64,000 bases of DNA from Gemmatimonadales bacterium. Lineage in GTDB: Bacteria > Gemmatimonadota > Gemmatimonadetes > Palauibacterales > Palauibacteraceae. Below, one piece after another: positions 1 to 64,000 of the stretch (positions are counted from its first letter, which is position 1; the number at the start of each line of letters is the position of its first letter). Made by a program: the position numbers and the translations under genes. The stretch lies in assembly GCA_009840115.1 (NCBI GenBank), contig VXOJ01000032.1, forward strand, positions 1 through 64,000. Reading direction: 5' to 3'. The notes under the pieces were generated by a model. The model was given only the letters and a program-made list of their open reading frames with translations. It made no database searches and was not told where the DNA came from.

Positions 1-1
1 C

Positions 2-79
2 CGCTTCACCACCGCCCTCCAGCTATCCTTCGCCGGCTCCCCCAAGGCCGCCCGCCCCGCAACCCCGCCAGTGCCCTAA
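2..79 (+). CDS. C-terminal tail of a protein starting before the window (possible outer-membrane beta-barrel)
   Basis: One plus-strand frame stays open from the window edge to a TAA and reads RFTTALQLSFAGSPKAARPA and then a short Pro-rich tail. The alternating hydrophobic pattern TALQLSF resembles a last beta strand of a TonB-dependent or similar barrel, but only 25 residues are visible, so neither the family nor even the coding status is secure. Nothing recognisable lies between this stop and the toxin gene that follows. Confidence 0.3.
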   Translation, partial: RFTTALQLSFAGSPKAARPATPPVP

Positions 80-225
80 CCGGCCGAGCACATCCGGCGT
101 CGGGCCAGACCTGGATGAGTTTCTCTTGCATCGAGGCAAACAAGTTGACACTCCGAACAGTTCAGCAGAGAATGCGCAGCGAGCGATGCGCCAGATTCCC
201 CATGTGACCAGTCGATGGAAATGCG

Positions 226-555
226 TTGGAACTTGCGTTCGAGTCCCAAGAGATCCGCGCGATATGTGAGCAACAGCACGTCGCAATTGAAGAACTTGGC
301 CCGGTGGTTGCCGCAGCCCTTCAGCGTCGCCTCGCCGACCTCCAAGCTGCCTCATCACCTCTGGACGTACCGCTCGGTCGCCTCCTCCTCTCCAAATCGA
401 CCTCAAGGCCAATCATGGCATTGCCCCTAGTGAACGGACACCGGCTTGTGTTCACTTCGAACCACGTCAACGACCCCGTCACCAGCGCCGGCACTATCGA
501 TCTACAGCACATCACCAGGCTCAGGGTCCTCGGCGTCGAGGTGTGCGATGAATAA
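226..555 (+). CDS. HigB/RelE-like toxin of a type II toxin-antitoxin pair
   Basis: A 109-residue basic/acidic small protein starting at a TTG. Its layout (start MELAFES, a central stretch with A-LQRRLADLQAA, then a beta-rich part with GHRLVF and a final RLRVLGVEV) follows the HigB/ParE/RelE fold found in front of HigA-type antitoxin genes. Family members are ribosome-dependent or free mRNA interferases. The stop overlaps the next start by 8 bases, giving the toxin-first order typical of higBA. An ATG 13 bases upstream is in another frame. Low G+C relative to the rest of the window points to acquisition. The assignment rests on pattern and context, not on visible catalytic residues. Confidence 0.6.
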   Translation: MELAFESQEIRAICEQQHVAIEELGPVVAAALQRRLADLQAASSPLDVPLGRLLLSKSTSRPIMALPLVNGHRLVFTSNHVNDPVTSAGTIDLQHITRLRVLGVEVCDE

Positions 556-1639
556 ACACTCACCGTTCGAGCCTGATTGGACCTCTCCGCCAGGGGATAC
601 GATAGCCGAGATCCTCGCTTCGCGGCGAATGTCCGTAGATGAGCTTGCTCGCAGGGCTGATTGTACATCGGATAGGATTCGTGCAATTATCGAAGGTCGC
701 GCAACGATCACTATCGTTCTTGCCCGACACTTTGAGAAGATCCTTGGTTCTTCTAGAGAGTTCTGGATGTCACGGGACTTCCACTACCGGCAACAGGTGT
801 CTCGGCTCCGTGGAGATCCGGAGGCATGGCTTCGTCAACTCCCCGTCGCCGACATGGTTCGCTTCGGATGGATAACGGCGCCTCCGCACCCCGAGCACGA
901 AGTCGCCACCTGCCTGCAGTTCTTCGATGTTTCTAGCGTGCAGGCGTGGCATACCAAGTATGCTGCAATCCTTGACGAAGCCAATTTTCGACAATCTCGA
1001 ACACTCGAATCGTGGCCGGCGGCGACTGCTGCCTGGTTGCGTCGAGGCGAGATCGAGGCTGACGCCATAGACTGCGCAGGTTGGGATCCTCACGGTTTTC
1101 GACTTGCTCTGCAGGAGGCGAGGAATCTGACGCGACTCAAGGAACCGCGGACCTTTGTCCCTCGGCTACGGGCGCTGTCCGCTGAGCACGGCGTTGCCGT
1201 TACTGTAGTGAGGGCACCGGCAGGCTGCCGCGCCAGCGGTGCTACTCGGTTTGTTTCGAGCGACAAAGCACTGTTACTCCTGAGTTTTCGATACCGTTCT
1301 GACGATCACTTCTGGTTTTCGTTCTTCCACGAAGCTGGCCATCTCCTGTTACACGGCCAACAAGATTGGGTGGTAGAGACAGCTAACGCAGTGTCGGACG
1401 ATCGCGAGCGGGAAGCGAATAGGTTTGCGGAGCAGCTACTGATTCCAGAGAGTCTACAGCAGGAGTTCCGGGAACTTGATGGCAGCCACCGGGCAGTGAT
1501 TCGTTTTGCTCGACGAGCGAGGGTGTCACCTGGAATCGTAGTTGGCCAACTGCAGCATCACGGCCTCATCCCACATTCCACTCTCAACCGACTCAAAAGA
1601 CGGTTCACCTGGGAACAGCTCAGCCACGAAACGGTTTGA
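548..1639 (+). CDS. HigA-type HTH antitoxin fused to ImmA/IrrE zinc metallopeptidase domain
   Basis: 363 residues. Residues about 5-80 are a HigA-like helix-turn-helix domain (SPPGDTIAEILASRRMS, then ELARRADCTSDRIRAIIEG and REFWM). The C-terminal half is an ImmA/IrrE peptidase domain with the zinc motif HEAGH at about residues 261-265 followed by EREANRFAEQLLIP, the usual downstream glutamate region. The ATG at 548 is preferred because the HTH consensus begins immediately after it and it overlaps the toxin stop. Such fusions act as self-contained regulators: the HTH represses the operon and the peptidase may cleave the antitoxin or a partner when triggered. The last 20 bases overlap the end of the convergent gene on the other strand. 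Confidence 0.8.
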   Translation: MNKHSPFEPDWTSPPGDTIAEILASRRMSVDELARRADCTSDRIRAIIEGRATITIVLARHFEKILGSSREFWMSRDFHYRQQVSRLRGDPEAWLRQLPVADMVRFGWITAPPHPEHEVATCLQFFDVSSVQAWHTKYAAILDEANFRQSRTLESWPAATAAWLRRGEIEADAIDCAGWDPHGFRLALQEARNLTRLKEPRTFVPRLRALSAEHGVAVTVVRAPAGCRASGATRFVSSDKALLLLSFRYRSDDHFWFSFFHEAGHLLLHGQQDWVVETANAVSDDREREANRFAEQLLIPESLQQEFRELDGSHRAVIRFARRARVSPGIVVGQLQHHGLIPHSTLNRLKRRFTWEQLSHETV

Positions 1640-2558
1640 ACGTGGCGGGACTCTTGTTCCAATTACACAATGCATCTTCGAGCACCTGAAAGCCAACGTT
1701 CAATGCTCGATTGAGTTCGTCGAGGTATGCTTCGAGGGTTACTGGCGGTATAGGTGCCGTCGGACTACCGTCGAATAGGAGGCGTGCTCCCTGAAGAGGG
1801 CCCGTAGAGTTGGCGAGGTATGCCGAGGATGGGGCTATCTTAGCCAAGTTGAGCTTGCCGATCATCGCCAAGTACTCGAACCTAGCGAGACGACCGAAGC
1901 TGGCCACTGCATCCATGGATTGGTATAACACGTGGAATGCATGGCCCGGGTCACCGTCCGCAGCGTCCAACGCTGCACGCACGCGATTCACGTGATTCCC
2001 TAGCGGAACGATCCAGTCGACATATGTCGCTATCGCCGACCCCGTGCCCTTCAAAGAATAGGCGTCGAGGCTCTGATACTTACGGTGGTTGCCGAATCCA
2101 CCAGAGGATCGTCCGATACGAGCTTGGTTTGCCGCCAACCAAACACGAAAACCATCGGGATTCGCGCTCGTGCTCGCCCAATCCCAGAGATTCTCGGCTC
2201 CAAGTGCTCCGTAGACGTCCCTAAGGTACTGCCATTTGCCGCTCCGGTGTTTTCCGAAGTGAACAAAGAGAAAGACAAGCCAGAATGCTTCGTCGAGATT
2301 GCCCGCTCGTTGGTGAAGAATGGCAGCCCTTAGCGGGTCAAAGAGATCTTCGGAAGGATCGATTCGCCGCGGCGAAATGTCGCCCTCCCGGATTCGCTCA
2401 ACGAACTGGATCCGCCGGCGACTCTCCACAAGCTGCGCTACGAACACCGTCAACGTCTCGCAATCACCAAGACCGGGCAATCTCCGCACATCACGATCAA
2501 AATCGATCAGCGCCTGTCGAAGTTGTCCGGCCGCATCCAGATCCCGTGACCTGATCAA
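1620..2558 (-). CDS. alpha-glutamyl/putrescinyl-thymine pyrophosphorylase clade 3-like protein
   Basis: 312 residues. Recognised from family-typical blocks: AAILHQRAGNLDEAFWLVFL followed by VHFGKH (about 95-120), RDVYGALG, the block FGNHRKYQSLDA (about 165-176), and the tail LEDALCNWNKSP. The family was defined by comparative genomics of phages that make alpha-glutamyl- or alpha-putrescinylthymine: pyrophosphorylated 5-hydroxymethyl-dU in DNA is attacked by an amine with loss of pyrophosphate. Clade 3 members also occur on bacterial chromosomes, where the substrate is not known. The start ATG overlaps the stop of the upstream glycosylase-like gene (ATGA), so the two are translationally coupled. 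No phage structural genes are near. Function in this host is inferred; family membership is judged by eye. Confidence 0.7.
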   Translation of the reverse strand: MIRSRDLDAAGQLRQALIDFDRDVRRLPGLGDCETLTVFVAQLVESRRRIQFVERIREGDISPRRIDPSEDLFDPLRAAILHQRAGNLDEAFWLVFLFVHFGKHRSGKWQYLRDVYGALGAENLWDWASTSANPDGFRVWLAANQARIGRSSGGFGNHRKYQSLDAYSLKGTGSAIATYVDWIVPLGNHVNRVRAALDAADGDPGHAFHVLYQSMDAVASFGRLARFEYLAMIGKLNLAKIAPSSAYLANSTGPLQGARLLFDGSPTAPIPPVTLEAYLDELNRALNVGFQVLEDALCNWNKSPATFKPFRG

Positions 2559-3352
2559 GAGGATGCCCCGCCAAGACCGCGGGCTATCCAGCAGCGAATG
2601 GCATCTCGCGCTCCATTAGTGACTCCAAAACTGCTCTGGAGGTTGTGGTTGAACCCCAGGACGACGATTCGATGGTCGAGACGCGTTTCACCGAGAGTTT
2701 CCACCACACCATGGTAGGCGAAACCAGGGACAACTGAACCATTCTTCCGCGGTAGTGACCAACTTGGCATTTCCTCGGAACTCAGAATAACGTTGAACAC
2801 ATTCTCAAAGTAGGTGACGACTGAGCGTCCGTTCAAGATAAGCACACGAATCGGCGAACCGCGCAACAAACGACTGAGTGCAATGGCGCCCACCTGTAGT
2901 AAAGCAGAACGGTGAGGGGCTGCTAGATGTCCCCATTTACACGACGTCGCATAAGGGACCAGATCCAAATGACAAAGTCCACCGTCACCAAAGTACGAGA
3001 CTCCAGTACCATGCAGAAGACGATCAAGTACACGAAACCAGCGGTTATAGGGATTGCGTTCGAAATACGTGTGACAATACAGAACCATTTCCCGTATGTG
3101 GTGCACATCGACTTCGCCCCAAGAACTAAGCCTCAGTGATGTTAATGTATGAAACCGCCTCGAAGGACCGCCCAGTTCTTTCCCCGCCGGGTCGACGAAT
3201 TCGCGATTGCTTGGGTTCAGTCCTACGGTTGCCACATGCGACTGCATGGGATCGCCAAAAGCCGGCACCGGGCTACTCCACGGGATCACGCCGACATCGT
3301 CGAACGTCTCGGTATCGAGCAAATCAATTAGCGTCACAAACTCTCGATGCAT
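2555..3352 (-). CDS. uracil-DNA glycosylase-fold protein of a putative thymine-modification cassette
   Basis: 265 residues. Shows the UDG superfamily pattern: a strand ending in motif GLNPSNREF (GLNPS at residues 44-48, the place of the water-activating/binding loop), a middle strand HLDLVPYAT, another strand RVLILNGRSV, and a late loop GFNHNLQSS that sits where family enzymes carry the HPS-type motif II. No Fe-S cysteine pattern is seen, unlike family 4/5 enzymes. It may recognise or remove a modified pyrimidine, or simply bind modified bases. It starts one base after the stop of the thymidylate-synthase-like gene and overlaps the pyrophosphorylase-like gene downstream, so all three are probably one transcript. 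Reaction unknown. Confidence 0.6.
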   Translation of the reverse strand: MHREFVTLIDLLDTETFDDVGVIPWSSPVPAFGDPMQSHVATVGLNPSNREFVDPAGKELGGPSRRFHTLTSLRLSSWGEVDVHHIREMVLYCHTYFERNPYNRWFRVLDRLLHGTGVSYFGDGGLCHLDLVPYATSCKWGHLAAPHRSALLQVGAIALSRLLRGSPIRVLILNGRSVVTYFENVFNVILSSEEMPSWSLPRKNGSVVPGFAYHGVVETLGETRLDHRIVVLGFNHNLQSSFGVTNGARDAIRCWIARGLGGASS

Positions 3353-3353
3353 T

Positions 3354-4349
3354 TCATCTCCACGAGTTCAAGTTCTCGTATTGTTCCGCAGCGTCCACGA
3401 GCGACCGTATCTTGCTGTCAAGAAAAGGATAATAGCTCGCGGAGTGGAATGCATCGCGAAGAGCCCGTGCCTCCTCGATGTTCCGGGCCTTATAGATACG
3501 AAGGAAATCGAGGAGCCGAAGCAGGTCACACCAATACGGATCAAGCCCCTTAAGGTCAGATACCGCAAGGGGCTGTCCACGACGACAGGACCGCTCAGCC
3601 TTGAGTAGAGACTTGATCCCAAACCACGGACTACCCTGAGGCATCGACGGCATCGGCTGCGTGGATTGCCAACCTTCGCTGAGAAACTGCTCAGCCATGT
3701 CGCGATGGGATGTGTAGAGATGTAGACTGCCGACGATGTGCTTGTAGGAGCCGAGGTCAATGTTAAGATTGCGGGCGATGATTTCTTGGAGCATGGTGAA
3801 ACAGAACACATCGTGCGGAAGACCAGTATATGCATCGTTTGATCGCATATACGTTAACATATGGAGTAAGCCATCGCGACGTAAGAACTGTATCGTGCAG
3901 GTGCATGGAATGTCGTTGGCCTCAGCGACGAGGTCACTTGCGCGAAACAGCTGGATAACGGCCCGCCGAGAATGGCGATGGCTGCGAAGTCTGTTGAGGA
4001 CATTTGTGATTTGATCATGTCCTTGCTCAGCATGGAGCCGCGGACCATAGGCACCAAAGATGCGGTCATCGTCGGAGAACTGTCTATAGGCAGGTATGTA
4101 ATACTCGATGAAGTGCAGATCGTCGCGACCGGACAGGTACCAGCAGAGTTCGCCAAGGCAGCTGAAGGGCCTTCCCCGCGTCTCTGTGCGGCTCAACCGC
4201 GCGCGGGGATTCTGAAGTTCCAGGAGGACGCCGGTTACTTCTGTTGCCGGCCCCTTGCTAGGCGCAATGTCGACACCGGCGGAGAGGATGTCTTGGAAGA
4301 CGCCGCGTAGCAGGTCGTCTAGCGTAGGAAAGGAGTGCCGATGTTCGAT
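3354..4349 (-). CDS. thymidylate synthase-like pyrimidine C5-methyl/hydroxymethyltransferase
   Basis: Family signatures: NPRARLSRTETRG near the N-terminus, GELCWYLSG, the catalytic-cysteine block IPCTCTIQF, RSNDAYTGLPHDVF and a late GSLHLY. These place it in the ThyA/dUMP-dCMP hydroxymethylase family. The first ATG/GTG/TTG in frame is a TTG at 4196, but it lies inside the conserved block; clearly homologous sequence (FPTLDDLLRGVFQDIL, then EVTGVLLELQ) continues upstream to about 4337. Between the upstream stop and 4196 no ordinary start codon exists, only CTG (4313) or ATC (4349), so a non-standard start or a damaged 5' end is likely; 4349 is given as the outer limit. It heads the cassette and could make a 5-hydroxymethyl or methyl pyrimidine nucleotide for the two genes after it. 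Confidence 0.75.
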   Translation of the reverse strand: MEHRHSFPTLDDLLRGVFQDILSAGVDIAPSKGPATEVTGVLLELQNPRARLSRTETRGRPFSCLGELCWYLSGRDDLHFIEYYIPAYRQFSDDDRIFGAYGPRLHAEQGHDQITNVLNRLRSHRHSRRAVIQLFRASDLVAEANDIPCTCTIQFLRRDGLLHMLTYMRSNDAYTGLPHDVFCFTMLQEIIARNLNIDLGSYKHIVGSLHLYTSHRDMAEQFLSEGWQSTQPMPSMPQGSPWFGIKSLLKAERSCRRGQPLAVSDLKGLDPYWCDLLRLLDFLRIYKARNIEEARALRDAFHSASYYPFLDSKIRSLVDAAEQYENLNSWR

Positions 4350-4414
4350 TGGTGGTCGTCCTGTAGTCGGGAGGCGGCTGTTCTGCCGAGATTTGGTTAG
4401 CTAAGGCAGGTAAC

Positions 4415-4630
4415 CTACGGTCCGGTAGGCTTGCCCGCGTCACGCTGCTCGTCTTCCCACCGCTTAGCGGCATCGGGGGTCGTTCTGCGGCCGACCTGCT
4501 TGATGTGCCCCTTGCGATCCAACTCACGCTGGTGTTCCTGTTCACGGCGCTCGAGGTCGTTCGTGATCCCTGTATGGATAATCTTGTTCCCGCGCTTGAA
4601 ATGGTACTTATAGGTATCGCGATTCGTCAC
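4415..4630 (-). CDS. small GIY-YIG-like protein
   Basis: 71 residues starting at GTG with a GGAG about 9 bases upstream. It reads YKYHFKRGNKIIHTGITNDL then ERREQEH, which matches the core of compact GIY-YIG domains (Tyr, the GIT in place of YIG, then Arg and a Glu/His-containing helix). The usual catalytic glutamate region is shortened, so nuclease activity is doubtful. It lies upstream of the thymidylate-synthase-like gene on the same strand, about 65 bases before its earliest possible start, and may belong to the same transcript. Confidence 0.6.
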   Translation of the reverse strand: MTNRDTYKYHFKRGNKIIHTGITNDLERREQEHQRELDRKGHIKQVGRRTTPDAAKRWEDEQRDAGKPTGP

Positions 4631-4728
4631 GTCTCACGCTCCGTTTCTAAGATGATTAGTTTGCATCGGCGAAGCGACGCCGGCATCGTCAGAAGCTCGT
4701 GCTTCACTGACGTCCTTGGCATCTACAG

Positions 4729-4917
4729 CTAGCCTCTCGGCAGGTCGTTCAGAATTCGCGCAGCTTTCGCGAGCGCGTGCTGGTCTAGGGCGATCTCGCC
4801 GTGACGTCCCATCCGTAGGTTGGTCAGGGCTGCGACAAGAGCCCGAACGGCCTCGATTAGCTGGATCTTCTCTTGCCAGCATCCGGCACAGTGGTCTTCG
4901 AGATCATGGGGCTTCAT
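4729..4917 (-). CDS. hypothetical small protein with one Cys pair
   Basis: 62 residues: MKPHDLEDHCAGCWQEK then a helical, Leu/Ala-rich body (IEAVRALVAALTNL). The start at 4917 is chosen over the ATG at 4944 because AAGGAG lies at good spacing before it. The HCAGC near the N-terminus could bind a metal only with help from other chains. Same strand as the neighbours, 98 bases upstream of the GIY-YIG-like gene. No family recognised. Confidence 0.5.
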   Translation of the reverse strand: MKPHDLEDHCAGCWQEKIQLIEAVRALVAALTNLRMGRHGEIALDQHALAKAARILNDLPRG

Positions 4918-4944
4918 CCGCCGCTCCTTCCAGACGCGAGCCAT

Positions 4945-5313
4945 GTTGCAAAGAGAAAGAATAGATTCCGCGGCGGCAGTCCCGCCATCATTCGATCGTC
5001 GTCGCGCTGCGGTTCGTAAAGCACTCTGTTCTCTCCTCGGCTAGCTAGGACAACCTCCTGGTCCCACTGTATGCTCGAAACAACGTCCGGAGCGGCGAAG
5101 CGGGAGGACCGCGCTTTGTCCTTCGTAGAAAGGAAGCGACAGACCTCTGACCCGTCCCTCGGGGGTTGGCGGCGCGAAGGATACTCGCCTGTCGTGTTCC
5201 GCTCAAGCCCGCCGTCTGCCTGCGCTACCCTCCGTGTGGACTACCCGCAGTCCCGACCAATCGACACTTTCTCGCGTTGGGTTGGGAGGCGGCTGCTACC
5301 AAGACCGCGTGGG
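4945..5313. other. 369-base spacer without a recognisable gene
   Basis: Six-frame reading shows no credible start with a Shine-Dalgarno and no familiar protein motif. No strong hairpin followed by T's is visible. It separates the Pro-rich gene from the small CxxC-type gene inside the accessory island and may contain the promoter for the downstream array. Confidence 0.4.
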
Positions 5314-5517
5314 TTAGTTGGACTTGTTGTCGGATCCTTCGGATGGCGCAGGGGGAGGCGCCTCTTCTGATGTGGGCTCCACATATCGCTTGGCCGGCTC
5401 GGGAGGTGCAGAGTCCTTCACCGGCGCGGGATCGCCTACTGTATCGCCGCCATACCTAGGCTGGGGTTTCTGCGGCGGTGGCCTCGGCGGCGATTTGTCG
5501 CTTCCCTTCTTTCCCAC
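5314..5517 (-). CDS. small proline-rich acidic protein
   Basis: 67 residues from a GTG that follows a strong GGAGG at 8 bases; that signal lies within the 3' end of the two-TM gene, so the reading frames overlap by about 60 bases and the pair is likely translationally coupled. Composition is SPPRPPPQKPQPRY near the start, then PVKDSAPPEPAKRY and an acidic/Pro tail. It looks disordered. A longer start (ATG at 5541) has no ribosome site. Function unknown; the coupling suggests it works with the membrane protein. Confidence 0.5.
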   Translation of the reverse strand: MGKKGSDKSPPRPPPQKPQPRYGGDTVGDPAPVKDSAPPEPAKRYVEPTSEEAPPPAPSEGSDNKSN

Positions 5518-6043
5518 GATACTTGACCTCCAGCAACTCATGAACGATTCGCGTGGTAGAGCTAAGGAGATCCGAATCGGTTGTCAACCTTGCCTGCTTG
5601 ATCCGCATGTTTAGGTGCCTACCAGCTTCTTCTAGGCGTTCAAAGCGGCGGCGGATCTCCTCGTCATCCGCGCCGTCTTTGTTCAAGTCGGACCAAAGGG
5701 TCTTCGTCTTGCTTGACAACTCCCACAACTCGGGGGTGATTGCGTCTAGCAGCAACCCCTTCTTGAGTGCGTCCTGGACCCACCCGCCGCTGTTCAGAAA
5801 CGCCGCGACGAGTACCGCCACAACGGCTGCGCCGGAGATGATCTCAGCTAGAACACCGGCTTCGATAAGGATGCCCACCGCTCCCAAGACGACGCTGGCG
5901 CCCGACGCAATCCACACCCATTTACGAAATTTGGCGTAAGCCGCGTTCGCCTCCGACGACAACCCGGAGTAGTAGCGAACACTCACCTCCGAATCACGCA
6001 GCCGCTCCCATACATCGTTCCGTGTCTGTGGCGTGGGTTTCAT
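5456..6043 (-). CDS. two-TM membrane protein, SLATT-like
   Basis: 195 residues. An N-terminal amphipathic part (VSVRYYSGLSSEANAAYAKF) is followed by two close membrane segments at about residues 42-60 and 65-83 and then a long charged cytosolic tail with a predicted coiled region (RRRFERLEEAGRHLNMRI). This arrangement is that of SLATT-type effector proteins, which are thought to form pores in nucleotide-signalling defence systems. ATG 6043 is chosen over 6064 because GGGAGG lies 9 bases before it. No sensor nucleotidyltransferase is visible beside it, so a defence role is only suggested by the island context. Confidence 0.5.
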   Translation of the reverse strand: MKPTPQTRNDVWERLRDSEVSVRYYSGLSSEANAAYAKFRKWVWIASGASVVLGAVGILIEAGVLAEIISGAAVVAVLVAAFLNSGGWVQDALKKGLLLDAITPELWELSSKTKTLWSDLNKDGADDEEIRRRFERLEEAGRHLNMRIKQARLTTDSDLLSSTTRIVHELLEVKYRGKEGKRQIAAEATAAETPA

Positions 6044-6458
6044 GATGGCAGCCTCCCGCCTCAAGCCGAACCGAAACCTTTACCGATCTTTATCATGTTA
6101 GCGGGCGGCTGGATGGCGCAAACGACGCGGCACAGGAGAACCGCACCTCGCGCGGAACTAGGCCTGCGGGTCCGGTCCGCCGTGCTCCCGCCTCTACCTG
6201 CCGCTCCACCGCCTCGACGATCCTGCATATCAGGTACACCGCCCGCACACCAGAGGCGGTCCAAACACGGCGACGGCAAGGCTGAGCCACATGACGTTGC
6301 CGTTCGCGCTCTCTGCCGACAAGGCGAAAGCGCCGATCCCACCGCTGACTAGCCTGTCCTGATTCGGAGATGGCGCGACAAAGACGGATACCCCTGTGGG
6401 ATCGAAGTCTGAGCAAGGATGGCCGGACCACGGGAGCAACACCATGACCTAGGGGGAC
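6044..6458. other. gene-poor stretch at the edge of the accessory island
   Basis: No frame in this stretch shows a plausible protein. Short hydrophobic scraps on the minus strand around 6230-6445 (LAVAVFGPPLV) could be remains of a membrane protein but have no usable start or continuity. Confidence 0.4.
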
Positions 6459-6557
6459 ATGCTTCACCGGCATCGATTGCGACTGATGGCGCTGGCCGAG
6501 CGGTCGGGGAACGTGCGGCAGACGTGCCAGGTGCTGGAGATACACCGCTTGACGTAA
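6459..6557 (+). pseudogene. N-terminal scrap of an IS-type transposase/HTH protein
   Basis: An ATG-started frame of 32 residues reads HRHRLRLMALAERSGNVRQT then CQVLEIHRLT before a TAA. The pattern LMALAERSGNV--TC--L-I-R matches the first helix-turn-helix of IS481/IS3-like transposases and related HTH proteins (usually GNV--TCR--GVSRTQFY). The frame stops exactly where the recognition helix should continue. No terminal inverted repeats or DDE part are seen. Confidence 0.45.
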
Positions 6558-6980
6558 CGACCCGTGGCGCGGGGCCGGGGAATCCGACACGATGCCGCAA
6601 TCTCCACGACATTTCGCACGATCCGCCTAGATTCCTGTCCTTTGGTGGCGGGTTCTATTCAACATACCGAAGGCCACGGACGGAGTACGCCAGTCTGCCG
6701 CGGCCCGTACCTCGTGCGCGGCCGATGGCGGGTTTACGACCGCCGCCCTGTCTTCTCTATCGCGGAGCGGGGACACCACGGCGGCGACGAGAGAGGTTCC
6801 AACTTGAGGTCGCAGGCGGTCGAGGGACGTATGCGCAGCGCTGCTCGCTGGCCTTCGCTGTCGGCCGCGCTCGGATGGGCCGCTCGCCGCGCAGGCGGTG
6901 ACCGGCGAACCCAGCTCTCTCAGCCGGAGTATGGAGGTGAGAACGCTGGTCGACGCGGCGGATCTAGGCCGGGTCGCGCG
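6558..6980. other. intergenic debris before the dihydropyrimidinase-like gene
   Basis: 423 bases without a supported gene. One plus-strand frame has coding-like composition (SAAARTSCAADGGF) but is broken by stops; it could be the remnant of a decayed gene. No clear terminator for the minus-strand gene ending at 6981 is visible. Confidence 0.4.
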
Positions 6981-8447
6981 CTACGGCGCGTGCCACCTCC
7001 CGCGGTGCAGCAGTTCCCCGCTGCCCGCCCCCGCCAGGATCTCCCCGTTCTCGTACACCACCTCGCCGCGGCGGAGCGTCATCACGGGCCAGCCGGTGAC
7101 TTCCCACCCCGAGTAGACCGAGAAACCGGCCCCGGAGAACATGTCCTCGTCGCGGATGGTGCGCGTCTCGTCCGGATCCCAGAGGACGATGTCGGCGTCG
7201 GAGCCCACCGCGATCGTGCCCTTGCGCGGGTAGAGGCCGAAGAGCTTGGCGGCGTTGGTCGAGGTCACCGCCACGAAGCGCTCCTCGGAGATGCGTCCCC
7301 GGACGACGCCCTCGGAATAGAGCATCGGCCGCACCACCTGGAGGTTGCTCAGGCCGGCCCGGTGCCGGCTGATGGTCTGCGACGGGTCCATCTTCTCGTC
7401 GCGTCGATAGGCGACGTGGTCCGTGGCGAGGACGTGCACCGAGCCGTTGGCGATGCCCGCCCACAGGGCGTCCTGATCGGCCTGCTCGCGAAGCGGCGGC
7501 TGTCCCACGTAGAGCCCGCGGTCGGGGCCCTCGAAGCGCTCGCGCGTGAAGTGGAGGTAGATGGGGCGGGTTTCGACGAACACGCTGAGCCCCCGCTCCC
7601 GGGCATCCTGCAGCACCCGCAGCGCGCCCGCGGAGGAGACGTGAACCGCGTAGATGGGCGCCCCGGTGGCCTCGGCCATGGCGACCGCGCGCTGGGTGGC
7701 GACGACTTCGCCGACCACGGGCCGGCTGTCCGGGAAGTACTCGAGCGAGGTGCGCCCGGCGGCCGTCAGCTCGGCCACCGCGCGGGCGAGGATGGGCCCG
7801 TCCTCGCAGTGCACCATGCTCAGCATGCCGGCGCGCCCGGCCGCGTCCATGGTCGCCATGTAGTCGGGCACGGCGGCGTCGAACAGGGTCCGCACCATGA
7901 AGGTCTTGGTGCTGGTCTGGCCGGTCTCGGCGGCCAGGGTGGTCATCTGGCCTTCCTGGGTTGCGGGGTCGTTGATGCCCGCGTGCAGGATGATGTCCGC
8001 GATCGCCTGCTCCCGGATGAGCGCCGCCTCGCGCTCGATCGCCTGGGCGAGCGTCCGCCCCTCGGCCGGGAAGGCGAAGTTCGAGATGGTGGTGATGCCG
8101 CCCGCGAGCGCCGCCTGCGACCCGGTGCGGTAGTCGTCGCGGGTGCGTCCCCCCAGGTGGACGTGCGGATCCACCCCGCCCGGCATGACCAGCAGCCCGG
8201 TGGCATCGATCTCGCGGGCGCCGGCCCCCGCGGCCAGTCCGGTCCCGATCTCGACGATGGTCCCGTCCCGCACCCGCACGTCCGCGTCGAACCGTCCCTC
8301 CGAGGTGACCACGGTGCCCCCGCTGATGAGGATCTCCTGGAGGGCCGTGGCGGCCTCGAGCGGGGTGGTCGCGGCCAGCGTCGCGAGGAGCACGGCGGCC
8401 GCGGCGGTGTGGAGCGGGTGGGCGGCGAAGTCCTTCGAGGCGGCCAT
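6981..8447 (-). CDS. exported dihydropyrimidinase/hydantoinase-like amidohydrolase
   Basis: 488 residues. A signal-peptide-like N-terminus (about 1-33, ending near LEAATA) precedes a cyclic-amidohydrolase domain: DPHVHLGG (metal ligands, about 92-99), the lysine in TSTKTFMV that aligns with the carboxylated lysine, MVHCEDGP, YAVHVSSA and ATDHVAYRRDEK. These are the binuclear metal-site positions of dihydropyrimidinase, D-hydantoinase and allantoinase. It would hydrolyse a cyclic ureide or imide to an N-carbamoyl product. Most relatives are cytosolic; the leader implies a periplasmic enzyme here. Substrate cannot be told from sequence. Confidence 0.85.
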   Translation of the reverse strand: MAASKDFAAHPLHTAAAAVLLATLAATTPLEAATALQEILISGGTVVTSEGRFDADVRVRDGTIVEIGTGLAAGAGAREIDATGLLVMPGGVDPHVHLGGRTRDDYRTGSQAALAGGITTISNFAFPAEGRTLAQAIEREAALIREQAIADIILHAGINDPATQEGQMTTLAAETGQTSTKTFMVRTLFDAAVPDYMATMDAAGRAGMLSMVHCEDGPILARAVAELTAAGRTSLEYFPDSRPVVGEVVATQRAVAMAEATGAPIYAVHVSSAGALRVLQDARERGLSVFVETRPIYLHFTRERFEGPDRGLYVGQPPLREQADQDALWAGIANGSVHVLATDHVAYRRDEKMDPSQTISRHRAGLSNLQVVRPMLYSEGVVRGRISEERFVAVTSTNAAKLFGLYPRKGTIAVGSDADIVLWDPDETRTIRDEDMFSGAGFSVYSGWEVTGWPVMTLRRGEVVYENGEILAGAGSGELLHRGRWHAP

Positions 8448-8520
8448 GGGATCCTCCGGGCGGCGGCGGCGCTGATGGACACCATAGCCGAGCCGCTCGA
8501 AGGATCGCCAGCCGCCCGGT

Positions 8521-9003
8521 TTAGTGCTCGTGCACGTGCACGTGGAGGGGTGCGGTGACGAAATCGGCGTGTCCCGACCCGACCGCGCCGTGCATGAGGC
8601 TGAAGGTCAGTTCGGTATCACCTTCCGCCACTCCGTGCAGGTGTCCTCCGAACTCGCCGGGAGTGTCCTGCTCGAACTCGGCGACGGACTCGTTCGCGAC
8701 GTCCACCCGCAGGTAGAAGTCACTGCCGAGCGAGACCGCGTGCCCGTCGTGGTCTGTGAACTGCACGTTGATGTGGGCGGTTTCCTCGCCCGGCTCGACC
8801 TCGAGTTCTCCGGTCCACGCGCCATCGTGTCCGTCATAGGACGCGACGGTCTGGCCGCTGAGCGACAGGGTCACGCCCTCGACTTCGTCGGCGTGAAAGT
8901 CGTCGTCCATGGGGTCCATGGGGTCGTCGCCGCCGCAGGCGCCAAGGATCAGCAGTCCCGCCGTCGCCAGGACGAGTGGCAGTTTCCGTTGAAGATGTCT
9001 CAC
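8521..9003 (-). CDS. His-rich lipoprotein, putative metal-binding
   Basis: 160 residues from GTG 9003, which has GAGGTGAG just upstream. A lipoprotein signal ends in the lipobox LGAC (Cys about 21), then an acidic linker DPMDPMDDD. The body carries many His pairs (DGHDG, DHDGH, GHLHG, MHG, GSGHADF) and the extreme C-terminus is HVHVHEH. That distribution suggests binding of Zn, Cu or Ni at the cell surface or in the periplasm. The beta-rich body resembles an immunoglobulin-like fold (LSLSGQTVASY, INVQFTDHDG). The 73-base gap to the hydrolase gene leaves co-transcription open. No named family recognised. Confidence 0.65.
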   Translation of the reverse strand: MRHLQRKLPLVLATAGLLILGACGGDDPMDPMDDDFHADEVEGVTLSLSGQTVASYDGHDGAWTGELEVEPGEETAHINVQFTDHDGHAVSLGSDFYLRVDVANESVAEFEQDTPGEFGGHLHGVAEGDTELTFSLMHGAVGSGHADFVTAPLHVHVHEH

Positions 9004-9060
9004 GTTCTCACCTCGTTCCGTTGATTGGATCTGCCCGCCTCGGGCATGACCTCGACGGTA

Positions 9061-9088
9061 ACGATAGCGGATTATCAATAACGGTCAA
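9061..9088 (-). promoter_or_regulatory. promoter for the His-rich lipoprotein gene
   Basis: Minus strand TTGACC (9088-9083), a 16-base spacer and TATCGT (9066-9061), about 58 bases before the GTG start. Good match to a vegetative promoter. Confidence 0.45.
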
Positions 9089-9141
9089 GAAGGCTGCCGT
9101 TCCTCTCCGGCAACGCGAACCGCACCATCCTCACCGGTCGC

Positions 9142-9171
9142 TTGACCGTTCACAGCGGCGATTCGTATTGT
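9142..9171 (+). promoter_or_regulatory. promoter of the VapBC-type module
   Basis: TTGACC at 9142-9147, an 18-base spacer and TATTGT at 9166-9171, followed about 45 bases later by the antitoxin ATG. It is back to back with the lipoprotein promoter, sharing one AT-richer spacer. Confidence 0.4.
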
Positions 9172-9200
9172 GAGTCAGAATCAAGTCATAATATGAGTCA
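9171..9200 (+). promoter_or_regulatory. candidate operator with repeated TGAGTCA
   Basis: TGAGTCA occurs at 9171-9177 and again at 9194-9200, with a partial copy (AAGTCA) between them at 9183-9188. The repeats start at the -10 element of the antitoxin promoter. Ribbon-helix-helix antitoxins autoregulate by binding such spaced repeats. Confidence 0.45.
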
Positions 9201-9215
9201 TCATGGGATCAGGAT

Positions 9216-9476
9216 ATGAAACAGCTCACCGTTAGAGGCCTCGGGGACGATCTGACCGGGGCGATTCGCCGCTTGGCGAACCGCGACGGCACATCGCTCA
9301 ACCGAGCCGCCGTCAAACTGCTGCGCCGGGGGGCGGGGCTGGAGGGCAGACAGGCGGCCGACGCGGTCGGGTCGTCGCTGGATTGCTTCATCGGCTCCTG
9401 GAGCGACGCGGAGGCGGACGAGACCGAACGGGCGCTCAGGCACTTCGAGACGATCGACGAGGCCATGTGGGATTGA
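9216..9476 (+). CDS. vapB: VapB/FitA-like ribbon-helix-helix antitoxin
   Basis: 86 residues. Start MKQLTVRGLGDDLTGAIRRL, then RDGTSLNRAAVKLLRRGAG: a beta strand followed by two helices, the ribbon-helix-helix DNA-binding unit, with a C-terminal acidic toxin-wrapping part (ADETERALRHFETIDEAMWD). GGGA 7 bases before the ATG. Its stop overlaps the toxin start by 4 bases (TTGA). It should neutralise the downstream PIN toxin and repress the operon. Confidence 0.8.
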   Translation: MKQLTVRGLGDDLTGAIRRLANRDGTSLNRAAVKLLRRGAGLEGRQAADAVGSSLDCFIGSWSDAEADETERALRHFETIDEAMWD

Positions 9477-9862
9477 GGGTGCTGCTCGACTCGAACGCTT
9501 ATGTGCAGCTCATGCGGGGGAGCGAGAAGGTAGCCGGGATCGTGCGGAGAGCCGAGGAGGTTCTGCTGTCGACGGTCGTGCTCGGCGAACTGCTGTACGG
9601 CTTCCGCTACGGCTCGCGCTACGAGCGCAACGCCCGCGCGCTGCGCGCCTTCCTCGACAATCCCTACGTCACCGTCGTCCCGGTCGATAAGACCACGGCC
9701 GACCGGTACTCGAGAATCGCGGCGGCTCTGCGTGCAAAGGGCCGCCCGATCCCCACCAACGATATCTGGATCGCCGCCCACGCCATGCAGACGGGAGCCG
9801 ACCTGGTGTCGGCCGACCGCCACTTCGAGCACGTGGAAGGCATCGCCTGGGTCCGCCTCTAG
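9473..9862 (+). CDS. vapC: PIN-domain toxin, VapC family
   Basis: 129 residues from TTG 9473 (GTG 9479 is an alternative). PIN acidic residues are in place: LLDSNAYVQLM (first Asp, residue about 5), STVVLGELLYG (Glu), IPTNDIWIAAHAM (Asp) and LVSADRHFEHV (last Asp). Mg-dependent endoribonuclease that in known cases cuts tRNA or rRNA when the antitoxin is lost. Overlaps the antitoxin gene by 4 bases. Confidence 0.85.
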   Translation: MRVLLDSNAYVQLMRGSEKVAGIVRRAEEVLLSTVVLGELLYGFRYGSRYERNARALRAFLDNPYVTVVPVDKTTADRYSRIAAALRAKGRPIPTNDIWIAAHAMQTGADLVSADRHFEHVEGIAWVRL

Positions 9863-9886
9863 CCGCGGCGGGGCCTTGGCGACGAT

Positions 9887-12244
9887 TCAGCTTGCCGGCA
9901 CCAGCGGCCATACGAGCGGGAGCACGGTCAGGACCACCGCCATGACCAGGACGAACAGCGGGAATCCCGCCTTGATGAAGTCGACGAACCGGTATCCTCC
10001 GAAACCCATCACCAGCAGGTTCACCGGGTGTCCCACCGGACTCATGAAGGCGCAGGAACTCGCGACCGCCACCGTCATCATCAGCGCCTGGGGCGAGAGC
10101 CCTTCGCTGACGGCCGTGCTGAGCGCGATGGGAGACATGAGGACCGCCACCGCCGCCGTCGGCATCATCTGAGCTGAGAGGGCGGTGATCAGGAAGAGTC
10201 CCGCCACCACCGCCAGCGGACCGAAGTCCGCCAGCGACCCCAGCACCGCTTCGGCCACCAGCGCGGCGGTTCCGGATTCCTGCATGGCCATTCCCAGGCT
10301 GAGCATCCCCGCGATCAGGACCACCGCCTTCATCTCGATGCACCGATAGGCCTCTTCGATGTTGAGACAGCCCGTCAGCACCATCAGCACCGCTCCGATC
10401 GGCGCCGCGATGAAGATCGGCAGCAGGCCCGAGACGACCGAGGTCAGGACGCCCGCCATGATCAGGGCGCTGACCGGAGCCTTCCCGCTTCGCACCACCT
10501 CCGCCGCTCCCTCGGTCATGACGAGGAAGTCCGGGTGATCCGCCAGGAGCGCGAGCTTGCTCCTGTCGCCGTGAAGCAGGAACGCATCGCCCGGGAGCAG
10601 TTCCATGCGCCGGAGCCCGCTGCGGTAGATTTCTCCGTTCCGCCATATCGCGAGGATGGAGACGCCGAAGGTTTTTCGGAACTTGAGTTCCTCGATCGTC
10701 TTCCCGGCGAACGTCGTGCGTGGAGACAGCGAAGCCTCCGCCAGGCCGACGGTGTCGGACTCCAGTCCGCTCACGTCCAGGGGACGATTGTCGCCCACGG
10801 TCAGCTCCTGAAGCCCCTCCAGGATCTCGAGATCCTCGAATCGCCCCCGGAGCAGGAGGATGTCCCCTCCCTCGAGTCTCGTATCCGGATCCGGCATGAG
10901 AAGCTCTTCATGGGCCCGCAGGATGCCGACGACGGTCAGGCCGAATGCATCGGCCAGCCGGGTTTCCGCGAGCAACTGACCGGCCAGCAGCGATTCTTCC
11001 GAGATTCTGACACTCTGAATCCTGCGTTCCATCTGGTAGCGGGAGATCAGTTCTCCTGCCGGCACGGAATGGACCGCTCCGAGGGTCCCGTCCTCCTCCA
11101 GTGCGGCGAGGCGCCCGCTCTTCGCCGCGACCAGCAGGCGATCGCCCGGAGCGAGCGTCATCGACCGCAGTCCCGTGCGGCGTACCTGCTCGCCGCGCAG
11201 AATCGCGAGTACGTGCAGGCGACGAGTCCGGCGCAGGTTCGCCTTTTGAACGGTCTGCCCGATGAGCGACGAATCTTCCGGCAACTCCAGTTCCGCCACC
11301 TCGATGGAGGCATCGGCGATCCGCTCCAGCGTCCGGTCTCTCGACTCGATCTGCAGGTGCTTCCATGCGCGCAGGGCTTCGAACCGTTCCAGGGTTCCTT
11401 CGACCACCATCTCGTCTCCCCCGCTCAGCACGAAGTCCGTCCCGGGAGCGAGGATCATCTCCCCGCTGCGCTGCACGGCGACCACGTTGAGGCCCAGGGC
11501 CTGGCCCAACCGGCTCTGCTGCAGCGTCTTGCCTGCGAGGGTCGAATGGGCGGGGGCTTGCAGGATGCCGATCAGGCCGCGCAGGTCGTAGAGCCCCCCG
11601 AGGTCCGCGGGAGCCGATTCCTTCTTCGGATCCCGGTCCGGGAACAGGCGCCGCCCGAGGAAGGTCATGTAGACGATGCCGACGGCGAGCGCGGTCAGCC
11701 CGACGGGCGTGAACGAGAACATCCCGAACGGCTCGAACCCGGCATCCTGTAACGCCCCGTTCACGAGGATGTTCGGCGCCGTGCCGATCAGGGTCGTCAT
11801 CCCGCCGAGCAGGGATCCGAAGGCGAGGGGCATGAGCAGCTTGGAGGGCGGCGTCCCGGTGCGGCGGGCCATGTCCAGCACCACGGGCAGCATTAGGGCG
11901 GTGATCCCGATGTCGTTCATGATGCCCGACAGGAGGCCCACCGTGGCCATCATCACCGCGATGAGGCGGCCGACGCCATCGCCCGATGCCGCCAGCACCC
12001 GCTGCCCGATGAAATGAGCCACCCCGGTCCGCATGAGCGCGCCGCTCAGGACCAGGACCGAAGCGATCGTGATGACCGCTTCGTTGGCGAACCCCATGAT
12101 CGCCGCCTCGCCCTCGAGGATGCCCGTCACGACGAGTCCGAGCATCACCATCAACGCGACGAGATCCACCCGGATCTTCTCGGTGACGAACAGAACCACC
12201 GCGACCAGAAGGATCCCCCCAACGACGAACACCTCGAAGTTCAT
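9887..12244 (-). CDS. SLC13-type permease with four RCK_C (TrkA-C) domains
   Basis: 785 residues. N-terminal block of membrane segments (1-about 205) with the family pattern ASVLVLSGALMRTG, SGIMNDIGITALMLPVV and IGTAPN, a long cytosolic insert (about 215-540), then a second membrane block (about 555-785) ending in HPVNLLVMGFGGY. The insert holds four RCK_C units, each starting like LAGKTLQQSRL or FAGKTIEELKF and ending in a strand with GGD/PGD. Two units are usual in this family (SAC1-like sulfate and dicarboxylate/sodium transporters). RCK_C domains sense a small ligand and gate transport. Cargo cannot be assigned; sulfate or another divalent anion is likely. Confidence 0.8.
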   Translation of the reverse strand: MNFEVFVVGGILLVAVVLFVTEKIRVDLVALMVMLGLVVTGILEGEAAIMGFANEAVITIASVLVLSGALMRTGVAHFIGQRVLAASGDGVGRLIAVMMATVGLLSGIMNDIGITALMLPVVLDMARRTGTPPSKLLMPLAFGSLLGGMTTLIGTAPNILVNGALQDAGFEPFGMFSFTPVGLTALAVGIVYMTFLGRRLFPDRDPKKESAPADLGGLYDLRGLIGILQAPAHSTLAGKTLQQSRLGQALGLNVVAVQRSGEMILAPGTDFVLSGGDEMVVEGTLERFEALRAWKHLQIESRDRTLERIADASIEVAELELPEDSSLIGQTVQKANLRRTRRLHVLAILRGEQVRRTGLRSMTLAPGDRLLVAAKSGRLAALEEDGTLGAVHSVPAGELISRYQMERRIQSVRISEESLLAGQLLAETRLADAFGLTVVGILRAHEELLMPDPDTRLEGGDILLLRGRFEDLEILEGLQELTVGDNRPLDVSGLESDTVGLAEASLSPRTTFAGKTIEELKFRKTFGVSILAIWRNGEIYRSGLRRMELLPGDAFLLHGDRSKLALLADHPDFLVMTEGAAEVVRSGKAPVSALIMAGVLTSVVSGLLPIFIAAPIGAVLMVLTGCLNIEEAYRCIEMKAVVLIAGMLSLGMAMQESGTAALVAEAVLGSLADFGPLAVVAGLFLITALSAQMMPTAAVAVLMSPIALSTAVSEGLSPQALMMTVAVASSCAFMSPVGHPVNLLVMGFGGYRFVDFIKAGFPLFVLVMAVVLTVLPLVWPLVPAS

Positions 12245-12584
12245 TCAGCCACCGACCTCTCTCGCGTGCCTGAGGCGGGCTGCGGGGACCATCCGGAGAT
12301 GGGCTGAAGGGACCATCGGTGCAGGATCACCACCTCGGTCTAGGCGGTCAAGATCGCCTCGGCGCAGGCGTCCGGCGCTGACCATCAGTTCCGGAAGCGA
12401 GCCCCGGGTTTGCCTTGGCGGCGACCTCGCCTTAAACGCAAGAGCCCCGAGGCCGAAACCGGCCTCGGGGCTCTTACCTCAGCGTCTTGCTGCGCCCGAA
12501 GGTTCTCTGCAGTAGAGGACGACCTGAGGAATTACGCTTGGAGTATCGTCAAATCTCATCCAAACCGCAATTTGCGGAGTTGCT
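12245..12584. other. spacer holding a strong hairpin, otherwise empty
   Basis: 340 bases between the permease start and the HEPN-like fragment. Apart from the hairpin at 12440-12475 nothing is recognised. The 5' half of the Abi/HEPN family protein encoded next would be expected in the last part of this stretch but is not there. Confidence 0.4.
12440..12475. terminator. perfect 15-bp hairpin, likely bidirectional terminator
   Basis: AAGAGCCCCGAGGCC (12440-12454) pairs exactly with 12461-12475 around a 6-base loop. It lacks a long T-run on either side (CTTACCTC to the right, CGTTTAAG on the minus side), so efficiency is uncertain. It could stop transcripts approaching from the tRNA side or insulate the permease promoter. 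Confidence 0.5.
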
Positions 12585-13058
12585 ATGCTACCCCTGGGAA
12601 GCCTGCTTGCCGACCGCGAGCATGAGGCCGTCGAGAAGGCGAAGGAAACGATTGCGAGGCGGAACCGTCAGCCGACCGAGGGCCGGCTTGTCTCGGCCCT
12701 CGGATTTGGTTTCTGGGTGAGTTTGTGCAGGAGGCCATATGAGCAGGGGCGCGCCGGCGGGCCGCGCCTCTGGCCCGAACTCGCAATGAGGGGATTCCCC
12801 AACCTACCCCAAGCCAAGCGTACACGCAGCCGGATCTACTACGCTCTGAATCCGCTCCGCCACCTGCGTAACCGCGTCTCTCACCACGAGCCCGTTTGGG
12901 ACCGGAAGCTCAACCGAAGCCATGAGGATATCATCGAGACCTTAGCCTGGATCAACCCTGACTTGGCGGCGACCCTACGGGAGCACTCGCCGCTGCCGGA
13001 AGTGCTCGACAGGGGCGTAGCCGGCTTCCGCGCTCAGGCCGAAACAATCGTCAAGTGA
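12585..13058 (+). CDS. C-terminal part of an Abi-like/HEPN family protein
   Basis: 157 residues. EGRLVSALGFGFWVSL, LNPLRHLRNRVSHHEPVW and DIIETLAWINPDLAA are typical of the C-terminal half of Abi-type proteins with a HEPN R-x4-H motif (RNRVSH, about residues 93-98), which in active members forms an RNase centre. Full-length relatives are longer and carry an N-terminal helical half that is missing here. GGAG lies a few bases before the ATG, so a short protein could still be made. A degraded phage-defence gene is the best reading; family identity is from memory of the motif pattern. Confidence 0.55.
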   Translation: MLPLGSLLADREHEAVEKAKETIARRNRQPTEGRLVSALGFGFWVSLCRRPYEQGRAGGPRLWPELAMRGFPNLPQAKRTRSRIYYALNPLRHLRNRVSHHEPVWDRKLNRSHEDIIETLAWINPDLAATLREHSPLPEVLDRGVAGFRAQAETIVK

Positions 13059-13119
13059 TGTCGGCGGAACGCTGCCTCGGCACGGTCAGGAACGTCCTTG
13101 GCTGAGTTGCGCAACGAAC

Positions 13120-13153
13120 CCTTTGGCAGGGCGTGGGCGTTTGCCGTTTTTTT
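13120..13153 (+). terminator. weak terminator-like hairpin with T-run
   Basis: GGCAGGGCG... can pair with ...CGTTTGCC, partly through G-T pairs, followed by eight T's. It lies between the HEPN-like gene and the antitoxin fragment. Confidence 0.3.
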
Positions 13154-13182
13154 CTGTGCAATCTTGCAGCAAGGGGGGCAGG

Positions 13183-13397
13183 GTGACCGCACGGACTTTG
13201 GCAGAATACCTTGGCGGACGGCAGACTCTCGGTCGTGACATCCGGTCCGACCTGGACCTGGAAGATGCGATCCGGATCGGGCTGCCGGTCAAGGCTGCCG
13301 AGAGCGTAGTGGAAACCGGTGCTCTGCGCGCGCCTGAACTTCGCTTGGGACTAGGGACTGAAGCGAGGGTTGGATCGTGTACGTGTAGGAGATTGAG

Positions 13398-13410
<13 letters not shown>
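13183..13410 (+). pseudogene. N-terminal fragment of an MbcA/ParS/Xre-type antitoxin
   Basis: GTG start with AAGGGGGGC at good spacing. TLAEYLGGRQTLGRDIRSDL, then DLEDAIRIGLPVKAAES and VETGALRAPEL match the first half of DUF2384-type (Xre/MbcA/ParS) antitoxins. The expected RTL--R continuation is replaced by unrelated sequence from about 13345, and the frame runs into the tRNA-Ile gene. The partner RES toxin is absent. It was probably cut when an element inserted or left at the tRNA end. Confidence 0.6.
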
Positions 13411-13472
<62 letters not shown>

Positions 13473-13558
13473 CGAAGAAGACCGGCGCGCGACCGCTTCG
13501 CGTGGGCGGAGGGTCGGGCGCCGGGCGGCGTCCATCCTAAGGACACCGCGCGGCGGGT

Positions 13559-15133
13559 TCAAGTTTCCTGGGCGCCGGGGGTTCCGTTTTCGACGACGTA
13601 GCTCGCGCGCGTGGCGATCGGGGCGTCGGGGCGGGTGACGTAGGGCATCACGCGGAAGTCGGTGCGGAGGCGGGCGGGGGAGAGGCGGCAGCGCACGTAG
13701 CCGCGCTGGGCGTTGAAGAACTTGATGTGGGCGTTGTGGCCCATGGCGTTGTCGCCCTGCGGCCCTGTGTCGACGCCGTCTCCGCTCGAGCTGATGGAGG
13801 TGCCGGCGAACTCGGTGCCGACGATCGGGGAATCCGCGCGCTCGAAGTCGAGCTTGAGGTCGTTGACCCAGTTGGTGTGGAGGTCGCCGGTCAGGACGAC
13901 GGGGTTCGAGGGGCGGCGCTCGTGGAGGAAGGTCATGAGGCGGTCGCGGTCGGCGGGGTAGCCGTCCCACTTGTCCATGGCGAGGGTGAGTTCGTCTTCG
14001 CCCTCCAGCAACCGGGCCATGAAGACCTGATTGGCGAGGACGTTGTAGCGGGCCGGCGACGAGTCGAGCCCGTCGAGCAGCCAGTCGGCCTGCGACGCTC
14101 CGAGGATCGTGGCGCCTTCCGCGTGCTGCTCGGCGCACGGCGGTTGCCGGCGGCCGCCGCAGGGCTGGAGGGTGCGGTACTGCCGGGTGTCGAGGACGTG
14201 GAGCCGCATCAGCGAGCCGAAATCGAGCCGCCGGTAGAGCTGCGCGTCGGGGCCGGTGGGGAGCGACGTCCGTCGGAGGGGGAAGTTCTCGTAAATCGCC
14301 TGGAAGGCGGCGGCGCGGCGGGCGAGGAAGGCCTCCCGGGTCATCTCCTCGGTGTGGTGCTGGCCGGCCCAGTCGTTGTCCACCTCGTGGTCGTCGGGCG
14401 TGAAGACCCACGGGGCGGCGGCGTGCGCGGCCTGGAGGTCGGGATCCCTTTTATATAGGGCGTAGCGCGCGCGGTAGCCGTCGAGCGTGCGCGGCTCCTC
14501 CGTGTCGTGGCGGCGCACGAGGTCGTCCCGGGTGCCGGGGCCGCTCTCGTAGATGTAGTCCCCGAGGTGGATGACGAGGGCGGGGGATTCGGCCGCCATG
14601 TGGCGGAAGCCGGTGTACCAGCCGCGCTCGTAGTGCTGGCAGGAGACGAAGACGAAGTCGAAGCGGTCGGGCAGGGTCCCGGGAGCGGGGGCGGTGCGCG
14701 TGCGGCCGACGGGGCTCGTCGCTCCGGCGGCGTGGAAGCGGTACCAGTAGTCCCGGCCGGGCTCCAGACCCTCCACCTCCACGTGAACGGAGTGGCCGAG
14801 TTCCGCGAGCGCCGCGGCCTCGCCCCGCCGCACGACCCTGCTGAAGCCATCGTCCGCCGCGACCTCCCACTGCACGGGGAAGCCGGCGCCGGGGTCGCCG
14901 GGCAGGTCGAGCAGGCGCGTCCACAGCACGACGCCGTCGGCGGCCGGCTCCCCGGAGGCCACGCCGAGTTCGAACGGAAAGCGCTCGAATGGGGCGGAGC
15001 CGCCGGTGTGTACGCGGATCCCGCCGCCGCCCACGCGGGCCGCCGGGCCGAACTGTGCAAACGGTAGCGGCGCCAGCGCGCAGAGCGCCGCGGAGCGCGA
15101 CCAAGCGGCCAGGAAATCGCGCCTCGTCGTCAC
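13559..15133 (-). CDS. phoD: alkaline phosphatase D (PhoD-like) phosphodiesterase/phosphatase
   Basis: 524 residues from GTG 15133, which has GGGGGAGGGC upstream. A twin-arginine leader (TTRRDFLAAW) precedes an N-terminal beta domain (about 45-140) and the calcineurin-like PhoD core: FVSCQHYERGWYTGF, VIHLGDYIYE, FTPDDHEVDNDW and VVLTGDLHTNW supply the metal ligands. Exported by Tat in folded form and releases phosphate from esters or teichoic-type polymers in the periplasm. It fits the phosphate-scavenging genes at 52-62 kb. It runs divergently from the lipoprotein gene. Confidence 0.9.
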   Translation of the reverse strand: MTTRRDFLAAWSRSAALCALAPLPFAQFGPAARVGGGGIRVHTGGSAPFERFPFELGVASGEPAADGVVLWTRLLDLPGDPGAGFPVQWEVAADDGFSRVVRRGEAAALAELGHSVHVEVEGLEPGRDYWYRFHAAGATSPVGRTRTAPAPGTLPDRFDFVFVSCQHYERGWYTGFRHMAAESPALVIHLGDYIYESGPGTRDDLVRRHDTEEPRTLDGYRARYALYKRDPDLQAAHAAAPWVFTPDDHEVDNDWAGQHHTEEMTREAFLARRAAAFQAIYENFPLRRTSLPTGPDAQLYRRLDFGSLMRLHVLDTRQYRTLQPCGGRRQPPCAEQHAEGATILGASQADWLLDGLDSSPARYNVLANQVFMARLLEGEDELTLAMDKWDGYPADRDRLMTFLHERRPSNPVVLTGDLHTNWVNDLKLDFERADSPIVGTEFAGTSISSSGDGVDTGPQGDNAMGHNAHIKFFNAQRGYVRCRLSPARLRTDFRVMPYVTRPDAPIATRASYVVENGTPGAQET

Positions 15134-15202
15134 CGCGAAAGCCCTCCCCCAATGCCCCGGTTTCGATTGCCGCCGCCAGCCGGCCGGTCTAGCTTCACTC
15201 GC

Positions 15203-16225
15203 ATGAAAATCCGTCCCTTCCGCGCCCCGATGGCGCTCCTCGCGGCCGTCCTCCCGGTCCTCTCCGCCTGCAGCAAGCAGACGGCGTTCGGAGAGGCGAA
15301 CAGCCTCATCATCCTCGCTCCCGACTCGCTCTCGCAGCAAGTGGAGGAGGAGACCCGGCAGGTCCTCGAACCCACGATCTTCACGAGCCGGAACGAGAAG
15401 CAGTACGAGGTGAGCTTCGTCGACCCGGGCCACGAGAACGTCGGACAACTGAAACTGTTCCGTAACCTGATCGTGTTCGGGACGGCGGACGATCCCCTCA
15501 TGCTCGAGGTGGCGGCCGAGGCGGGCCAGGATCTCGCCGCGCTCGAGCCGGGCCGCGTCTTCCAGGCGTCGAACGTGTGGGCCCTGGCCCAGACCGTGAC
15601 GGCCGTCCTGCTGCGCTCCGGCCGCGAAGCCGAGTCGTGGGTGGCGGCTCTGCCGTCGGTCCTGAACGCGGTGGACACGAACTACCGCGAACTCGTGCTG
15701 CGGCGGATGTTCGCGACGGCCGCGGACACCGCCCTCAGGACGGATCTGGGGCGGCGGTTCGGGTTCTCGCTCCTCGTCCCGGAGGTCTACGACCGGATCG
15801 CGCGGGATCTCGGCGGCGGGGACAGCCTCGTCATCCTGCGCAACGACAACCCGGACCCGAGCGAGCTCATCCGCTCGGTCCTCATCGCCTGGCGCCCGGG
15901 CGTCGACTCGCTGACGAGGGAACTCGCGCTGGAGTGGCGGGCGGAGATCGATGCCGTCCACTACAACGTCCCGCAGCGCATCGACGACTCGAATTCGAGC
16001 GTCGTCAGCTTCATGTGGGAGGGCCGCCCGGCGCTGGAGGTGACCGGCGTGTGGCAGGACGAGTCGGGCGGATTCCCCGCGGCCGGCCCGTTCATCGTGT
16101 GGCTGGTCGACTGCCCGGCGCGCACGTACTTCGTCGATGCGTGGCTCTATTCGCCGAACCGGGCCAAGTACGAGTACATGCTGCAGTTGCAGGAGATTCT
16201 CGGGTCGTTCCGCTGCGTCGAGTAG
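15203..16225 (+). CDS. DUF4837-type lipoprotein
   Basis: 340 residues from ATG 15203; the lipoprotein leader MKIRPFRAPMALLAAVLPVL ends in the lipobox LSAC. The body (NSLIILAPDSLSQQVEEETR early, FVDAWLYSPNRAKYEYMLQL late) follows DUF4837 proteins of Bacteroidota and relatives, all of unknown role. Divergent from phoD, 50 bases upstream of dnaE. Confidence 0.75.
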   Translation: MKIRPFRAPMALLAAVLPVLSACSKQTAFGEANSLIILAPDSLSQQVEEETRQVLEPTIFTSRNEKQYEVSFVDPGHENVGQLKLFRNLIVFGTADDPLMLEVAAEAGQDLAALEPGRVFQASNVWALAQTVTAVLLRSGREAESWVAALPSVLNAVDTNYRELVLRRMFATAADTALRTDLGRRFGFSLLVPEVYDRIARDLGGGDSLVILRNDNPDPSELIRSVLIAWRPGVDSLTRELALEWRAEIDAVHYNVPQRIDDSNSSVVSFMWEGRPALEVTGVWQDESGGFPAAGPFIVWLVDCPARTYFVDAWLYSPNRAKYEYMLQLQEILGSFRCVE

Positions 16226-16275
16226 CCGAACGCCACAGCCAAATCTGACACGCCTGGCCGGACAGGGTCGCCCGG

Positions 16276-19200
16276 ATGCCGTTCGTTCATCTTCACACAC
16301 ATAGCGAGTACTCGCTCCTCGACGGCGCGAACCGGATCGACGACCTGGTCCAGCGCGCGGTCGAACTCGGCATGCCCGCCCTCGCCCTCACGGACCACGG
16401 CAACCTGCACGGCGCCTGGGAGTTCCAGGAGAAGGCCCGTGCCAGGGGCATCAAGCCGATCATCGGCTGCGAGGCCTACGTCGCGTACGGCGACCGCCGT
16501 TCCCGCCGCATGGAGGAGGGGGCCCCGGCCCACAACGCGCACCTCGTGCTCCTCGCGGAGAACGCGCGCGGGTACTCGAACCTCCTGAAGCTCTCGTCGA
16601 TCGGGTACACGGAGGGCTTCTACCGCCGCCCCCGCGTGGACCGCGAGACGCTCGAGCGCTACTCGGAGGGGATCATCTGCCTCTCCGCCTGCCTCGCCGG
16701 CGAGGTCGCGCGCTACTTGCAGCACGAGCGCTACGACGACGCGAAGCGGGCGGCGGAGTGGCACGCGGGCGTGTTCAAGGACCGCTACTGGCTCGAACTC
16801 CAGAACCACGGGATCCCGAAGCAGGACCTCGTCAACAAGGGGATCATCCGGATCTCCGAGGAACTGGGGCTGCCGCTCGTCGTCACCAACGACGCGCACT
16901 ACATGCGGCGGGAGGACGCGGACGCGCACGACACGCTCCTCTGCATCGGGACCGGCAAGGACAAGGACGACCCCGACCGGCTCCGCTTCCACGGGGAGGA
17001 GAGCTACTTCAAGACCGCCGACGAGATGGCGGAACTCTTCCCGGACCTGCCCGGCCTGCTCGCCGAGACGGTGAAGATCGCGGAGCGCTGCGACGTCAAG
17101 TTCGACAAGCAGTACCAGTTGCCCGGCTTCCCGCTCCCGGACCGCTTCTCCGAACCCATGCAGATGCTGCGCCACGAAGCGACGGAAGGGGCGAAGGCCA
17201 GGTACGGCGACCCCCTGCCGGACGAGGCGCGCGACCGCCTCGACTACGAACTCGGGGTCATCGAGAACACGGGGTACGCGGGATACCTGCTCATCGTCTG
17301 GGACTTCATCGTCGCGGCGCGCGAACGGGACATCCCCGTGGGGCCCGGCCGCGGATCCGCCGCGGGGTCGATCATCTGCTACGCGCTCGGCATCACCGAC
17401 GTGGACCCGCTCGAGTTCGACCTCCTCTTCGAGCGCTTCCTGAATCCGGAACGCGTCTCGATGCCGGACATCGACATCGACTTCTGCTACGAGCGCCGCG
17501 GCGAGGTCATCGACTACGTGCGGGAGAAGTACGGACAGGCGTCGGTGGGGCAGATCATCACCTTCGGGACGATGAAGGCGCGCGCCGTGATCCGGGACGT
17601 GGGCCGGGTGCTCGGCTTCTCGCCCTCGGACACGGACCGGCTCGCGAAGCTCGTGCCGTCCACGCCGGGGTATTCGCTCACGGTGGCGGAGGCGAGGAAG
17701 AAGGTCGGTGACCTCGCCGCGAGCGACCGCGAGGATGCGCAGGTCAGGAAACTCCTCGACTACGCGGAACGCATCGAGGGACTCGCGCGCCACAGTTCCG
17801 TGCACGCGGCGGGGGTGGTGATCGCGCCGGGACCGCTGGACGACTACGTGCCGATCTGCTCGGACACGAAGAGCGGCGCCGTGATCACGCAGTTCGACAT
17901 GAACGCGCTCGAGAAGGCGGGCATGCTCAAGATGGACTTTCTGGGCCTGCGCACGCTGACGGTGATCGACGACGCGGCGCGCAACGTGCAGGAACGGCAC
18001 GGGACCCGCGTGGACTGGGAGGAGATCGGCCTCGACGACCCGGGCGTGTACGAGATGCTCGCGTCCGGCCGCACGAGCGGCGTCTTCCAGTTCGAATCCA
18101 GCCTCGCCACGGACAAGCTGCGCGCCATGCGCTGCGACCGCTTCGACGACCTCGTCGCCGTCAACGCGCTCATCCGCCCGGGTCCGCTCGATTCCGGGAT
18201 GACGGACGTCTACATCAAGCGCAAGCGGGGACTCCAGCCGGTCGACTATCCGCACCCCGACCTGCAGGAGGTCCTCGAGCCGACGTACGGCGTCATCACC
18301 TACCAGGAGCAGGTGATGCGGGCCGCCAACCTGCTCGCCGGGTTCTCGCTCGCCGAAGCGGACGTGCTCCGGAAGGCGGTCGGCAAGAAGGACGCCGACC
18401 TCACGGACCGGGTCCTCGGGGAATTCCAGAAGCGCGCGGTCGAGCGCGGGGTGGCGAAGCCGAAGGCGGGCGAGATCGCCGAACTCATCCGCACCTTCGG
18501 CCGCTACGGCTTCAACAAGGCACACAGCGTGGCGTACGCGCTCCTCTCCTACCGGACGGCGTGGCTGAAGGCGCACTACCCGGCCGAGTTCATGGCCGGC
18601 CTCCTGTCGTCGGAAATCGGGAGCACGGATGCGGTCGTCCTGTACATCGGAGCGGCGCGGACGCTCGGGATCCGGGTGCTGCCCCCCTCGGTGAAGGAGT
18701 CGGGCTACCGCTTCACGGTGGTCGACGATCCGGAGGACCCCGGGAAGTCGGCGATCCGCTTCGGGCTGGGCGCGATCAAGGGCGTGGGACACTCCGCGAT
18801 CCGGTCCATCCAGGCGGCGCGGGAAGAGGCTCCGTTCGAGAGCTTCATCGGCTTCCTCGAACGGATCGACCTGCGGCTCAACAACTCGCGCGTCATCCAG
18901 GCCCTGATCGGAGCCGGGGCGCTCGACGACCTCGGCGACCGCGCCGCCCTCACCGCCGGCCTCGAGGTCATGCTCAACGAGGCGCAACTGCGCCGGCAGG
19001 AGGCGGAGAGCGGACAGACGAGCCTGTTCGGGGGCGACGCGGCGGAGACGCGGCCCGAGGTCGAACTCCCCGTCGTGCCCGCGTGGAGCGAGCGCGACCG
19101 CCTGCGCGAGGAGAAGGAACGCCTCGGGTTCTACATCTCCGGTCACCCGCTCGAGCGCTACCGGGACCTCGTCGACCTCTACGCGCTGGAGGCGAGGACG

Positions 19201-19794
19201 ACGAACCTGCGCGAACACCGCGACCGGCCCGTGGAGGTTCCCTGCGTCATCACGGAGACGTCCGTGCGCACGGCGCGCAAGGACGGCCGGGAGTGGGCGC
19301 GCCTCACGATCGAGGACTTTCACGGGACGGCGACGACGCTCGTGTTCGGCGATGTGTGGCAGAAGAACCGCGGGCTCCTCACGGACGACCGCCCGGTCCT
19401 GATCGCCGGCACGGTGTCGGGCAACTCGCGGGACGACGACGATCCGCCCATTTTTCTCGACTCCGTGCGGCCGCTGGCGGATGTGCGGGACGAGGGCCAG
19501 GTGGGGATCCTGATCGAACTCCGCGAGGACGACCGGCTGGAGCCCGGCGCGTTCGGCAAGGCGCGCGCGTTGATCGAGGCCTCGCCGGGACTCGGCCCTC
19601 TCTACCTGGATGTGAACGGGGACGGGGGCCAGGGGAACGGCGGTGCGAACGGGGATCTCGGGGCGCCGGAAGACGACGCGCACCCATCCCGGTTCAGGTC
19701 GCGCACGCTGCGCGTGGCCCCGACGCCGGCCCTGGTCGAGGAGCTGCGCGGACTGCTGGGCGGAAGCGGCGTGAGACTGGTCCGGAACCGCTGA
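16276..19794 (+). CDS. dnaE: DNA polymerase III subunit alpha
   Basis: 1172 residues, the usual DnaE1 size. PHP domain at the N-terminus (FVHLHTHSEYSLLDG, residues 3-17), polymerase core with GPGRGSAAGSI at about 356-366 and the catalytic aspartates in MPDIDIDF at about 396-403, third acidic block KMDFLGLRTL near 552, helix-hairpin-helix region with GFNKAHSVAYALLSY, and a C-terminal OB fold (VPCVITETSVRTARKDGREW). A Gly/Asn-rich linker (GDGGQGNGGANGD) lies near residue 1120. Replicative polymerase of the chromosome. Confidence 0.97.
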   Translation: MPFVHLHTHSEYSLLDGANRIDDLVQRAVELGMPALALTDHGNLHGAWEFQEKARARGIKPIIGCEAYVAYGDRRSRRMEEGAPAHNAHLVLLAENARGYSNLLKLSSIGYTEGFYRRPRVDRETLERYSEGIICLSACLAGEVARYLQHERYDDAKRAAEWHAGVFKDRYWLELQNHGIPKQDLVNKGIIRISEELGLPLVVTNDAHYMRREDADAHDTLLCIGTGKDKDDPDRLRFHGEESYFKTADEMAELFPDLPGLLAETVKIAERCDVKFDKQYQLPGFPLPDRFSEPMQMLRHEATEGAKARYGDPLPDEARDRLDYELGVIENTGYAGYLLIVWDFIVAARERDIPVGPGRGSAAGSIICYALGITDVDPLEFDLLFERFLNPERVSMPDIDIDFCYERRGEVIDYVREKYGQASVGQIITFGTMKARAVIRDVGRVLGFSPSDTDRLAKLVPSTPGYSLTVAEARKKVGDLAASDREDAQVRKLLDYAERIEGLARHSSVHAAGVVIAPGPLDDYVPICSDTKSGAVITQFDMNALEKAGMLKMDFLGLRTLTVIDDAARNVQERHGTRVDWEEIGLDDPGVYEMLASGRTSGVFQFESSLATDKLRAMRCDRFDDLVAVNALIRPGPLDSGMTDVYIKRKRGLQPVDYPHPDLQEVLEPTYGVITYQEQVMRAANLLAGFSLAEADVLRKAVGKKDADLTDRVLGEFQKRAVERGVAKPKAGEIAELIRTFGRYGFNKAHSVAYALLSYRTAWLKAHYPAEFMAGLLSSEIGSTDAVVLYIGAARTLGIRVLPPSVKESGYRFTVVDDPEDPGKSAIRFGLGAIKGVGHSAIRSIQAAREEAPFESFIGFLERIDLRLNNSRVIQALIGAGALDDLGDRAALTAGLEVMLNEAQLRRQEAESGQTSLFGGDAAETRPEVELPVVPAWSERDRLREEKERLGFYISGHPLERYRDLVDLYALEARTTNLREHRDRPVEVPCVITETSVRTARKDGREWARLTIEDFHGTATTLVFGDVWQKNRGLLTDDRPVLIAGTVSGNSRDDDDPPIFLDSVRPLADVRDEGQVGILIELREDDRLEPGAFGKARALIEASPGLGPLYLDVNGDGGQGNGGANGDLGAPEDDAHPSRFRSRTLRVAPTPALVEELRGLLGGSGVRLVRNR

Positions 19795-19916
19795 CGGTTC
19801 GGCCGCGTCCGGCCGCCCGCTGGCCGGATCGCCACCCGCGGGCCCAGTTTGTGGGGGCAGCCGAGCCACGGCCCGCAGGGATGGACATCGGCTCCGGGAC
19901 CGAGAGATGATCGCGT

Positions 19917-20864
19917 ATGTCGATAGAACAGGAAGGCCTGGCCGAACTCCGCAACCACGTGGAGGAGCTTCGGAACAAGGCCCGGGAACGCGGGATCGAC
20001 GTGAGCGCCGAGCTGGGGCCGCTGGAGGCTCAGCTCGCCGCCGCGCACGATGAGGCCATGGCCCGGCTCTCGCGTTTCGACCGCGTAAAGCTCGCCCGCA
20101 ACCAGGACCGTCCCTTCTCGCTCGACTACATCCGCGGGATCGGCACGGACTTCTTCGAGTTGCGAGGCGACCGCGTCTTCCGCGACGACCCCGCCATCGT
20201 CGGCGGCTGGCTCAAGCTCGACGGCCGTTCGGTCATGGTCATCGGGCACCAGAAGGGCCGGGAGATGAAGGAGAACCTGCGCCGCAACTTCGGTTCTCCC
20301 CATCCCGAGGGGTATCGCAAGGCGAAGCGCCTGCTGCGGCTGGCCGAGAAGTTCGGCCGCCCCGTCATTACCTTCATCGACACGCAGGGGGCGTATCCGG
20401 GGATCGGCGCCGAGGAGCGGGGCCAGGCGGAGGCGATCGCCCGCAACCTCGCCGTGATGGCGGGCCTGCGCGTCCCCATCGTGAGCTGCGTCATCGGCGA
20501 GGGCGGCTCGGGCGGCGCCCTGGGGATCGGCGTGGCGGACCGCGTCCTCATGATGGAGAACGCGATCTACTCCGTGATCTCGCCCGAAGGGTGCGCCGCG
20601 ATCCTGTGGCGGAGCCGCGAGCACTCGGACAAGGCGGCGGAAGCGCTCAAGCTCACCGCCAGCGACCTCCAGGACCTGGGCGTGGTCGACCAGGTCATCC
20701 CGGAGCCGCGGGGAGGGGCGCACGCGGATCCGGACGCCGCGGTCAAGGCCATGGGCGCCGCCATCCGGCGCCATCTGCGGGAACTCGAGAAGCTCGAGCC
20801 GGCCGGCCTGGTCGAGTCGCGGCGGGACAAGTACTACGCCATCGGCGCCTGGGAGGAGAGGTGA
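19917..20864 (+). CDS. accA: acetyl-CoA carboxylase carboxyltransferase subunit alpha
   Basis: 315 residues, standard length. [13 protein letters not shown]-like opening ([17 protein letters not shown]), [31 protein letters not shown] and [19 protein letters not shown] are diagnostic. With AccD it moves CO2 from carboxybiotin to acetyl-CoA, giving malonyl-CoA for fatty-acid synthesis. Its stop overlaps the start of the RicT gene (GTGA). Confidence 0.97.
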
Positions 20865-21910
20865 GCGAGGGCCGGCGGCCGCGCCCGGTACGGCCGCGCG
20901 CCCCCCGTCCCGCGCGCCCCGCCGGCGAGTCCGGCAACGGCGCCGCGGCCCCGAATCCGGCGTCCGTCCCGAGTCCGGCGGCGCCCCCGAGTCCGGCCGC
21001 GGGCCCGGATCGCGTGGCGTCGCCGGGTCCGGCGGCGGGCGCCCCGAGCCAGGTCCTCGAGGTCCGGTTCAAGGGCCTGCGCTCCGACTTCTTCGCCTTC
21101 AGCGGCGTCCCTCCGCTGACGGAGCGGGAGTACGTCGTCGTGGAGGCCGACCGCGGGCAGGACATCGGCTGGGTGAAGCGCGCGGCCGCGGCCCGCGACC
21201 TGGCGTGCGAGGGGGGCTGCGACGCCACGGGCGAGCGCGCCGTCCCGCTGCCCTCCCGCCGCGTGATCCGCCGCGCCGCGCCGGCCGACGTCCTGCGGCT
21301 GCAGCAGCTGCGCGATCAGGAACTCGAAGTCCGCCGGCGCACGCGCGAACTCGCCGTGAAGCACCGGCTGCGGATGAAGGTGAGCGAGGCGGAGTGGCAG
21401 TGGGACCGCAACAAGCTCACGGTCTACTTCACCGCGGAGAAGCGCGTCGACTTTCGCGCCCTCGTGCGGGACATGGCCCGCTCGTTCCGGACCCGGATCG
21501 ACCTGCGGCAGATCGGGGTCCGCGACGAGGCGCGCCGTCTCGGGGGGCTGGGCCGCTGCCGCCGCGAACTCTGCTGCCGCTCGTGGCTCACGTCCATCGA
21601 ACCCGTCACGCTGCAGCTCGCCAAGGACCAGGGCCTCTCCCTCAATCCGAGCCAGATTTCGGGCGCCTGCGGCCGTCTCATGAACTGCCTCCGCTACGAG
21701 CACGCCGTGTACACGCAGGCCAAGAAGCGCTTCCCGCCCGTGGGCCGGACGATCCGGACCGCCAACGGCCGCGAGAACGTGAAGTCGTGGGACCTGTTCG
21801 AGGAGACCGTGTCGCTCGAGGCGGGGGACGGCGAGGTCCGCACGATCCCGCTCGCCCAGTTGAAGGACGAGAGGCGCGCCGCCCGCCGCGCCGAGCTGGA
21901 CCGCGGCTAG
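20861..21910 (+). CDS. ricT: PSP1/RicT-family protein
   Basis: 349 residues from GTG 20861, overlapping the accA stop by 4 bases. The first 60 residues are a Pro/Ala repeat region ([17 protein letters not shown]), then the PSP1 domain: [30 protein letters not shown], and the cysteine-rich [14 protein letters not shown] near 230-243 with [15 protein letters not shown]. In Bacillus, RicT with RicA and RicF carries Fe-S clusters and aids RNase Y processing; in other phyla its role is unclear. Confidence 0.85.
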
Positions 21911-21944
21911 CAGCCCCGCGACGAAACCCCGACACGGACTGCCA

Positions 21945-23483
21945 GTGTCTCGATTCTATCTCACGACGGCGATCGACTACTCGAACGGCGACCCGCACCT
22001 GGGGCACGCCATCGAGAAGATCGGCGCCGACGCGATCGCCCGGTACCGGCGCGCCTCCGGGGACGACGTCCATTTCCTCATCGGGATGGACGAGCACGGG
22101 CAGAAGGTCCAGCAGGAGGCGGAGAAGCAGGGAGCGGAGCCCGCGGAATGGGTCGACCGCATCGCCGAGGCCTTCCTCGACGTCTGGCGGCGCCTGGGCC
22201 TCTCCAACGACGACTTCATCCGTACCTCGGAACCGCGCCACCACCGTGGCGTGACCGCGCTCATGGAGCGGATCGCCGGGAACGGGGACTTCCGCCGCGC
22301 GAAGTACGAGGGCCACTACTGCGCCGGGTGCGAAGCCTTCAAGAAGGACGATGAACTGGCGGACGGGCGCTGCCCGCTCCACCCCGGGCGCGAGATCGAG
22401 TGGACGGAGGAGGACAACTGGTTCTTCCGGCTCTCCGACTACCGGGACACGCTCCTCGAACGCCTGCGGAACGACCCGGATTCCGTGCGGCCCGCGACGC
22501 GGCGCAACGAGATCACGCGGCTGCTGGAGTCGGGGCTCGACGACATCTCGGCCTCCCGCTCCAGGATCCGCTGGGGCGTCCCCTTTCCGGGGGACGAGGG
22601 GCACACGGTCTACGTGTGGTTCGACGCGCTCTCGAACTACATCACGGCCATCGGCTATCCCGACGGCGAGGCGTTCGGGAAGTTCTGGCCCGCCGACCTC
22701 CACATCATCGGCAAGGACATCACCCGCTTCCACTGCGTGTACTGGCCGGCCATGCTGCTGGCCGCGGGCGTGGAGCCGGCGAAGAGCGTGTGGGGCCACG
22801 GCTTCATCAAGATCGGCGGGGCCAAGCTCTCGAAGTCGGCGGGAACGGAACTCGGGCTCGTCGAACTCATCGAACGGCACGGACCGGACGCGCTGCGCTA
22901 CTTCCTGCTGCGGGAGGTGCCATGGGACGGCGACCGCGACTACCCGTCGACGGAGGCCTTCATCGAGCAGTTCGACCGCCGCTACACGACGGACCTCGCG
23001 AACGACCTCGGCAACCTCCTGAACCGCGTCGTGTCGATGGTGGCCCGGTACCGCGGAGGGGACGTGCCGCCGCCGCAAGGCGGAGGACTCGCGGAAGGAG
23101 CACTCGCGGCAACAGCGGCCCGTGCCCTCGGGGAATACCGTGCGGCCATGGACGGCTATCTGCTGCACAAGGGCCTGGCGGCGGCGTTCGACATCGTGCG
23201 CGCGGCGAACGGGTTCGTGGACGAGACGAAGCCGTGGGCGCTGGCGAAAGCGGAGCGCGAGGACGGCGCGGACGCGGACGCGCTCGACGGGGTGTTGTCT
23301 CAGCTCATCGGAGCGCTCGGCGCGGTGGCGGCGATGCTCGCCCCCTTCACTCCTGCCAAGGCCGCCGAACTCTGGGGCACCCTGGGGGGCGACGGATCGC
23401 CGCCGACCTTCGAGCGTCTCGAACCGTCCGTGGCCGGGCTCCGGGCCGTGCGCCCCGGCGGCGTGCTCTTCCCGCGCCCCTGA
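21945..23483 (+). CDS. metG: methionyl-tRNA synthetase
   Basis: 512 residues from GTG 21945. HIGH-type motif PHLGHA (17-22), zinc knuckle CAGC...CPLH (about 126-146), WFDALSNYI, and KLSKS (about 293-297, a KMSKS variant). The C-terminal anticodon-binding helical domain ends the protein; the EMAP-like tRNA-binding tail of some MetRS is absent. It shares the strand and close spacing of accA-ricT. Confidence 0.96.
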   Translation: MSRFYLTTAIDYSNGDPHLGHAIEKIGADAIARYRRASGDDVHFLIGMDEHGQKVQQEAEKQGAEPAEWVDRIAEAFLDVWRRLGLSNDDFIRTSEPRHHRGVTALMERIAGNGDFRRAKYEGHYCAGCEAFKKDDELADGRCPLHPGREIEWTEEDNWFFRLSDYRDTLLERLRNDPDSVRPATRRNEITRLLESGLDDISASRSRIRWGVPFPGDEGHTVYVWFDALSNYITAIGYPDGEAFGKFWPADLHIIGKDITRFHCVYWPAMLLAAGVEPAKSVWGHGFIKIGGAKLSKSAGTELGLVELIERHGPDALRYFLLREVPWDGDRDYPSTEAFIEQFDRRYTTDLANDLGNLLNRVVSMVARYRGGDVPPPQGGGLAEGALAATAARALGEYRAAMDGYLLHKGLAAAFDIVRAANGFVDETKPWALAKAEREDGADADALDGVLSQLIGALGAVAAMLAPFTPAKAAELWGTLGGDGSPPTFERLEPSVAGLRAVRPGGVLFPRP

Positions 23484-23541
23484 TCGCCGGCCCGCCGCCG
23501 CACGCCGCGCCGCCGCACGCCCTGCCGCCGCCCCGAAAACG

Positions 23542-23571
23542 TTGACACTGGTTGCCGCCCGCGACTAACTT
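23542..23571 (+). promoter_or_regulatory. promoter upstream of the M23 peptidase leader
   Basis: Perfect TTGACA at 23542-23547, an 18-base spacer and TAACTT at 23566-23571. Transcription would begin near 23578-23581, about 95 bases before the coding start. Confidence 0.5.
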
Positions 23572-23580
23572 TATCGACCG

Positions 23581-23637
23581 ATGTTGCGGCTGCGGGCGGG
23601 CGGTTCCCGTCGCGCGGCGACCGGCCGGGCAGCTTGA
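23581..23637 (+). CDS. possible 18-residue leader peptide
   Basis: ATG at 23581 lies at or just after the predicted transcript start and reads MLRLRAGGSRRAATGRAA with the stop inside the loop of the following hairpin. It is Arg-rich (five Arg of 18). If translated without a leader, ribosome position could affect the hairpin. Coding status is speculative. Confidence 0.25.
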   Translation: MLRLRAGGSRRAATGRAA

Positions 23638-23650
23638 CCGGCCTTTTTTT
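23623..23650 (+). terminator. intrinsic terminator or attenuator before the M23 gene
   Basis: GGCCGG (23623-23628) pairs with CCGGCC (23638-23643), loop GCAGCTTGA, then seven T's (23644-23650). It can end metG transcripts; because it also lies downstream of the TTGACA promoter it could attenuate the next gene. Confidence 0.6.
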
Positions 23651-23673
23651 CGCCCCTCTTACGGCTGGACGAC

Positions 23674-24615
23674 TTGAGACAATCTTCGTACTGGACGATA
23701 CAGATATTGCCCGGGAGTGGCGGGCGGGCGCGCAGCTATCGCGTTGAGAAGCGCCGCGCGAAAGCTGTCGGCATCGCCGCGGCCGTGCTCCTGATGATGG
23801 CCTCCGCGTTCGTCGCCACCGTGTTGGGGCGCCAGGACGCGGCGGAGCAGCTCGCGCGCTACCGGGCCGAGAACCGGCAGCTGATCACCAGCCTGCAGGC
23901 CATGGAGCGCCGCAGCGGGGAGTTCAGCCGGGCGCTCGACGATCTCTCCGCGCGGGAACAGAGATTCCGGCTCGTCGCCGGCCTTCCCCTGCTCGATCCC
24001 GATGTCTACTCGGTCGGAGTCGGCGGGCCCGGCGGCGTCTCCCCGGCGAACGACGCGTTCTTCGAGGTCGCCCCGGACCTGGCGCGGGAGGCCGAAGATG
24101 TGGTGGTCGACATCGAGCAGTTGCTGCGGCGCGCGGACCTGCTTGGAAGCAGCCTCACCGAGGCGGCGGATTCCGTCGGGACGCATCGGGAGCGGTATCA
24201 GCGCATTCCCTCGATCTGGCCGGTCGTTTCGGACGACTCCTGGATCTCCTCGGGCTTCAGCTATAACCGGCTGCATCCGGTGCTCGGGCTCCGGCGTCCG
24301 CATACCGCCGTCGACATTTCGGCCGACTTCGGCACGCCCGTGATCGCGGCGGGTGCGGGACGGGTCACGTTCGCCGGCTCGAAGGCCGGATACGGCCGTG
24401 TCGTCGAAATCGACCACGGCGATGGCTACCAGAGCCTCTACGCTCACCTGGGCCGGATCGCGGTCCGCGTGGGCGCCCCGGTGCGGCGCGGCGATACCCT
24501 CGGGGAGGTCGGCGTCTCCGGGACGGCAACGGGTCCGAATCTCCACTACGAGATCCTGGTCGACGGCCGCGCGGTGAACCCGGTCGGCTACTTCCTGGAC
24601 GGCTACCGCCGCTAG
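23674..24615 (+). CDS. M23-family peptidase (LytM domain) with membrane anchor and coiled coil
   Basis: 313 residues from TTG 23674. One membrane helix (about 29-50), a coiled coil (about 54-95), then a C-terminal LytM domain: GFSYNRLHPVLG, HTAVDISADFGTPV (zinc His and Asp), YAHLGRI and NLHYEILVDG (HxH-type ligand). Either a cell-wall endopeptidase or, as in EnvC/bactofilin-linked relatives, a regulator of wall remodelling. The catalytic residues are retained. It ends 56 bases before the next lipoprotein gene. Confidence 0.85.
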   Translation: MRQSSYWTIQILPGSGGRARSYRVEKRRAKAVGIAAAVLLMMASAFVATVLGRQDAAEQLARYRAENRQLITSLQAMERRSGEFSRALDDLSAREQRFRLVAGLPLLDPDVYSVGVGGPGGVSPANDAFFEVAPDLAREAEDVVVDIEQLLRRADLLGSSLTEAADSVGTHRERYQRIPSIWPVVSDDSWISSGFSYNRLHPVLGLRRPHTAVDISADFGTPVIAAGAGRVTFAGSKAGYGRVVEIDHGDGYQSLYAHLGRIAVRVGAPVRRGDTLGEVGVSGTATGPNLHYEILVDGRAVNPVGYFLDGYRR

Positions 24616-24671
24616 CAGGAGCTTCTTAGATTCCGCCCACTTATCCGGACACCCCAACTGGAGTTCGATTG

Positions 24672-25433
24672 ATGTCGAAGTTGCGTGTCGCGACCCCGCT
24701 TCTGGCGATCCTCCCGTTGCTGGCCGCCTGTGGCGGCCGAATCACCGTGCACGTCGTGGCCGACGAGGCCGCGGCCGAAGCCGTGAACGACCTGGAAGTT
24801 CAGTTTATTCCATTTGACCGCGACTCCCTGTTCGCGGTCATCGTCGGGCAGGCCGCGACGCCGGAGCCGACGATCCCGGCGGATCTCGAAGAGGCCTCCC
24901 GGACCGAACAGGAGTACCGGGACCGCTGGAGCACGGCCGAGTCGAGCTGGAACAACGTCCGCGATTCCATGCGGTCGATCACCGCGCAACTCGACAACCT
25001 CGACGACCGCAGCGTGGAATACCGGCGTCTGTTCGACCAGTTCGGCGATCTCGAGGATCGCGAAGGGGCCCTGAACCGCCAGCGGCAGGCGGCGTTCGAC
25101 GAGTTCAGCGAACTGCAGCAGGCCAACCAGCAGCGCGTCGACTCGATCTGCATCGTCATCGATTCCTGGGAGGAAGCGGCCTTCGTGGGGTACGGCGACA
25201 TAGAGGACGATCTCCTCATGGCGCTGGGGCAAGAGGTGATGGCGGACACCACGGACGCCGATGGCGTCGCGTGGGCGTCGGCCCCCGGCGGGCCCTGGTG
25301 GGTCCACGCGCGGGTGAACACCGCGGCCGGCGAACTCTACTGGAACGTGATGGTCGACGGGGCTTCGGAGGACACGCTGCGACTGGTGCCGGGCAACGCC
25401 GAACTGCGACAGGGTGTGCGTCAGCGCTGCTAG
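24672..25433 (+). CDS. lipoprotein of unknown function with coiled-coil centre
   Basis: 253 residues from ATG 24672, with GGAG 8 bases upstream. Lipobox LAAC at about 18-21. A strand-rich opening (ITVHVVADEAAAEAVNDLEV) is followed by a long helical, Gln/Glu-rich part (TAESSWNNVRDSMRSITAQL, then EDREGALNRQRQAAFDEFSEL) and a C-terminal beta domain (GGPWWVHARVNTAAGELYWN) that resembles a transthyretin-like strand set. No family recognised. Confidence 0.7.
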   Translation: MSKLRVATPLLAILPLLAACGGRITVHVVADEAAAEAVNDLEVQFIPFDRDSLFAVIVGQAATPEPTIPADLEEASRTEQEYRDRWSTAESSWNNVRDSMRSITAQLDNLDDRSVEYRRLFDQFGDLEDREGALNRQRQAAFDEFSELQQANQQRVDSICIVIDSWEEAAFVGYGDIEDDLLMALGQEVMADTTDADGVAWASAPGGPWWVHARVNTAAGELYWNVMVDGASEDTLRLVPGNAELRQGVRQRC

Positions 25434-25474
25434 GGCCGGGACAAGCCCCTGGCTGAGGCGTAGCTGGGGAACGC

Positions 25475-27652
25475 ATGGTCGATAAGCCGACGACGCTCAG
25501 GCTCGAGATCGACGCGGACAAGATCGCCTGGCTGATCTTCGACGCCCCCGGCTCCCGGGTGAACCTCCTCAACTCCCGGGTGATGCGGCACCTGGACCGC
25601 CATCTCGCCGAACTCGAGTCCCGGATCGCCACCGGACATCCCATCGCGGTCGTCATCTGGAGCGCGAAACCGGACACGTTCATCGCCGGCGCCGACGTCA
25701 ACGAGATCGCCGAGATCGAGGACGCGGAGGACGGGAGCCGGAAGAGCGCCATGGGGCAGCGGATCTTCAACCGGCTCGCACGGCTCGGGATCCCGAAGGT
25801 CGCCGCGATCCGCGGCACCTGTCTGGGCGGAGGCACGGAACTCGCGCTGGCATGCGACTGGCGCCTGGCTTCGGACGTCCCCGCCACCGAGATCGGCCTG
25901 CCCGAGATCAAGCTCGGGTTGATTCCCGGGTTCGGGGGCTCGGTGCGGCTGCCCCGCCTCATCGGGATTCAGCGGGCGCTCTCGACGATCCTCACGGGGC
26001 GGAGCCTCTCCGCCTCGCACGCGTATCGATACGGTCTGGTCGACCAGGTCTTCGAGGACACGGGCTTCCAGCACTCCGTGGCGCAGGTGGCCCTGGATGC
26101 CGTGCTCGGGCGGGTCGAGCGGGTGCTGCCGCACGAGACGGCGAAAGACCGCTTCCTGGAAAACACCCGGCTGGGGCGCCGCCTGCTGTTTCGGGGCGCC
26201 CGCAAGCGCGTGCGCAGCGCCTCCGGGACGCGATACCCCGCGGCCCTCAAGGCGATCGACGTCATCGAGGAAACGCTGGACCTGCCGATCGACGAGGCGC
26301 TCGCCATCGAGGCGGAGGCGCTCGGGGAAGTGGCCACGACGGGCGTGAGCCGAAACCTCGTGCGGCTGTTCCGGGGAGGGCGGGCCGCGAACAAGGCGTT
26401 CGCCCCGGAGATCGCGGCACAACAGCGGGAGGTGAAAAAGGTCGCCGTCCTCGGGGCCGGCGTGATGGGCGGCGGGATCGCCGAACTCGCCGCCGCGCAC
26501 GACATCTCGGTTATCCTCAAGGACATCGATCGGCATGCGCTCGATACGGGCCTGCGCCACGCGAACGAACTGCTCCGGAAGGCGGGCAAGCGGGGGATCA
26601 TCGCGCCGGAGGAGGTGGGGCTGAAGTTCGCGCTCATCCACGGCACGCTCGACTACGACCGGTTCGGCGATGTCGACGTCGTCATCGAAGCCGTCGTCGA
26701 ACGGCTCCACGTGAAGCAGCAGGTCCTTCGGGATGTGGAGCCGGAGCTTCCCGCGCACGCCGTCTTCGCGACGAACACGTCCTCGCTGTCGGTGACGGAG
26801 TTGAGCAAGGCCGCCGCCCGGCCGGACCGGGTCGTGGGCCTGCACTTCTTCAATCCCGTGCACCGGATGCCCCTCGTGGAGATCATCCGCGGGGAGTTGT
26901 CCTCGGAGGCGGCGCTCGCCACGGCGGTCCGGCTCGCGCGGCGGCTCGGGAAGACGCCCGTGCTCGTCGCGGACCGGCCCGGGTTCATCGTCAACCGGCT
27001 CCTCGCGCCGTACCTGAACGAGGTCGGCTTCCTGCTGGAGGATGGAGCGGACGTGGTCGGTATCGACCGGACGCTGAAGGAGTTCGGGCTGCCGATGGGG
27101 CCCTGCCGACTGCTCGACGAGGTCGGTTTCGACATCGCGGCGCACGTCGCGAAGGAGATGGCGCGGGCATTCGGCGACCGCATGCGCCCCTCCGCGGCCC
27201 TGGAAACGCTCACGGGGCTGGGCCGGCTGGGGAAGAAGAACGACCGCGGTTTCTACACGTATTCCGACCGCGAGGAGCGCGTGGACCGGGAGGTGAGCCG
27301 CGCCTTCGGCTCGGGCGGCGGCGGCGTGCGACCCGAGGAGATCATCGACCGCTGCCTGCTGATCTCGGTGAACGAAGCCATGTACGCGCTGGAGGAAGGC
27401 GTGGTGGCGGGGCCGGGGGACGTCGATCTCGCCATGGTGCTGGGCACCGGGTTTCCGCCGTTCCGCGGCGGACCGCTCGCGTGGGCGGAGTCTCGCGGAG
27501 TGGGGTCCGTGCGCGACCGTCTTCTCGAACTGCGGGAGCGGCACGGGGACCGCTTCGCTCCGGCGCCGGGGCTGGAAAGGCTCGCCGACACGAACGGATC
27601 GTTCACGTCCGACGCCGTGTGGCGGAACTCGGGATCTCCGTCGGACATGTAG
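25475..27652 (+). CDS. fadJ: multifunctional fatty-acid oxidation protein (enoyl-CoA hydratase / 3-hydroxyacyl-CoA dehydrogenase)
   Basis: 725 residues, normal for FadJ/FadB alpha subunits. Crotonase domain about 5-200 (FIAGADVNEI oxyanion-hole region near 69, GTCLGGGTELALACDWRLA), then NAD-binding KVAVLGAGVMGGGIAEL near 322-338, dehydrogenase motif HFFNPVHRMPLVEII near 458 and two C-terminal helical 3HCDH units. Converts enoyl-CoA to 3-ketoacyl-CoA in beta-oxidation. No thiolase is next to it. It could also serve the phenylacetate route. Confidence 0.9.
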   Translation: MVDKPTTLRLEIDADKIAWLIFDAPGSRVNLLNSRVMRHLDRHLAELESRIATGHPIAVVIWSAKPDTFIAGADVNEIAEIEDAEDGSRKSAMGQRIFNRLARLGIPKVAAIRGTCLGGGTELALACDWRLASDVPATEIGLPEIKLGLIPGFGGSVRLPRLIGIQRALSTILTGRSLSASHAYRYGLVDQVFEDTGFQHSVAQVALDAVLGRVERVLPHETAKDRFLENTRLGRRLLFRGARKRVRSASGTRYPAALKAIDVIEETLDLPIDEALAIEAEALGEVATTGVSRNLVRLFRGGRAANKAFAPEIAAQQREVKKVAVLGAGVMGGGIAELAAAHDISVILKDIDRHALDTGLRHANELLRKAGKRGIIAPEEVGLKFALIHGTLDYDRFGDVDVVIEAVVERLHVKQQVLRDVEPELPAHAVFATNTSSLSVTELSKAAARPDRVVGLHFFNPVHRMPLVEIIRGELSSEAALATAVRLARRLGKTPVLVADRPGFIVNRLLAPYLNEVGFLLEDGADVVGIDRTLKEFGLPMGPCRLLDEVGFDIAAHVAKEMARAFGDRMRPSAALETLTGLGRLGKKNDRGFYTYSDREERVDREVSRAFGSGGGGVRPEEIIDRCLLISVNEAMYALEEGVVAGPGDVDLAMVLGTGFPPFRGGPLAWAESRGVGSVRDRLLELRERHGDRFAPAPGLERLADTNGSFTSDAVWRNSGSPSDM

Positions 27653-28720
27653 GTGGGTTTCGACCTCCTGGGGGCACGGCGCCGCGCGTTGCGGGCCGCG
27701 CGCCGGATTCCGGACGATGCGCCGCGCGTAGACGTGGAAGTGCGTCGCGGGAGCCACGTGCAGCGCTTCCGCCAGGAGTTGCTCGCGGACGGCCCGGGGT
27801 GGAAGGTCACGCTTCAGATCCTCGACGGGGACTTCACGCCGGTGAGGATCGACGAGGCCACGACCCTCCGGGCCGGCTCCCTCCTCATGTGGTTCCTCCG
27901 TCCGGGGCAGCCCTTCGAGGTCGGCGCCTTCTACCACGGCCGCGGCGCCTTCCAGGGCTATTACATCAACCTCATCCGGCCTCCGCGACTGCAGTCCTCG
28001 CCCTGGGTCATCGAGGACCTCTACCTCGACGTGTGGCTGCCGGAGGGGGGCGACGGCGTGCTGCTGGACGAGGACGAACTGGACGCCGCCGTGGCCCGCG
28101 ACGAGTTGTCGGCGGCGGAGGCCGACGAGGTGCGCAGGATCGGCGCGCGGCTGCTGGCCCGATCGCGGCGCCCCGGGCGCCCGCGGTGGTTGCCCCGCGG
28201 CGTCGGGAGGTCGCCCGCGGAATCCGTGCCGGCGCTCCGCCTGCGCCGGGACGCGCCGGGAACCTTCCACGCGGCGCGGATCTCGGGTCGGATCATCGCC
28301 TTCGGGCTCTACCTGATGGCCGCGGTCTCCGCGACGTCCGCCGGGTTCGCCGCGTTCACGGACGCGTTCCTGGTCGCGGGACCGGCACAGGACGCCTGGA
28401 GGCTGACCCTGCTGGGCGAGGCGCTCCTCCTGGCCCCGCTCGCTCTCGGGGGCTGGCTGCCCGCGACCCGTTGGCCGCAGCCGCCCCTGACCGACGAGCG
28501 CTCCCTATTCATCGCGACGCTCGCCTCGGGGCTCGCGGTGCTGGCGCTCAGCGAGCGCACGGAATGGGCCGGAGCCCTGCTCCCCGTGTACGCGACGCTC
28601 GGCCTCTTCTCGCTGGTCTTCGCCGTCTGCCGGTGGCGGTTCGACCGGAAGGTGCCGGTGTTCGCGCTCGCGGGCGTGGCCATGACGCTCGTCGCGCTCG
28701 CCATCCTGGTCGCGACGTGA
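27653..28720 (+). CDS. DUF402 barrel fused to a four-helix membrane domain
   Basis: 355 residues from a GTG that directly follows the fadJ stop. The N-terminal half (about 20-160) is a DUF402/FomD-like barrel: RAGSLLMWFLRPGQPFEVGA, YYINLIRPPRL, IEDLYLDVWLPEG and ELDAAVARDELS, a fold known from nucleotide hydrolases such as Ntdp. The C-terminal part (about 218-355) has four hydrophobic helices. DUF402 proteins are normally soluble; the membrane tail is unusual. Abutment to fadJ suggests one transcript. Confidence 0.75.
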   Translation: MGFDLLGARRRALRAARRIPDDAPRVDVEVRRGSHVQRFRQELLADGPGWKVTLQILDGDFTPVRIDEATTLRAGSLLMWFLRPGQPFEVGAFYHGRGAFQGYYINLIRPPRLQSSPWVIEDLYLDVWLPEGGDGVLLDEDELDAAVARDELSAAEADEVRRIGARLLARSRRPGRPRWLPRGVGRSPAESVPALRLRRDAPGTFHAARISGRIIAFGLYLMAAVSATSAGFAAFTDAFLVAGPAQDAWRLTLLGEALLLAPLALGGWLPATRWPQPPLTDERSLFIATLASGLAVLALSERTEWAGALLPVYATLGLFSLVFAVCRWRFDRKVPVFALAGVAMTLVALAILVAT

Positions 28721-28772
28721 CGGCGCTCGCTCGCCCGACACCGGCGCCCCGCGCATCCCGTATGAGGAACGC

Positions 28773-29444
28773 ATGAACGATCGATCCAAACGAAGAGTCC
28801 GGTTCCTGGCCGCGTTCGTCGGCCTCTTTGCGGTCGTGTGGTTCCTGTGGGACACGCCCTTCGTGTATCCCGTGAAGCTCTTCGTCGTCCTGCTGCACGA
28901 GATCAGCCACGGGCTGGCGACGCTGGCGACGGGGGGACAGATCCTCGCCATCGAGGTGACGCCGCGCGAAGGAGGACTGTGCCGGTGTCCCGGCGGGAAC
29001 GCCTTCCTGAGCCTGTCCGCCGGGTACCTCGGAAGCCTGCTGTGGGGCGGGCTGATGATCTGGAGCGCGGAGCGCTTCCCGACGCTCAGTTCGTGGTTCT
29101 CCGGGGTCCTCGCCGCGACCGTCGGAGGCATGACGCTGCTCTTCGCGCAGCAGTCCTTTGCGGTCGCGTTCGGACTGGCCTTCTCCGCGGCGCTGCTCGC
29201 GGTGGCCTGGCGGGCGAGCGCCGCGGTGAACCGCGTCCTGCTCACCGCGCTCGGCCTCACGAGTTGCCTCTACGCGGTGCTGGACATCAAGAGCGACATC
29301 CTCGACCGGCCGGAGTTGCGGTCGGACGCCCGGATGCTGGCCGAACTCACCGGTATCCCCACGCTGGTCTGGGGCGGGTTGTGGATCGCCGTCGCGCTGC
29401 TGTTCTGCTTCGTCCTCTTCCGCTGGGCCTGGCGCCGCGCGTAG
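28773..29444 (+). CDS. M50B-like intramembrane metallopeptidase
   Basis: 223 residues with about six membrane segments. HEISHG (zinc HExxH at about 42-46) lies in the second helix (LFVVLLHEISHGLATLATGG), followed by a Gly-rich loop and LSAGYLGSLLWG. This is the arrangement of Peptidase_M50B proteins, whose activity is mostly unproved. The third ligand (usually NxxPxxxxD) is not obvious. Confidence 0.7.
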   Translation: MNDRSKRRVRFLAAFVGLFAVVWFLWDTPFVYPVKLFVVLLHEISHGLATLATGGQILAIEVTPREGGLCRCPGGNAFLSLSAGYLGSLLWGGLMIWSAERFPTLSSWFSGVLAATVGGMTLLFAQQSFAVAFGLAFSAALLAVAWRASAAVNRVLLTALGLTSCLYAVLDIKSDILDRPELRSDARMLAELTGIPTLVWGGLWIAVALLFCFVLFRWAWRRA

Positions 29445-29450
29445 CCCCTG

Positions 29451-30896
29451 CTAGCTGCCCGGGTCGCGCTGGGTCCATTCGAGCGGTTCGAACGCGCCGA
29501 TGGGCCACGGGAAGACCACGGGACTCTCGTACCCGTCCTCGGACACGCTGGCCACGCCGAACAGGTAGTTGTCGATGACGATGTTCTCGAGCGTGTGCTC
29601 CGTCACGTCGCCCGCGAACACGCTCCACTGCCACTGCGGCGCATCGGTGAGCCGCCAGTAGACGCGGTATCCCGCCAGGTTCGGAGCGTGGTCGGCGGGG
29701 ACGGGGTCCCACCTCAGCGTCGTGGACGGCCGGACGGCGCCCTGGATCGCGACGTTCCGCGGCGGCGCGGGAGCCCAGGCCATGGCGGCGAGCGAGATCG
29801 CGTTGACCGCCGTCAGCTTCGCGGCGAAATCGAACTCGACCTCATCGATCACGTCGCCGTACTCGACGCCGTCCTCCACGCGGATGTCCTGGTGCTGGCG
29901 CCGGTAGTCCTCGTTCGCCTCCATGATGCGCACGGCGGGGAAGCCGGCGTCGTTGAACGGCCGGTGGTGCCCGCCGCGGCCGAACCGGTCCAGCCGGTAC
30001 ACCATCATCATGTCGAGATTCGGGACGTAGCCGTCGACGAGACGGTCGACGAAACGGGCCAGGTTCCGCGACGGGGAGTCCACCTCGCCCCCGGTGACGC
30101 GCCTCCGGCCGGCGACCTGCTCGGTCTCGTCCGCCCGCGTGCCCTCCGCGAAGATGCGCGCGATGGTGTTGTCCGAGACGCCGTTCTGGCCCTGGATGTT
30201 GCCGATCATGTCGTTGTTCAGCACCGCCTGGAGGCGCCAGCCCTCGTTGAGCGCGACCTCGGCCATGTGCCGCCCGCCGAACAGCCCCTGCTCCTCGCCG
30301 GACAGCCCGGCGTAGATGATCGACCCGTTGAACTCGTACTGCGTGAGGACGCGCGCGGCCTCCAGGACGCCGGCCATCCCGGACGCGTTGTCGTTCGCGC
30401 CGGGCGCGTCGGTGACGCCGTCGAGGGCGCCCGTAGCGCGCGAGTCGATATCGCCTGACATCACGACGTAGCGGCCCGGGTCCGTCGTCCCGCGCTGGAT
30501 CGCGAGCACGTTGACGATGGCCGTCTCCTCCGGGATGCGCGCCGCGCCCATGACCATGGACGTCTGGTACGAGACCTCCAGGCACCCGCCGCAGGCCGCG
30601 GAGATCGCGTCGAACTCAGCCTTGATCCAGCGCCGGGCGGCCCCGATCCCGCGCGTGTCGGACAGCGTGTCGGACAGCGTGTGACGGGTGCCGAAGCCCG
30701 CGAGCCGGCGGATGTCGGCCTCCACGCGCGCGGCCGAGACGGACGCCACGATGTCGTGCAGCGCTTGGAGTTCCGCCGCGGGTTGCCGGGCTTCCTGGCC
30801 CCGCAGCGGGCGGGCCGCGACGGGGATCGCCACGGCGGCGGCGAGGACGACGATCACGACGGGCTTCACGCTGGGCGCTGCGGACCTTCGAAGCAC
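29451..30896 (-). CDS. exported M28 family aminopeptidase-like protein with FnIII-like tail
   Basis: 481 residues. Signal peptide about 1-33. The M28 core has GANDNASGMAGVLEAARVL, LSGEEQGLFGG, VLNNDMIGN and GRGGHHRPFNDAG for metal and catalytic positions. The first ligand, normally His in GxHxDS, is Asp here (SGDIDS), as seen in a subgroup of secreted M28 proteins. A C-terminal FnIII-like domain follows (STTLRWDPVPADHAPNLAGY). A tandem LSDTLSDT near residue 75 comes from a 12-base duplication. Convergent with the M50B gene. Confidence 0.85.
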   Translation of the reverse strand: MLRRSAAPSVKPVVIVVLAAAVAIPVAARPLRGQEARQPAAELQALHDIVASVSAARVEADIRRLAGFGTRHTLSDTLSDTRGIGAARRWIKAEFDAISAACGGCLEVSYQTSMVMGAARIPEETAIVNVLAIQRGTTDPGRYVVMSGDIDSRATGALDGVTDAPGANDNASGMAGVLEAARVLTQYEFNGSIIYAGLSGEEQGLFGGRHMAEVALNEGWRLQAVLNNDMIGNIQGQNGVSDNTIARIFAEGTRADETEQVAGRRRVTGGEVDSPSRNLARFVDRLVDGYVPNLDMMMVYRLDRFGRGGHHRPFNDAGFPAVRIMEANEDYRRQHQDIRVEDGVEYGDVIDEVEFDFAAKLTAVNAISLAAMAWAPAPPRNVAIQGAVRPSTTLRWDPVPADHAPNLAGYRVYWRLTDAPQWQWSVFAGDVTEHTLENIVIDNYLFGVASVSEDGYESPVVFPWPIGAFEPLEWTQRDPGS

Positions 30897-31087
30897 GGGT
30901 CACTCCGGGGATGAAGTCGTATCGGTGTCGGGCCGAGTCGTCGGGCCGAGCCGGTGCCCGACCGATATCTTATCGAACCGCTGGCCCCCGGACAGCCGGC
31001 CGGTTAGCGTCGCGTGTCTCTCCGCGCCGTCCGGCGGATCTCGTTACCATTCCGAGCCCACTCCGAACCACTCCGAACGGTCGACCC

Positions 31088-32866
31088 GTGAATCGAACGG
31101 AACGTACAGGACAGCGAGTCTCGAATCTCTTCGGCATGACCCTGCGCCAGGCGCCGGGGGAAGTCGAGATCGAGTCTCACAGCCTCCTCCTGAGGGCCGG
31201 CTACGTCCGCCAGATCGCGGCGGGCATCTTCTCCTACCTGCCTCTCGCGTGGCGCTCGCTGAGGAAGATCGAGCAGATCCTGCGCGAGGAGATGGACCGG
31301 ATCGACGGGCAGGAGCTGTCGATGCCCGTCGTGCACCCGGCGGAGCTGTGGCAGGCGACCGGCCGCTGGTACGACATCGACGCGACCATGGCGCGGTTCG
31401 TCGACCGGCGCGAGCGCGACCTGCTCCTGGCGATGACGCACGAGGAGGTGGTGGCCTTCCACGCGGCGTCCGAGATCCAGTCCTACCGGCAGCTCCCGGC
31501 CATGGTCTATCACATGCAGACCAAGTTCCGGGACGAACTCCGCTCCCGCGGCGGCCTCATTCGCGTGCGCGAGTTCATCATGAAGGACTCCTACTCGCTG
31601 GATCGGGACCCGGAGGGGCTCGCGAAGCAGTACGACCGGCACTACGAGGCGTACGAGCGCATCGGGCGCCGCTGCGCCCTGCCGCTCACGGCCGTGCGGA
31701 GCGATACGGGCATGATGGGCGGCAAGATCGCCCACGAGTTCATGTACGTGACGCCGATCGGCGAAGACAGCCTGGCGCTCTGCGACGCCTGCGGCTACGC
31801 GGCGAACCGGGAGGTCGCCGAGTTCACGCTCGAACCCCGGGAAGGGGAGATGTCGCCGCCGGAGCGCGTCCACACGCCCGGCACGTCGACGATCGAGGAA
31901 GTGACGGGGCTGCTCGGGATCTCCGCGCCGGAGACCGGGAAGATGGTCTTCTACATGGGCAGCTTCGCGGGGGAGGAGGGGGCGCGCGAAGAGAAGCTGA
32001 TCGCGGCGATCGTGCGCGGCGACCTCGAGGCGAACCCGATCCAGGTCCAGAACCTCGCGGGCGCGCTCGAGCTTCGCCCGGCGCACGAGGAGGAGATCGC
32101 CGCGGCCGGCATGGTGCCGGGGTTCGCCTCGCCGGTGGGGGTGGAGCCCGGCGCCGCGATCTTCGTCGTCGACCGCTGGGTCGTGGAATCGCCGAACCTG
32201 GTGCTCGGGGCGAACGAGACGGACTACCACCTCCGCAACGTCTGCTGCGGCCGCGACTACGAGCCCACGGTGGTCGGATCCGTCGCCCTCGCCTTCGAGG
32301 GCGCGCCGTGCGGGCGCTGCGGCGAGGGGCTGCGCATGGCGCGCGGCGTGGAGGTGGGGAACATCTTCCAGCTCGGCACCCGCTATTCCGAGGGGCTGGA
32401 GGCGACGTACACGGACGAGGACGGGGCCGAGCGCCCGATCTGGATGGGGTCGTACGGGATCGGGACGGGGCGCCTCCTCGCCTGCGTGGCCGAGGAACAC
32501 CGGGACGACTACGGCCTCAAGCTGCCGATCTCCGTTGCTCCGTATCACGTCTCGCTCGTCTCGCTCGCGCGCGAGGAGGAGACGTGGGCGACCGCGGACC
32601 GGGTGTTCGAGGAGCTGTGCGCCGCCGGGATCGAGGTGATCTACGACGACCGGCGGGACCTCCGCGCCGGCGTGAAGTTCAACGACGCCGACCTGCGCGG
32701 CCTCCCGCTGCGCCTCGTCATCGGCGAGCGCTCGCTGGAGGCGGGGGGCGCCGAACTCAGCCACCGGGGCGTCCGCGAGAGCCGCATCATCCCGCTCGAC
32801 GACCTCGTGGCCGAACTCCGCCAGGAGATCGACACCCTCCTGTCACGGCTCGCCCTAGACGACTGA
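31088..32866 (+). CDS. proS: prolyl-tRNA synthetase (bacterial type, with YbaK-like insertion)
   Basis: 592 residues from GTG 31088; conserved sequence starts at NLFGMTLRQAPGEVEIESH soon after. Class II motifs 2 and 3 (FRDELRSRGGLIRVREF, MGSYGIGTGRLLA), an editing insertion at about 240-390 (TSTIEEVTGLLGI) that hydrolyses Ala-tRNA(Pro), and the C-terminal anticodon domain. Essential, cytosolic. Confidence 0.96.
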   Translation: MNRTERTGQRVSNLFGMTLRQAPGEVEIESHSLLLRAGYVRQIAAGIFSYLPLAWRSLRKIEQILREEMDRIDGQELSMPVVHPAELWQATGRWYDIDATMARFVDRRERDLLLAMTHEEVVAFHAASEIQSYRQLPAMVYHMQTKFRDELRSRGGLIRVREFIMKDSYSLDRDPEGLAKQYDRHYEAYERIGRRCALPLTAVRSDTGMMGGKIAHEFMYVTPIGEDSLALCDACGYAANREVAEFTLEPREGEMSPPERVHTPGTSTIEEVTGLLGISAPETGKMVFYMGSFAGEEGAREEKLIAAIVRGDLEANPIQVQNLAGALELRPAHEEEIAAAGMVPGFASPVGVEPGAAIFVVDRWVVESPNLVLGANETDYHLRNVCCGRDYEPTVVGSVALAFEGAPCGRCGEGLRMARGVEVGNIFQLGTRYSEGLEATYTDEDGAERPIWMGSYGIGTGRLLACVAEEHRDDYGLKLPISVAPYHVSLVSLAREEETWATADRVFEELCAAGIEVIYDDRRDLRAGVKFNDADLRGLPLRLVIGERSLEAGGAELSHRGVRESRIIPLDDLVAELRQEIDTLLSRLALDD

Positions 32867-32913
32867 CGCGCCGGACGCGGCTGGCAGGGCTGTAGCCGGC
32901 CGCCGCGCCTCGC

Positions 32914-35046
32914 TCAGCCTCCGAAGCGCGCCCGCCAGCCGATGAACCAGCTGCGCGGGGCCGCCACGCGAATGAACCCGTTCGCATCGTGCGACATTTC
33001 CGCGGTCGTGTCGAAGATGTTCTGTATACCCAACTCATACGTCAGCCAGTCCACGAAGAGCCGCGTTGGCTGCGTGCGCAGGTCCACGAGGAAGGAGCCC
33101 GCGATCTCTCCCGTGTTCAGGTCGTTGTCGAAGCGGCTTCCGAGATACCGGCCCGTGACGTAGATGCCTCCGTACCCCACCCGCAGGATGGCCCGGTGGG
33201 CGGGGCTCCCCTGGACCTCGTTCCCGATCAGGTCCGGGCGACCCGGGGCCTCGGTGACCTCGGTGGGGTTGAACTGGTGGCTGACGGCAAGGAGCCAGCC
33301 TCCGGACGGCCGCAACTCGATCTCCGTCTCGAGTCCGACGCTGCGCAGCGTGCCCACGTTGTCGCGTCGGCGGCACACGCCTCCGGCGGCCACGAAGCCG
33401 CAGGGCTGGATGACGCCGGACGTCTCGGCTTCCTGGATGGTGACATCGGTGATCGCGTCGCTCACGCGGGCCCAGAACGCCGTGAGCCGGATGAGAACGG
33501 TGGGGTCCGGCTGCAGGTCGAGACCCACCTCCGCGCCCAGGACCTGCTCCGGGTTCAGCGCCTCGTTCGATTCGTTGACGACGTTCCCGGCCGCGCGGAA
33601 CGGCTTGTAGAGTTCGTTCAGCGTCGGGACCCGCAGGCCGCTGTAGAAGCTCCCGCGCAGCGTCGCCGCGTCGGACGCATCGAGCAGGACGCCGAGGTTG
33701 TGACTCAGCTTGCTGCCGCTTCGATCCTCGAACGCGTTGTCCGTGAGCACGTCCCCGCCGATGACGGCGACGCGGCGCATGCCCGCGGCGTTGCGCCAGC
33801 GGTCGAACCTCAGGCCGCCGTACAACTGCCACCGGTCGCCCAGGCGAATCCGGTCCTGGATGAAGAAGCCGTACAACGTCTGGTCGCCGCCGGTCTCCCG
33901 CCGTCGCGTGAACGCGCCGTCTCTGAACAGGTACTGCTCCGAGGCCTCGCCGGTCGCGCTCAGGATGTCGGTCCCGAGCGTGAGGTTGTGGCTGCCGAGT
34001 CCGGGTTTCTGCCACACCAGGTTCGCGCCGATCCCGGACGAGGGGACGTCCTGGCTGATCGACGGCTGCTCGCTGTCCCGGGCCGCGTCGACGCTCGAGA
34101 ACGAGTTCACGTAGGACTGTGACTGCATGTAGGTGTTGAACGCGAGCGTGGAGCCGTCCTCGCCCAGGAGGGTGGCTCCGATCTGGCCGAAGCCGGCTTC
34201 CGTCGTGTTGTTGCGGAGCGGCGTCGCGTTGTCCTTGTCCTGGTCGAAGTAGTTCCCCTGGGCGTGGATGCGCAGCCGCTCGCCGGCCTCGATCTCGACC
34301 TTGGCGCGGAGGGTGGCGTGGGTCGAAGCGGAGGGGATGTCCACCGCCCCCTGCAGGCTGGGTTCCGTCAGGATGTAGCCGTCGCTGTCCAGGAACTCGC
34401 CCGCGACGTAGCCCCCCGCACGGTCGCCCCCGAAGGACGCAACGGCGTCGCCGCGGAGTGCGAAGTCCTCCGGGCGCAGGCCGGCCGTAAAGCCGCCGGC
34501 CCGGGGAGAGCGCGTGATCACGTGGACGACGCCCGCGAGGCTCTGGCTGCCCCAGCTCACGGTGGCGCCGCCGCGCACGATCTCGATGCGCTCGATGACC
34601 TCTACGGGGACCTGGCTCCAGCGCACCCAGCCGAAGTACGGGTCGTTCAGCGGCACGCCATCGACGAGCACGAGCGTGCGGCTGGCGGCCGTGCCTCCCA
34701 GGCCGCGCAGCGTGACGGCCTGCCAGGAGGGGTGGGCGACTCCTGCCTGGAACGGGAAGCGGAAGTTGAGTCCGGGCACCTCCTGAAGAACGTCCTGGAG
34801 CGTCTGCGCGGCGGAGAGACGCAGTTCCTCGCGCGTGACCGTCGTCACGTTGACCGGGATCTCTCCGACCGAAGTCGGGGCGCGCAGCGCGGAGACGATC
34901 AACTCGCCCAGCGCAATCACGCTGTCCGCGGGCACCGGATCCTGCGCTTCGAGCGCCGCTGCCGGCCACAGCCCCCAGAGGGCAAGCACGAGAAGCCCGC
35001 GGCGGGGTCGCCGCAGGGATCGAAGCACCGCTTCACGTCGCGTCAT
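32914..35046 (-). CDS. TonB-dependent outer-membrane receptor
   Basis: 710 residues. Signal peptide ending near ALEAQ, TonB-box-like ALGELIVSA, plug domain (about 50-165: TLQDVLQEVPGLNFRFPF, VLVDGVPLND, IERIEIVRGGATVSWG), then a beta barrel with TonB-receptor signature strands to the C-terminal WRARFGG. Energised uptake of an iron chelate, cobalamin or another bulky ligand; the lack of marker genes leaves the cargo open. Its start overlaps the glnS stop by 14 bases, so it may be co-transcribed. Confidence 0.9.
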   Translation of the reverse strand: MTRREAVLRSLRRPRRGLLVLALWGLWPAAALEAQDPVPADSVIALGELIVSALRAPTSVGEIPVNVTTVTREELRLSAAQTLQDVLQEVPGLNFRFPFQAGVAHPSWQAVTLRGLGGTAASRTLVLVDGVPLNDPYFGWVRWSQVPVEVIERIEIVRGGATVSWGSQSLAGVVHVITRSPRAGGFTAGLRPEDFALRGDAVASFGGDRAGGYVAGEFLDSDGYILTEPSLQGAVDIPSASTHATLRAKVEIEAGERLRIHAQGNYFDQDKDNATPLRNNTTEAGFGQIGATLLGEDGSTLAFNTYMQSQSYVNSFSSVDAARDSEQPSISQDVPSSGIGANLVWQKPGLGSHNLTLGTDILSATGEASEQYLFRDGAFTRRRETGGDQTLYGFFIQDRIRLGDRWQLYGGLRFDRWRNAAGMRRVAVIGGDVLTDNAFEDRSGSKLSHNLGVLLDASDAATLRGSFYSGLRVPTLNELYKPFRAAGNVVNESNEALNPEQVLGAEVGLDLQPDPTVLIRLTAFWARVSDAITDVTIQEAETSGVIQPCGFVAAGGVCRRRDNVGTLRSVGLETEIELRPSGGWLLAVSHQFNPTEVTEAPGRPDLIGNEVQGSPAHRAILRVGYGGIYVTGRYLGSRFDNDLNTGEIAGSFLVDLRTQPTRLFVDWLTYELGIQNIFDTTAEMSHDANGFIRVAAPRSWFIGWRARFGG

Positions 35047-37492
35047 TGAGACTCTCCTCGAGGAGTTCCCTCACGATGGCCGGGTCCGCGCGTCCGTGCG
35101 TCGCGCGCATCACCTGACCCACAAAAAAACCGGCGAGGCCGGTGTGGCCGGCGGCATAGCGCGCCACCTCGGCCGGGTGAGCGGCCACGACGCCCTGTAC
35201 GACCTCGCGAATCTGCTCCGCATCGCCGATCCGGCCCAGCCCCTCGCGCCGAACGATCTCCCGGGGGCTTCCACCGTCTTCCACCAGCCGCGCCAACAGC
35301 GACTTCGCCACCGCCCGCGAGATCGAGCGCTCGAGGACGAGTTCCACAAGCTCGGCCAGCGCCTCCGGCTCGAGGGCGCCCGCGTCGCCTTCGCTGCCCC
35401 CGGCGCCGCGGACCTCATGCACGAGCCAGGTCGCGACGGCGGCCGGATCCACTCCGCCGCGGATCGCGCGCTCATAATAGCGCACCGACTCGGTGGAACC
35501 ACTGAGCAGGTCGGCGAGTTCGTCCGGCAGCCCCAGCGGATCCCGAAAGCGGTCGAAGGCCGCCTGGAGCGCGGGGTCGGCGCGCCTCGCCGCATCGCGG
35601 GCTTCCCGCGCCGAGTCGATTCCGGGAACGGCCGGCCCGGACGACTCGTCCGCCGCCCGGGCCCGCGTCTCCGGGGAGTCGGCGTCGCGGGCGGCGTCCG
35701 ACTTCGCGCGGCGGCTCCAGGCGTCGCGGAGCGTCACGGTCCGGTTGAAGACGAGCGGGCCGCCGTCCGGAGCTTCGCCGCCCCCGTCCGCCTCCGCCGT
35801 CCCGGCTCGTGTGGCCCGGTCCGGGACGAAGTAGCCCAGCCGCTCGAACTGATAGGCGGTCTCGGGCGGATCTTCGGCCAGGCTCGGCTCGCCGCGCGCG
35901 TCGGTCAAAACCTCCAGCGAATCCGGGTTGAGGCTCTCCCGGAGGCCTTCGGCGTCCCCGGCCGGATCGGAGACGCGGAACAGACGGTCGTAGAGGCGGA
36001 CGTCCATCGGCACCGACTCCGTGGCGGACACCCAGTGGATGGTGCCGGCCGGCGTACGCCCGTCGGGCGCCGATCCGCTGCGCGTCTCCGGATCGTACGT
36101 ACAGCGCAGGCGCACGACCCTGCCGGCGTCGTCCTTCTCCACGCCGCGGCAGGTGATGAAATAGCCGTGCCGCAGGCGCACCTCGCGCCCGGGGGCGAGC
36201 CGGCGGAAGCCCGGGGCCGGCTCCTCCGCGAAATCATCCCGCTCGATGTAAAGGACCCGCGTGAACGGGACCTTCCGCGTTTCGGGCCACCCTTCCGGCG
36301 GGGCATCGGCGCCGCGTGGAAAGTACGGGGCGTCGATCCAGTCCACCTCGCCTTCCGGGCAGTTCTCGACGACGACCTCGAGCGGACGCAGCACCGCGAG
36401 CACGCGCGGCGCCCGCTGGTTCAGCGCCTCGCGCACCGCCCATTCGAGCGTGGCGATCTCCACCCGGTTGTCGGCTTTCCCGATTCCGACCTGCCGGCAG
36501 AAGGCGCGAATCGCATCCGGCGGGATGCCGCGGCGCCGGAAGCCGGCCAGCGTGGGCATGCGCGGATCGTCCCAGCCCGAGACATGTCCGTCCTCCACGA
36601 GAAGGAGGAGTTTCCGCTTGCTCACGATCGTGTAGTCCAGGTTGCGGCGCGCGAACTCGTACTGGCGGGGCCGCGGATCCCACGAGCCGAGCGCCTCTCC
36701 GCCGCCGCCCTCCGCTTCCGGCACGCGGTCGATGCGGGCGGAAGAGGGACGCGTGTGCTCGATGAACCAGTCGTAGAGCGCGCGGTTGTCCTGGAACTCG
36801 AGCGTGCAGAAGGAGTGCGTGATCCCCTCGATGGCGTCGGACTGGCCGTGCGCCCAGTCGTAGAAGGGGTAGATCGGCCACTCATCGCCCGTCCGGTAGT
36901 GGTGCGCGTGCCGGATTCGATACATCAGCGGGTCGCGCAGCTTCATGTTCGACGCGGCGAGGTCGATCCGCGCGCGGAGCACGTGCTTTCCATCGTCGAA
37001 CTCCCCGGCGCGCATGCGCCGGAAGAGATCCAGGTTCTCCTCGGTCGAGCGATCCCGATACGGGCTGGGCCGGCTGGGCTCGCGCACCGACCCGCGGTGG
37101 GCGCGGATCTCCTCCTCGGACAGGCTGTCGACGTAGGCGAAGCCATCCTCGATCATCCGCAGCGCCATCCGGTAGAGCGCCCCGAAGTAGTCCGACGCGT
37201 AGCGGATCTCGCCGTCCCACTCGAACCCCAGCCAGCGGATGTCCCGCGCGATCGCCTCGACGTAGGACGGGTCCTCGGTCGTCGGGTTCGTGTCGTCCAT
37301 GCGCAGCGTCGTGCGGCCGCCGTACTCCCGCGCCACCTCGAAGTCGAGGCAGATGGCGGAAGCGTGGCCCACATGGAGGAAGCCGTTGGGTTCGGGCGGA
37401 AAGCGCGTGAGCACGCGCCCCCCGTGCCGCCCGCTCAGGACATCTTCGGCGACGATCTGACGGATGAAATCCAGACGCTCTCGTTGTGGCAT
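35033..37492 (-). CDS. glnS: glutaminyl-tRNA synthetase with C-terminal YqeY/GatB-like domain
   Basis: 819 residues against about 550 for ordinary GlnRS. Class I motifs TRFPPEPNGFLHVGHASA (HIGH, about 30-48) and IVSKRK (KMSKS, about 285-290), then the two-barrel anticodon domain. A Glu/Asp-rich linker near 590-640 leads to a GatB/YqeY-type tail (DELADLLSGSTESVRYYERA, HTGLAGFFVGQVMRATHG). Such fusions, known from Deinococcus, add tRNA-binding affinity. A direct GlnRS implies Gln-tRNA does not need the amidotransferase route. Confidence 0.95.
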   Translation of the reverse strand: MPQRERLDFIRQIVAEDVLSGRHGGRVLTRFPPEPNGFLHVGHASAICLDFEVAREYGGRTTLRMDDTNPTTEDPSYVEAIARDIRWLGFEWDGEIRYASDYFGALYRMALRMIEDGFAYVDSLSEEEIRAHRGSVREPSRPSPYRDRSTEENLDLFRRMRAGEFDDGKHVLRARIDLAASNMKLRDPLMYRIRHAHHYRTGDEWPIYPFYDWAHGQSDAIEGITHSFCTLEFQDNRALYDWFIEHTRPSSARIDRVPEAEGGGGEALGSWDPRPRQYEFARRNLDYTIVSKRKLLLLVEDGHVSGWDDPRMPTLAGFRRRGIPPDAIRAFCRQVGIGKADNRVEIATLEWAVREALNQRAPRVLAVLRPLEVVVENCPEGEVDWIDAPYFPRGADAPPEGWPETRKVPFTRVLYIERDDFAEEPAPGFRRLAPGREVRLRHGYFITCRGVEKDDAGRVVRLRCTYDPETRSGSAPDGRTPAGTIHWVSATESVPMDVRLYDRLFRVSDPAGDAEGLRESLNPDSLEVLTDARGEPSLAEDPPETAYQFERLGYFVPDRATRAGTAEADGGGEAPDGGPLVFNRTVTLRDAWSRRAKSDAARDADSPETRARAADESSGPAVPGIDSAREARDAARRADPALQAAFDRFRDPLGLPDELADLLSGSTESVRYYERAIRGGVDPAAVATWLVHEVRGAGGSEGDAGALEPEALAELVELVLERSISRAVAKSLLARLVEDGGSPREIVRREGLGRIGDAEQIREVVQGVVAAHPAEVARYAAGHTGLAGFFVGQVMRATHGRADPAIVRELLEESLNDAT

Positions 37493-37503
37493 GGGCGGAA
37501 ACT

Positions 37504-37538
37504 AAAAAAAAAGGCCGGGTCCCGGTACGGACCCGGCC
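37504..37538 (-). terminator. intrinsic terminator upstream of glnS
   Basis: On the minus strand a 10-bp perfect stem (GGCCGGGTCC/GGACCCGGCC, 37513-37538) is followed by nine T's (37512-37504). It ends the small gene at 37572-37778 just before the glnS start. Confidence 0.8.
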
Positions 37539-37571
37539 CGACGGGCGGCGTCGCGAGCGATGCGGCTCCGT

Positions 37572-37778
37572 TCAGGACCTCTTGTGGGCGGCGAAATCCC
37601 CCGTGGCGGGGGCCGCCGCGACGGGAGTCTCCGGACATGTTGCGGTTGCCGGCATTTCCGGCGGCCCGGCCGCCTGCGCGCCCTGCACGGACCCGCTGTG
37701 CGTGCCCAGAATCAACCCAACCGCCATCACCAGCCAAGCCAGAGAGCCCGTGGTCGCCCATTTCGACAACCTGTCCAT
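37572..37778 (-). CDS. small single-TM protein
   Basis: 68 residues. MDRLSKWATTGSLAWLVMAV starts with a charged end and one hydrophobic helix (about 9-27), followed by an Ala/Pro-rich extracytoplasmic tail with one Cys. GGAAGGGA lies about 8 bases before the ATG and a strong terminator sits right after the gene, which supports a real transcription unit. No family recognised. Confidence 0.6.
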   Translation of the reverse strand: MDRLSKWATTGSLAWLVMAVGLILGTHSGSVQGAQAAGPPEMPATATCPETPVAAAPATGDFAAHKRS

Positions 37779-37965
37779 TCGATCTGTCCCTTCCCCGGAA
37801 TCGGCGATTGCGATCTGTACCTCGTGGTACGGGAAAAATGAGAGAAAGTTTCTCCCGGCTCCTGAACGTTCGACTCCGGAATCGAGGAAATGGTTGGCAG
37901 GCGCCCCGTCGTTTGGCGATTCGTTTCGCGATCGGTTCGCGATCGGTTCGCGATGCGCCGGAAGG
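37779..37965. promoter_or_regulatory. AT-richer spacer with direct repeats
   Basis: This stretch has lower G+C than its neighbours and a tandem repeat of CGATCGGTTCG (about 37929-37952). It probably contains the promoter of the small membrane protein gene; no exact boxes are assigned. Confidence 0.3.
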
Positions 37966-38709
37966 TCACGACGGTCGCGTGAGGCGGGCGAGATAGACCC
38001 CGTCCCCGCCCTCGAACGCCACCTCCAACCGCCAGCCGGCCCTCGCGGCGTGGCGCGCGAGCGTTTCGAGATCGACGTACAACTCGCGAAAGGGGCGGCC
38101 GACGCGGCCCGCGTGCGAAAGCTCGATCCAGGCCTGACCGGGATACGCGCCGGCGGGTGGCCAGCCCGCCGTCGGCGAGGGTCCGCGAATGACGGCTTCC
38201 GCGCCGTCGACCAGAATCTGTCCGCCCGGCGACAGGAACCGGGGGGCGTGCGCGAGGAAGCGGTCGAGGCCCGCCAGCGTTCCCACCGGCCCCAGCCCGT
38301 TCATGAGCATGAGGACCGTGTCGAATCCCGGTTTCCACCAATGGCGGAAGTCGGCGTGGACGACCGACGCCGCCCCGCGCGCCCGCAGCAGGCGAGCGAT
38401 GTCGGCGGAGCCTTCCACCGCGACGACGGGGGATCCCTGCGCCTCGAGCGCGAGCGTGTGCGGTCCGGCCCCGGCTCCGAGATCGAGCACCCGGCCGCGG
38501 CACAACTCGACGGCATGGCGCTCGAAGTCCATCCACTGATCCGGGGTCCGGAAGAAGAACCCGGCCGGCAGCGATGCATCTTCCCCGAGACTGCTGCGCA
38601 GCCGAAGTCCGGGATCGGATTCCCCCGCCGCGAACGCCGTCAGCGCGCTTGCGAAGGGGGCGAGCGGCGGGGCGCGCCCGCGATGGAGCCCGGGCTCGAG
38701 CGCTACCAG
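37966..38709 (-). CDS. class I SAM-dependent methyltransferase
   Basis: Motif I VLDLGAGAGPHTLALEAQG, motif II VVAVEGSADIARLLRARGA, then HADFRHWW and LSPGGQILVDGAE. The first ordinary start (ATG 38532) would give 188 residues, but family-like sequence (TAFAAGESDPGLRLRSSLGE, AGFFFRTPDQW) precedes it in frame. No ATG/GTG/TTG exists upstream before a stop; a CTG at 38709 lies one base after the stop of the preceding gene and would give 247 residues. Last gene of the paa-type operon by position; substrate unknown. Confidence 0.75.
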   Translation of the reverse strand: MVALEPGLHRGRAPPLAPFASALTAFAAGESDPGLRLRSSLGEDASLPAGFFFRTPDQWMDFERHAVELCRGRVLDLGAGAGPHTLALEAQGSPVVAVEGSADIARLLRARGAASVVHADFRHWWKPGFDTVLMLMNGLGPVGTLAGLDRFLAHAPRFLSPGGQILVDGAEAVIRGPSPTAGWPPAGAYPGQAWIELSHAGRVGRPFRELYVDLETLARHAARAGWRLEVAFEGGDGVYLARLTRPS

Positions 38710-38710
38710 T

Positions 38711-38950
38711 TCAGCGCCACCTCACGGCCTCGAACACGGTTCGGCAGGCGTTGCAGTAGTACTGGGCCGTCGAGGCCTGCCCTCCGAAGGTCGCGAACGG
38801 ATCGGAGTCCTCCGAGTCGCAGAAGGGGCAGGGGACCGACGCCGGCATGCCGGACGACTCGACCGGATCGTCCAGCGGCGACCGCTCCGACGGGGCACCG
38901 CCTCTCGCGCTGTCGTGCTTCGTGCCATCGTGCTTCGTGCCATCGGACAT
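38711..38950 (-). CDS. stand-alone zinc ribbon like the PaaD C-terminal domain
   Basis: 79 residues. CPFC at about 49-52 and CNAC at about 69-72 with FATFGGQASTAQYYC between follow the C-terminal zinc ribbon of PaaD. The N-terminal 45 residues are disordered and contain a DGTKH direct repeat encoded by a 15-base tandem duplication. It lies 5 bases after paaC. The main PaaD domain is a separate gene two positions upstream. Confidence 0.75.
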   Translation of the reverse strand: MSDGTKHDGTKHDSARGGAPSERSPLDDPVESSGMPASVPCPFCDSEDSDPFATFGGQASTAQYYCNACRTVFEAVRWR

Positions 38951-38955
38951 GGACG

Positions 38956-39780
38956 TCAGTCCATCAGGAGTTCCCGGTTGCGGTCGCCCCGCACCCGGGC
39001 GAGGGAGTCTTCGTCGGGGCCGCCCTCCACCGCCCGTCGACGCGCGAGCCAGCGGTCCTCCCAGACGGGTTCGCGCGTGCTGACCCACTCCGATCCGGCG
39101 TCTCGCGCGAGGCCGGTCTCCGCGGCGACCGGGCCCACCCGTTCCAGCCAGCGCGCCCGCGCCCCGGCCGCATCCCGCCTAACGATTCCGTGCGCGGCGA
39201 GCGTCCCGCTGAGCGGGTCGTCGTCGGGGCCGAACCCGCGCAGACACGCGTTCCATGCCGCTCCGAAGGCTTCGGCCAGCGCCACCCGCCCGCCCTCGGC
39301 GCTCAGCAGACGGGAGGTCCACCCCTGTCCGTGATCGAAGTGGAACCGCTCTTCCTCGAGCAGCTTGCGCACCTTGTAGTGGATCGGCTCGTAGCGGCTC
39401 TCGACCAGCATCTCGAACTGGACCGAAAGGGCGGTGTCCCACAGGAAATTGAGGGCGAGGAACTCTTCCCACGATGCGACGTCCCGGTCGAGCAGTTCGG
39501 AACTGTGGTATTCGTCCGACGCGCGTTCGTGCTCGAGCGCGGACGGATCGTGGCCGAAGTCGCGCAGCATCGCATAGAGGATGCGGGCGTGCCCCCACTC
39601 ATCCTGCGCCATGGCGGAGCAGGCGATGCCGGCCTCGACCGAGGGCGCCCCGAGGATCCAGTCCGAGTAGCGGATGCCGAGCAGCCGCTTGTTGTCCGCG
39701 AGGGCGAGGATGAGGTTGGCGAGGTGCCCGGACACTCCCTCCGGAAGGTCCTCCGCCGACCGGAAGCCGCTCTCCGTCAT
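38956..39780 (-). CDS. paaC: ring-1,2-phenylacetyl-CoA epoxidase subunit PaaC
   Basis: 274 residues from ATG 39780, overlapping the paaB stop (ATGA). Ferritin-like four-helix fold with NKRLLGIRYSDWILGAPSVE, MAQDEWGHARILYAML and EERFHFDHG. In E. coli PaaC is the structural partner of PaaA in the di-iron epoxidase; it keeps carboxylate residues here. Confidence 0.9.
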   Translation of the reverse strand: MTESGFRSAEDLPEGVSGHLANLILALADNKRLLGIRYSDWILGAPSVEAGIACSAMAQDEWGHARILYAMLRDFGHDPSALEHERASDEYHSSELLDRDVASWEEFLALNFLWDTALSVQFEMLVESRYEPIHYKVRKLLEEERFHFDHGQGWTSRLLSAEGGRVALAEAFGAAWNACLRGFGPDDDPLSGTLAAHGIVRRDAAGARARWLERVGPVAAETGLARDAGSEWVSTREPVWEDRWLARRRAVEGGPDEDSLARVRGDRNRELLMD

Positions 39781-40025
39781 CGCGAATCCGCCGGCGCCCG
39801 GCCGCCCGGATCGCCGAGCGTGAACGGGGCCTGCGGCCGGTTCACCGCCGCGAACGCATCGCGCGGGGCGACGGTCATCTCGAACCACTTCGCCTCGTCG
39901 TACGTCTGCCACGCGTAGACGCGCGCCAACTGCTCGTTCGGGGCGGACACCGCGCCCACGTGCTCGAAGCGGTCCGCCCTCTTCTTGCGCGCGAACACCT
40001 CGTACACCTGTCCGTTCCCGCTCAC
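39777..40025 (-). CDS. paaB: ring-1,2-phenylacetyl-CoA epoxidase subunit PaaB
   Basis: 82 residues from GTG 40025, overlapping the paaD stop by 4 bases. YEVFARKKRADRFEHVGAVS and then ARVYAWQTYDEAKWFEM are typical of PaaB, a small accessory subunit of the epoxidase complex. Confidence 0.88.
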   Translation of the reverse strand: MSGNGQVYEVFARKKRADRFEHVGAVSAPNEQLARVYAWQTYDEAKWFEMTVAPRDAFAAVNRPQAPFTLGDPGGRAPADSR

Positions 40026-40483
40026 GTGACGACTCCGACCGAGCGCAGCAGCCTCCGTCCGCGCGCGGAGATGGCGGCCGTCGTCCACGGGGGATCCCAC
40101 CCGGTCACGATCTCGACCTGCCGGATTTCCTCCAGTTCGAGCAGGCGCTGCCGCACGTCCCATTCGATGAAGTCCATGCAGGGGCAGGCGGTGGCCGTGA
40201 AGGTGAGGTGAACGGTGACGGCCCCGGCCTCCTCGTCCGCCTCGACGCCGCGCACGAGCCCCAGGTCGACGATCGAAATCGGAAATTCCGGATCCGCGAC
40301 CTCGTACAGCGCCCGGCGCGCCCGTTCCGCGAGGTCCGCGGCGGGTTCGGCGAAGGCGGGAGGGGGCGGCAGTTCCCGTCCGCCCCGCGTCTCGCGGAGC
40401 ACGGCGCCGAAATCCATGCCGGCCTCGTACCGCGGGAGATACCGCGGGCGCGCCACGCCGCGAGCCGGGGCGTCGGCGTTCAT
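40022..40483 (-). CDS. paaD: PaaD-type Fe-S assembly protein (MIP18/DUF59 domain only)
   Basis: 153 residues. DUF59 core: ALYEVADPEFPISIVDLGLV, VTVHLTFTATACPCMDF (active-site-like Cys pair) and VEIVTGWDPPWTTAAIS. An N-terminal extension of about 60 residues is variable. The C-terminal zinc ribbon of normal PaaD is missing and appears as the separate gene at 38711. It helps mature the epoxidase or its reductase. Overlaps paaA by 4 bases (ATGA). Confidence 0.85.
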   Translation of the reverse strand: MNADAPARGVARPRYLPRYEAGMDFGAVLRETRGGRELPPPPAFAEPAADLAERARRALYEVADPEFPISIVDLGLVRGVEADEEAGAVTVHLTFTATACPCMDFIEWDVRQRLLELEEIRQVEIVTGWDPPWTTAAISARGRRLLRSVGVVT

Positions 40484-41418
40484 GCCGCGAGCAGCCGCTC
40501 GACCGCGAATCGGCTGCGCCGCAGCGAATCGACGTACTGCTCGTTCATCGGGCCGCGCGCCTTCCAGCGCTCGAACACCTGCTTCCAGGTGATCGTCTCG
40601 TTGAAGAGCCAGCGCCGCGCCTCCGGGTCGTACTGGCAGGGAAGCTCGTAGGTCAGCTCCACTTCGTCCGTATCGGCGTCGTACTGCGCCGGAAGGTCGT
40701 ACCCCAGCTCCTCGCACAGCGGCACGACCGCCTTGAGCCAGGTCCGGCGGAGCTGGTCGTTCGTCATCCCCTTGAGGCGGAAGTCGAGCTGCGCGTTGTG
40801 GTGCTTCCGGTCGTCCGGCATCCCGAACCACTCCACGCCCATCGGGAACATCCAGTCGAGCGTTCGCTGCACCGCTTCCTTCGCGGCGCCCCCCGCCTCG
40901 GCGAAGCGGCGGATCCAGACCTCGCCGTGCCGCAGGTGGAAGTTCTCCTCCATGCTCACCTTGACGAGGCCGCGCTTGAGCGGCCCGTAGCTCGTGTTGC
41001 GGTGTACGTCGCCCAGCAGCGTGATCCCGGCCCGGTCGTAGAGCGCGTTCGCCGACACCAGCTCGGCCCAGTTCATCAGCGGCTGGTCGAAGCCGTAGGG
41101 GTGCTTGAAGTGGGCGGGCTCCCGCTCGTAGAGCAGCCAGTGGCGGTCCACGCCGAGATCCTCGAGCAGGCGGTAGGCGATGTTCGCGTGCCCCAGTTCG
41201 TCCTGGATGATCGCCGTGGCCGAGACCATCGTGTTCGTGGACGGAGCGTCGCGGGCGGCCATGAAGTAGGCCGGCGCGCTGATCAGTTCCGTGTCGCCCT
41301 GGACGGTGAGCTGCGTGATCAGCGCCCGCTTGTAGGTCTCCGTCATGTCCTCTTCGGACTCGACGATGAACCCTTCCTGCACCTTCCGCTGCAGTTCCTC
41401 GTCTGTGAAACGTCCCAT
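40480..41418 (-). CDS. paaA: ring-1,2-phenylacetyl-CoA epoxidase catalytic subunit PaaA
   Basis: 312 residues. Di-iron ligand helices: IIQDELGHANIAYRLLEDLG and SMEENFHLRHGEVWIRRF; FGMPDDRKHHNAQLDFRLKG is family-typical. Converts phenylacetyl-CoA to the ring epoxide with O2 and electrons from PaaE. First gene of the operon paaA-paaD-paaB-paaC-zinc ribbon-methyltransferase; paaE, paaG, paaZ and paaK are not in the window. Confidence 0.93.
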   Translation of the reverse strand: MGRFTDEELQRKVQEGFIVESEEDMTETYKRALITQLTVQGDTELISAPAYFMAARDAPSTNTMVSATAIIQDELGHANIAYRLLEDLGVDRHWLLYEREPAHFKHPYGFDQPLMNWAELVSANALYDRAGITLLGDVHRNTSYGPLKRGLVKVSMEENFHLRHGEVWIRRFAEAGGAAKEAVQRTLDWMFPMGVEWFGMPDDRKHHNAQLDFRLKGMTNDQLRRTWLKAVVPLCEELGYDLPAQYDADTDEVELTYELPCQYDPEARRWLFNETITWKQVFERWKARGPMNEQYVDSLRRSRFAVERLLAA

Positions 41419-41475
41419 ACCGTCGCGCCTCTCCCGCCCAGGCCGGGTCTTCCACCCGGAGGGCGAACCGTGAAT

Positions 41476-42464
41476 CTACATTGAACTCGCGCCGGGCGGG
41501 TCCGGGGCCGTGCCGGGCGCGTCCGGGACCAGCGGCCGTCCGGCGCGGAAACGAATCGCGCCGCCGTTCAGCGCGAGCGTCATCCCGTCGCCCTCGACCC
41601 GGAACGCCCGCACGGAACGGAGCGCCTCGAGAAACCGCTGCTCGAAGTCCGCCTCCCGATCCCGGCAGAGCCTTCGCATGGCCGTCACGCCGTAGAAGCG
41701 CAGGGCCTCCGCCTCATGCACCCGGAAGCTCCCGAAGATCCGATTGCAGCCCGCGAACCCCGTCAGGTCCCCGGTGACGTCCGCGGCGTCGCGCGGCTGC
41801 GCCCGGAACCTGAGCGTCACCGGTTCGCGCAGCGCGCGCACGTTCGCGCTCCAGTCCCCGCTGTCGAACGACTCGAGCACCCATTCGTGCGTGCGCAGCG
41901 CGGGCGCGGCCGCCGTCGTCCCGTTCCCGGCACCCGCCTCGGCGCCATCGGCCCGCGCGTCCTCCCCGTCGGCGACATCGATGACGGTGACCGAGGTCAG
42001 TCCACGATTCGTGAGCGCGAAGTAGGGGGTCCGGTCGACCGACGGGCGGACCGTGACCGGGTCGCCCGGCCTGCGAATCCGGACGTTCAGCCGGATCATG
42101 CCGCTGAGAACCTCCGCCCGGTGGACTTCGATCCGGTCTCCAATGAGGCGCGCGGACACGTCCCGCATCTCATCGCCGTCCCTCAGCACGGCATGCAGGG
42201 TCAGGAACCGTTCCCGCCCGTGATCCGCCGCGAGCACGGCGACCGCGTCGATGTCCGAATCGAAATCGAGATCGCCGTCGGCCGTGAGGAGGAGTTCGTA
42301 CCGCACGTTGTCCGGACCGATCGTCGCTCCCGCCGCGAGCGTGATCTCGCCGCCGTCCAGCGTGAGGTACGTCGCGTTCTCCAACACCTCCCGGCTGTTG
42401 ACCTCGGGCTCGTCGCCGCACCCGACGGCCGCGCCCGCGGCCACCAGCAGCCAAACGCCCCTCT

Positions 42465-42468
<4 letters not shown>
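41476..42468 (-). CDS. META (HslJ-like) domain lipoprotein
   Basis: 330 residues from GTG 42468, overlapping the pruA stop by 4 bases. A short lipoprotein leader ends in VGCG. The C-terminal part (TGDLTGFAGCNRIFGSFRVH, ALRFYGVTAMRRLC, FEQRFLEALRSVRAFRVEGD) is a META domain. The middle has an N-terminal YbaY-like beta region (VRYELLLTADGDLDFDSDID). Envelope-located, stress-linked in some species. Confidence 0.8.
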
Positions 42469-44120
<1,652 letters not shown>

Positions 44121-44271
44121 GAAGGGATCCCCCTGGGTGAATATGTTTCGCGAAGGGAGGCGCAATCTGGCGGCCCGGGAGTGAGATTGAAAGGTGCCCG
44201 GTTCACTTCGTATCGTGCAGTGGACGTGCGCCGGATTCGTTTGCTTGCCGATGGGGAAGAGCACGGAAAAC

Positions 44272-45774
44272 ATGGCCTTTGTCAGGCACAGGCTCGCAGC
44301 CCGGCCGGGCCCGCGACAGGCGGGCCGGCGGCGGTTCGGCGGACTCGTCGAGGCCGTACTCGTCGCGTTCCTCTTCCTGTGTCCGGGTCCGGCCGCCGCC
44401 CAGGAAGGCGCGGGTTCGCTGCGGGCCCTCGAAGCTCGCCTCGGCCAGGCCCGCGAGAACGTGGTCTACCTCCTCGCGCCGTCTTCGTTCGAGGACGCCG
44501 CGGACCGGCTGGAGGACGCGTCGCGTCGTCTGCGGGACGGCCGGCGGGACGACCGGTTCGAGGAGTTGCTGGACGAAGCCGAACGCTGGCTCGCCCAGGC
44601 GGAGCGCATCGCGGCCGCGGGCCGGCCGCACTTCGAGGAGGTGCTCGCGGCCCGGGACGAGGCCCGCGCCTCCGAAGCTGTGACGCGGGCGGGCGAAGGA
44701 TGGGCGAGGGCCGAAGCGGAACTGGAAGCGGCCGGCCGCCGCCTGGAGCGCGAGGACATGGAAGACGTCGCCGTGCGAACGGGCCGCGCGACCGTGCTCT
44801 ACCGGCGGGCGACCCGGGCCGCGCGGCGCGACGAGTTTCTGGGAGCGGCGGTCCAGGCGCGCGCCGCCGCCATGAACGCGGGGGCGAGCGAGTTGGCCCC
44901 GAGCGCGTTCGATGCGGGCGAGGCGCACCTGGCGCGCGCGGAAGCGGCGATCGAGATCCTCGCTCCGGTGGAGGGGCCGGCGCGGTCCGGAGAAGCCGCG
45001 TTCGCCGCTTTCTCCCGCGCGCACCGCATTGCCGCTCTGTTCGACAGCGTGCGCCGGCGCCAGGTGACGGTCGAACGATTGCTCGACGGACATGAGGCGG
45101 ACCTGGCACGCCTTGCGGAAGCCGCGGACGTGGAGCCCCTCCGGAGCGATGCCGGCGAAACGACCGCGCGCATCGAGGGGGCCATCTCCCGGCTCCGGGC
45201 GGACAACGAGCGGCTGGGCGCCGAGTTGGCGGACGAACGCGCGCGGACGTCGGAACTCGGCAGCCGGCTGGCCTCGCTGGAGGACCGCCTGGCCGAGTTC
45301 GAACGGCGGTTCACGGGAGCCCGGGACGAGTTGCTCGCGGTCCGCGAGCGGGAGGCGCGGCTGCGCGAAGTCCAGGGCCTCTTCACGCCGTCGGAAGGGG
45401 AAGTCCTGCTCACGGGAGACCGGCTCGTCCTGCGGCTGTTCGGCCTCACCTTCGAACCCGCGCGGGCCGAGATCGACGAGGCGCTGTACCCCCTGCTCAC
45501 CAAGGTGCAGCGCGTCATCACGACCTTTCCGGGGGCGACCCTGCGGATCGAGGGGCACACCGACGCGCAGGGCGGGACGCGCGGGAATCAGGCGCTGAGC
45601 CAGCGGCGGGCCATCGCCGTGCGCGAGCATCTGCTCGCCCGGGTGCCCATCCCGTCCTCTCGGGTCGAAGCCGCCGGCCTCGGCGAGGAGCGCCCGATCG
45701 CGAGCAACGAGACGGAGGAGGGACGCGCCCGGAACCGCCGGATCGAGATCGTCCTCACCCTGCCCGGCAACTGA
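44272..45774 (+). CDS. OmpA-family protein with long helical N-terminus
   Basis: About 500 residues from ATG 44272; a GTG at 44194 is possible but would put the signal peptide (VLVAFLFLCPGPAAA, cut near AAAQE) too far inside. A long Ala/Arg/Glu-rich helical region (about 50-370), first part DUF4398-like and then a coiled coil, leads to an OmpA_C peptidoglycan-binding domain (FEPARAEIDEALYPLL, LRIEGHTDAQGG, NQALSQRRAIAVREHL). It should tether the outer membrane to the wall. Divergent from pruA. Confidence 0.85.
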   Translation: MAFVRHRLAARPGPRQAGRRRFGGLVEAVLVAFLFLCPGPAAAQEGAGSLRALEARLGQARENVVYLLAPSSFEDAADRLEDASRRLRDGRRDDRFEELLDEAERWLAQAERIAAAGRPHFEEVLAARDEARASEAVTRAGEGWARAEAELEAAGRRLEREDMEDVAVRTGRATVLYRRATRAARRDEFLGAAVQARAAAMNAGASELAPSAFDAGEAHLARAEAAIEILAPVEGPARSGEAAFAAFSRAHRIAALFDSVRRRQVTVERLLDGHEADLARLAEAADVEPLRSDAGETTARIEGAISRLRADNERLGAELADERARTSELGSRLASLEDRLAEFERRFTGARDELLAVREREARLREVQGLFTPSEGEVLLTGDRLVLRLFGLTFEPARAEIDEALYPLLTKVQRVITTFPGATLRIEGHTDAQGGTRGNQALSQRRAIAVREHLLARVPIPSSRVEAAGLGEERPIASNETEEGRARNRRIEIVLTLPGN

Positions 45775-45805
45775 CGCGAGCCGCGGCGGGGCGGCATCGC
45801 GACCC

Positions 45806-46024
45806 TCAGTCCCGGGAGCGCTCCGCCTGAACCGCGGCGATCACGCCCCACACCGCTGCTCCCACCGCGAGGCCGGTCCCGATCCAGCGGCCGACCTCCG
45901 CCCAGCGGCCGGGCCGTCCGGTCCGCCAGGGTCGGGTGATCTCGCTCCGCCAGTACTCCACCTCGTCGGCGACGATCTCGCGGGCCACCTCCGCCACCGG
46001 TCCGGCCAGCCGCCGGGCGTCCAC
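45806..46024 (-). CDS. small membrane protein
   Basis: 72 residues from GTG 46024. An acidic N-terminus (VAREIVADEVEYWRSEITRP) is followed by one hydrophobic segment (WIGTGLAVGAAVWGVIAAV). It begins 4 bases after the stop of the reductase gene with a GGGGA in front. No family recognised. Confidence 0.6.
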   Translation of the reverse strand: MDARRLAGPVAEVAREIVADEVEYWRSEITRPWRTGRPGRWAEVGRWIGTGLAVGAAVWGVIAAVQAERSRD

Positions 46025-46028
46025 TACG

Positions 46029-46832
46029 CTAGTCCCCGGGCGGCCGGGAGCCGACGAAGTCCTCGCCGCCGTCCACCCGGATCGTGTTTCCCGTCATCCA
46101 CCCCGTTTCCGGCGCGGCGAGCGCGACCATGCACCGCGCCACGTCTTCCGGGGTTCCGAGTCGCCCGTGGGGGTTCTGGGCCGCGGCCTCGGCGATCATG
46201 TGTTCCGCGCCGGGGATCTTGCGGAGGGCGGGCGTGTCGGTCACGCCGGCGCGGATCGAGTTCACGGTGATGCCCCTCGTCGCGAGTTCGAGCGCGAGTT
46301 GACGGCAGTGCGATTCGAGCGCGGCCTTGGCCGCGGAGACGGCGCCGTAGGAAGGGATCACACGGTCGCCCCCGGAGGAGGTCATGGCGAAGATCCGCCC
46401 GCCCTCGCCCATCAGGCCGCGTTCGAGCAGCCCCTGGGTCCAGTAGACCAGCGTATGGGCCATGACGTCCAGCGTCATGTTCATCTGTTCCGGACTCATC
46501 CCGGCCGCGTCGTCCGGCACGAAGGGGAGCAGGGTTCCGAAGGCCAGAGAGTGCATCAGCACCCGGACGGAACCCGGCCCGGCGCCTTCCGCGATTTCGT
46601 CCAGCACCCTGTCGCGCTTCTTCGCGGAGGCCGCGTTCACGTTGAAGAACAGCGCGCGCCGTCCGCGCGACTCGATCCGCGCCCGAATCTCTCCGACGTG
46701 CGCGAGCCCCGCTCTCCGGTCCAGGTGTATCCCGTAGATGTCGTAGCCGGCTTCCGCGAAGGCGAGCGCCGCCGCTTCGCCAAAGCCGCTCGAGGCTCCA
46801 AGAATCAACGCGCCGGGCGCAGAATCCGTCAC
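46029..46832 (-). CDS. short-chain dehydrogenase, FabI/FabL-like enoyl-ACP reductase
   Basis: 267 residues from GTG 46832 with GGAGGGAT before it. Rossmann motif GASSGFGEAAALAFAEAGY, later SLAFGTLLPF, MTSSGGDRVIPSYGAVSAAK with the Tyr-x(6)-Lys pair near 157-164, GITVNSIRAGVTDTPALRKI and a C-terminal WMTGNTIRVDGGEDF. The SLAFG element and spacing recall enoyl-ACP reductases of the FabI/FabL type, but another SDR activity is possible. Confidence 0.75.
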   Translation of the reverse strand: MTDSAPGALILGASSGFGEAAALAFAEAGYDIYGIHLDRRAGLAHVGEIRARIESRGRRALFFNVNAASAKKRDRVLDEIAEGAGPGSVRVLMHSLAFGTLLPFVPDDAAGMSPEQMNMTLDVMAHTLVYWTQGLLERGLMGEGGRIFAMTSSGGDRVIPSYGAVSAAKAALESHCRQLALELATRGITVNSIRAGVTDTPALRKIPGAEHMIAEAAAQNPHGRLGTPEDVARCMVALAAPETGWMTGNTIRVDGGEDFVGSRPPGD

Positions 46833-47456
46833 TCGTATCCCTCCGTTGCGGTCCGTTACAGGGCCACTCTCCCGGTCTCGGTCGCCCCCGGGAGGTGGAG
46901 CGCACAGCATAGCCGCCCGCCCCCCGGGTCGCACGGTCCGGCGCCCTCCGAATGTGGGGGGGAAAACCCGGCGTCGGCGCCGCTCGAACGCCGGCGCGGC
47001 GGGGCTCGCCAGGGCTGCCGGACCCCCAACGGCGACGCATCCGGCGAGCGGGCCGCGGATCGGAGGCAATCCATATTTTTTGAAAAAAATCATGCGCGAT
47101 CCGGTTCCTTCGAGCTGTCGCCACAGCCCGTTCATCACCGCATGTAACATGCATGAACGCCGCACGCGAGTGCCGCCGCCACGCCGCGGATTAGCGGCAC
47201 AATCCACACGTGATCGGGAGTTTTGGACGATCATTCAACAGTCACGTAATACGCTACAACACAAATTGTTACGACCTCACTGCACAATCCGCCGATCCCC
47301 GGGCGAACGGGTCGTCCGCTTGCAGGGGCGGGAACGTCGATCCTATCCTCAAAGCGCGACGGGAAATGCACGGCCCCTGATTGCCGCGGACCTCCGGCGT
47401 CCGTTCGGATACAGAGAGCGAAACCCTCGAATTTTCTTGCGAGTGTGCCCCTGACT
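46833..47456. other. long intergenic region with AT-rich patches and inverted repeats
   Basis: 624 bases without a credible gene. It holds a T6-G-A7 inverted repeat (47076-47089), an exact GCATGT-a-ACATGC inverted repeat (47140-47152) and an AT-richer part at about 47200-47280. The G+C drop and palindromes suggest a regulatory region or an unrecognised RNA; no tRNA or known RNA fold was recognised. Confidence 0.4.
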
Positions 47457-47459
47457 ATG

Positions 47460-47639
47460 ATGGCATCATCCGACTGTAGCCTCGTCAACGTCGTCGTGGA
47501 TCTCCCCAAGGAACTTGCCGCTGATGTGGAAGCCGTGCGCCAGCGAGATCCCGAGTTCCTCGAGCGTGCCATTCAGTACGTGCTGGCCCGCCGAATCATC
47601 TTCGAAGAACTCAAGACCCCCGCCTCGAGACACCGCTGA
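47460..47639 (+). CDS. hypothetical small protein
   Basis: 59 residues from ATG 47460 (ATG 47457 and GTG 47445 are alternatives; none has a good ribosome site). VNVVVDLPKELAADVEAVRQ followed by FLERAIQYVLARRIIFEELK could fold as strand-helix-helix like a ribbon-helix-helix protein. No partner toxin is next to it. Confidence 0.5.
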   Translation: MASSDCSLVNVVVDLPKELAADVEAVRQRDPEFLERAIQYVLARRIIFEELKTPASRHR

Positions 47640-47775
47640 ACGAAACGGCCGGCGAGCTCGCGTCGGCGCGGATTCCGCCGCGGACCCGCGATCCCGGCCG
47701 AGGCTTGCCAACCGTTGACGCCCGTCCCACCCGGGGCTACATCGCGCAGGGAGTGGTGAGCGGGGAGGTGAGGGG

Positions 47776-48177
47776 TTGGCCAGCGATTGCGAGCCGAGTA
47801 TAGCCGTGTCCTCCGATACGGAGCGTCCAGCGCCCGGTCGGGATGCCGAGAGGGGATCGGAGTCCGACGAAGGCGTCCTGCGGGCCAAATACGCCGACTA
47901 CTGCTCGGCTCAACTCACCGAAGTATTCCTCTCCCTGTCCGAAGAACGCATCTACGAGATCGTGGAAGAGGAAGCCCGCGCGCAGGCGTTCGGCCAGGAG
48001 CGCCTGGGGTTCCAGACGATGGTCCGACTCGCGACCAAGCGACTCCGGGAGAGCGTGCCGTTGCCCGATTTCGAGACGTGGCGCCGCGACTACGAAGCTG
48101 CCCCCGAGGAGTATGAAGCGTACCTGATGGGCCTGTGGCGGCAGCGTTCGGAGGAGGAGGCCCCGGAGACCGATTGA
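47776..48177 (+). CDS. hypothetical acidic helical protein
   Basis: 133 residues from TTG 47776, supported by GGAGGTGA at the right distance. About 35 disordered residues, then a helical domain (YADYCSAQLTEVFLSLSEER, EARAQAFGQERLGFQTMV). Acidic C-terminus. It is 23 bases upstream of another unknown gene and both precede the GT87-like gene. Confidence 0.6.
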   Translation: MASDCEPSIAVSSDTERPAPGRDAERGSESDEGVLRAKYADYCSAQLTEVFLSLSEERIYEIVEEEARAQAFGQERLGFQTMVRLATKRLRESVPLPDFETWRRDYEAAPEEYEAYLMGLWRQRSEEEAPETD

Positions 48178-48200
48178 ATCGCGGTCGAATCGGAGGACGG

Positions 48201-48512
48201 ATGCCTGAAGATCAGTACGACGCAGCCGACAGCGCCGAGGAAGGACGCCCCCAACTGCGGATGTGGGACGAAGCGGGCCAGGAAACGGCCATCGGCAGCC
48301 TCGACGACGGGGAACGGCGGTGGAAGATCCTCGTCATCGCCGAACCGGTCGCCGAAGACCTCGTCCGGGGCTGGCTCTCCTTCCGGCTCGACGACGAGAA
48401 GTACGACACGGCTCCGGTGATCCTGGAAGAAACGGTGGCGCGCGTCGTCGAGCGGGCCGCCGAACTCCCCGAGCCCATGTTGCAACAGCTCTTCAGTTCG
48501 GCCCGGCGGTGA
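48201..48512 (+). CDS. hypothetical small protein in the glycosyltransferase operon
   Basis: 103 residues from ATG 48201 with GGAGG 5 bases before it. RRWKILVIAEPVAEDLVRGW and LSFRLDDEKYDTAPVILEE give an alpha/beta pattern. The stop overlaps the glycosyltransferase start (GTGA). No family recognised. Confidence 0.6.
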   Translation: MPEDQYDAADSAEEGRPQLRMWDEAGQETAIGSLDDGERRWKILVIAEPVAEDLVRGWLSFRLDDEKYDTAPVILEETVARVVERAAELPEPMLQQLFSSARR

Positions 48513-49858
48513 CGTCGGCGGGGTCACCCGCTGACACAGGCGCAGGTCGGCCGGGCTGGCTCTGGCTGCTCGTGGCCGTCGAGGCGGCGGCGCTCTGGGG
48601 CATGGCCTGGGGTGGGTCCGGGACTCCCTGGCCGGCGATTCCGCTGTGGGTCGCGGCGTTCGCGGCCTATCTCTGCGCGGCCCGCTACGCCACCGCGCCG
48701 CGCCGGGCGGGTTCGATCCGCCGGCACGTCTGGACCGCCGGGATCGCCCTTCGAGCGGGCGTCTTTCCCTCGGCGCCCGCCCTGTCCGAGGACGTCTACC
48801 GGTACATGTGGGACGGCTGGGTTCAGTCCAACGGAGTGAATCCCTACGCGCATCCCCCCTCGGCAGCAGCGCTCGAGGAGCTGCGCACCGCGTGGTGGCC
48901 GCTCATCAATCACGCGGACGTGTCCACGATCTACCCGCCGGCGGCTCAGATCGTATTCGCGCTCCTGGCCTCCGCCGGCCCCGCGTGGTGGATCTTCAAG
49001 CTGGGGTGGCTCGCGGCCGATCTGCTGGTCGCGCGACTCATCGACCGGCTTTCGTCCGGCCGGAGCGTGCTCCCGCTCCTGCTCTATCTCTGGTCTCCGC
49101 TCGTCGTCGTCGAGGTGGCCTGGAGCGGGCATCTCGATCCGCTCGGGGTCGCGCCGATGCTGGGCGCCGTGGCGCTGGCCGGCAGCGCGGCGGTTCCGGC
49201 GTGGAGGTCCGGCGCCCTCCTGGGGCTCGGCGCCGCGGTGAAGTTCGCCCCGCTCGCCGCGCTCCCGGCTCTCTTCCGGCTGCGCGGCCCCGGGGCGCTC
49301 GCCGCCGCCGCCCTCGTGCCCCTCCTTCTCTATGTGCCCTACGTCGGCGCGGGGCCGGCCCTCTTCGACGGTCTGCGGACGTACGCGGACATCTGGGCGT
49401 TCAACGGCGGCCTCTACCGGGTGCTCGAAGGGCTGCCGGGGCACCCCGACCTCGCGAAGTGGATCGGCGCGTCGATCGTCGGCGCCATCGCGCTGCGCGC
49501 CGCGCTCCGCCGCTGGCCGCTGGAGCGCGCCCTCCTGTGGACGATCGGCGCCGCCCTCCTCCTCTCTCCGACCCTCCACCCGTGGTATCTGCTCTGGGTG
49601 CTTCCCTTCGCCTGCCTCTCGGCGAGCCGGGGATGGCTTCTGTTCAGCGGAACCGTGTTTCTCGCCTACGCCGGGAGGGGTGTCTACCTCGCCACCGGGG
49701 CGTGGCCGGAACCCGCCTGGCTGACGTGGCTGATCCACGGGCCGCCGCTGGCCCTCCTAGCCTGGGATGGCTGGCGCGGGCGGGGTTCTCAGGGACTCGC
49801 GCGTCGTGAGGGCGTAACCCGCGGCGAAGAGGGCGGTGAAGGGCAGGACGGCGGGTGA
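48509..49858 (+). CDS. polyprenol-phosphate-sugar-dependent membrane glycosyltransferase, GT87-like
   Basis: 449 residues from GTG 48509 with about ten membrane segments. The first loop has the acidic pair of GT-C enzymes in SEDVYRYMWDGWVQSNGVNP YAHPP-like form (SEDVYRYMWDG, about residues 92-102). SGHLDPLGVAPML and LTLHPWYLLW-like LSPTLHPWYLLWVLPF also fit DUF2029/GT87 mannosyltransferases. Transfers a sugar from a lipid carrier outside the membrane. The last 100 bases overlap the 3' end of the convergent GT2 gene. Confidence 0.8.
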   Translation: MTSAGSPADTGAGRPGWLWLLVAVEAAALWGMAWGGSGTPWPAIPLWVAAFAAYLCAARYATAPRRAGSIRRHVWTAGIALRAGVFPSAPALSEDVYRYMWDGWVQSNGVNPYAHPPSAAALEELRTAWWPLINHADVSTIYPPAAQIVFALLASAGPAWWIFKLGWLAADLLVARLIDRLSSGRSVLPLLLYLWSPLVVVEVAWSGHLDPLGVAPMLGAVALAGSAAVPAWRSGALLGLGAAVKFAPLAALPALFRLRGPGALAAAALVPLLLYVPYVGAGPALFDGLRTYADIWAFNGGLYRVLEGLPGHPDLAKWIGASIVGAIALRAALRRWPLERALLWTIGAALLLSPTLHPWYLLWVLPFACLSASRGWLLFSGTVFLAYAGRGVYLATGAWPEPAWLTWLIHGPPLALLAWDGWRGRGSQGLARREGVTRGEEGGEGQDGG

Positions 49859-51190
49859 CCCGACGAGTGCCGTGTTCACGACGGCGCCGGCGAGCGCCGC
49901 GGCGAGCGCCAGGCGCAGGAGCGCGGGCCCACTCGAGAGCCGGACCCGGTACGCCACGACGGGCTGGAAGCCGCGTTTCGGCGTGCGGACGAAGGGGGTT
50001 CGCGTCCCGCGGCAGGCCCGCGCCACGGCGAAGGTGAGGGGCACGCCGAGCCCCAGCCCCAGGAGCAGGGCTTCGACGATGCGGCGCCCGAGGTGTCCGC
50101 GCCGGCGGATCCACCCGGCGGAACCGTAGAAGAGCACGAACGGGACGGTGGCGAGGAGCACGGCGGCGACATGAACGGCGGCCGGGAGGCCGAAGCCGGT
50201 CGCGGCCGCCCACCCGGCCCCCGCGAGCGCCGCCGCCATCGTGAGCGTCAGCGGATGGACGACGTGTCCCACGAGATGGGCCGTCGCCTCGAACTTGATC
50301 GCCGCCGGCACGGGGGCGCGCCAGATCCGCGGCAGCAGCTTCCGTGCGCTCTGGATGCCGCCCTGCGTCCAGCGGCTCTGCTGGATCTCCACCGCGCGCA
50401 GGTTCGCCGGCAGCTCGGCGGGGACCCGGACGTCGTCCCGGTACACGAATCGCCAGCCCGCGAGCTGGGCGCGGTAGCTGAGGTCGACGTCCTCGGTCAG
50501 CGTGTCGCTCTGCCAACCCCCCGCAGACTGCACGCACGCCTTGCGCCACATTCCGCCGGAGCCGTTGAAGTTGAAGAAGAGGCCGGCGCGGTATCGCGCT
50601 TCGTGCTCGATCGCGAAGTGCGCGTCGAGGAAGAGCGCCTGGGCTCGCGTCAGCCAGCTCGCGTCGGGCGAGAGGTGATCCCAGGCCGCCTGCACCGCCC
50701 CCACGCCGGGGTCGGCGAACGGCGGGAGCAACTCCCGAATCAACTCCGGGGGCGGAACGAAGTCCGCGTCCAGTACGAGGAGGAAGTCGCCGCGGGCGAG
50801 GGATACGCCTTGGGCGAGCGCGCCGGCCTTGAACCCTTCGCGGGATCCCCGCCGCACGTGCCGGATGTCGACGCCGCGGGCCCGCCATTCGCGTATCCGT
50901 CGCGCCGCGATCGCCACCGTCTCGTCGTCGGAGTCGTCGAGCAGCTGGATTTCGAGGCGGTCCGCCGGGTAGCGGAGGCGGCAGGCGGCGTCGATGAGCC
51001 GTTCGACGACGTTGGCTTCGTTGAAGACGGGCAGTTGTACGGTGACGACCGGGAGCGGGCCGTCCCAGGCGCGCGCTTCCACCCGGGCGGGCCGGCGCAT
51101 CCGCAGCCAGAGCAGGCGCAGCCGGTGCGCCCCGAAGGGGGCGAGCAGCGCGAGGAGCGCCAGGTACGCCAGTGGTGCGACCTCGCTCAT
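49757..51190 (-). CDS. family 2 glycosyltransferase, cellulose-synthase-like
   Basis: 477 residues. One N-terminal membrane helix, then the GT-A domain: VTVQLPVFNEANVVERLIDA, QLLDDSDDET (first Asp pair), VLDADFVPPPELI (DxD), DTLTEDVDLSYRAQLAGW (TED base) and QQSRWTQGG (QxxRW). Four C-terminal membrane helices. Processive or lipid-directed synthesis of a beta-linked polymer or glycolipid. Overlaps the amidohydrolase gene start region downstream of it by 4 bases at its own start. Confidence 0.85.
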   Translation of the reverse strand: MSEVAPLAYLALLALLAPFGAHRLRLLWLRMRRPARVEARAWDGPLPVVTVQLPVFNEANVVERLIDAACRLRYPADRLEIQLLDDSDDETVAIAARRIREWRARGVDIRHVRRGSREGFKAGALAQGVSLARGDFLLVLDADFVPPPELIRELLPPFADPGVGAVQAAWDHLSPDASWLTRAQALFLDAHFAIEHEARYRAGLFFNFNGSGGMWRKACVQSAGGWQSDTLTEDVDLSYRAQLAGWRFVYRDDVRVPAELPANLRAVEIQQSRWTQGGIQSARKLLPRIWRAPVPAAIKFEATAHLVGHVVHPLTLTMAAALAGAGWAAATGFGLPAAVHVAAVLLATVPFVLFYGSAGWIRRRGHLGRRIVEALLLGLGLGVPLTFAVARACRGTRTPFVRTPKRGFQPVVAYRVRLSSGPALLRLALAAALAGAVVNTALVGSPAVLPFTALFAAGYALTTRESLRTPPAPAIPG

Positions 51191-52506
51191 GGCCGCGTCC
51201 CGGTCTCCTCCGTCCCGATCCGGTCCGCCCCGATTACATCCGCGCGGAAGTCGAGCCGGTCGAGCGCGATCACGCCGTCGCTCATCACGAACAGCACATC
51301 CTGATACTGGCCGATGTCATCGAGCGGGTTGCGGTCGAGGACGAGAAGATCCGCCTCGAACCCCGCCGCGACCCGTCCCGTCCGGTCCGCGATGCCGAGC
51401 AACTCCGCCGCCACCGTGGTCGCGGCCCGGATCGCATCGAGTTCGCTCATCCCGATGCCCACGAATTCCATCAGTTCGTGGCTCATGCGGAGGACGCTCC
51501 CGGACCCGTAGCCGGTGTCCGTGGCGGCGACGAGCGGGACTCCGAGCGCGTGGGCCGCCGCCGCCGTCTCCCGGACGCGGGGGAGCATGTGCCGGCCGCG
51601 CACCTGGAGCACCGGATCGTCGTAGTCGCCGCCCGGGATCGTGAGATCGGACACGACGGCGATCGTCGGCACCAGGTAGGTGCCCCGCTCCCGCATGAGG
51701 CGGAGCGTTTCGTCGCGGAGATACGTTCCGTGCTCGATGCTTCGCACGCCGGCCGCGACGGCCGCCCGGCCACCGCGGTCTCCGTGCGCGTGCGCGGCCA
51801 CGGGGACGCCGCCGCGCGAGGCCTCCGCCACCAGCGCCGACAGTTCGGCCTCCGTGAAGAACGGCTTGCGGGGGTCGGTCTCCGGCAGGCCGGCGCGTTC
51901 GGTCGCGTTGACCTTGATGAAATCCACGTCGCGATCGAGCATCGCGCGCGCCACCCGCCCCATCGCCTCGGAGCCGCGCACGTCGCGCCCGAGGAGATCG
52001 CCGAGTCCCGGCTCATCGAGGAAGAGTCCCTCGGCCGGGCGGGGCCGCACATGGTAGCCCGCGGCGAGGATCTCCGGGCCGTCGAAGCCCCCGCTCCGGA
52101 ACAGTTCCCGCAGGCCGACGTCGGCGAAGAACCCCGCCCCCATGCTGCGCGCCGTCGTGACTCCGGAGAGCAGGGCCCGGCGAGCCGCCTCGAGCGTCCC
52201 GATGTGGACATGGGCGTCGATCAGGCCGGGAACGAGGAAGCGGCCGCCGAGGTCGATCGTGCGCGCCGCGGCGGGCGCCTCGCCCCCCTCCGTCACGGAC
52301 ACGATGACGCCTTCCCGCACGACGACCGTCGCGTTCGAGAGGACGCCGCCAGTCCCCGGATCGATCACCGAGGCGCCGGTGAAGGCGACCGCCACGCTCT
52401 GGCCGGCCGCGGGCGTCGCGGAAGCCAGGCAGGCGAGCAGGACGCCCACATTGCGGGCGACTCGGAAGCGTCGGGACGCGGTGGCGGCTGCAGCGATGGC
52501 GGACAT
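51187..52506 (-). CDS. exported amidohydrolase (imidazolonepropionase/prolidase-like)
   Basis: 439 residues from ATG 52506. Signal peptide ending near ATPAAGQ. Metal ligands DAHVHIG (about 85-91), the carboxylated-lysine position DFIKVNATE, AAHAHGD, SIEHGTYL and the catalytic Asp in VAATDTGYG. These match secreted metal-dependent amidohydrolases that cleave dipeptides or cyclic amides. Its stop overlaps the GT2 start (ATGA). Confidence 0.85.
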   Translation of the reverse strand: MSAIAAAATASRRFRVARNVGVLLACLASATPAAGQSVAVAFTGASVIDPGTGGVLSNATVVVREGVIVSVTEGGEAPAAARTIDLGGRFLVPGLIDAHVHIGTLEAARRALLSGVTTARSMGAGFFADVGLRELFRSGGFDGPEILAAGYHVRPRPAEGLFLDEPGLGDLLGRDVRGSEAMGRVARAMLDRDVDFIKVNATERAGLPETDPRKPFFTEAELSALVAEASRGGVPVAAHAHGDRGGRAAVAAGVRSIEHGTYLRDETLRLMRERGTYLVPTIAVVSDLTIPGGDYDDPVLQVRGRHMLPRVRETAAAAHALGVPLVAATDTGYGSGSVLRMSHELMEFVGIGMSELDAIRAATTVAAELLGIADRTGRVAAGFEADLLVLDRNPLDDIGQYQDVLFVMSDGVIALDRLDFRADVIGADRIGTEETGTRP

Positions 52507-52542
52507 TGGGCACCTCCGGGATCTTGACCGTAAGCCACCAAG

Positions 52543-54189
52543 ATGACTCCGGCCGCGGGTCGTGAACAGGAGCGCGCCGCCATCGATTCGGCTACGTTGC
52601 CCCCGATGCAGCTTACGACGCCACCACTGCCACGCGGGGCCGCCCAGGGCCGGGAGCCGCTTCCGTTCCCGCTGCGCGTCGCCGCCATCGACGTGGGGTC
52701 GAACGCGTTCCGCTTCGTCGCGGCCGAGTTCAGCGACCCGGACCGCTACGTGGAACTGGCGTCGGAGCGGGTCCCGGTCCGGCTGGGACGTTCGGCCTTC
52801 CTCACCGGGGAACTGTCGCCTTCCGCCATCGACCGGACCGTAGAGGGGTTCCGGCGCTTCCGGGAGGAAATCGACCGCCTGGGCGTCGAGCATGTGCGCG
52901 CCGTGGCCACGAGCGCGGTTCGGGAGAGCCGCAACGGCGCGGATCTCGTCCGCCGCGTCGAAGCGGAGGCGGGAATCCGGCTCGATCTCATCTCCGGCAC
53001 GGATGAGGCGCGGCTCGTGTGGACGTCCGTGAAGCAGCGGTTCGATCTCGGCGACGCCAAGTGGATGCTCGTGGATCTCGGCGGCGGGAGCGTCGAGGTG
53101 TCGCTGGCGGATCGGTCCGGGATCATGTGGAGCCAGTCGCACCGCATGGGATCGGTCCGGTTGCTCGAGGAACTCACGGGGGCGGACGATGCGCCCGCGC
53201 ACTTCGCGAATCTGCTCGCGGAATACGCCGCCACGCTCCGCATTCCGCACGCGAGCAAGCACTGGACGCCGGTGCAGTTGATCGCCACCGGCGGCAATAT
53301 CGAGGAACTCGCGCGCCTCGCGGGTCACGGCGCCGCCGACGGCACTCGCCGCATCACGCGGGCCGAACTCGCCATGGCGATCGAGGAGTTCTCCCGCCTC
53401 TCCTACAGCCAGCGCATCGGCCGGCTGGGTCTGCGCGAAGACCGGGCGGACGTGATTCTCCCGGCCGCGATCGTGTACGACCGCGTCGCCGAACTCGCGG
53501 GAGCCGACGAGATTCTCGTCCCCGGAGTCGGCGTGAAGGAGGGCGTGCTCTTCGACCTCGTCGACGAGTTGACGAGCGGCGCCGGTTTCGGGCGGCTGGA
53601 GCGGATCGTCCACGAAGGAGCGCTCACGCTCGGGCGCCGATACCTCTTCGACGAGGATCACGGGCGGCACGTCGCGTCGCTGTCCCTCTCCCTGTTCGAC
53701 CAGCTCACCGAGGTCCACGGCCTCGAACCGCGCGACCGGCGGATTCTGCTGGCGGGGGCGATCCTGCACGACATCGGGCAGCACATCTCCTATGCGAAAC
53801 ACCACAAGCACTCCCTCTATCTGATCCTTCACAGCGAGATCCCGGGCATCGCGCCGAACGAGCTCCCGCTCGTCGCCCTGGTCGCGCGCTACCACCGGCG
53901 AGCCGAACCGCGCCGCAGCCACTACCTGTACCGCGACCTGGGTCCTCCCGACCGCGAACGGGTGGAGAGGCTCGCCGCCCTCCTGCGCATCGCGGACTCG
54001 CTGGACCGCGAGCACCTCCAGCGCGTGCAGAGCATCGAGGCGCGCGTGCACGAGCACAGGCTCGAACTCCGTCTCGAGCGGAGGGGAAGCCTGCTCCTCG
54101 AGCAGTGGGCGCTACGCAAGAAGGGGAAGCTCTTCGCCCGCATCTTCGGCCTCGAACCGTACGTCACCTTCGACCTGGCCTCCGACTGA
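52543..54189 (+). CDS. ppx: exopolyphosphatase / guanosine pentaphosphate phosphatase
   Basis: 548 residues from ATG 52543; ATG 52606 is an alternative nearer to the conserved part. ASKHA-type phosphatase: AAIDVGSNAFRFVAAEF (phosphate-1), ATSAVRESRNG, ISGTDEARL, LVDLGGGSVEVSL (phosphate-2), GGNIEELARL. A C-terminal HD-type domain has LLAGAILHDIGQHISYAKHH near 405-425. Hydrolyses polyphosphate ends. Followed by ppk1. Confidence 0.92.
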   Translation: MTPAAGREQERAAIDSATLPPMQLTTPPLPRGAAQGREPLPFPLRVAAIDVGSNAFRFVAAEFSDPDRYVELASERVPVRLGRSAFLTGELSPSAIDRTVEGFRRFREEIDRLGVEHVRAVATSAVRESRNGADLVRRVEAEAGIRLDLISGTDEARLVWTSVKQRFDLGDAKWMLVDLGGGSVEVSLADRSGIMWSQSHRMGSVRLLEELTGADDAPAHFANLLAEYAATLRIPHASKHWTPVQLIATGGNIEELARLAGHGAADGTRRITRAELAMAIEEFSRLSYSQRIGRLGLREDRADVILPAAIVYDRVAELAGADEILVPGVGVKEGVLFDLVDELTSGAGFGRLERIVHEGALTLGRRYLFDEDHGRHVASLSLSLFDQLTEVHGLEPRDRRILLAGAILHDIGQHISYAKHHKHSLYLILHSEIPGIAPNELPLVALVARYHRRAEPRRSHYLYRDLGPPDRERVERLAALLRIADSLDREHLQRVQSIEARVHEHRLELRLERRGSLLLEQWALRKKGKLFARIFGLEPYVTFDLASD

Positions 54190-54230
54190 CTCGACCTGGC
54201 CTCCCACCGGACCGATCCGACCTGGCCTCC
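54171..54230 (+). repeat. three copies of a 13-base unit across the ppx stop
   Basis: CGACCTGGCCTCC occurs at 54171-54183, 54192-54204 and 54218-54230; the last two share an added CACCG. The first copy encodes the end of Ppx. Slippage or duplication at the 3' end of the gene is the simplest explanation. Confidence 0.7.
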
Positions 54231-54276
54231 CACCGACTGAGGCGCCCGAAACGAGCGGAACCGGGGGTGCGTGGCT

Positions 54277-54282
54277 TATAAT
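54277..54282 (+). promoter_or_regulatory. -10 element before ppk1
   Basis: Perfect TATAAT about 60 bases before the ppk1 ATG in otherwise GC-rich sequence. No good -35 at 16-18 bases; an activator such as PhoB could replace it. Confidence 0.4.
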
Positions 54283-54342
54283 GCAGGCCCTGTGTTCGCA
54301 AATGGCCGGCGAGGTGGCCGGAAGAAAGTGGCGGAGAGCCGT

Positions 54343-56766
54343 ATGTCATCCGAGTCGAACGAGACTTCGAACGAGACGTCACGTCGGTCGTGGGTCCACC
54401 ACGGGAGCCGCCGTCCCGGCGGGATTTCTCCGTCGGCGCCGTCCCGCTCCGCCGCCGTGAACCCCCCTCCGACGCCGGACGCCGCGACCCGCGAGACCCC
54501 GACCCGCGAGACCCCGACGCCCGAGGCCGCGCCGCCCGTCGAGATCTCGCCGGCCCCGGAGAACGGCGCCGATCCCACGCCGCGTCCGTCCGGCCCGGAG
54601 TTCGGCCACCGCGTGGGGGGCGTCCCGGTGCTCCCGCGCGCCGTAGCCCCGAACCCTGTTCCCGACGGCGCGAAGCCGAGCCACCCGTCGCTCTATTTCA
54701 ACGCGGAACTCAGTTGGCTGGACTTCAACTGGCGCGTGCTCTACCAGGCCATGGACGAGCGGACGCCGCTGCTGGAGCGGCTCCGCTTCCTCGCGATCAC
54801 GGAGAACAACCTCGACGAATTCGTGATGAAGCAGGTCGGCGGCCTCAAGCGCGTGCTGGGGGCGGGCGTGGTGAAGCCATCGCCGGACGGCCTGGGGCCC
54901 GCGGAACAGCTGGACCTCGTGCGCGAGGGCGTCCGCACCATGCGGACCCGGCTGGCCGAGGTGTGGGAGGGCGACCTCCGGCCGCGCCTCGCGGCGGAAC
55001 TCGACATCGCCGTGCGCGACTTCGAGGACCTGAACGACCAGGAACGCGAGCATGTGCGCCGCGTGTTCGCGGATCGGATCTATCCGGTCCTCACGCCGCT
55101 GGCCGTGGACCCGGGGCACCCGTTCCCCTTCCTGTCCAACATGAGCCTCTCGCTCGCCCTCATGCTCGAGCACCCGGAACGCCGGACCCGCCACTTCGCC
55201 CGGGTGAAGATCCCCACGGCGCTGCGCTGGGTCGAACTCCCGGAGAGCGGGCACGTAGTCCCCGTCGAGCAGGTCGTGCGGCACTTCGCGGGCGAGCTCT
55301 TCCGGGGGATGACGATCGAGAGCGCTTCGCTCTTCCGCGTCACCCGGAACGCGGACGTGGCCCGGGACGAAGAGGTGGCGGACGACCTCCTGCAGATGAT
55401 CTCCGAGGAGATCCGCGAGCGGCGCTTCGCGCGCGTGGTTCGCCTGGAGGTGGAGCCGGGCATGCCCGACGACGTGCGACAGTTCCTGGTTCGCCAGCTC
55501 GAACTGGACGAGGAAGACCTGTACGAGATCCCGGGCCTGCTCGAGATGTCGGGTTTCTGGCAGATCGCGGCCGAGGGCCCCTGGGAGCACCGGTACGAAC
55601 CCTGGGAGCCGATGATCCCGCCCCGCCTGATCCGCGAAGGCGAGACGGAGGACCGTCCCGACATCTTCACGGTGATTCGTGCCGGGGATCTCATGGTGCA
55701 CCATCCGTACGAGTCCTTCACCGCGACGGTGCAGCGGTTCATCGAGGAGGCCGCCGCGGACCCCGCGGTCGTGGCCATCAAGCAGACGCTCTACCGGACG
55801 GCGGAGCACTCCCGGATCATCGCCGCGCTGGTGCGGGCGGCCGAGGCGGGCAAGGCGGTCGCCGTGCTCGTGGAGGTCACGGCCCGCTTCGACGAGGCCG
55901 ACAACATGGAGTGGGCGTCCGTGCTGGAGGAGGCCGGCGTCAACGTGACGTACGGGCTCGTCGGGCTGAAGACGCACGCGAAGGTTGCCCTCGTGGTCCG
56001 CGAGGAAGGGGACGAGATCCGCACCTACTGCCACATCGGCACCGGCAACTACAACTCCGAGACCGCGCAGATCTACGCGGACCTCGGGATCCTCACGTCG
56101 CGCCCGGAAATCGGCCGCGACGCGGTGAACCTGTTCCATTACCTGACCGGATACGCCCCCGACCAGCAGTACGAGGCACTCATCGTGGCTCCCCGCGATC
56201 TGCGACAGGCCCTCACCGCCCGGATCGAGCGCGAGATCTCGCACGTCGAGGCCGGCCGGAAGGGCCGCATGATCATGAAGATGAACGGTCTCGACGACCC
56301 GAAGATGATCCGCGCCCTCTACGCCGCGTCCGCCGCCGGCGTGAAGGTCGACCTCATCATCCGCGGCCAGTGCCGGCTCCGCCCCGGGATCCCCGGCTTC
56401 AGCGAGAACATCCGGGTGCGCAGCATCGTCGGACGGTTCCTGGAGCACGACCGGATCTTCTGGTGGGAGAACGACGGGAGCCCCGAGGTGTGGATCGGGA
56501 GCGCGGACTGGCGCCGCCGAAACCTCGACAACCGCGTCGAGGTGCTGCTGCCCGTCCGCGACAAGCGGATCCGGAAGCGCCTGCGCAAGACCCTGCGCTT
56601 CGCCCTCCGCGACAATCAGCGCGCCTGGGAACTGCGGCCGACGGGAGAGTACGTGCTATGCGAGCCCGCGCCGGACGCGCGTCCCATCGACTACCAGAGC
56701 CGGATGCTGAAAGCGGTCCGGAAGCGCCGCCGCAAGGTGGACGATCACTGGAGCGCCTCGCACTGA
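54343..56766 (+). CDS. ppk1: polyphosphate kinase 1
   Basis: 807 residues from ATG 54343 (GGAG upstream). The first about 115 residues are a Pro/Ser/Thr-rich extension with a repeated RETPTRETPTPE; typical PPK1 starts at LYFNAELSWLDFNWRVLYQA. Conserved core: RFLAITENNLDEF, FSALTPLA-like VLTPLAVDPGHPFPF, the autophosphorylated His in GLKTHAKVALV (about 545) and the second site EHDRIFWWEN (about 700). Makes polyphosphate from ATP. Convergent with phoU. Confidence 0.95.
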   Translation: MSSESNETSNETSRRSWVHHGSRRPGGISPSAPSRSAAVNPPPTPDAATRETPTRETPTPEAAPPVEISPAPENGADPTPRPSGPEFGHRVGGVPVLPRAVAPNPVPDGAKPSHPSLYFNAELSWLDFNWRVLYQAMDERTPLLERLRFLAITENNLDEFVMKQVGGLKRVLGAGVVKPSPDGLGPAEQLDLVREGVRTMRTRLAEVWEGDLRPRLAAELDIAVRDFEDLNDQEREHVRRVFADRIYPVLTPLAVDPGHPFPFLSNMSLSLALMLEHPERRTRHFARVKIPTALRWVELPESGHVVPVEQVVRHFAGELFRGMTIESASLFRVTRNADVARDEEVADDLLQMISEEIRERRFARVVRLEVEPGMPDDVRQFLVRQLELDEEDLYEIPGLLEMSGFWQIAAEGPWEHRYEPWEPMIPPRLIREGETEDRPDIFTVIRAGDLMVHHPYESFTATVQRFIEEAAADPAVVAIKQTLYRTAEHSRIIAALVRAAEAGKAVAVLVEVTARFDEADNMEWASVLEEAGVNVTYGLVGLKTHAKVALVVREEGDEIRTYCHIGTGNYNSETAQIYADLGILTSRPEIGRDAVNLFHYLTGYAPDQQYEALIVAPRDLRQALTARIEREISHVEAGRKGRMIMKMNGLDDPKMIRALYAASAAGVKVDLIIRGQCRLRPGIPGFSENIRVRSIVGRFLEHDRIFWWENDGSPEVWIGSADWRRRNLDNRVEVLLPVRDKRIRKRLRKTLRFALRDNQRAWELRPTGEYVLCEPAPDARPIDYQSRMLKAVRKRRRKVDDHWSASH

Positions 56767-56793
56767 CCCAGGCCGGGCGACGCACGGGCGACC

Positions 56794-56810
56794 GCTGCGC
56801 CAAGCGCAGC
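56794..56810. terminator. hairpin between convergent ppk1 and phoU
   Basis: GCTGCGC-caa-GCGCAGC is a perfect 7-bp stem in the 51-base gap between the two stops. There is no T-run, so it may act only as a weak two-way terminator. Confidence 0.4.
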
Positions 56811-56817
56811 CACGGCG

Positions 56818-57486
56818 CTAGGCGGGGTCCGGTGAGCTCTCCTGGTGCCGGATCGTGATTCCCTGGACCATGTAGACGACGTCCTCGCCGATGTTCGTCG
56901 CGAGGTCGCCGATCCGTTCGAGATTGCGGCCGATGAGGATGACCTGCAGGCACGCCGACAGGTTGTAGTCCGGCATATGCGTGATCATCACCCGGCTCAG
57001 TGAATCCTGGAGCTGGTCCAGCCGGTCGTCCCGCGCGATCACGGACCGGGCGTCCTCCGCGTTCCGATGCGCGAACGCGTCGAGCGCATCCCGCAGCATC
57101 GCCCTCGCCATGCGGCTCATCTCGTCCAGTTCGGGCGGGATCGGCACCTTCTTCTCGGCTCGCGCCAGCCGCTCGGCCGCTTCGGCGATGTTCACCGCGT
57201 GGTCGCCGATCCGCTCGAGGTCGTTGTTGATCTTGAGGACCGTGACGAGTACCCGGAGGTCGCTCGCGACCGGATGGTGGAGCGCGAGGATCTCCACCGT
57301 GGATTCCTCGACCTCCACCTCGGCCCGGTCGATCGCGTCGTCCGCTTCCCGGATCGGCTCCGCATCCACGGCCGGCTGGCCCACGAGCGCCATGGCCCGC
57401 TGAACGAGTTGCTCGATGTCATGCGCCATCCGGTGGAGCGTGCGCGTGACATCGTCGAGCCGGTCGTCGAACTGCCTGAAGGACAC
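56818..57486 (-). CDS. phoU: phosphate signalling protein PhoU
   Basis: 222 residues with two PhoU repeats (about 15-105 and 115-205), each with its E/D-x3-D metal motif: KINNDLERIGDHAVNIAE and LIGRNLERIGDLATNIGED. Links Pst transporter state to PhoR and damps phosphate uptake. 4 bases after pstB. Confidence 0.95.
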   Translation of the reverse strand: MSFRQFDDRLDDVTRTLHRMAHDIEQLVQRAMALVGQPAVDAEPIREADDAIDRAEVEVEESTVEILALHHPVASDLRVLVTVLKINNDLERIGDHAVNIAEAAERLARAEKKVPIPPELDEMSRMARAMLRDALDAFAHRNAEDARSVIARDDRLDQLQDSLSRVMITHMPDYNLSACLQVILIGRNLERIGDLATNIGEDVVYMVQGITIRHQESSPDPA

Positions 57487-57490
57487 TGCG

Positions 57491-58252
57491 CTAGCCCATC
57501 CGACCCGTGATGTAGTCTTCGGTTCGTCGGTCCTCCGGGTTGGTGAACAAGCGCTGCGTCTCCTTGTACTCGACGAGTTCGCCCATGTAGAGGAAGGCGG
57601 TGTCGTCGCTGATGCGGGCGGCCTGCCGCATGTTATTCGTCACGATGACGATGGTGTAGTCCCCGCGCAGACTCCCGATGAGGTCTTCGATGCGGCCCGT
57701 CGCGATCGGATCGAGCGCGCTCGCCGGTTCGTCCATGAGGAGCACCTCCGGCTCGACCGCCAGCGCCCGGGCGATGCAGAGCCGCTGCTGCTGTCCGTTC
57801 GAGAGGCCGAGGGCGTCCGCGTCGAGCCGGTGGCTCACCTCGTCCCACAGCGACGCCGCCCGCAGCGAAACCTCCACGCGATCGCGGATGTCGTCCTTGA
57901 AGCCGTTGATCCGCAGCCCGAACGCGATGTTCTCGAAGATCGATTTCGGAAAGGGGTTCGGCCTCTGGAACACCATCCCGATCGAGCGCCGCACATCCGC
58001 CGGATCGACCGCCGGCCCGTACAGATCCCGGCCCCGAAACAGCACCTGCCCGGTGAGGCGGGCCTCCGGCACGAGGTCGTTCAGTCGGTTGAAGCAGCGC
58101 AGGAGTGTGCTCTTCCCGCAGCCTGACGGTCCGATGAAGGCCACCACCCGCCGCTCCGGTATCCGGAGCGAGATGTCTTCGATCACGCGCGTCTCGCCAT
58201 AGCGGACGCCGAGTCCGATGGTCTCGAGGACCGCATCCGACGGCACGATCAC
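57491..58252 (-). CDS. pstB: phosphate ABC transporter ATP-binding protein
   Basis: 253 residues from GTG 58252, which overlaps the pstA stop by 4 bases. Walker [10 protein letters not shown] (about 40-48), PstB-typical [11 protein letters not shown] and [20 protein letters not shown], signature [15 protein letters not shown] (Asn for the usual Gly) and Walker [14 protein letters not shown]. Confidence 0.95.
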
Positions 58253-59133
58253 CTCTCGTATCGGTTTCGAATCAGGACCGCGGCGGCGTTCATCAGCAAC
58301 AGTGCCCCCAGGAGTACAACTATGGCTCCTGCCGCCAGCGCGCGGAACTCCCCTTGCGGTTCCGTCGTCCAGTTGAAGATCTGGACCGGGAGGGCCGTGA
58401 ACGGGTCCGTGGCCGAGACGGGATCGAACGCGGTGAACGTGAAGGCCCCGATGACGAGAAGCGGGGCCGTCTCTCCCCCCGCGCGGGAAAGGCTGAGAAT
58501 CGTCCCCGAGAGGATTCGGGGCATGGCCGCCGGAAGCACGTGATGCCGGATCGCCTGCCAGCGCGTGGCGCCGAGCGCGTACGCGGCCGCCCGCAGCGAG
58601 CCGGGCACCGCGCGGATCGCCTCGCGGGCCGCGATGATGACGAGCGGGAGCACGAGCAGAGACAGCGTCGCCGCCCCGGTGAGGAGGCTCCGTTCCAGCG
58701 CGAGAAAACGGACCAACACCGCCAGGCCCAGGAGGCCGTACACGATGGACGGCACGCCGGCCAGATTCGCGATGTTCGTCTGCAGCAGCCTCGTGAGGCG
58801 GTTCCGGGGCGCGTATTCCTCGAGGTAGAGTGCGGCGCCCACCCCGAGCGGAAAGGACATCGCCGCCACCAGCGCCAGCATCCCCGCGCTGCTCAGGATG
58901 GCGGATCGGATCCCCGCGCGTTCGGGAAAGCGCGACGGATCGTTCGCAAGGAAGTCGGGCGAGAGCGCCGGAATCCCGACCGTGAGGATGCTCACGAGGA
59001 GGACCAGGAGCGACGCGACGCCGAATGCCACCGCGAAGCGGCACAGCCACATGAAGCGGATGCCCGCGCGGCGCCGGGCCTCGACGCGCGGTTCGAAGCG
59101 GCCGCCGCGAAGCCGTCCGGACGGGAAGCTCAC
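58249..59133 (-). CDS. pstA: phosphate ABC transporter permease PstA
   Basis: 294 residues from GTG 59133, overlapping the pstC stop. Six membrane segments, [39 protein letters not shown] and the EAA-like loop [19 protein letters not shown] that contacts PstB. Confidence 0.94.
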
Positions 59134-60059
59134 GTGTGACTCTCGCGGAAGCGGGCCGCCATGCGCTGACTCACGAGGTTGAGGGCCAGCGTGATGAAGA
59201 ACAGGACCAGGCCGACGGCGAAGAGGGCGCGGTATCCGATGGTCCCGGAGGGTGCGTCGCCCAGGCTCGCCTGTACGACGTACGCCGTCATCGTCTGAAC
59301 GCTCTCGAACACGTCCAGCGTCATCCGCGGCGTCGCGCCGGCGGCCAGCGCCACGACCATCGTCTCGGCGACCGCGCGCGAGATGGCCAGGATGAAGCTG
59401 GCCGCGATCCCGGGGAGGCCGGCCGGCACGACGACACGCGTCGACACCTCGAGCCGGGTGGCGCCGAGGCCGTACGCGGCCTCCCGCAGCGAACGGGGCA
59501 CTGCGCTCAGGGCATCCCCGGACAGGGATGAGACCATGGGGAGGATCATGATGCCGACGACGACGGCCGCGCTCGCGGCACTGAAGACTCCGGCGCCCGG
59601 GAAGACGGCCCGCAGAATCGGGGTCACGAAGACGACGGCGAAATAGCCGTAGACGACGGTCGGAATGCCCGCGAGGATCTCGAGCGCGGGTTTGACGATC
59701 CGCTTCGTCTGTCTCGACGCGTATTCGCTGAGGTAGATCGCCGTCGCCAGGCCCGCCGGGAGCGCGACGAGCGCCGCCCCCCCCGCGACGAGGAGCGTGC
59801 CGTTCAGGAGCGGGAGAATCCCGAAAGACCGTGGAGCCGGATCCGGAGACCAGCGCGTGCCGGCGAGGAACTCGAGGGGGGACACCTCGGTGAAGAAGCC
59901 GAGTGACTGGGTGAGCAGTACGACGACGATCCCGACGGTCGTCAGGATCGAGACCGCGCCACAGCCGAAGAGCAGCGCCCCGATCAGGCGCTCGCCCCAC
60001 CGGCTGCGACCGGCTCGAAGCCGCCCATGAGGCCGCAGCCGTCCGTCAGGCCGGGACAT
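59130..60059 (-). CDS. pstC: phosphate ABC transporter permease PstC
   Basis: 309 residues. Six to seven membrane segments; [39 protein letters not shown] and [20 protein letters not shown] are PstC-typical. Start overlaps the phoR end by 14 bases. Confidence 0.94.
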
Positions 60060-61311
60060 CGACGCTCTCTCGGTCCGGTCTCCGGGCGGCGTCCGGGAGC
60101 GTGAACCACACGGTCGTCCCCCGACCCAGCGCGCTTTCGATCCCGATCTCGCCGCCGTGCGCCTCGACGAAGTGCTTCACGATCGCGAGCCCGAGTCCGG
60201 TCCCTCCCCGCGCGCGCGAACGGGCCGGGTCAACCCGGTAGAAGCGCTCGAACACGCGCTCGACGTGCACGGAGGCGATCCCCGGCCCGCGGTCGGAGAC
60301 TTCCACGCGCTGGAACCGTCCATCCGACGCGACCCGCACGCTGATGGCCGGATCCTCGTCGCTGTAGCGCGCCGCGTTGTCGAGCAGGTTCCGCATGACC
60401 TGACGTACCGCATCCGGGTCCGCCCAGGCGAACTCCCCGGTCCCCGACACGCGCAGCTCGAGGTCGTCCGCCCGCACTTTCGGCGAGAGCGTCTCCCAGG
60501 CCTCCCGGGCAATCGCCCCGACCGAGACCGTCTCCGGCTCGGGGCTCCAGCTGCCCGATTCGAGGAGAGACAGGTCGAGCAGGTCATCGACCAGATAGCG
60601 CATGCGCGTCGCATTGAAGAGGATGCGCCGGGCAAACCCACCTGCCTGATCCGCGTCGATGCCTCCTTCGACGAGTGCCTCGGCGAAACCGACCACGCTC
60701 GTGAGCGGCGTCTTGAGTTCGTGCGACACGTTGGCCACGAAATCCCGGCGGACCCCCTCGAGTCGCCGCAGGACGGTGAGGTCGTGGAGTACGATGATGG
60801 CGCCCGACCGGTGTGGCCGGGTCGACATCAGCACGGTGTGTTCGCCGAGCTCCACCTCCGCCGTCGTGGATTCTCCCCCCTGCGCGGCGCTCACGGCCTC
60901 GGCGATGCCGGGAGAACGGAAGAGCGTGCCGACTCGAGCCCCGGGGGCGACATCGCGCCCGGCCCAGCGCTCGAAGGCGGGGTTGCAGAGACTCACGAGT
61001 CCTTCCCGGTCGATGAAGGCGAGGCCATCGTCCAGCCGGTCGAACAGCACCCGCAGGTCGCCGGACTCGCGTTCGGAGACCTTCACGCGGTCGCGAATGC
61101 GGTCGACGGCTTCCCGCGCCTCTCCGAGTTCCCGGTCAGTCTTGCGGGCCACGAGTCGGGCGGCCGGCCACAGCAGGAGCAGGATTCCCCCGAGGACGGC
61201 GAACTCGACCCCCACGCCCGTCCCGTCGAGGCGGAGGCTGAACCGGGCGGCGGCGTACGCCACGACGAGCACCGCGGCGGCGGCCAGAAAGAAGCGGTTC
61301 GCCAGTCTCAC
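60046..61311 (-). CDS. phoR: phosphate regulon sensor histidine kinase PhoR
   Basis: 421 residues from GTG 61311. Two N-terminal membrane helices (about 3-55), a PAS domain (about 95-185), HisKA with [20 protein letters not shown] (His about 195), and HATPase with [13 protein letters not shown] and [18 protein letters not shown]. The short periplasmic part matches PhoR, which senses phosphate through PstSCAB-PhoU rather than directly. Confidence 0.93.
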
Positions 61312-61333
61312 GGAGCGGGTCCTCTCGAGCGCG

Positions 61334-62029
61334 CTACTTGTCGAGCGCGCGGAATCGGTAGCCGATCCCCCGCACCGTTTCGAGGAGGGAGGCGGCATTG
61401 CCAAGCTTGGTTCTCAGCCGGGCGACGTGCATGTCGACCGTGCGCGTCTCGATCGCCGCGTTCGTGTCCCAGACGGCCTGAAGCAACTGGCGGCGGGTCT
61501 GCACGCGCCCCCGTCTCTCCAGCATCACTTCCAGCAGGCGATACTCGAGCCGCGTCAAGTCGACCTCCACGCCCTCCGAGAAAACCCGGTGCGCCTCCCG
61601 GTCGAGTACGACCGGTCCCACCGTTACCCTCCGCGACGTGGAGACGGGTTCGGCCTTCGACCGCCGCAGGAGCGCCTCGACCCGAAGCGTGAGTTCGCGG
61701 GCACTGAACGGCTTCGTGATGTAGTCGTCCGCGCCGACCTCGAATCCCCTGACCCGCTCGTCCTCCTCCCGCCTCGCCGTCAGGAGGATCACGGGCATCG
61801 AACTCGTGCTCTCGGCGCCCCGCAGCCGCTGCAGCACCTCGTATCCGTCCATGCCGGGCAGCATGAGATCGAGGATGATGAGGTCCGGCTGCTCGGCCTC
61901 CGCCGAGGTCAGCGCTCCCTGCCCGTTCACGGCAGTCGTGACGCGGTATCCTTCGCGGCTCAGGTGATAGACGAGCACGCTGAGGATGTCCGGTTCGTCG
62001 TCCACCACCAGGATCTGTGCGTCCGGCAT
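61334..62029 (-). CDS. phoB: phosphate regulon response regulator PhoB
   Basis: 231 residues from ATG 62029, with GGAG 5 bases before it; in-frame TTG 62047 is less likely. Receiver domain ILVVDDEPDILSVLVYHL with phospho-acceptor in LIILDLMLPGMDGYEVL, then an OmpR-type winged helix (LTRLEYRLLEVMLERRGRV, TRTVDMHVARLRTKLG). First gene of the operon phoB-phoR-pstC-pstA-pstB-phoU. Confidence 0.94.
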   Translation of the reverse strand: MPDAQILVVDDEPDILSVLVYHLSREGYRVTTAVNGQGALTSAEAEQPDLIILDLMLPGMDGYEVLQRLRGAESTSSMPVILLTARREEDERVRGFEVGADDYITKPFSARELTLRVEALLRRSKAEPVSTSRRVTVGPVVLDREAHRVFSEGVEVDLTRLEYRLLEVMLERRGRVQTRRQLLQAVWDTNAAIETRTVDMHVARLRTKLGNAASLLETVRGIGYRFRALDK

Positions 62030-62098
62030 CACTCCATCCGCGTCCAACGGGTTCAGGGCGGGCGGTATCGTAACACGCGACAGAGCGCGTTTCGACCC

Positions 62099-62116
62099 GT
62101 GACGAACTCGTGACAG
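62099..62116 (-). promoter_or_regulatory. Pho-box-like direct repeat upstream of phoB
   Basis: On the minus strand CTGTCAC, four bases, TCGTCAC: two 7-base units with an 11-base period, the arrangement of the E. coli Pho box (CTGTCAT units). It lies about 70 bases before the phoB start, fitting autoregulation under phosphate limitation. Confidence 0.55.
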
Positions 62117-62171
62117 TTCCCTGTCTGGAGACGTTACCCGGCCCGCCTATCCTCCCCCCATGACAAGTCCG

Positions 62172-63050
62172 TCAGTAGTCCACCGGTCTCAGGTACCATT
62201 CCCCGATCGCGGTCGGCGAGAGCATCGCGACCGTCGGCAGGTGGCGCTTCCAGTGTGTGCTTTCGAGTCGCTCGGCGACGAGTTCGACCTTCTTCCTCTC
62301 GAACCCCGCCTCGACGAGATCATCCGGCCCGCGTCCGGAAATCAGGTGATGGAGGATGAGGTCGGCTTCGGGGTAGGCGACTCCCAGGTCGTCCTCATCC
62401 GTCTGTCCCTGGATCAGATCCGCCGTCGCCGGCTTGTCGACGACCTCGGCGGGCACGCCGACGGCCCGCGCGAGCGCCCACACCTGGCTCTTGAACAAGT
62501 CTCCGAGCGGGTTCACCGGCGGGGAGTCGTCCGCGTGCCAGGTATAGTAGCCGAGGAGACGCTCGGACTTGTTTCCGGTACCGACGGGGAGGGCGGAGAG
62601 CTTGAAGGCCTGGTCGAAGAGGACAATCATGCGCTGGCGCGCGGCCACATTGCCCCTCCGGTGTCCGCCCGCCCCGGGCTCGAACTCGTCGAGATAGCCG
62701 TCCACGGCCCGCGTGACATCGATCGTGCGCGTCGGAATCCCGAATTCCCCCGCCACGAGGAGGGCGTGCTCGCGGCTCCGGGGGCTCGAGGTCCGGTAGG
62801 GCAACAGGAGGGCGAGCACGGCTTCGGAACCGAGCGCTTCCGCGCACAGCGCCGCCGTGAGGGCGGAATCCACGCCTCCCGACAACCCGACCACCACGCG
62901 GCGGAAACCGCGCCGACGCTCGATCTCCTCTCGAAGGAACTGGACGAGCCAATCCCGCACGAGGTCCGTATCGATGTCGAGCGGGCCCCGGTCGGCGGGG
63001 TGCGGAGCGCGGGCCTCCGCGGTGCCCGGCGGCGGCCAGGCGCCGGTCAT
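62172..63050 (-). CDS. nadE: NAD(+) synthetase, ATP-pyrophosphatase domain only
   Basis: 292 residues. PP-loop GLSGGVDSALTAALCAEALG (about 54-73), ARQRMIVLFDQAFKL, GTGNKSERLLGYYTWHADDS and TADLIQGQTDEDDLGVAYPE. Amidates nicotinate adenine dinucleotide. The glutaminase domain of the usual fused bacterial enzyme is supplied by the gene just upstream, whose stop overlaps this start (ATGA). Confidence 0.93.
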   Translation of the reverse strand: MTGAWPPPGTAEARAPHPADRGPLDIDTDLVRDWLVQFLREEIERRRGFRRVVVGLSGGVDSALTAALCAEALGSEAVLALLLPYRTSSPRSREHALLVAGEFGIPTRTIDVTRAVDGYLDEFEPGAGGHRRGNVAARQRMIVLFDQAFKLSALPVGTGNKSERLLGYYTWHADDSPPVNPLGDLFKSQVWALARAVGVPAEVVDKPATADLIQGQTDEDDLGVAYPEADLILHHLISGRGPDDLVEAGFERKKVELVAERLESTHWKRHLPTVAMLSPTAIGEWYLRPVDY

Positions 63051-63940
63051 TCGCCGTCGGGGGCCGGCCGGCGCACGCCGGATCCCGGACTGTTCACGAG
63101 AAGACGGGTCCAGGACCGTTCGAGGTCCGAAAAGAGCGGCTCTTCGGTGCGGGCGCGCGCGGCCTCGTCGAGGTCCACCCGTACGGGCAGCAGCGCTTCC
63201 TCCCAGAGCGGCCCCGCGAGGAGCCGGTGTCCGTGCGGATCGTAGGCCGCGGACCCGCCGGCGAATCCCTTGCCGCCCTCGAAGCCGACCAGTTGAGACA
63301 CGATGACGAACACGCCATGCTCGGCGGCGATCGCACTCGCGAGGGCGCCCCAGCGGACGACGTTGCCGGGCACTCCGGCCCCGGGGGCGGCCCCCCGCGC
63401 CGGCGAGGCGCTGAGAATGAGGATGATCGACGCGCCGTCGAGCGCGGCGAGCGTGCCGGACACCGAGTGAAAGCCGTCTTCGCAGATCAGCAGCGCGGTC
63501 CGTCCCGGCGGCGCATCGAACGCCCGGATTCCGGCCCCCGCCTCGACGAACCGCTCTTCCTGGAAGACGCCGTAGGTGGCGAGGAACACTTTGCGGTGGA
63601 CGTGAAGGATCCCGCCGCCGGGCCCCAGCGTCGCGTAGAGGGCCGAGTTGTAGATGCCCGTGGCGTCCCGCTCGTAGAAGCCGATCGCGACATCGAGACC
63701 GTCCGCGGCGTCGCCGGCGCGCGCGTTGAGGGCCTCGAACAGTTCCGGGGCCGGGATGGCCTGCTCGCGGACTCCGCCCTCCAGGAAATAGCCGGTGAGC
63801 GCGGTCTCCGGAAACACGATCAAGCGGGGCCGCGGCTCCGACCGGACCGCGCGCCGGATGATCCCCGCGCAGCCGTCCAGCGTCGCGTCGAGGTCGCCCT
63901 TGGAGGGCCGGAACTGGGCGATCGCGATATCGAGCGGCAT
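63047..63940 (-). CDS. nitrilase-family amidase, likely glutaminase partner of NadE
   Basis: 297 residues from ATG 63940; an in-frame TTG at 63976 adds 12 unconserved residues. Nitrilase triad: Glu45 in VFPETALTGYF, Lys in HVHRKVFLATYG (about 122) and Cys in LLICEDGFHS (about 156). The ATGA overlap with the synthetase strongly suggests the two form a glutamine-dependent NAD synthetase. The 60 bases before the window end are non-coding. Confidence 0.88.
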   Translation of the reverse strand: MPLDIAIAQFRPSKGDLDATLDGCAGIIRRAVRSEPRPRLIVFPETALTGYFLEGGVREQAIPAPELFEALNARAGDAADGLDVAIGFYERDATGIYNSALYATLGPGGGILHVHRKVFLATYGVFQEERFVEAGAGIRAFDAPPGRTALLICEDGFHSVSGTLAALDGASIILILSASPARGAAPGAGVPGNVVRWGALASAIAAEHGVFVIVSQLVGFEGGKGFAGGSAAYDPHGHRLLAGPLWEEALLPVRVDLDEAARARTEEPLFSDLERSWTRLLVNSPGSGVRRPAPDGE

Positions 63941-64000
63941 GCGCGTGAACGTCCCCGAAGCGCGCGCCGCTGTCAACGGGCCCGGCCGTCGTCGTTCGGT

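Follow-up and report, generated by a model that had tools for sequence, protein, structure and literature searches.

The window, a stretch of 64,000 nucleotides from a Gemmatimonadales bacterium, carries a cassette of five genes (Table 1). The three coupled genes on its minus strand, which the earlier note had picked out as a unit, are real and lie where it placed them: Pfam identifies the thymidylate-synthase-like (TS-like) gene and the gene of aGPT-Pplase clade 3 (aGPT3), and protein fold identifies the uracil-DNA-glycosylase (UDG)-fold gene, so that all three family names stand. The single base between the first two genes (3354 against 3352) is as described; the overlap at the second junction, taken to be ATGA, is actually TTGA, the aGPT3 gene having a TTG start. 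The three do belong together, in a unit larger than the one first drawn: it reaches to position 226, with two plus-strand genes that the note had missed, a small ORF and an XRE-ImmA fusion, convergent with the three on the minus strand, and the XRE-ImmA and aGPT3 genes share 20 bp at their 3' ends. The earliest ATG, GTG or TTG in the TS-like frame is a TTG at 4196, and the 331-residue reading requires an ATC at 4349.

Table 1. Genes of the cassette, with the evidence for each assignment.
Gene	Position	Strand	Evidence
TS-like, predicted dCMP 5-hydroxymethylase (MilA/T4 gp42 type); start uncertain	3354..4349	-	Pfam; MilA best PDB relative; D180/S170/R128
UDG-fold, predicted 5hmC-DNA glycosylase; accessory (33/88 loci)	2555..3352	-	AlphaFold2 model; fold; Brig3-like residues
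aGPT-Pplase3/ADDT family, HhH-glycosylase-like fold, TTG start; predicted hydroxymethyl-dC-processing	1620..2558	-	Pfam; model; fold; phage-ADDT profile comparison
XRE HTH + ImmA/IrrE (M78) peptidase fusion, convergent partner; PD-Lambda-2_B-like	548..1639	+	Pfam; PADLOC
Small 109-aa ORF, possibly HigB/RelE-like; overlaps start of XRE-ImmA gene	226..555	+	83/88 loci

Using the aGPT-Pplase3 gene we collected 88 loci: the window, 7 plasmids and 80 genome contigs. The TS-like and XRE-ImmA genes are each present in 86 of these, the small ORF in 83 and the UDG gene in 33; since 55 loci do without the last, base excision by the UDG-fold protein cannot be the core function. The median gap between the convergent aGPT3 and XRE-ImmA genes is 0 bp (30 bp or less in 80 of 86). 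Conservation of the neighbours in other genomes, set beforehand as a check on the note, is borne out: genome contigs from seven phyla, and plasmids too, show the same gene order, and the association is thus not due to chance. Of 5,426 E. coli genomes, 226 carry a near-complete copy, covering at least 80% of the query and nearly always at 99% identity or above, and the cassette is therefore testable directly in laboratory E. coli.

The TS-like protein matches the Pfam family Thymidylat_synt (4e-26), and a profile search of the PDB puts MilA, a CMP 5-hydroxymethylase, closest at 6e-67, with the best thymidylate synthase at 1e-29. Its catalytic cysteine, C149, is invariant in 32 of 32 sequences, as are Asp180, Ser170 and Arg128, and a looser cysteine pattern is found in all 86 TS-like proteins. 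In 85 of these 86 the MRSND motif, which includes the cytosine-position Asp, is present, and in 85 the deoxyribose-specifying position is Ser; position 128 is Arg in 70, Lys in 6, as in the CMP-preferring enzyme, and unmatched by the pattern in 10. By alignment the base-recognition residue is Asp in T4 gp42 and Asn in SPO1 gp29, PaMx11 gp51 and E. coli ThyA; this uracil-recognizing Asn of thymidylate synthase and dUMP hydroxymethylase is replaced by Asp in the TS-like protein. The residue rule given in the part of PMC5175136 available to us associates Asp with cytosine and Ser/Arg with deoxyribose. Read by this rule, the residues argue strongly that the protein is a dCMP hydroxymethylase, and the chemistry of the cassette is probably that of cytosine, not thymine. 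The thymine/uracil frame of the earlier note is unsupported on both counts, the Asp that replaces the Asn of dUMP enzymes and the nearest solved relative, a cytidylate hydroxymethylase. Housekeeping synthesis of dTMP was rejected as a role for this gene because the genome carries ThyX; it has no other ThyA.

Sequence profiles do not place the 265-residue protein in the UDG superfamily, to which it had been assigned: Pfam gives no family above cut-off, only chance matches; the UDG profile, PF03167, fails to match the window protein and, among 32 members of its family, reaches a single one, with E 0.2; and a profile search of the PDB returns no UDG. Because PF03167 failed, it is fold and motif that uphold the assignment. 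The AlphaFold2 model (pLDDT 93.1) matches thymine-DNA glycosylase in Foldseek (1.9e-5) and, in VIA, the family-4 UDG 4zby (Z 14.2, 3.3 Å over 181 residues). Asn46-Pro-Ser, Glu51, Tyr102/Trp105/Phe106 and His128/Asp130 are invariant in 32 of 32 UDG-fold proteins, and a Brig3-like motif set is present in 33 of 33. The corresponding residues in the Brig3 paper are N50-P-S, E55, which binds the CH2OH of 5hmC, Y97/W100/F101 and H125/D127; in this comparison, one of residue numbers and spacing only, local spacing within the groups is identical, distances between groups differ and Brig3 R53 is unmatched. The likeness suggests that the UDG-fold protein may be a 5hmC-DNA glycosylase. A search of 97 genomes related to that of one locus, L025, for Brig3-like UDG genes outside cassettes gave matches in two, L025's own genome and one further genome.

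The 312-residue protein was correctly placed in the aGPT-Pplase family, whose founding papers are Iyer 2013 and Burroughs 2015: Pfam matches it to aGPT-Pplase3 (PF18746) at 1.3e-101 (340 bits) and to ADDT (PF18724) at 1.7e-66. In VIA its model comes closest, among PDB entries, to the PaMx11 glycinyltransferase (Z 11.0, 4.2 Å, 218 residues), a modest score for an all-helical model; HhH glycosylases and the queuine-salvage protein DUF2419 (Z 9.2), which acts on a nucleotide, come next. Foldseek against the PDB gives no significant match (best relevant E 0.56), a PDB profile search nothing useful, and the best fold match among viral models is an ADDT protein (5e-5). The aGPT3 profile meets the single PaMx11 protein weakly (probability 3%) and a set of seven phage ADDT proteins at a probability of 82% (E 1e-5). 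The 5-hmdU DNA kinase (PF18723), which both control phages match, was found in one of 14 cassette genomes searched and is absent from the other 13, that of the window included, in keeping with the note, which we also judge right in concluding that phage chemistry cannot apply here unchanged. No kinase figures among the five cassette genes, and hydroxymethyl-dCMP is regarded as a poor substrate for host CMP kinases. Fold and missing kinase together point to aGPT3 as a putative hydroxymethyl-dC-processing enzyme.

The XRE-ImmA protein has an HTH of the HigA type, and its HExxH and Glu287 are invariant in 24 of 24 sequences; PADLOC recognizes it as component B of PD-Lambda-2 (5.1e-23). The small ORF, whose position fits component A of that system, has a weak Pfam match to HigB in one of 25 members and a single weak PADLOC match, to DpdC; a search for PDB relatives found none, HigB-like or other. 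An operator common to the small-ORF and TS promoters was not found at 80 loci (mean best match 8.87, against 8.85 for shuffled sequence), so that control by XRE-ImmA is unsupported.

The cassette is found on plasmids and islands. Type I restriction genes lie near both E. coli copies inspected, and a MazG-like accessory gene, by annotation, beside the E. coli cassette; a NUDIX accessory gene occurs at 4 of the 88 loci, and these two accessory types could be suppliers of dCMP. One locus, L025, has a gene with a sub-threshold deoxyribosyltransferase match, the only such gene in the 88. The conserved genes of the 88 loci include no nuclease. At E≤5e-26, 25 PADLOC families under 11 names find a match among 145 neighbour proteins, and 4 families under 4 names among 145 control proteins; at E≤1e-10 the count is 57 families against 10, totals that overstate the difference because a single kinase family, PD-T4-6, supplies 10 of the 25 neighbour models listed and because there are 10 names in the control. 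The controls are 20 stretches at hand-picked positions, one from each of 20 genomes of an rpsB-locus set; the rpsB loci themselves were dropped as too conserved. Enrichment of defence genes around the cassette is thus a trend only. A phage origin was rejected: tblastn of aGPT3 against 50,697 phage records gave no match at E≤0.01, a second family member none at E≤1, and a scan of IMG/VR no relative. The text of PMC8670742, on cytosine modification in viral metagenomes, does not mention this gene set in the part available to us.

From the architecture that the loci share, the residues that set specificity, the two protein folds and the defence-gene neighbours present at some loci, we infer roles in anti-phage defence, which the earlier note had rightly listed as a candidate, and in making and excising a modified base. 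The explanation that we prefer, tentatively, is that the cassette is a mobile anti-phage module built on 5-hydroxymethyl-deoxycytidylate, a nucleotide that would first be synthesized, then incorporated into DNA under replication and finally excised. The TS-like enzyme would convert dCMP to 5-hydroxymethyl-dCMP with methylene-tetrahydrofolate, a step for which the case is strong. The product might then pass through the dNTP pool into replicating DNA, chiefly that of the phage if the cassette acts on infection; this is a weak step, because the cassette has no kinase among its five genes. Where present, the UDG-fold enzyme would, to judge by its Brig3 residues, flip out and excise 5hmC, leaving abasic sites, and aGPT3 would be a second enzyme processing hydroxymethyl-dC, either a glycosylase or a transferase able to act without phosphorylation of the base. 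The small ORF and XRE-ImmA may form a toxin-antitoxin-like controller related to PD-lambda-2, holding the enzymes off or adding an abortive arm. A more specific form, forged-mark immunity, is somewhat unlikely: on infection 5hm-dCMP would be made and 5hmC forced into phage DNA, which the cassette's own glycosylases would turn into abasic sites.

Other arrangements of the same activities can be envisaged. One that we consider unlikely is nucleotide depletion, in which dCMP is drained to 5hm-dCMP and aGPT3 hydrolyses this to base and deoxyribose phosphate, so that dC nucleotides are exhausted and infection aborts, the UDG-fold protein cleaning hydroxymethylcytosine from host DNA. Its model is the successive action of MilA and MilB on CMP: MilA is the closest solved relative of the TS-like protein, and MilB cleaves hydroxymethyl-CMP according to the part of PMC4081090 available to us. 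Depletion accounts for the dispensability of the UDG gene and is in line with the DUF2419 match of aGPT3, the NUDIX genes and the L025 gene; against it, the fold of aGPT3 is nearer to a DNA-acting transferase, with which it shares a Pfam family, and the deoxyribosyltransferase-like gene is confined to a single locus. Distinctly unlikely is self-marking, by which host or element DNA would carry a hypermodified base derived from 5hmC, its group added by aGPT3, as protection from restriction, with removal of incomplete bases by the UDG-fold protein. The ADDT/aGPT family and fold and the location on plasmids and islands suit this idea, which is opposed by the missing kinase, both among the five genes and in 13 of 14 genomes, by the absence of a nuclease from the conserved genes, and by the presence in the operon of a Brig3-like glycosylase that would attack the host's own intermediates.

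We regard as improbable a sensor of phages with modified cytosine, whose hydroxymethylated DNA the UDG-fold protein and aGPT3 would attack in the manner of Brig1 and Brig3, the TS-like protein having a secondary part, for example in making a ligand for XRE-ImmA. A glycosylase acting as sensor of phage bases, as the note had suggested, could hold for the UDG gene by itself, given its Brig3-like residues and the defence genes beside some loci; it leaves unexplained why that gene is optional, being absent from 55 of 88 loci, and the TS-like gene present in 86, and a self-made source of 5hmC would endanger the host. The thymine route, in which the TS-like enzyme makes hydroxymethyl-dUMP, aGPT3 adds a side chain to thymine and the glycosylase acts on the product, has family names and distant homology to the phage enzymes of that route on its side, and is made highly improbable by Asp instead of Asn at the base-recognition position (85 of 86) and by the kinase missing from 13 of 14 genomes.

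Base hypermodification is a known phage weapon, and base excision a recent bacterial answer. A cellular, mobile and widespread cassette would unite the two if it encodes, as predicted, a dCMP hydroxymethylase and, at one locus in three, a glycosylase for 5hmC, and the cytosine reading would shift the unexplained clade 3 of aGPT-Pplase to cytosine chemistry. Forged-mark immunity, if true, would be effective on phages with ordinary DNA, and loss of a base modification would give them no escape.

Among known systems, PD-lambda-2 has, like the plus-strand half of the cassette, an XRE-ImmA fusion that comes after a small ORF; it differs in a third, P4-antitoxin-related gene, and the descriptions of it available to us in part report no nucleotide enzymes. 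DefensePredictor, in the part of PMC13092281 at our disposal, predicts an aGPT-Pplase system as defensive (a prediction only) and validates one with a thymidylate-synthase domain, the same domains as in the cassette; unlike the cytosine reading here, no chemistry is proposed in that part. The phage amino acid:DNA transferases PaMx11 gp46 and M6 gp51 share with aGPT3 a C-terminal E-x-x-L-C-x-W motif, and gp46 belongs, like aGPT3, to Pfam ADDT; the PaMx11 enzyme differs in acting on 5-phosphomethyl-dU, whose kinase the cassette lacks, and Lys150, invariant in the phage transferases, faces a position held by Asp in 90% or more of the aGPT3 family and by Glu in the window protein. MilA and T4 gp42 have the TS family, catalytic Cys and cytosine Asp in common with the TS-like protein, the MilA profile match spanning most of its length, and T4 gp42, a deoxyribose enzyme, also has its Ser/Arg; MilA differs in preferring CMP (Ala/Lys) and serving antibiotic synthesis, and T4 gp42 in being phage-borne, with a glucosyltransferase gene adjacent. 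Brig1 and Brig3 share the UDG fold, Brig1 likewise finding its best fold match in an archaeal family-4 UDG and Brig3 having, by numbering and spacing, the same Asn-Pro-Ser..Glu, Tyr..TrpPhe and His-x-Asp; the partner of Brig3 is the deglucosylase BapA, whereas that of the UDG-fold protein is the predicted hydroxymethylase.

The cassette in the window combines a coupled minus-strand trio, of thymidylate synthase (TS)-like, uracil-DNA glycosylase (UDG)-like and aGPT-Pplase3 genes, with an XRE-ImmA peptidase gene that lies tail to tail with the last of these (20 bp overlap) and whose 5' end is overlapped by a 109-residue ORF. Since no ATG, GTG or TTG lies early enough in the TS-like frame to cover the conserved N-terminus, and the frame opens at ATC (4349), the start of this gene is unsure; that of aGPT-Pplase3 is a TTG inside a TTGA overlap. 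Upstream of the TS-like gene is a 71-aa ORF with a GTG start (4415-4630, minus strand), GIY-YIG-like by eye only.

Genes of the cassette in the window
Feature	Position	Strand	Basis
TS-like gene	3354-4349	-	Pfam
UDG-like gene, without Pfam family	2555-3352	-	Predicted structure
aGPT-Pplase clade 3 gene	1620-2558	-	Pfam
XRE-ImmA peptidase fusion	548-1639	+	Pfam, PADLOC
Small ORF, 109 residues	226-555	+	Position overlapping XRE-ImmA start

These genes form one unit. We compared 88 loci: the window, seven plasmid loci (from eight plasmid hits) and 80 loci from genomes, taken as the best 80 among 200 relatives. All were found with aGPT-Pplase3 as query, whose presence in 88/88 is thus by selection. 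Counts for the other genes are 86 (TS-like), 86 (XRE-ImmA), 83 (small ORF) and 33 (UDG-like). One arrangement, TS, (UDG) and aGPT with ImmA and the small ORF converging on them, is shared by 80 loci (51 without UDG, 29 with), the other eight being variants or incomplete; the ends of the aGPT and ImmA genes are a median of 0 bp apart, and within 30 bp in 80/86. Presence of the UDG gene, mapped on the aGPT tree (86 rows), requires 10 changes, so it has often been gained or lost. Genome contigs with the cassette belong to Pseudomonadota, Acidobacteriota, Actinomycetota, Chloroflexota, Bacteroidota, Planctomycetota and Myxococcota; in the window's own phylum the aGPT-Pplase3 family occurs in one of 395 genomes, that of the window, and none was found in phage records or IMG/VR.

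The TS-like protein is very probably a dCMP 5-hydroxymethylase, a prediction based on the following observations. Its profile matches the CMP 5-hydroxymethylase MilA over most of its length (E 6e-67), the best thymidylate synthase reaching only 1e-29. According to the MilA paper (PMC5175136) Asp specifies cytosine and Asn uracil, while Ser with Arg specifies deoxyribose and Ala with Lys ribose; Asp180, Ser170 and Arg128 are present in 32/32 aligned members, and the motif with Ser and Asp in 85 of 86 proteins, in which the Arg position is Arg in 70, Lys in six and unmatched by the search pattern in 10. Set side by side, T4 gp42, a dCMP hydroxymethylase, shares the Asp at the base-recognition position, which is occupied by Asn in SPO1 gp29, PaMx11 gp51 and E. 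coli ThyA. Finally, the window's genome encodes ThyX; no second ThyA besides the TS-like gene was found in it.

Sequence profiles placed the UDG-like protein in no family, but its model (pLDDT 93.1) is similar to DNA glycosylases for thymine and uracil (Foldseek 1.9e-5; Z 14.2, 3.3 A over 181 residues). Brig3, a UDG-superfamily anti-phage glycosylase from soil DNA, excises 5-hydroxymethylcytosine (5hmC); by the preprint (PMC13160076) it does so with N50-P51-S52, Y97/W100/F101, H125/D127 and E55, the last of which binds the hydroxymethyl group. In the UDG-like family N46-P47-S48, E51, Y102/W105/F106 and H128/D130 are invariant in 32/32 members, and a looser version of these motifs, with a C-terminal NHN.Q.S loop, is found in 33/33. 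In this comparison, made by residue number rather than by alignment, spacing inside a group is identical for all three, the groups themselves lie a few residues nearer or farther apart, and Brig3 R53 has no counterpart. These residues and the modelled fold suggest that the protein is probably a 5hmC glycosylase. Two independent lines, from the putative maker (TS-like) and remover (UDG-like), thus point to hydroxymethylcytosine, which is our main new result.

For the aGPT-Pplase3 model (pLDDT 96.2) Foldseek gave nothing significant in the PDB. VIA ranks first the PaMx11 glycinyltransferase that acts on 5-phosphomethyl-dU (Z 11.0, 218 residues at 4.2 A); HhH DNA glycosylases come next, with Z reaching 9.3, together with DUF2419, a queuine-salvage protein, at 9.2. 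All are modest values, as Z below about 13 is for helical proteins. Among viral models an amino acid:DNA transferase scores best (5e-5), and a profile of seven phage transferases matches with E 1.1e-5 (probability 82%) and a common C-terminal motif. Their invariant Lys150 is faced by Asp in 90% or more of the aGPT-Pplase3 family and by Glu in the window, and a search limited to PF18723, the kinase that supplies the phage enzyme with its substrate, matched both control phages but found nothing in 13 of 14 cassette genomes. The known phage reaction is therefore unlikely; a glycosylase, or kinase-free transfer on hydroxymethyl-dC, remain as candidates. The one PF18723 match, in Paraburkholderia xenovorans LB400 (L158), is chromosomal, about 2.5 Mb from the cassette, and scores 380 bits (control phages, 141 and 190).

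In the convergent half, HExxH and the distal Glu of the XRE-ImmA peptidase are conserved in 24/24 proteins; the peptidase has a HigA-like HTH and matches the PD-lambda-2 B model in PADLOC (5e-23). In PD-lambda-2, according to PMC9519451, the XRE-ImmA protein alone is toxic and a HigB-like protein relieves this toxicity; the small ORF bears only a weak resemblance to HigB. An operator common to the small-ORF and TS-like promoters was sought and none found, so a direct action of XRE-ImmA on expression of the enzyme genes is unsupported.

To assess the surroundings we used the 574 flanking genes of 80 loci, 541 of them long or short enough to qualify, and drew 145 neighbours from these at random; the 145 control genes came from 223 (240 in all) in 20 stretches, one in each of 20 of these genomes. 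At E<=1e-10 PADLOC finds 57 families in neighbours and 10 in controls. This exaggerates the contrast: a single kinase family supplies the models for 10 of the 25 neighbour families shown, and those 25 share 11 names, compared with 10 names in the control. At E<=5e-26 there are 25 families (11 names, including restriction enzymes, AbiEii, SduA, reverse-transcriptase systems and MkoA) against four (four names), two of which are DndA and SspA, whose models also catch housekeeping cysteine desulfurases. Defence-gene enrichment beside cassettes is a trend; the recount by names weakened this evidence, and with it slightly the case for defence and for the proposed mechanism. In E. coli, 226 of 5,426 genomes carry the TS-like, aGPT-Pplase3, XRE-ImmA and MazG-like-annotated genes as a set, with 80% or more of the query covered; both cassettes inspected are near type I restriction genes, and one also adjoins an integrase and tRNA-Sec. 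The 87-aa protein with the MazG-like annotation is beside both (L159:8631-8894, L160:8631-8894), that of L159 having no Pfam match at 0.01; the small ORF of L159 is present, unannotated.

Among adjoining genes, DUF4031 (PF13223) is found in 18/88 loci (L023, L027, L028, L032, L033, L035, L039, L040, L050, L052 and eight more), directly upstream of the TS-like gene in 13; might this domain without assigned function act in the same chemistry? A NUDIX gene adjoins four cassettes. In a single locus, from Sorangium cellulosum, a gene with a sub-threshold match to nucleoside 2-deoxyribosyltransferase (PF05014, 0.0021; L025:9528-10070) lies between aGPT-Pplase3 and the small ORF; this locus departs from the usual convergent order. 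In the window, the protein of 5456-6064 (minus strand), 1.1 kb from the cassette, gives a sub-threshold match (5e-4, 20.2 bits, cut-off 27) to SLATT_4, a defence-associated effector domain. Farther on, 9216-9862 (plus strand) holds a PIN-domain toxin (5e-20) and, ahead of it, an ORF (9216-9476) with a sub-threshold ribbon-helix-helix antitoxin match.

Setting, mobility and kinship argue that the cassette likely serves defence. As to mechanism, we tentatively favour one in which 5hmC would be made and then excised, the whole chain being possible rather than probable; it ranks ahead of nucleotide depletion, which we consider unlikely, and self-marking, slightly more unlikely still. The greatest weakness of making and excising is that the most Brig3-like gene is optional, so that aGPT-Pplase3 would have to carry the essential step.

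Among the ranked matches of full-text searches, in a library that lacks most subscription papers, we recognised none that treats the cassette as a unit or assigns it to cytosine. DefensePredictor (PMC13092281) names aGPT-Pplase, as a prediction only, among defence domains, in a system that, compared by domain name, may or may not be the same as ours; the same paper describes a validated defence system that contains a thymidylate synthase domain.
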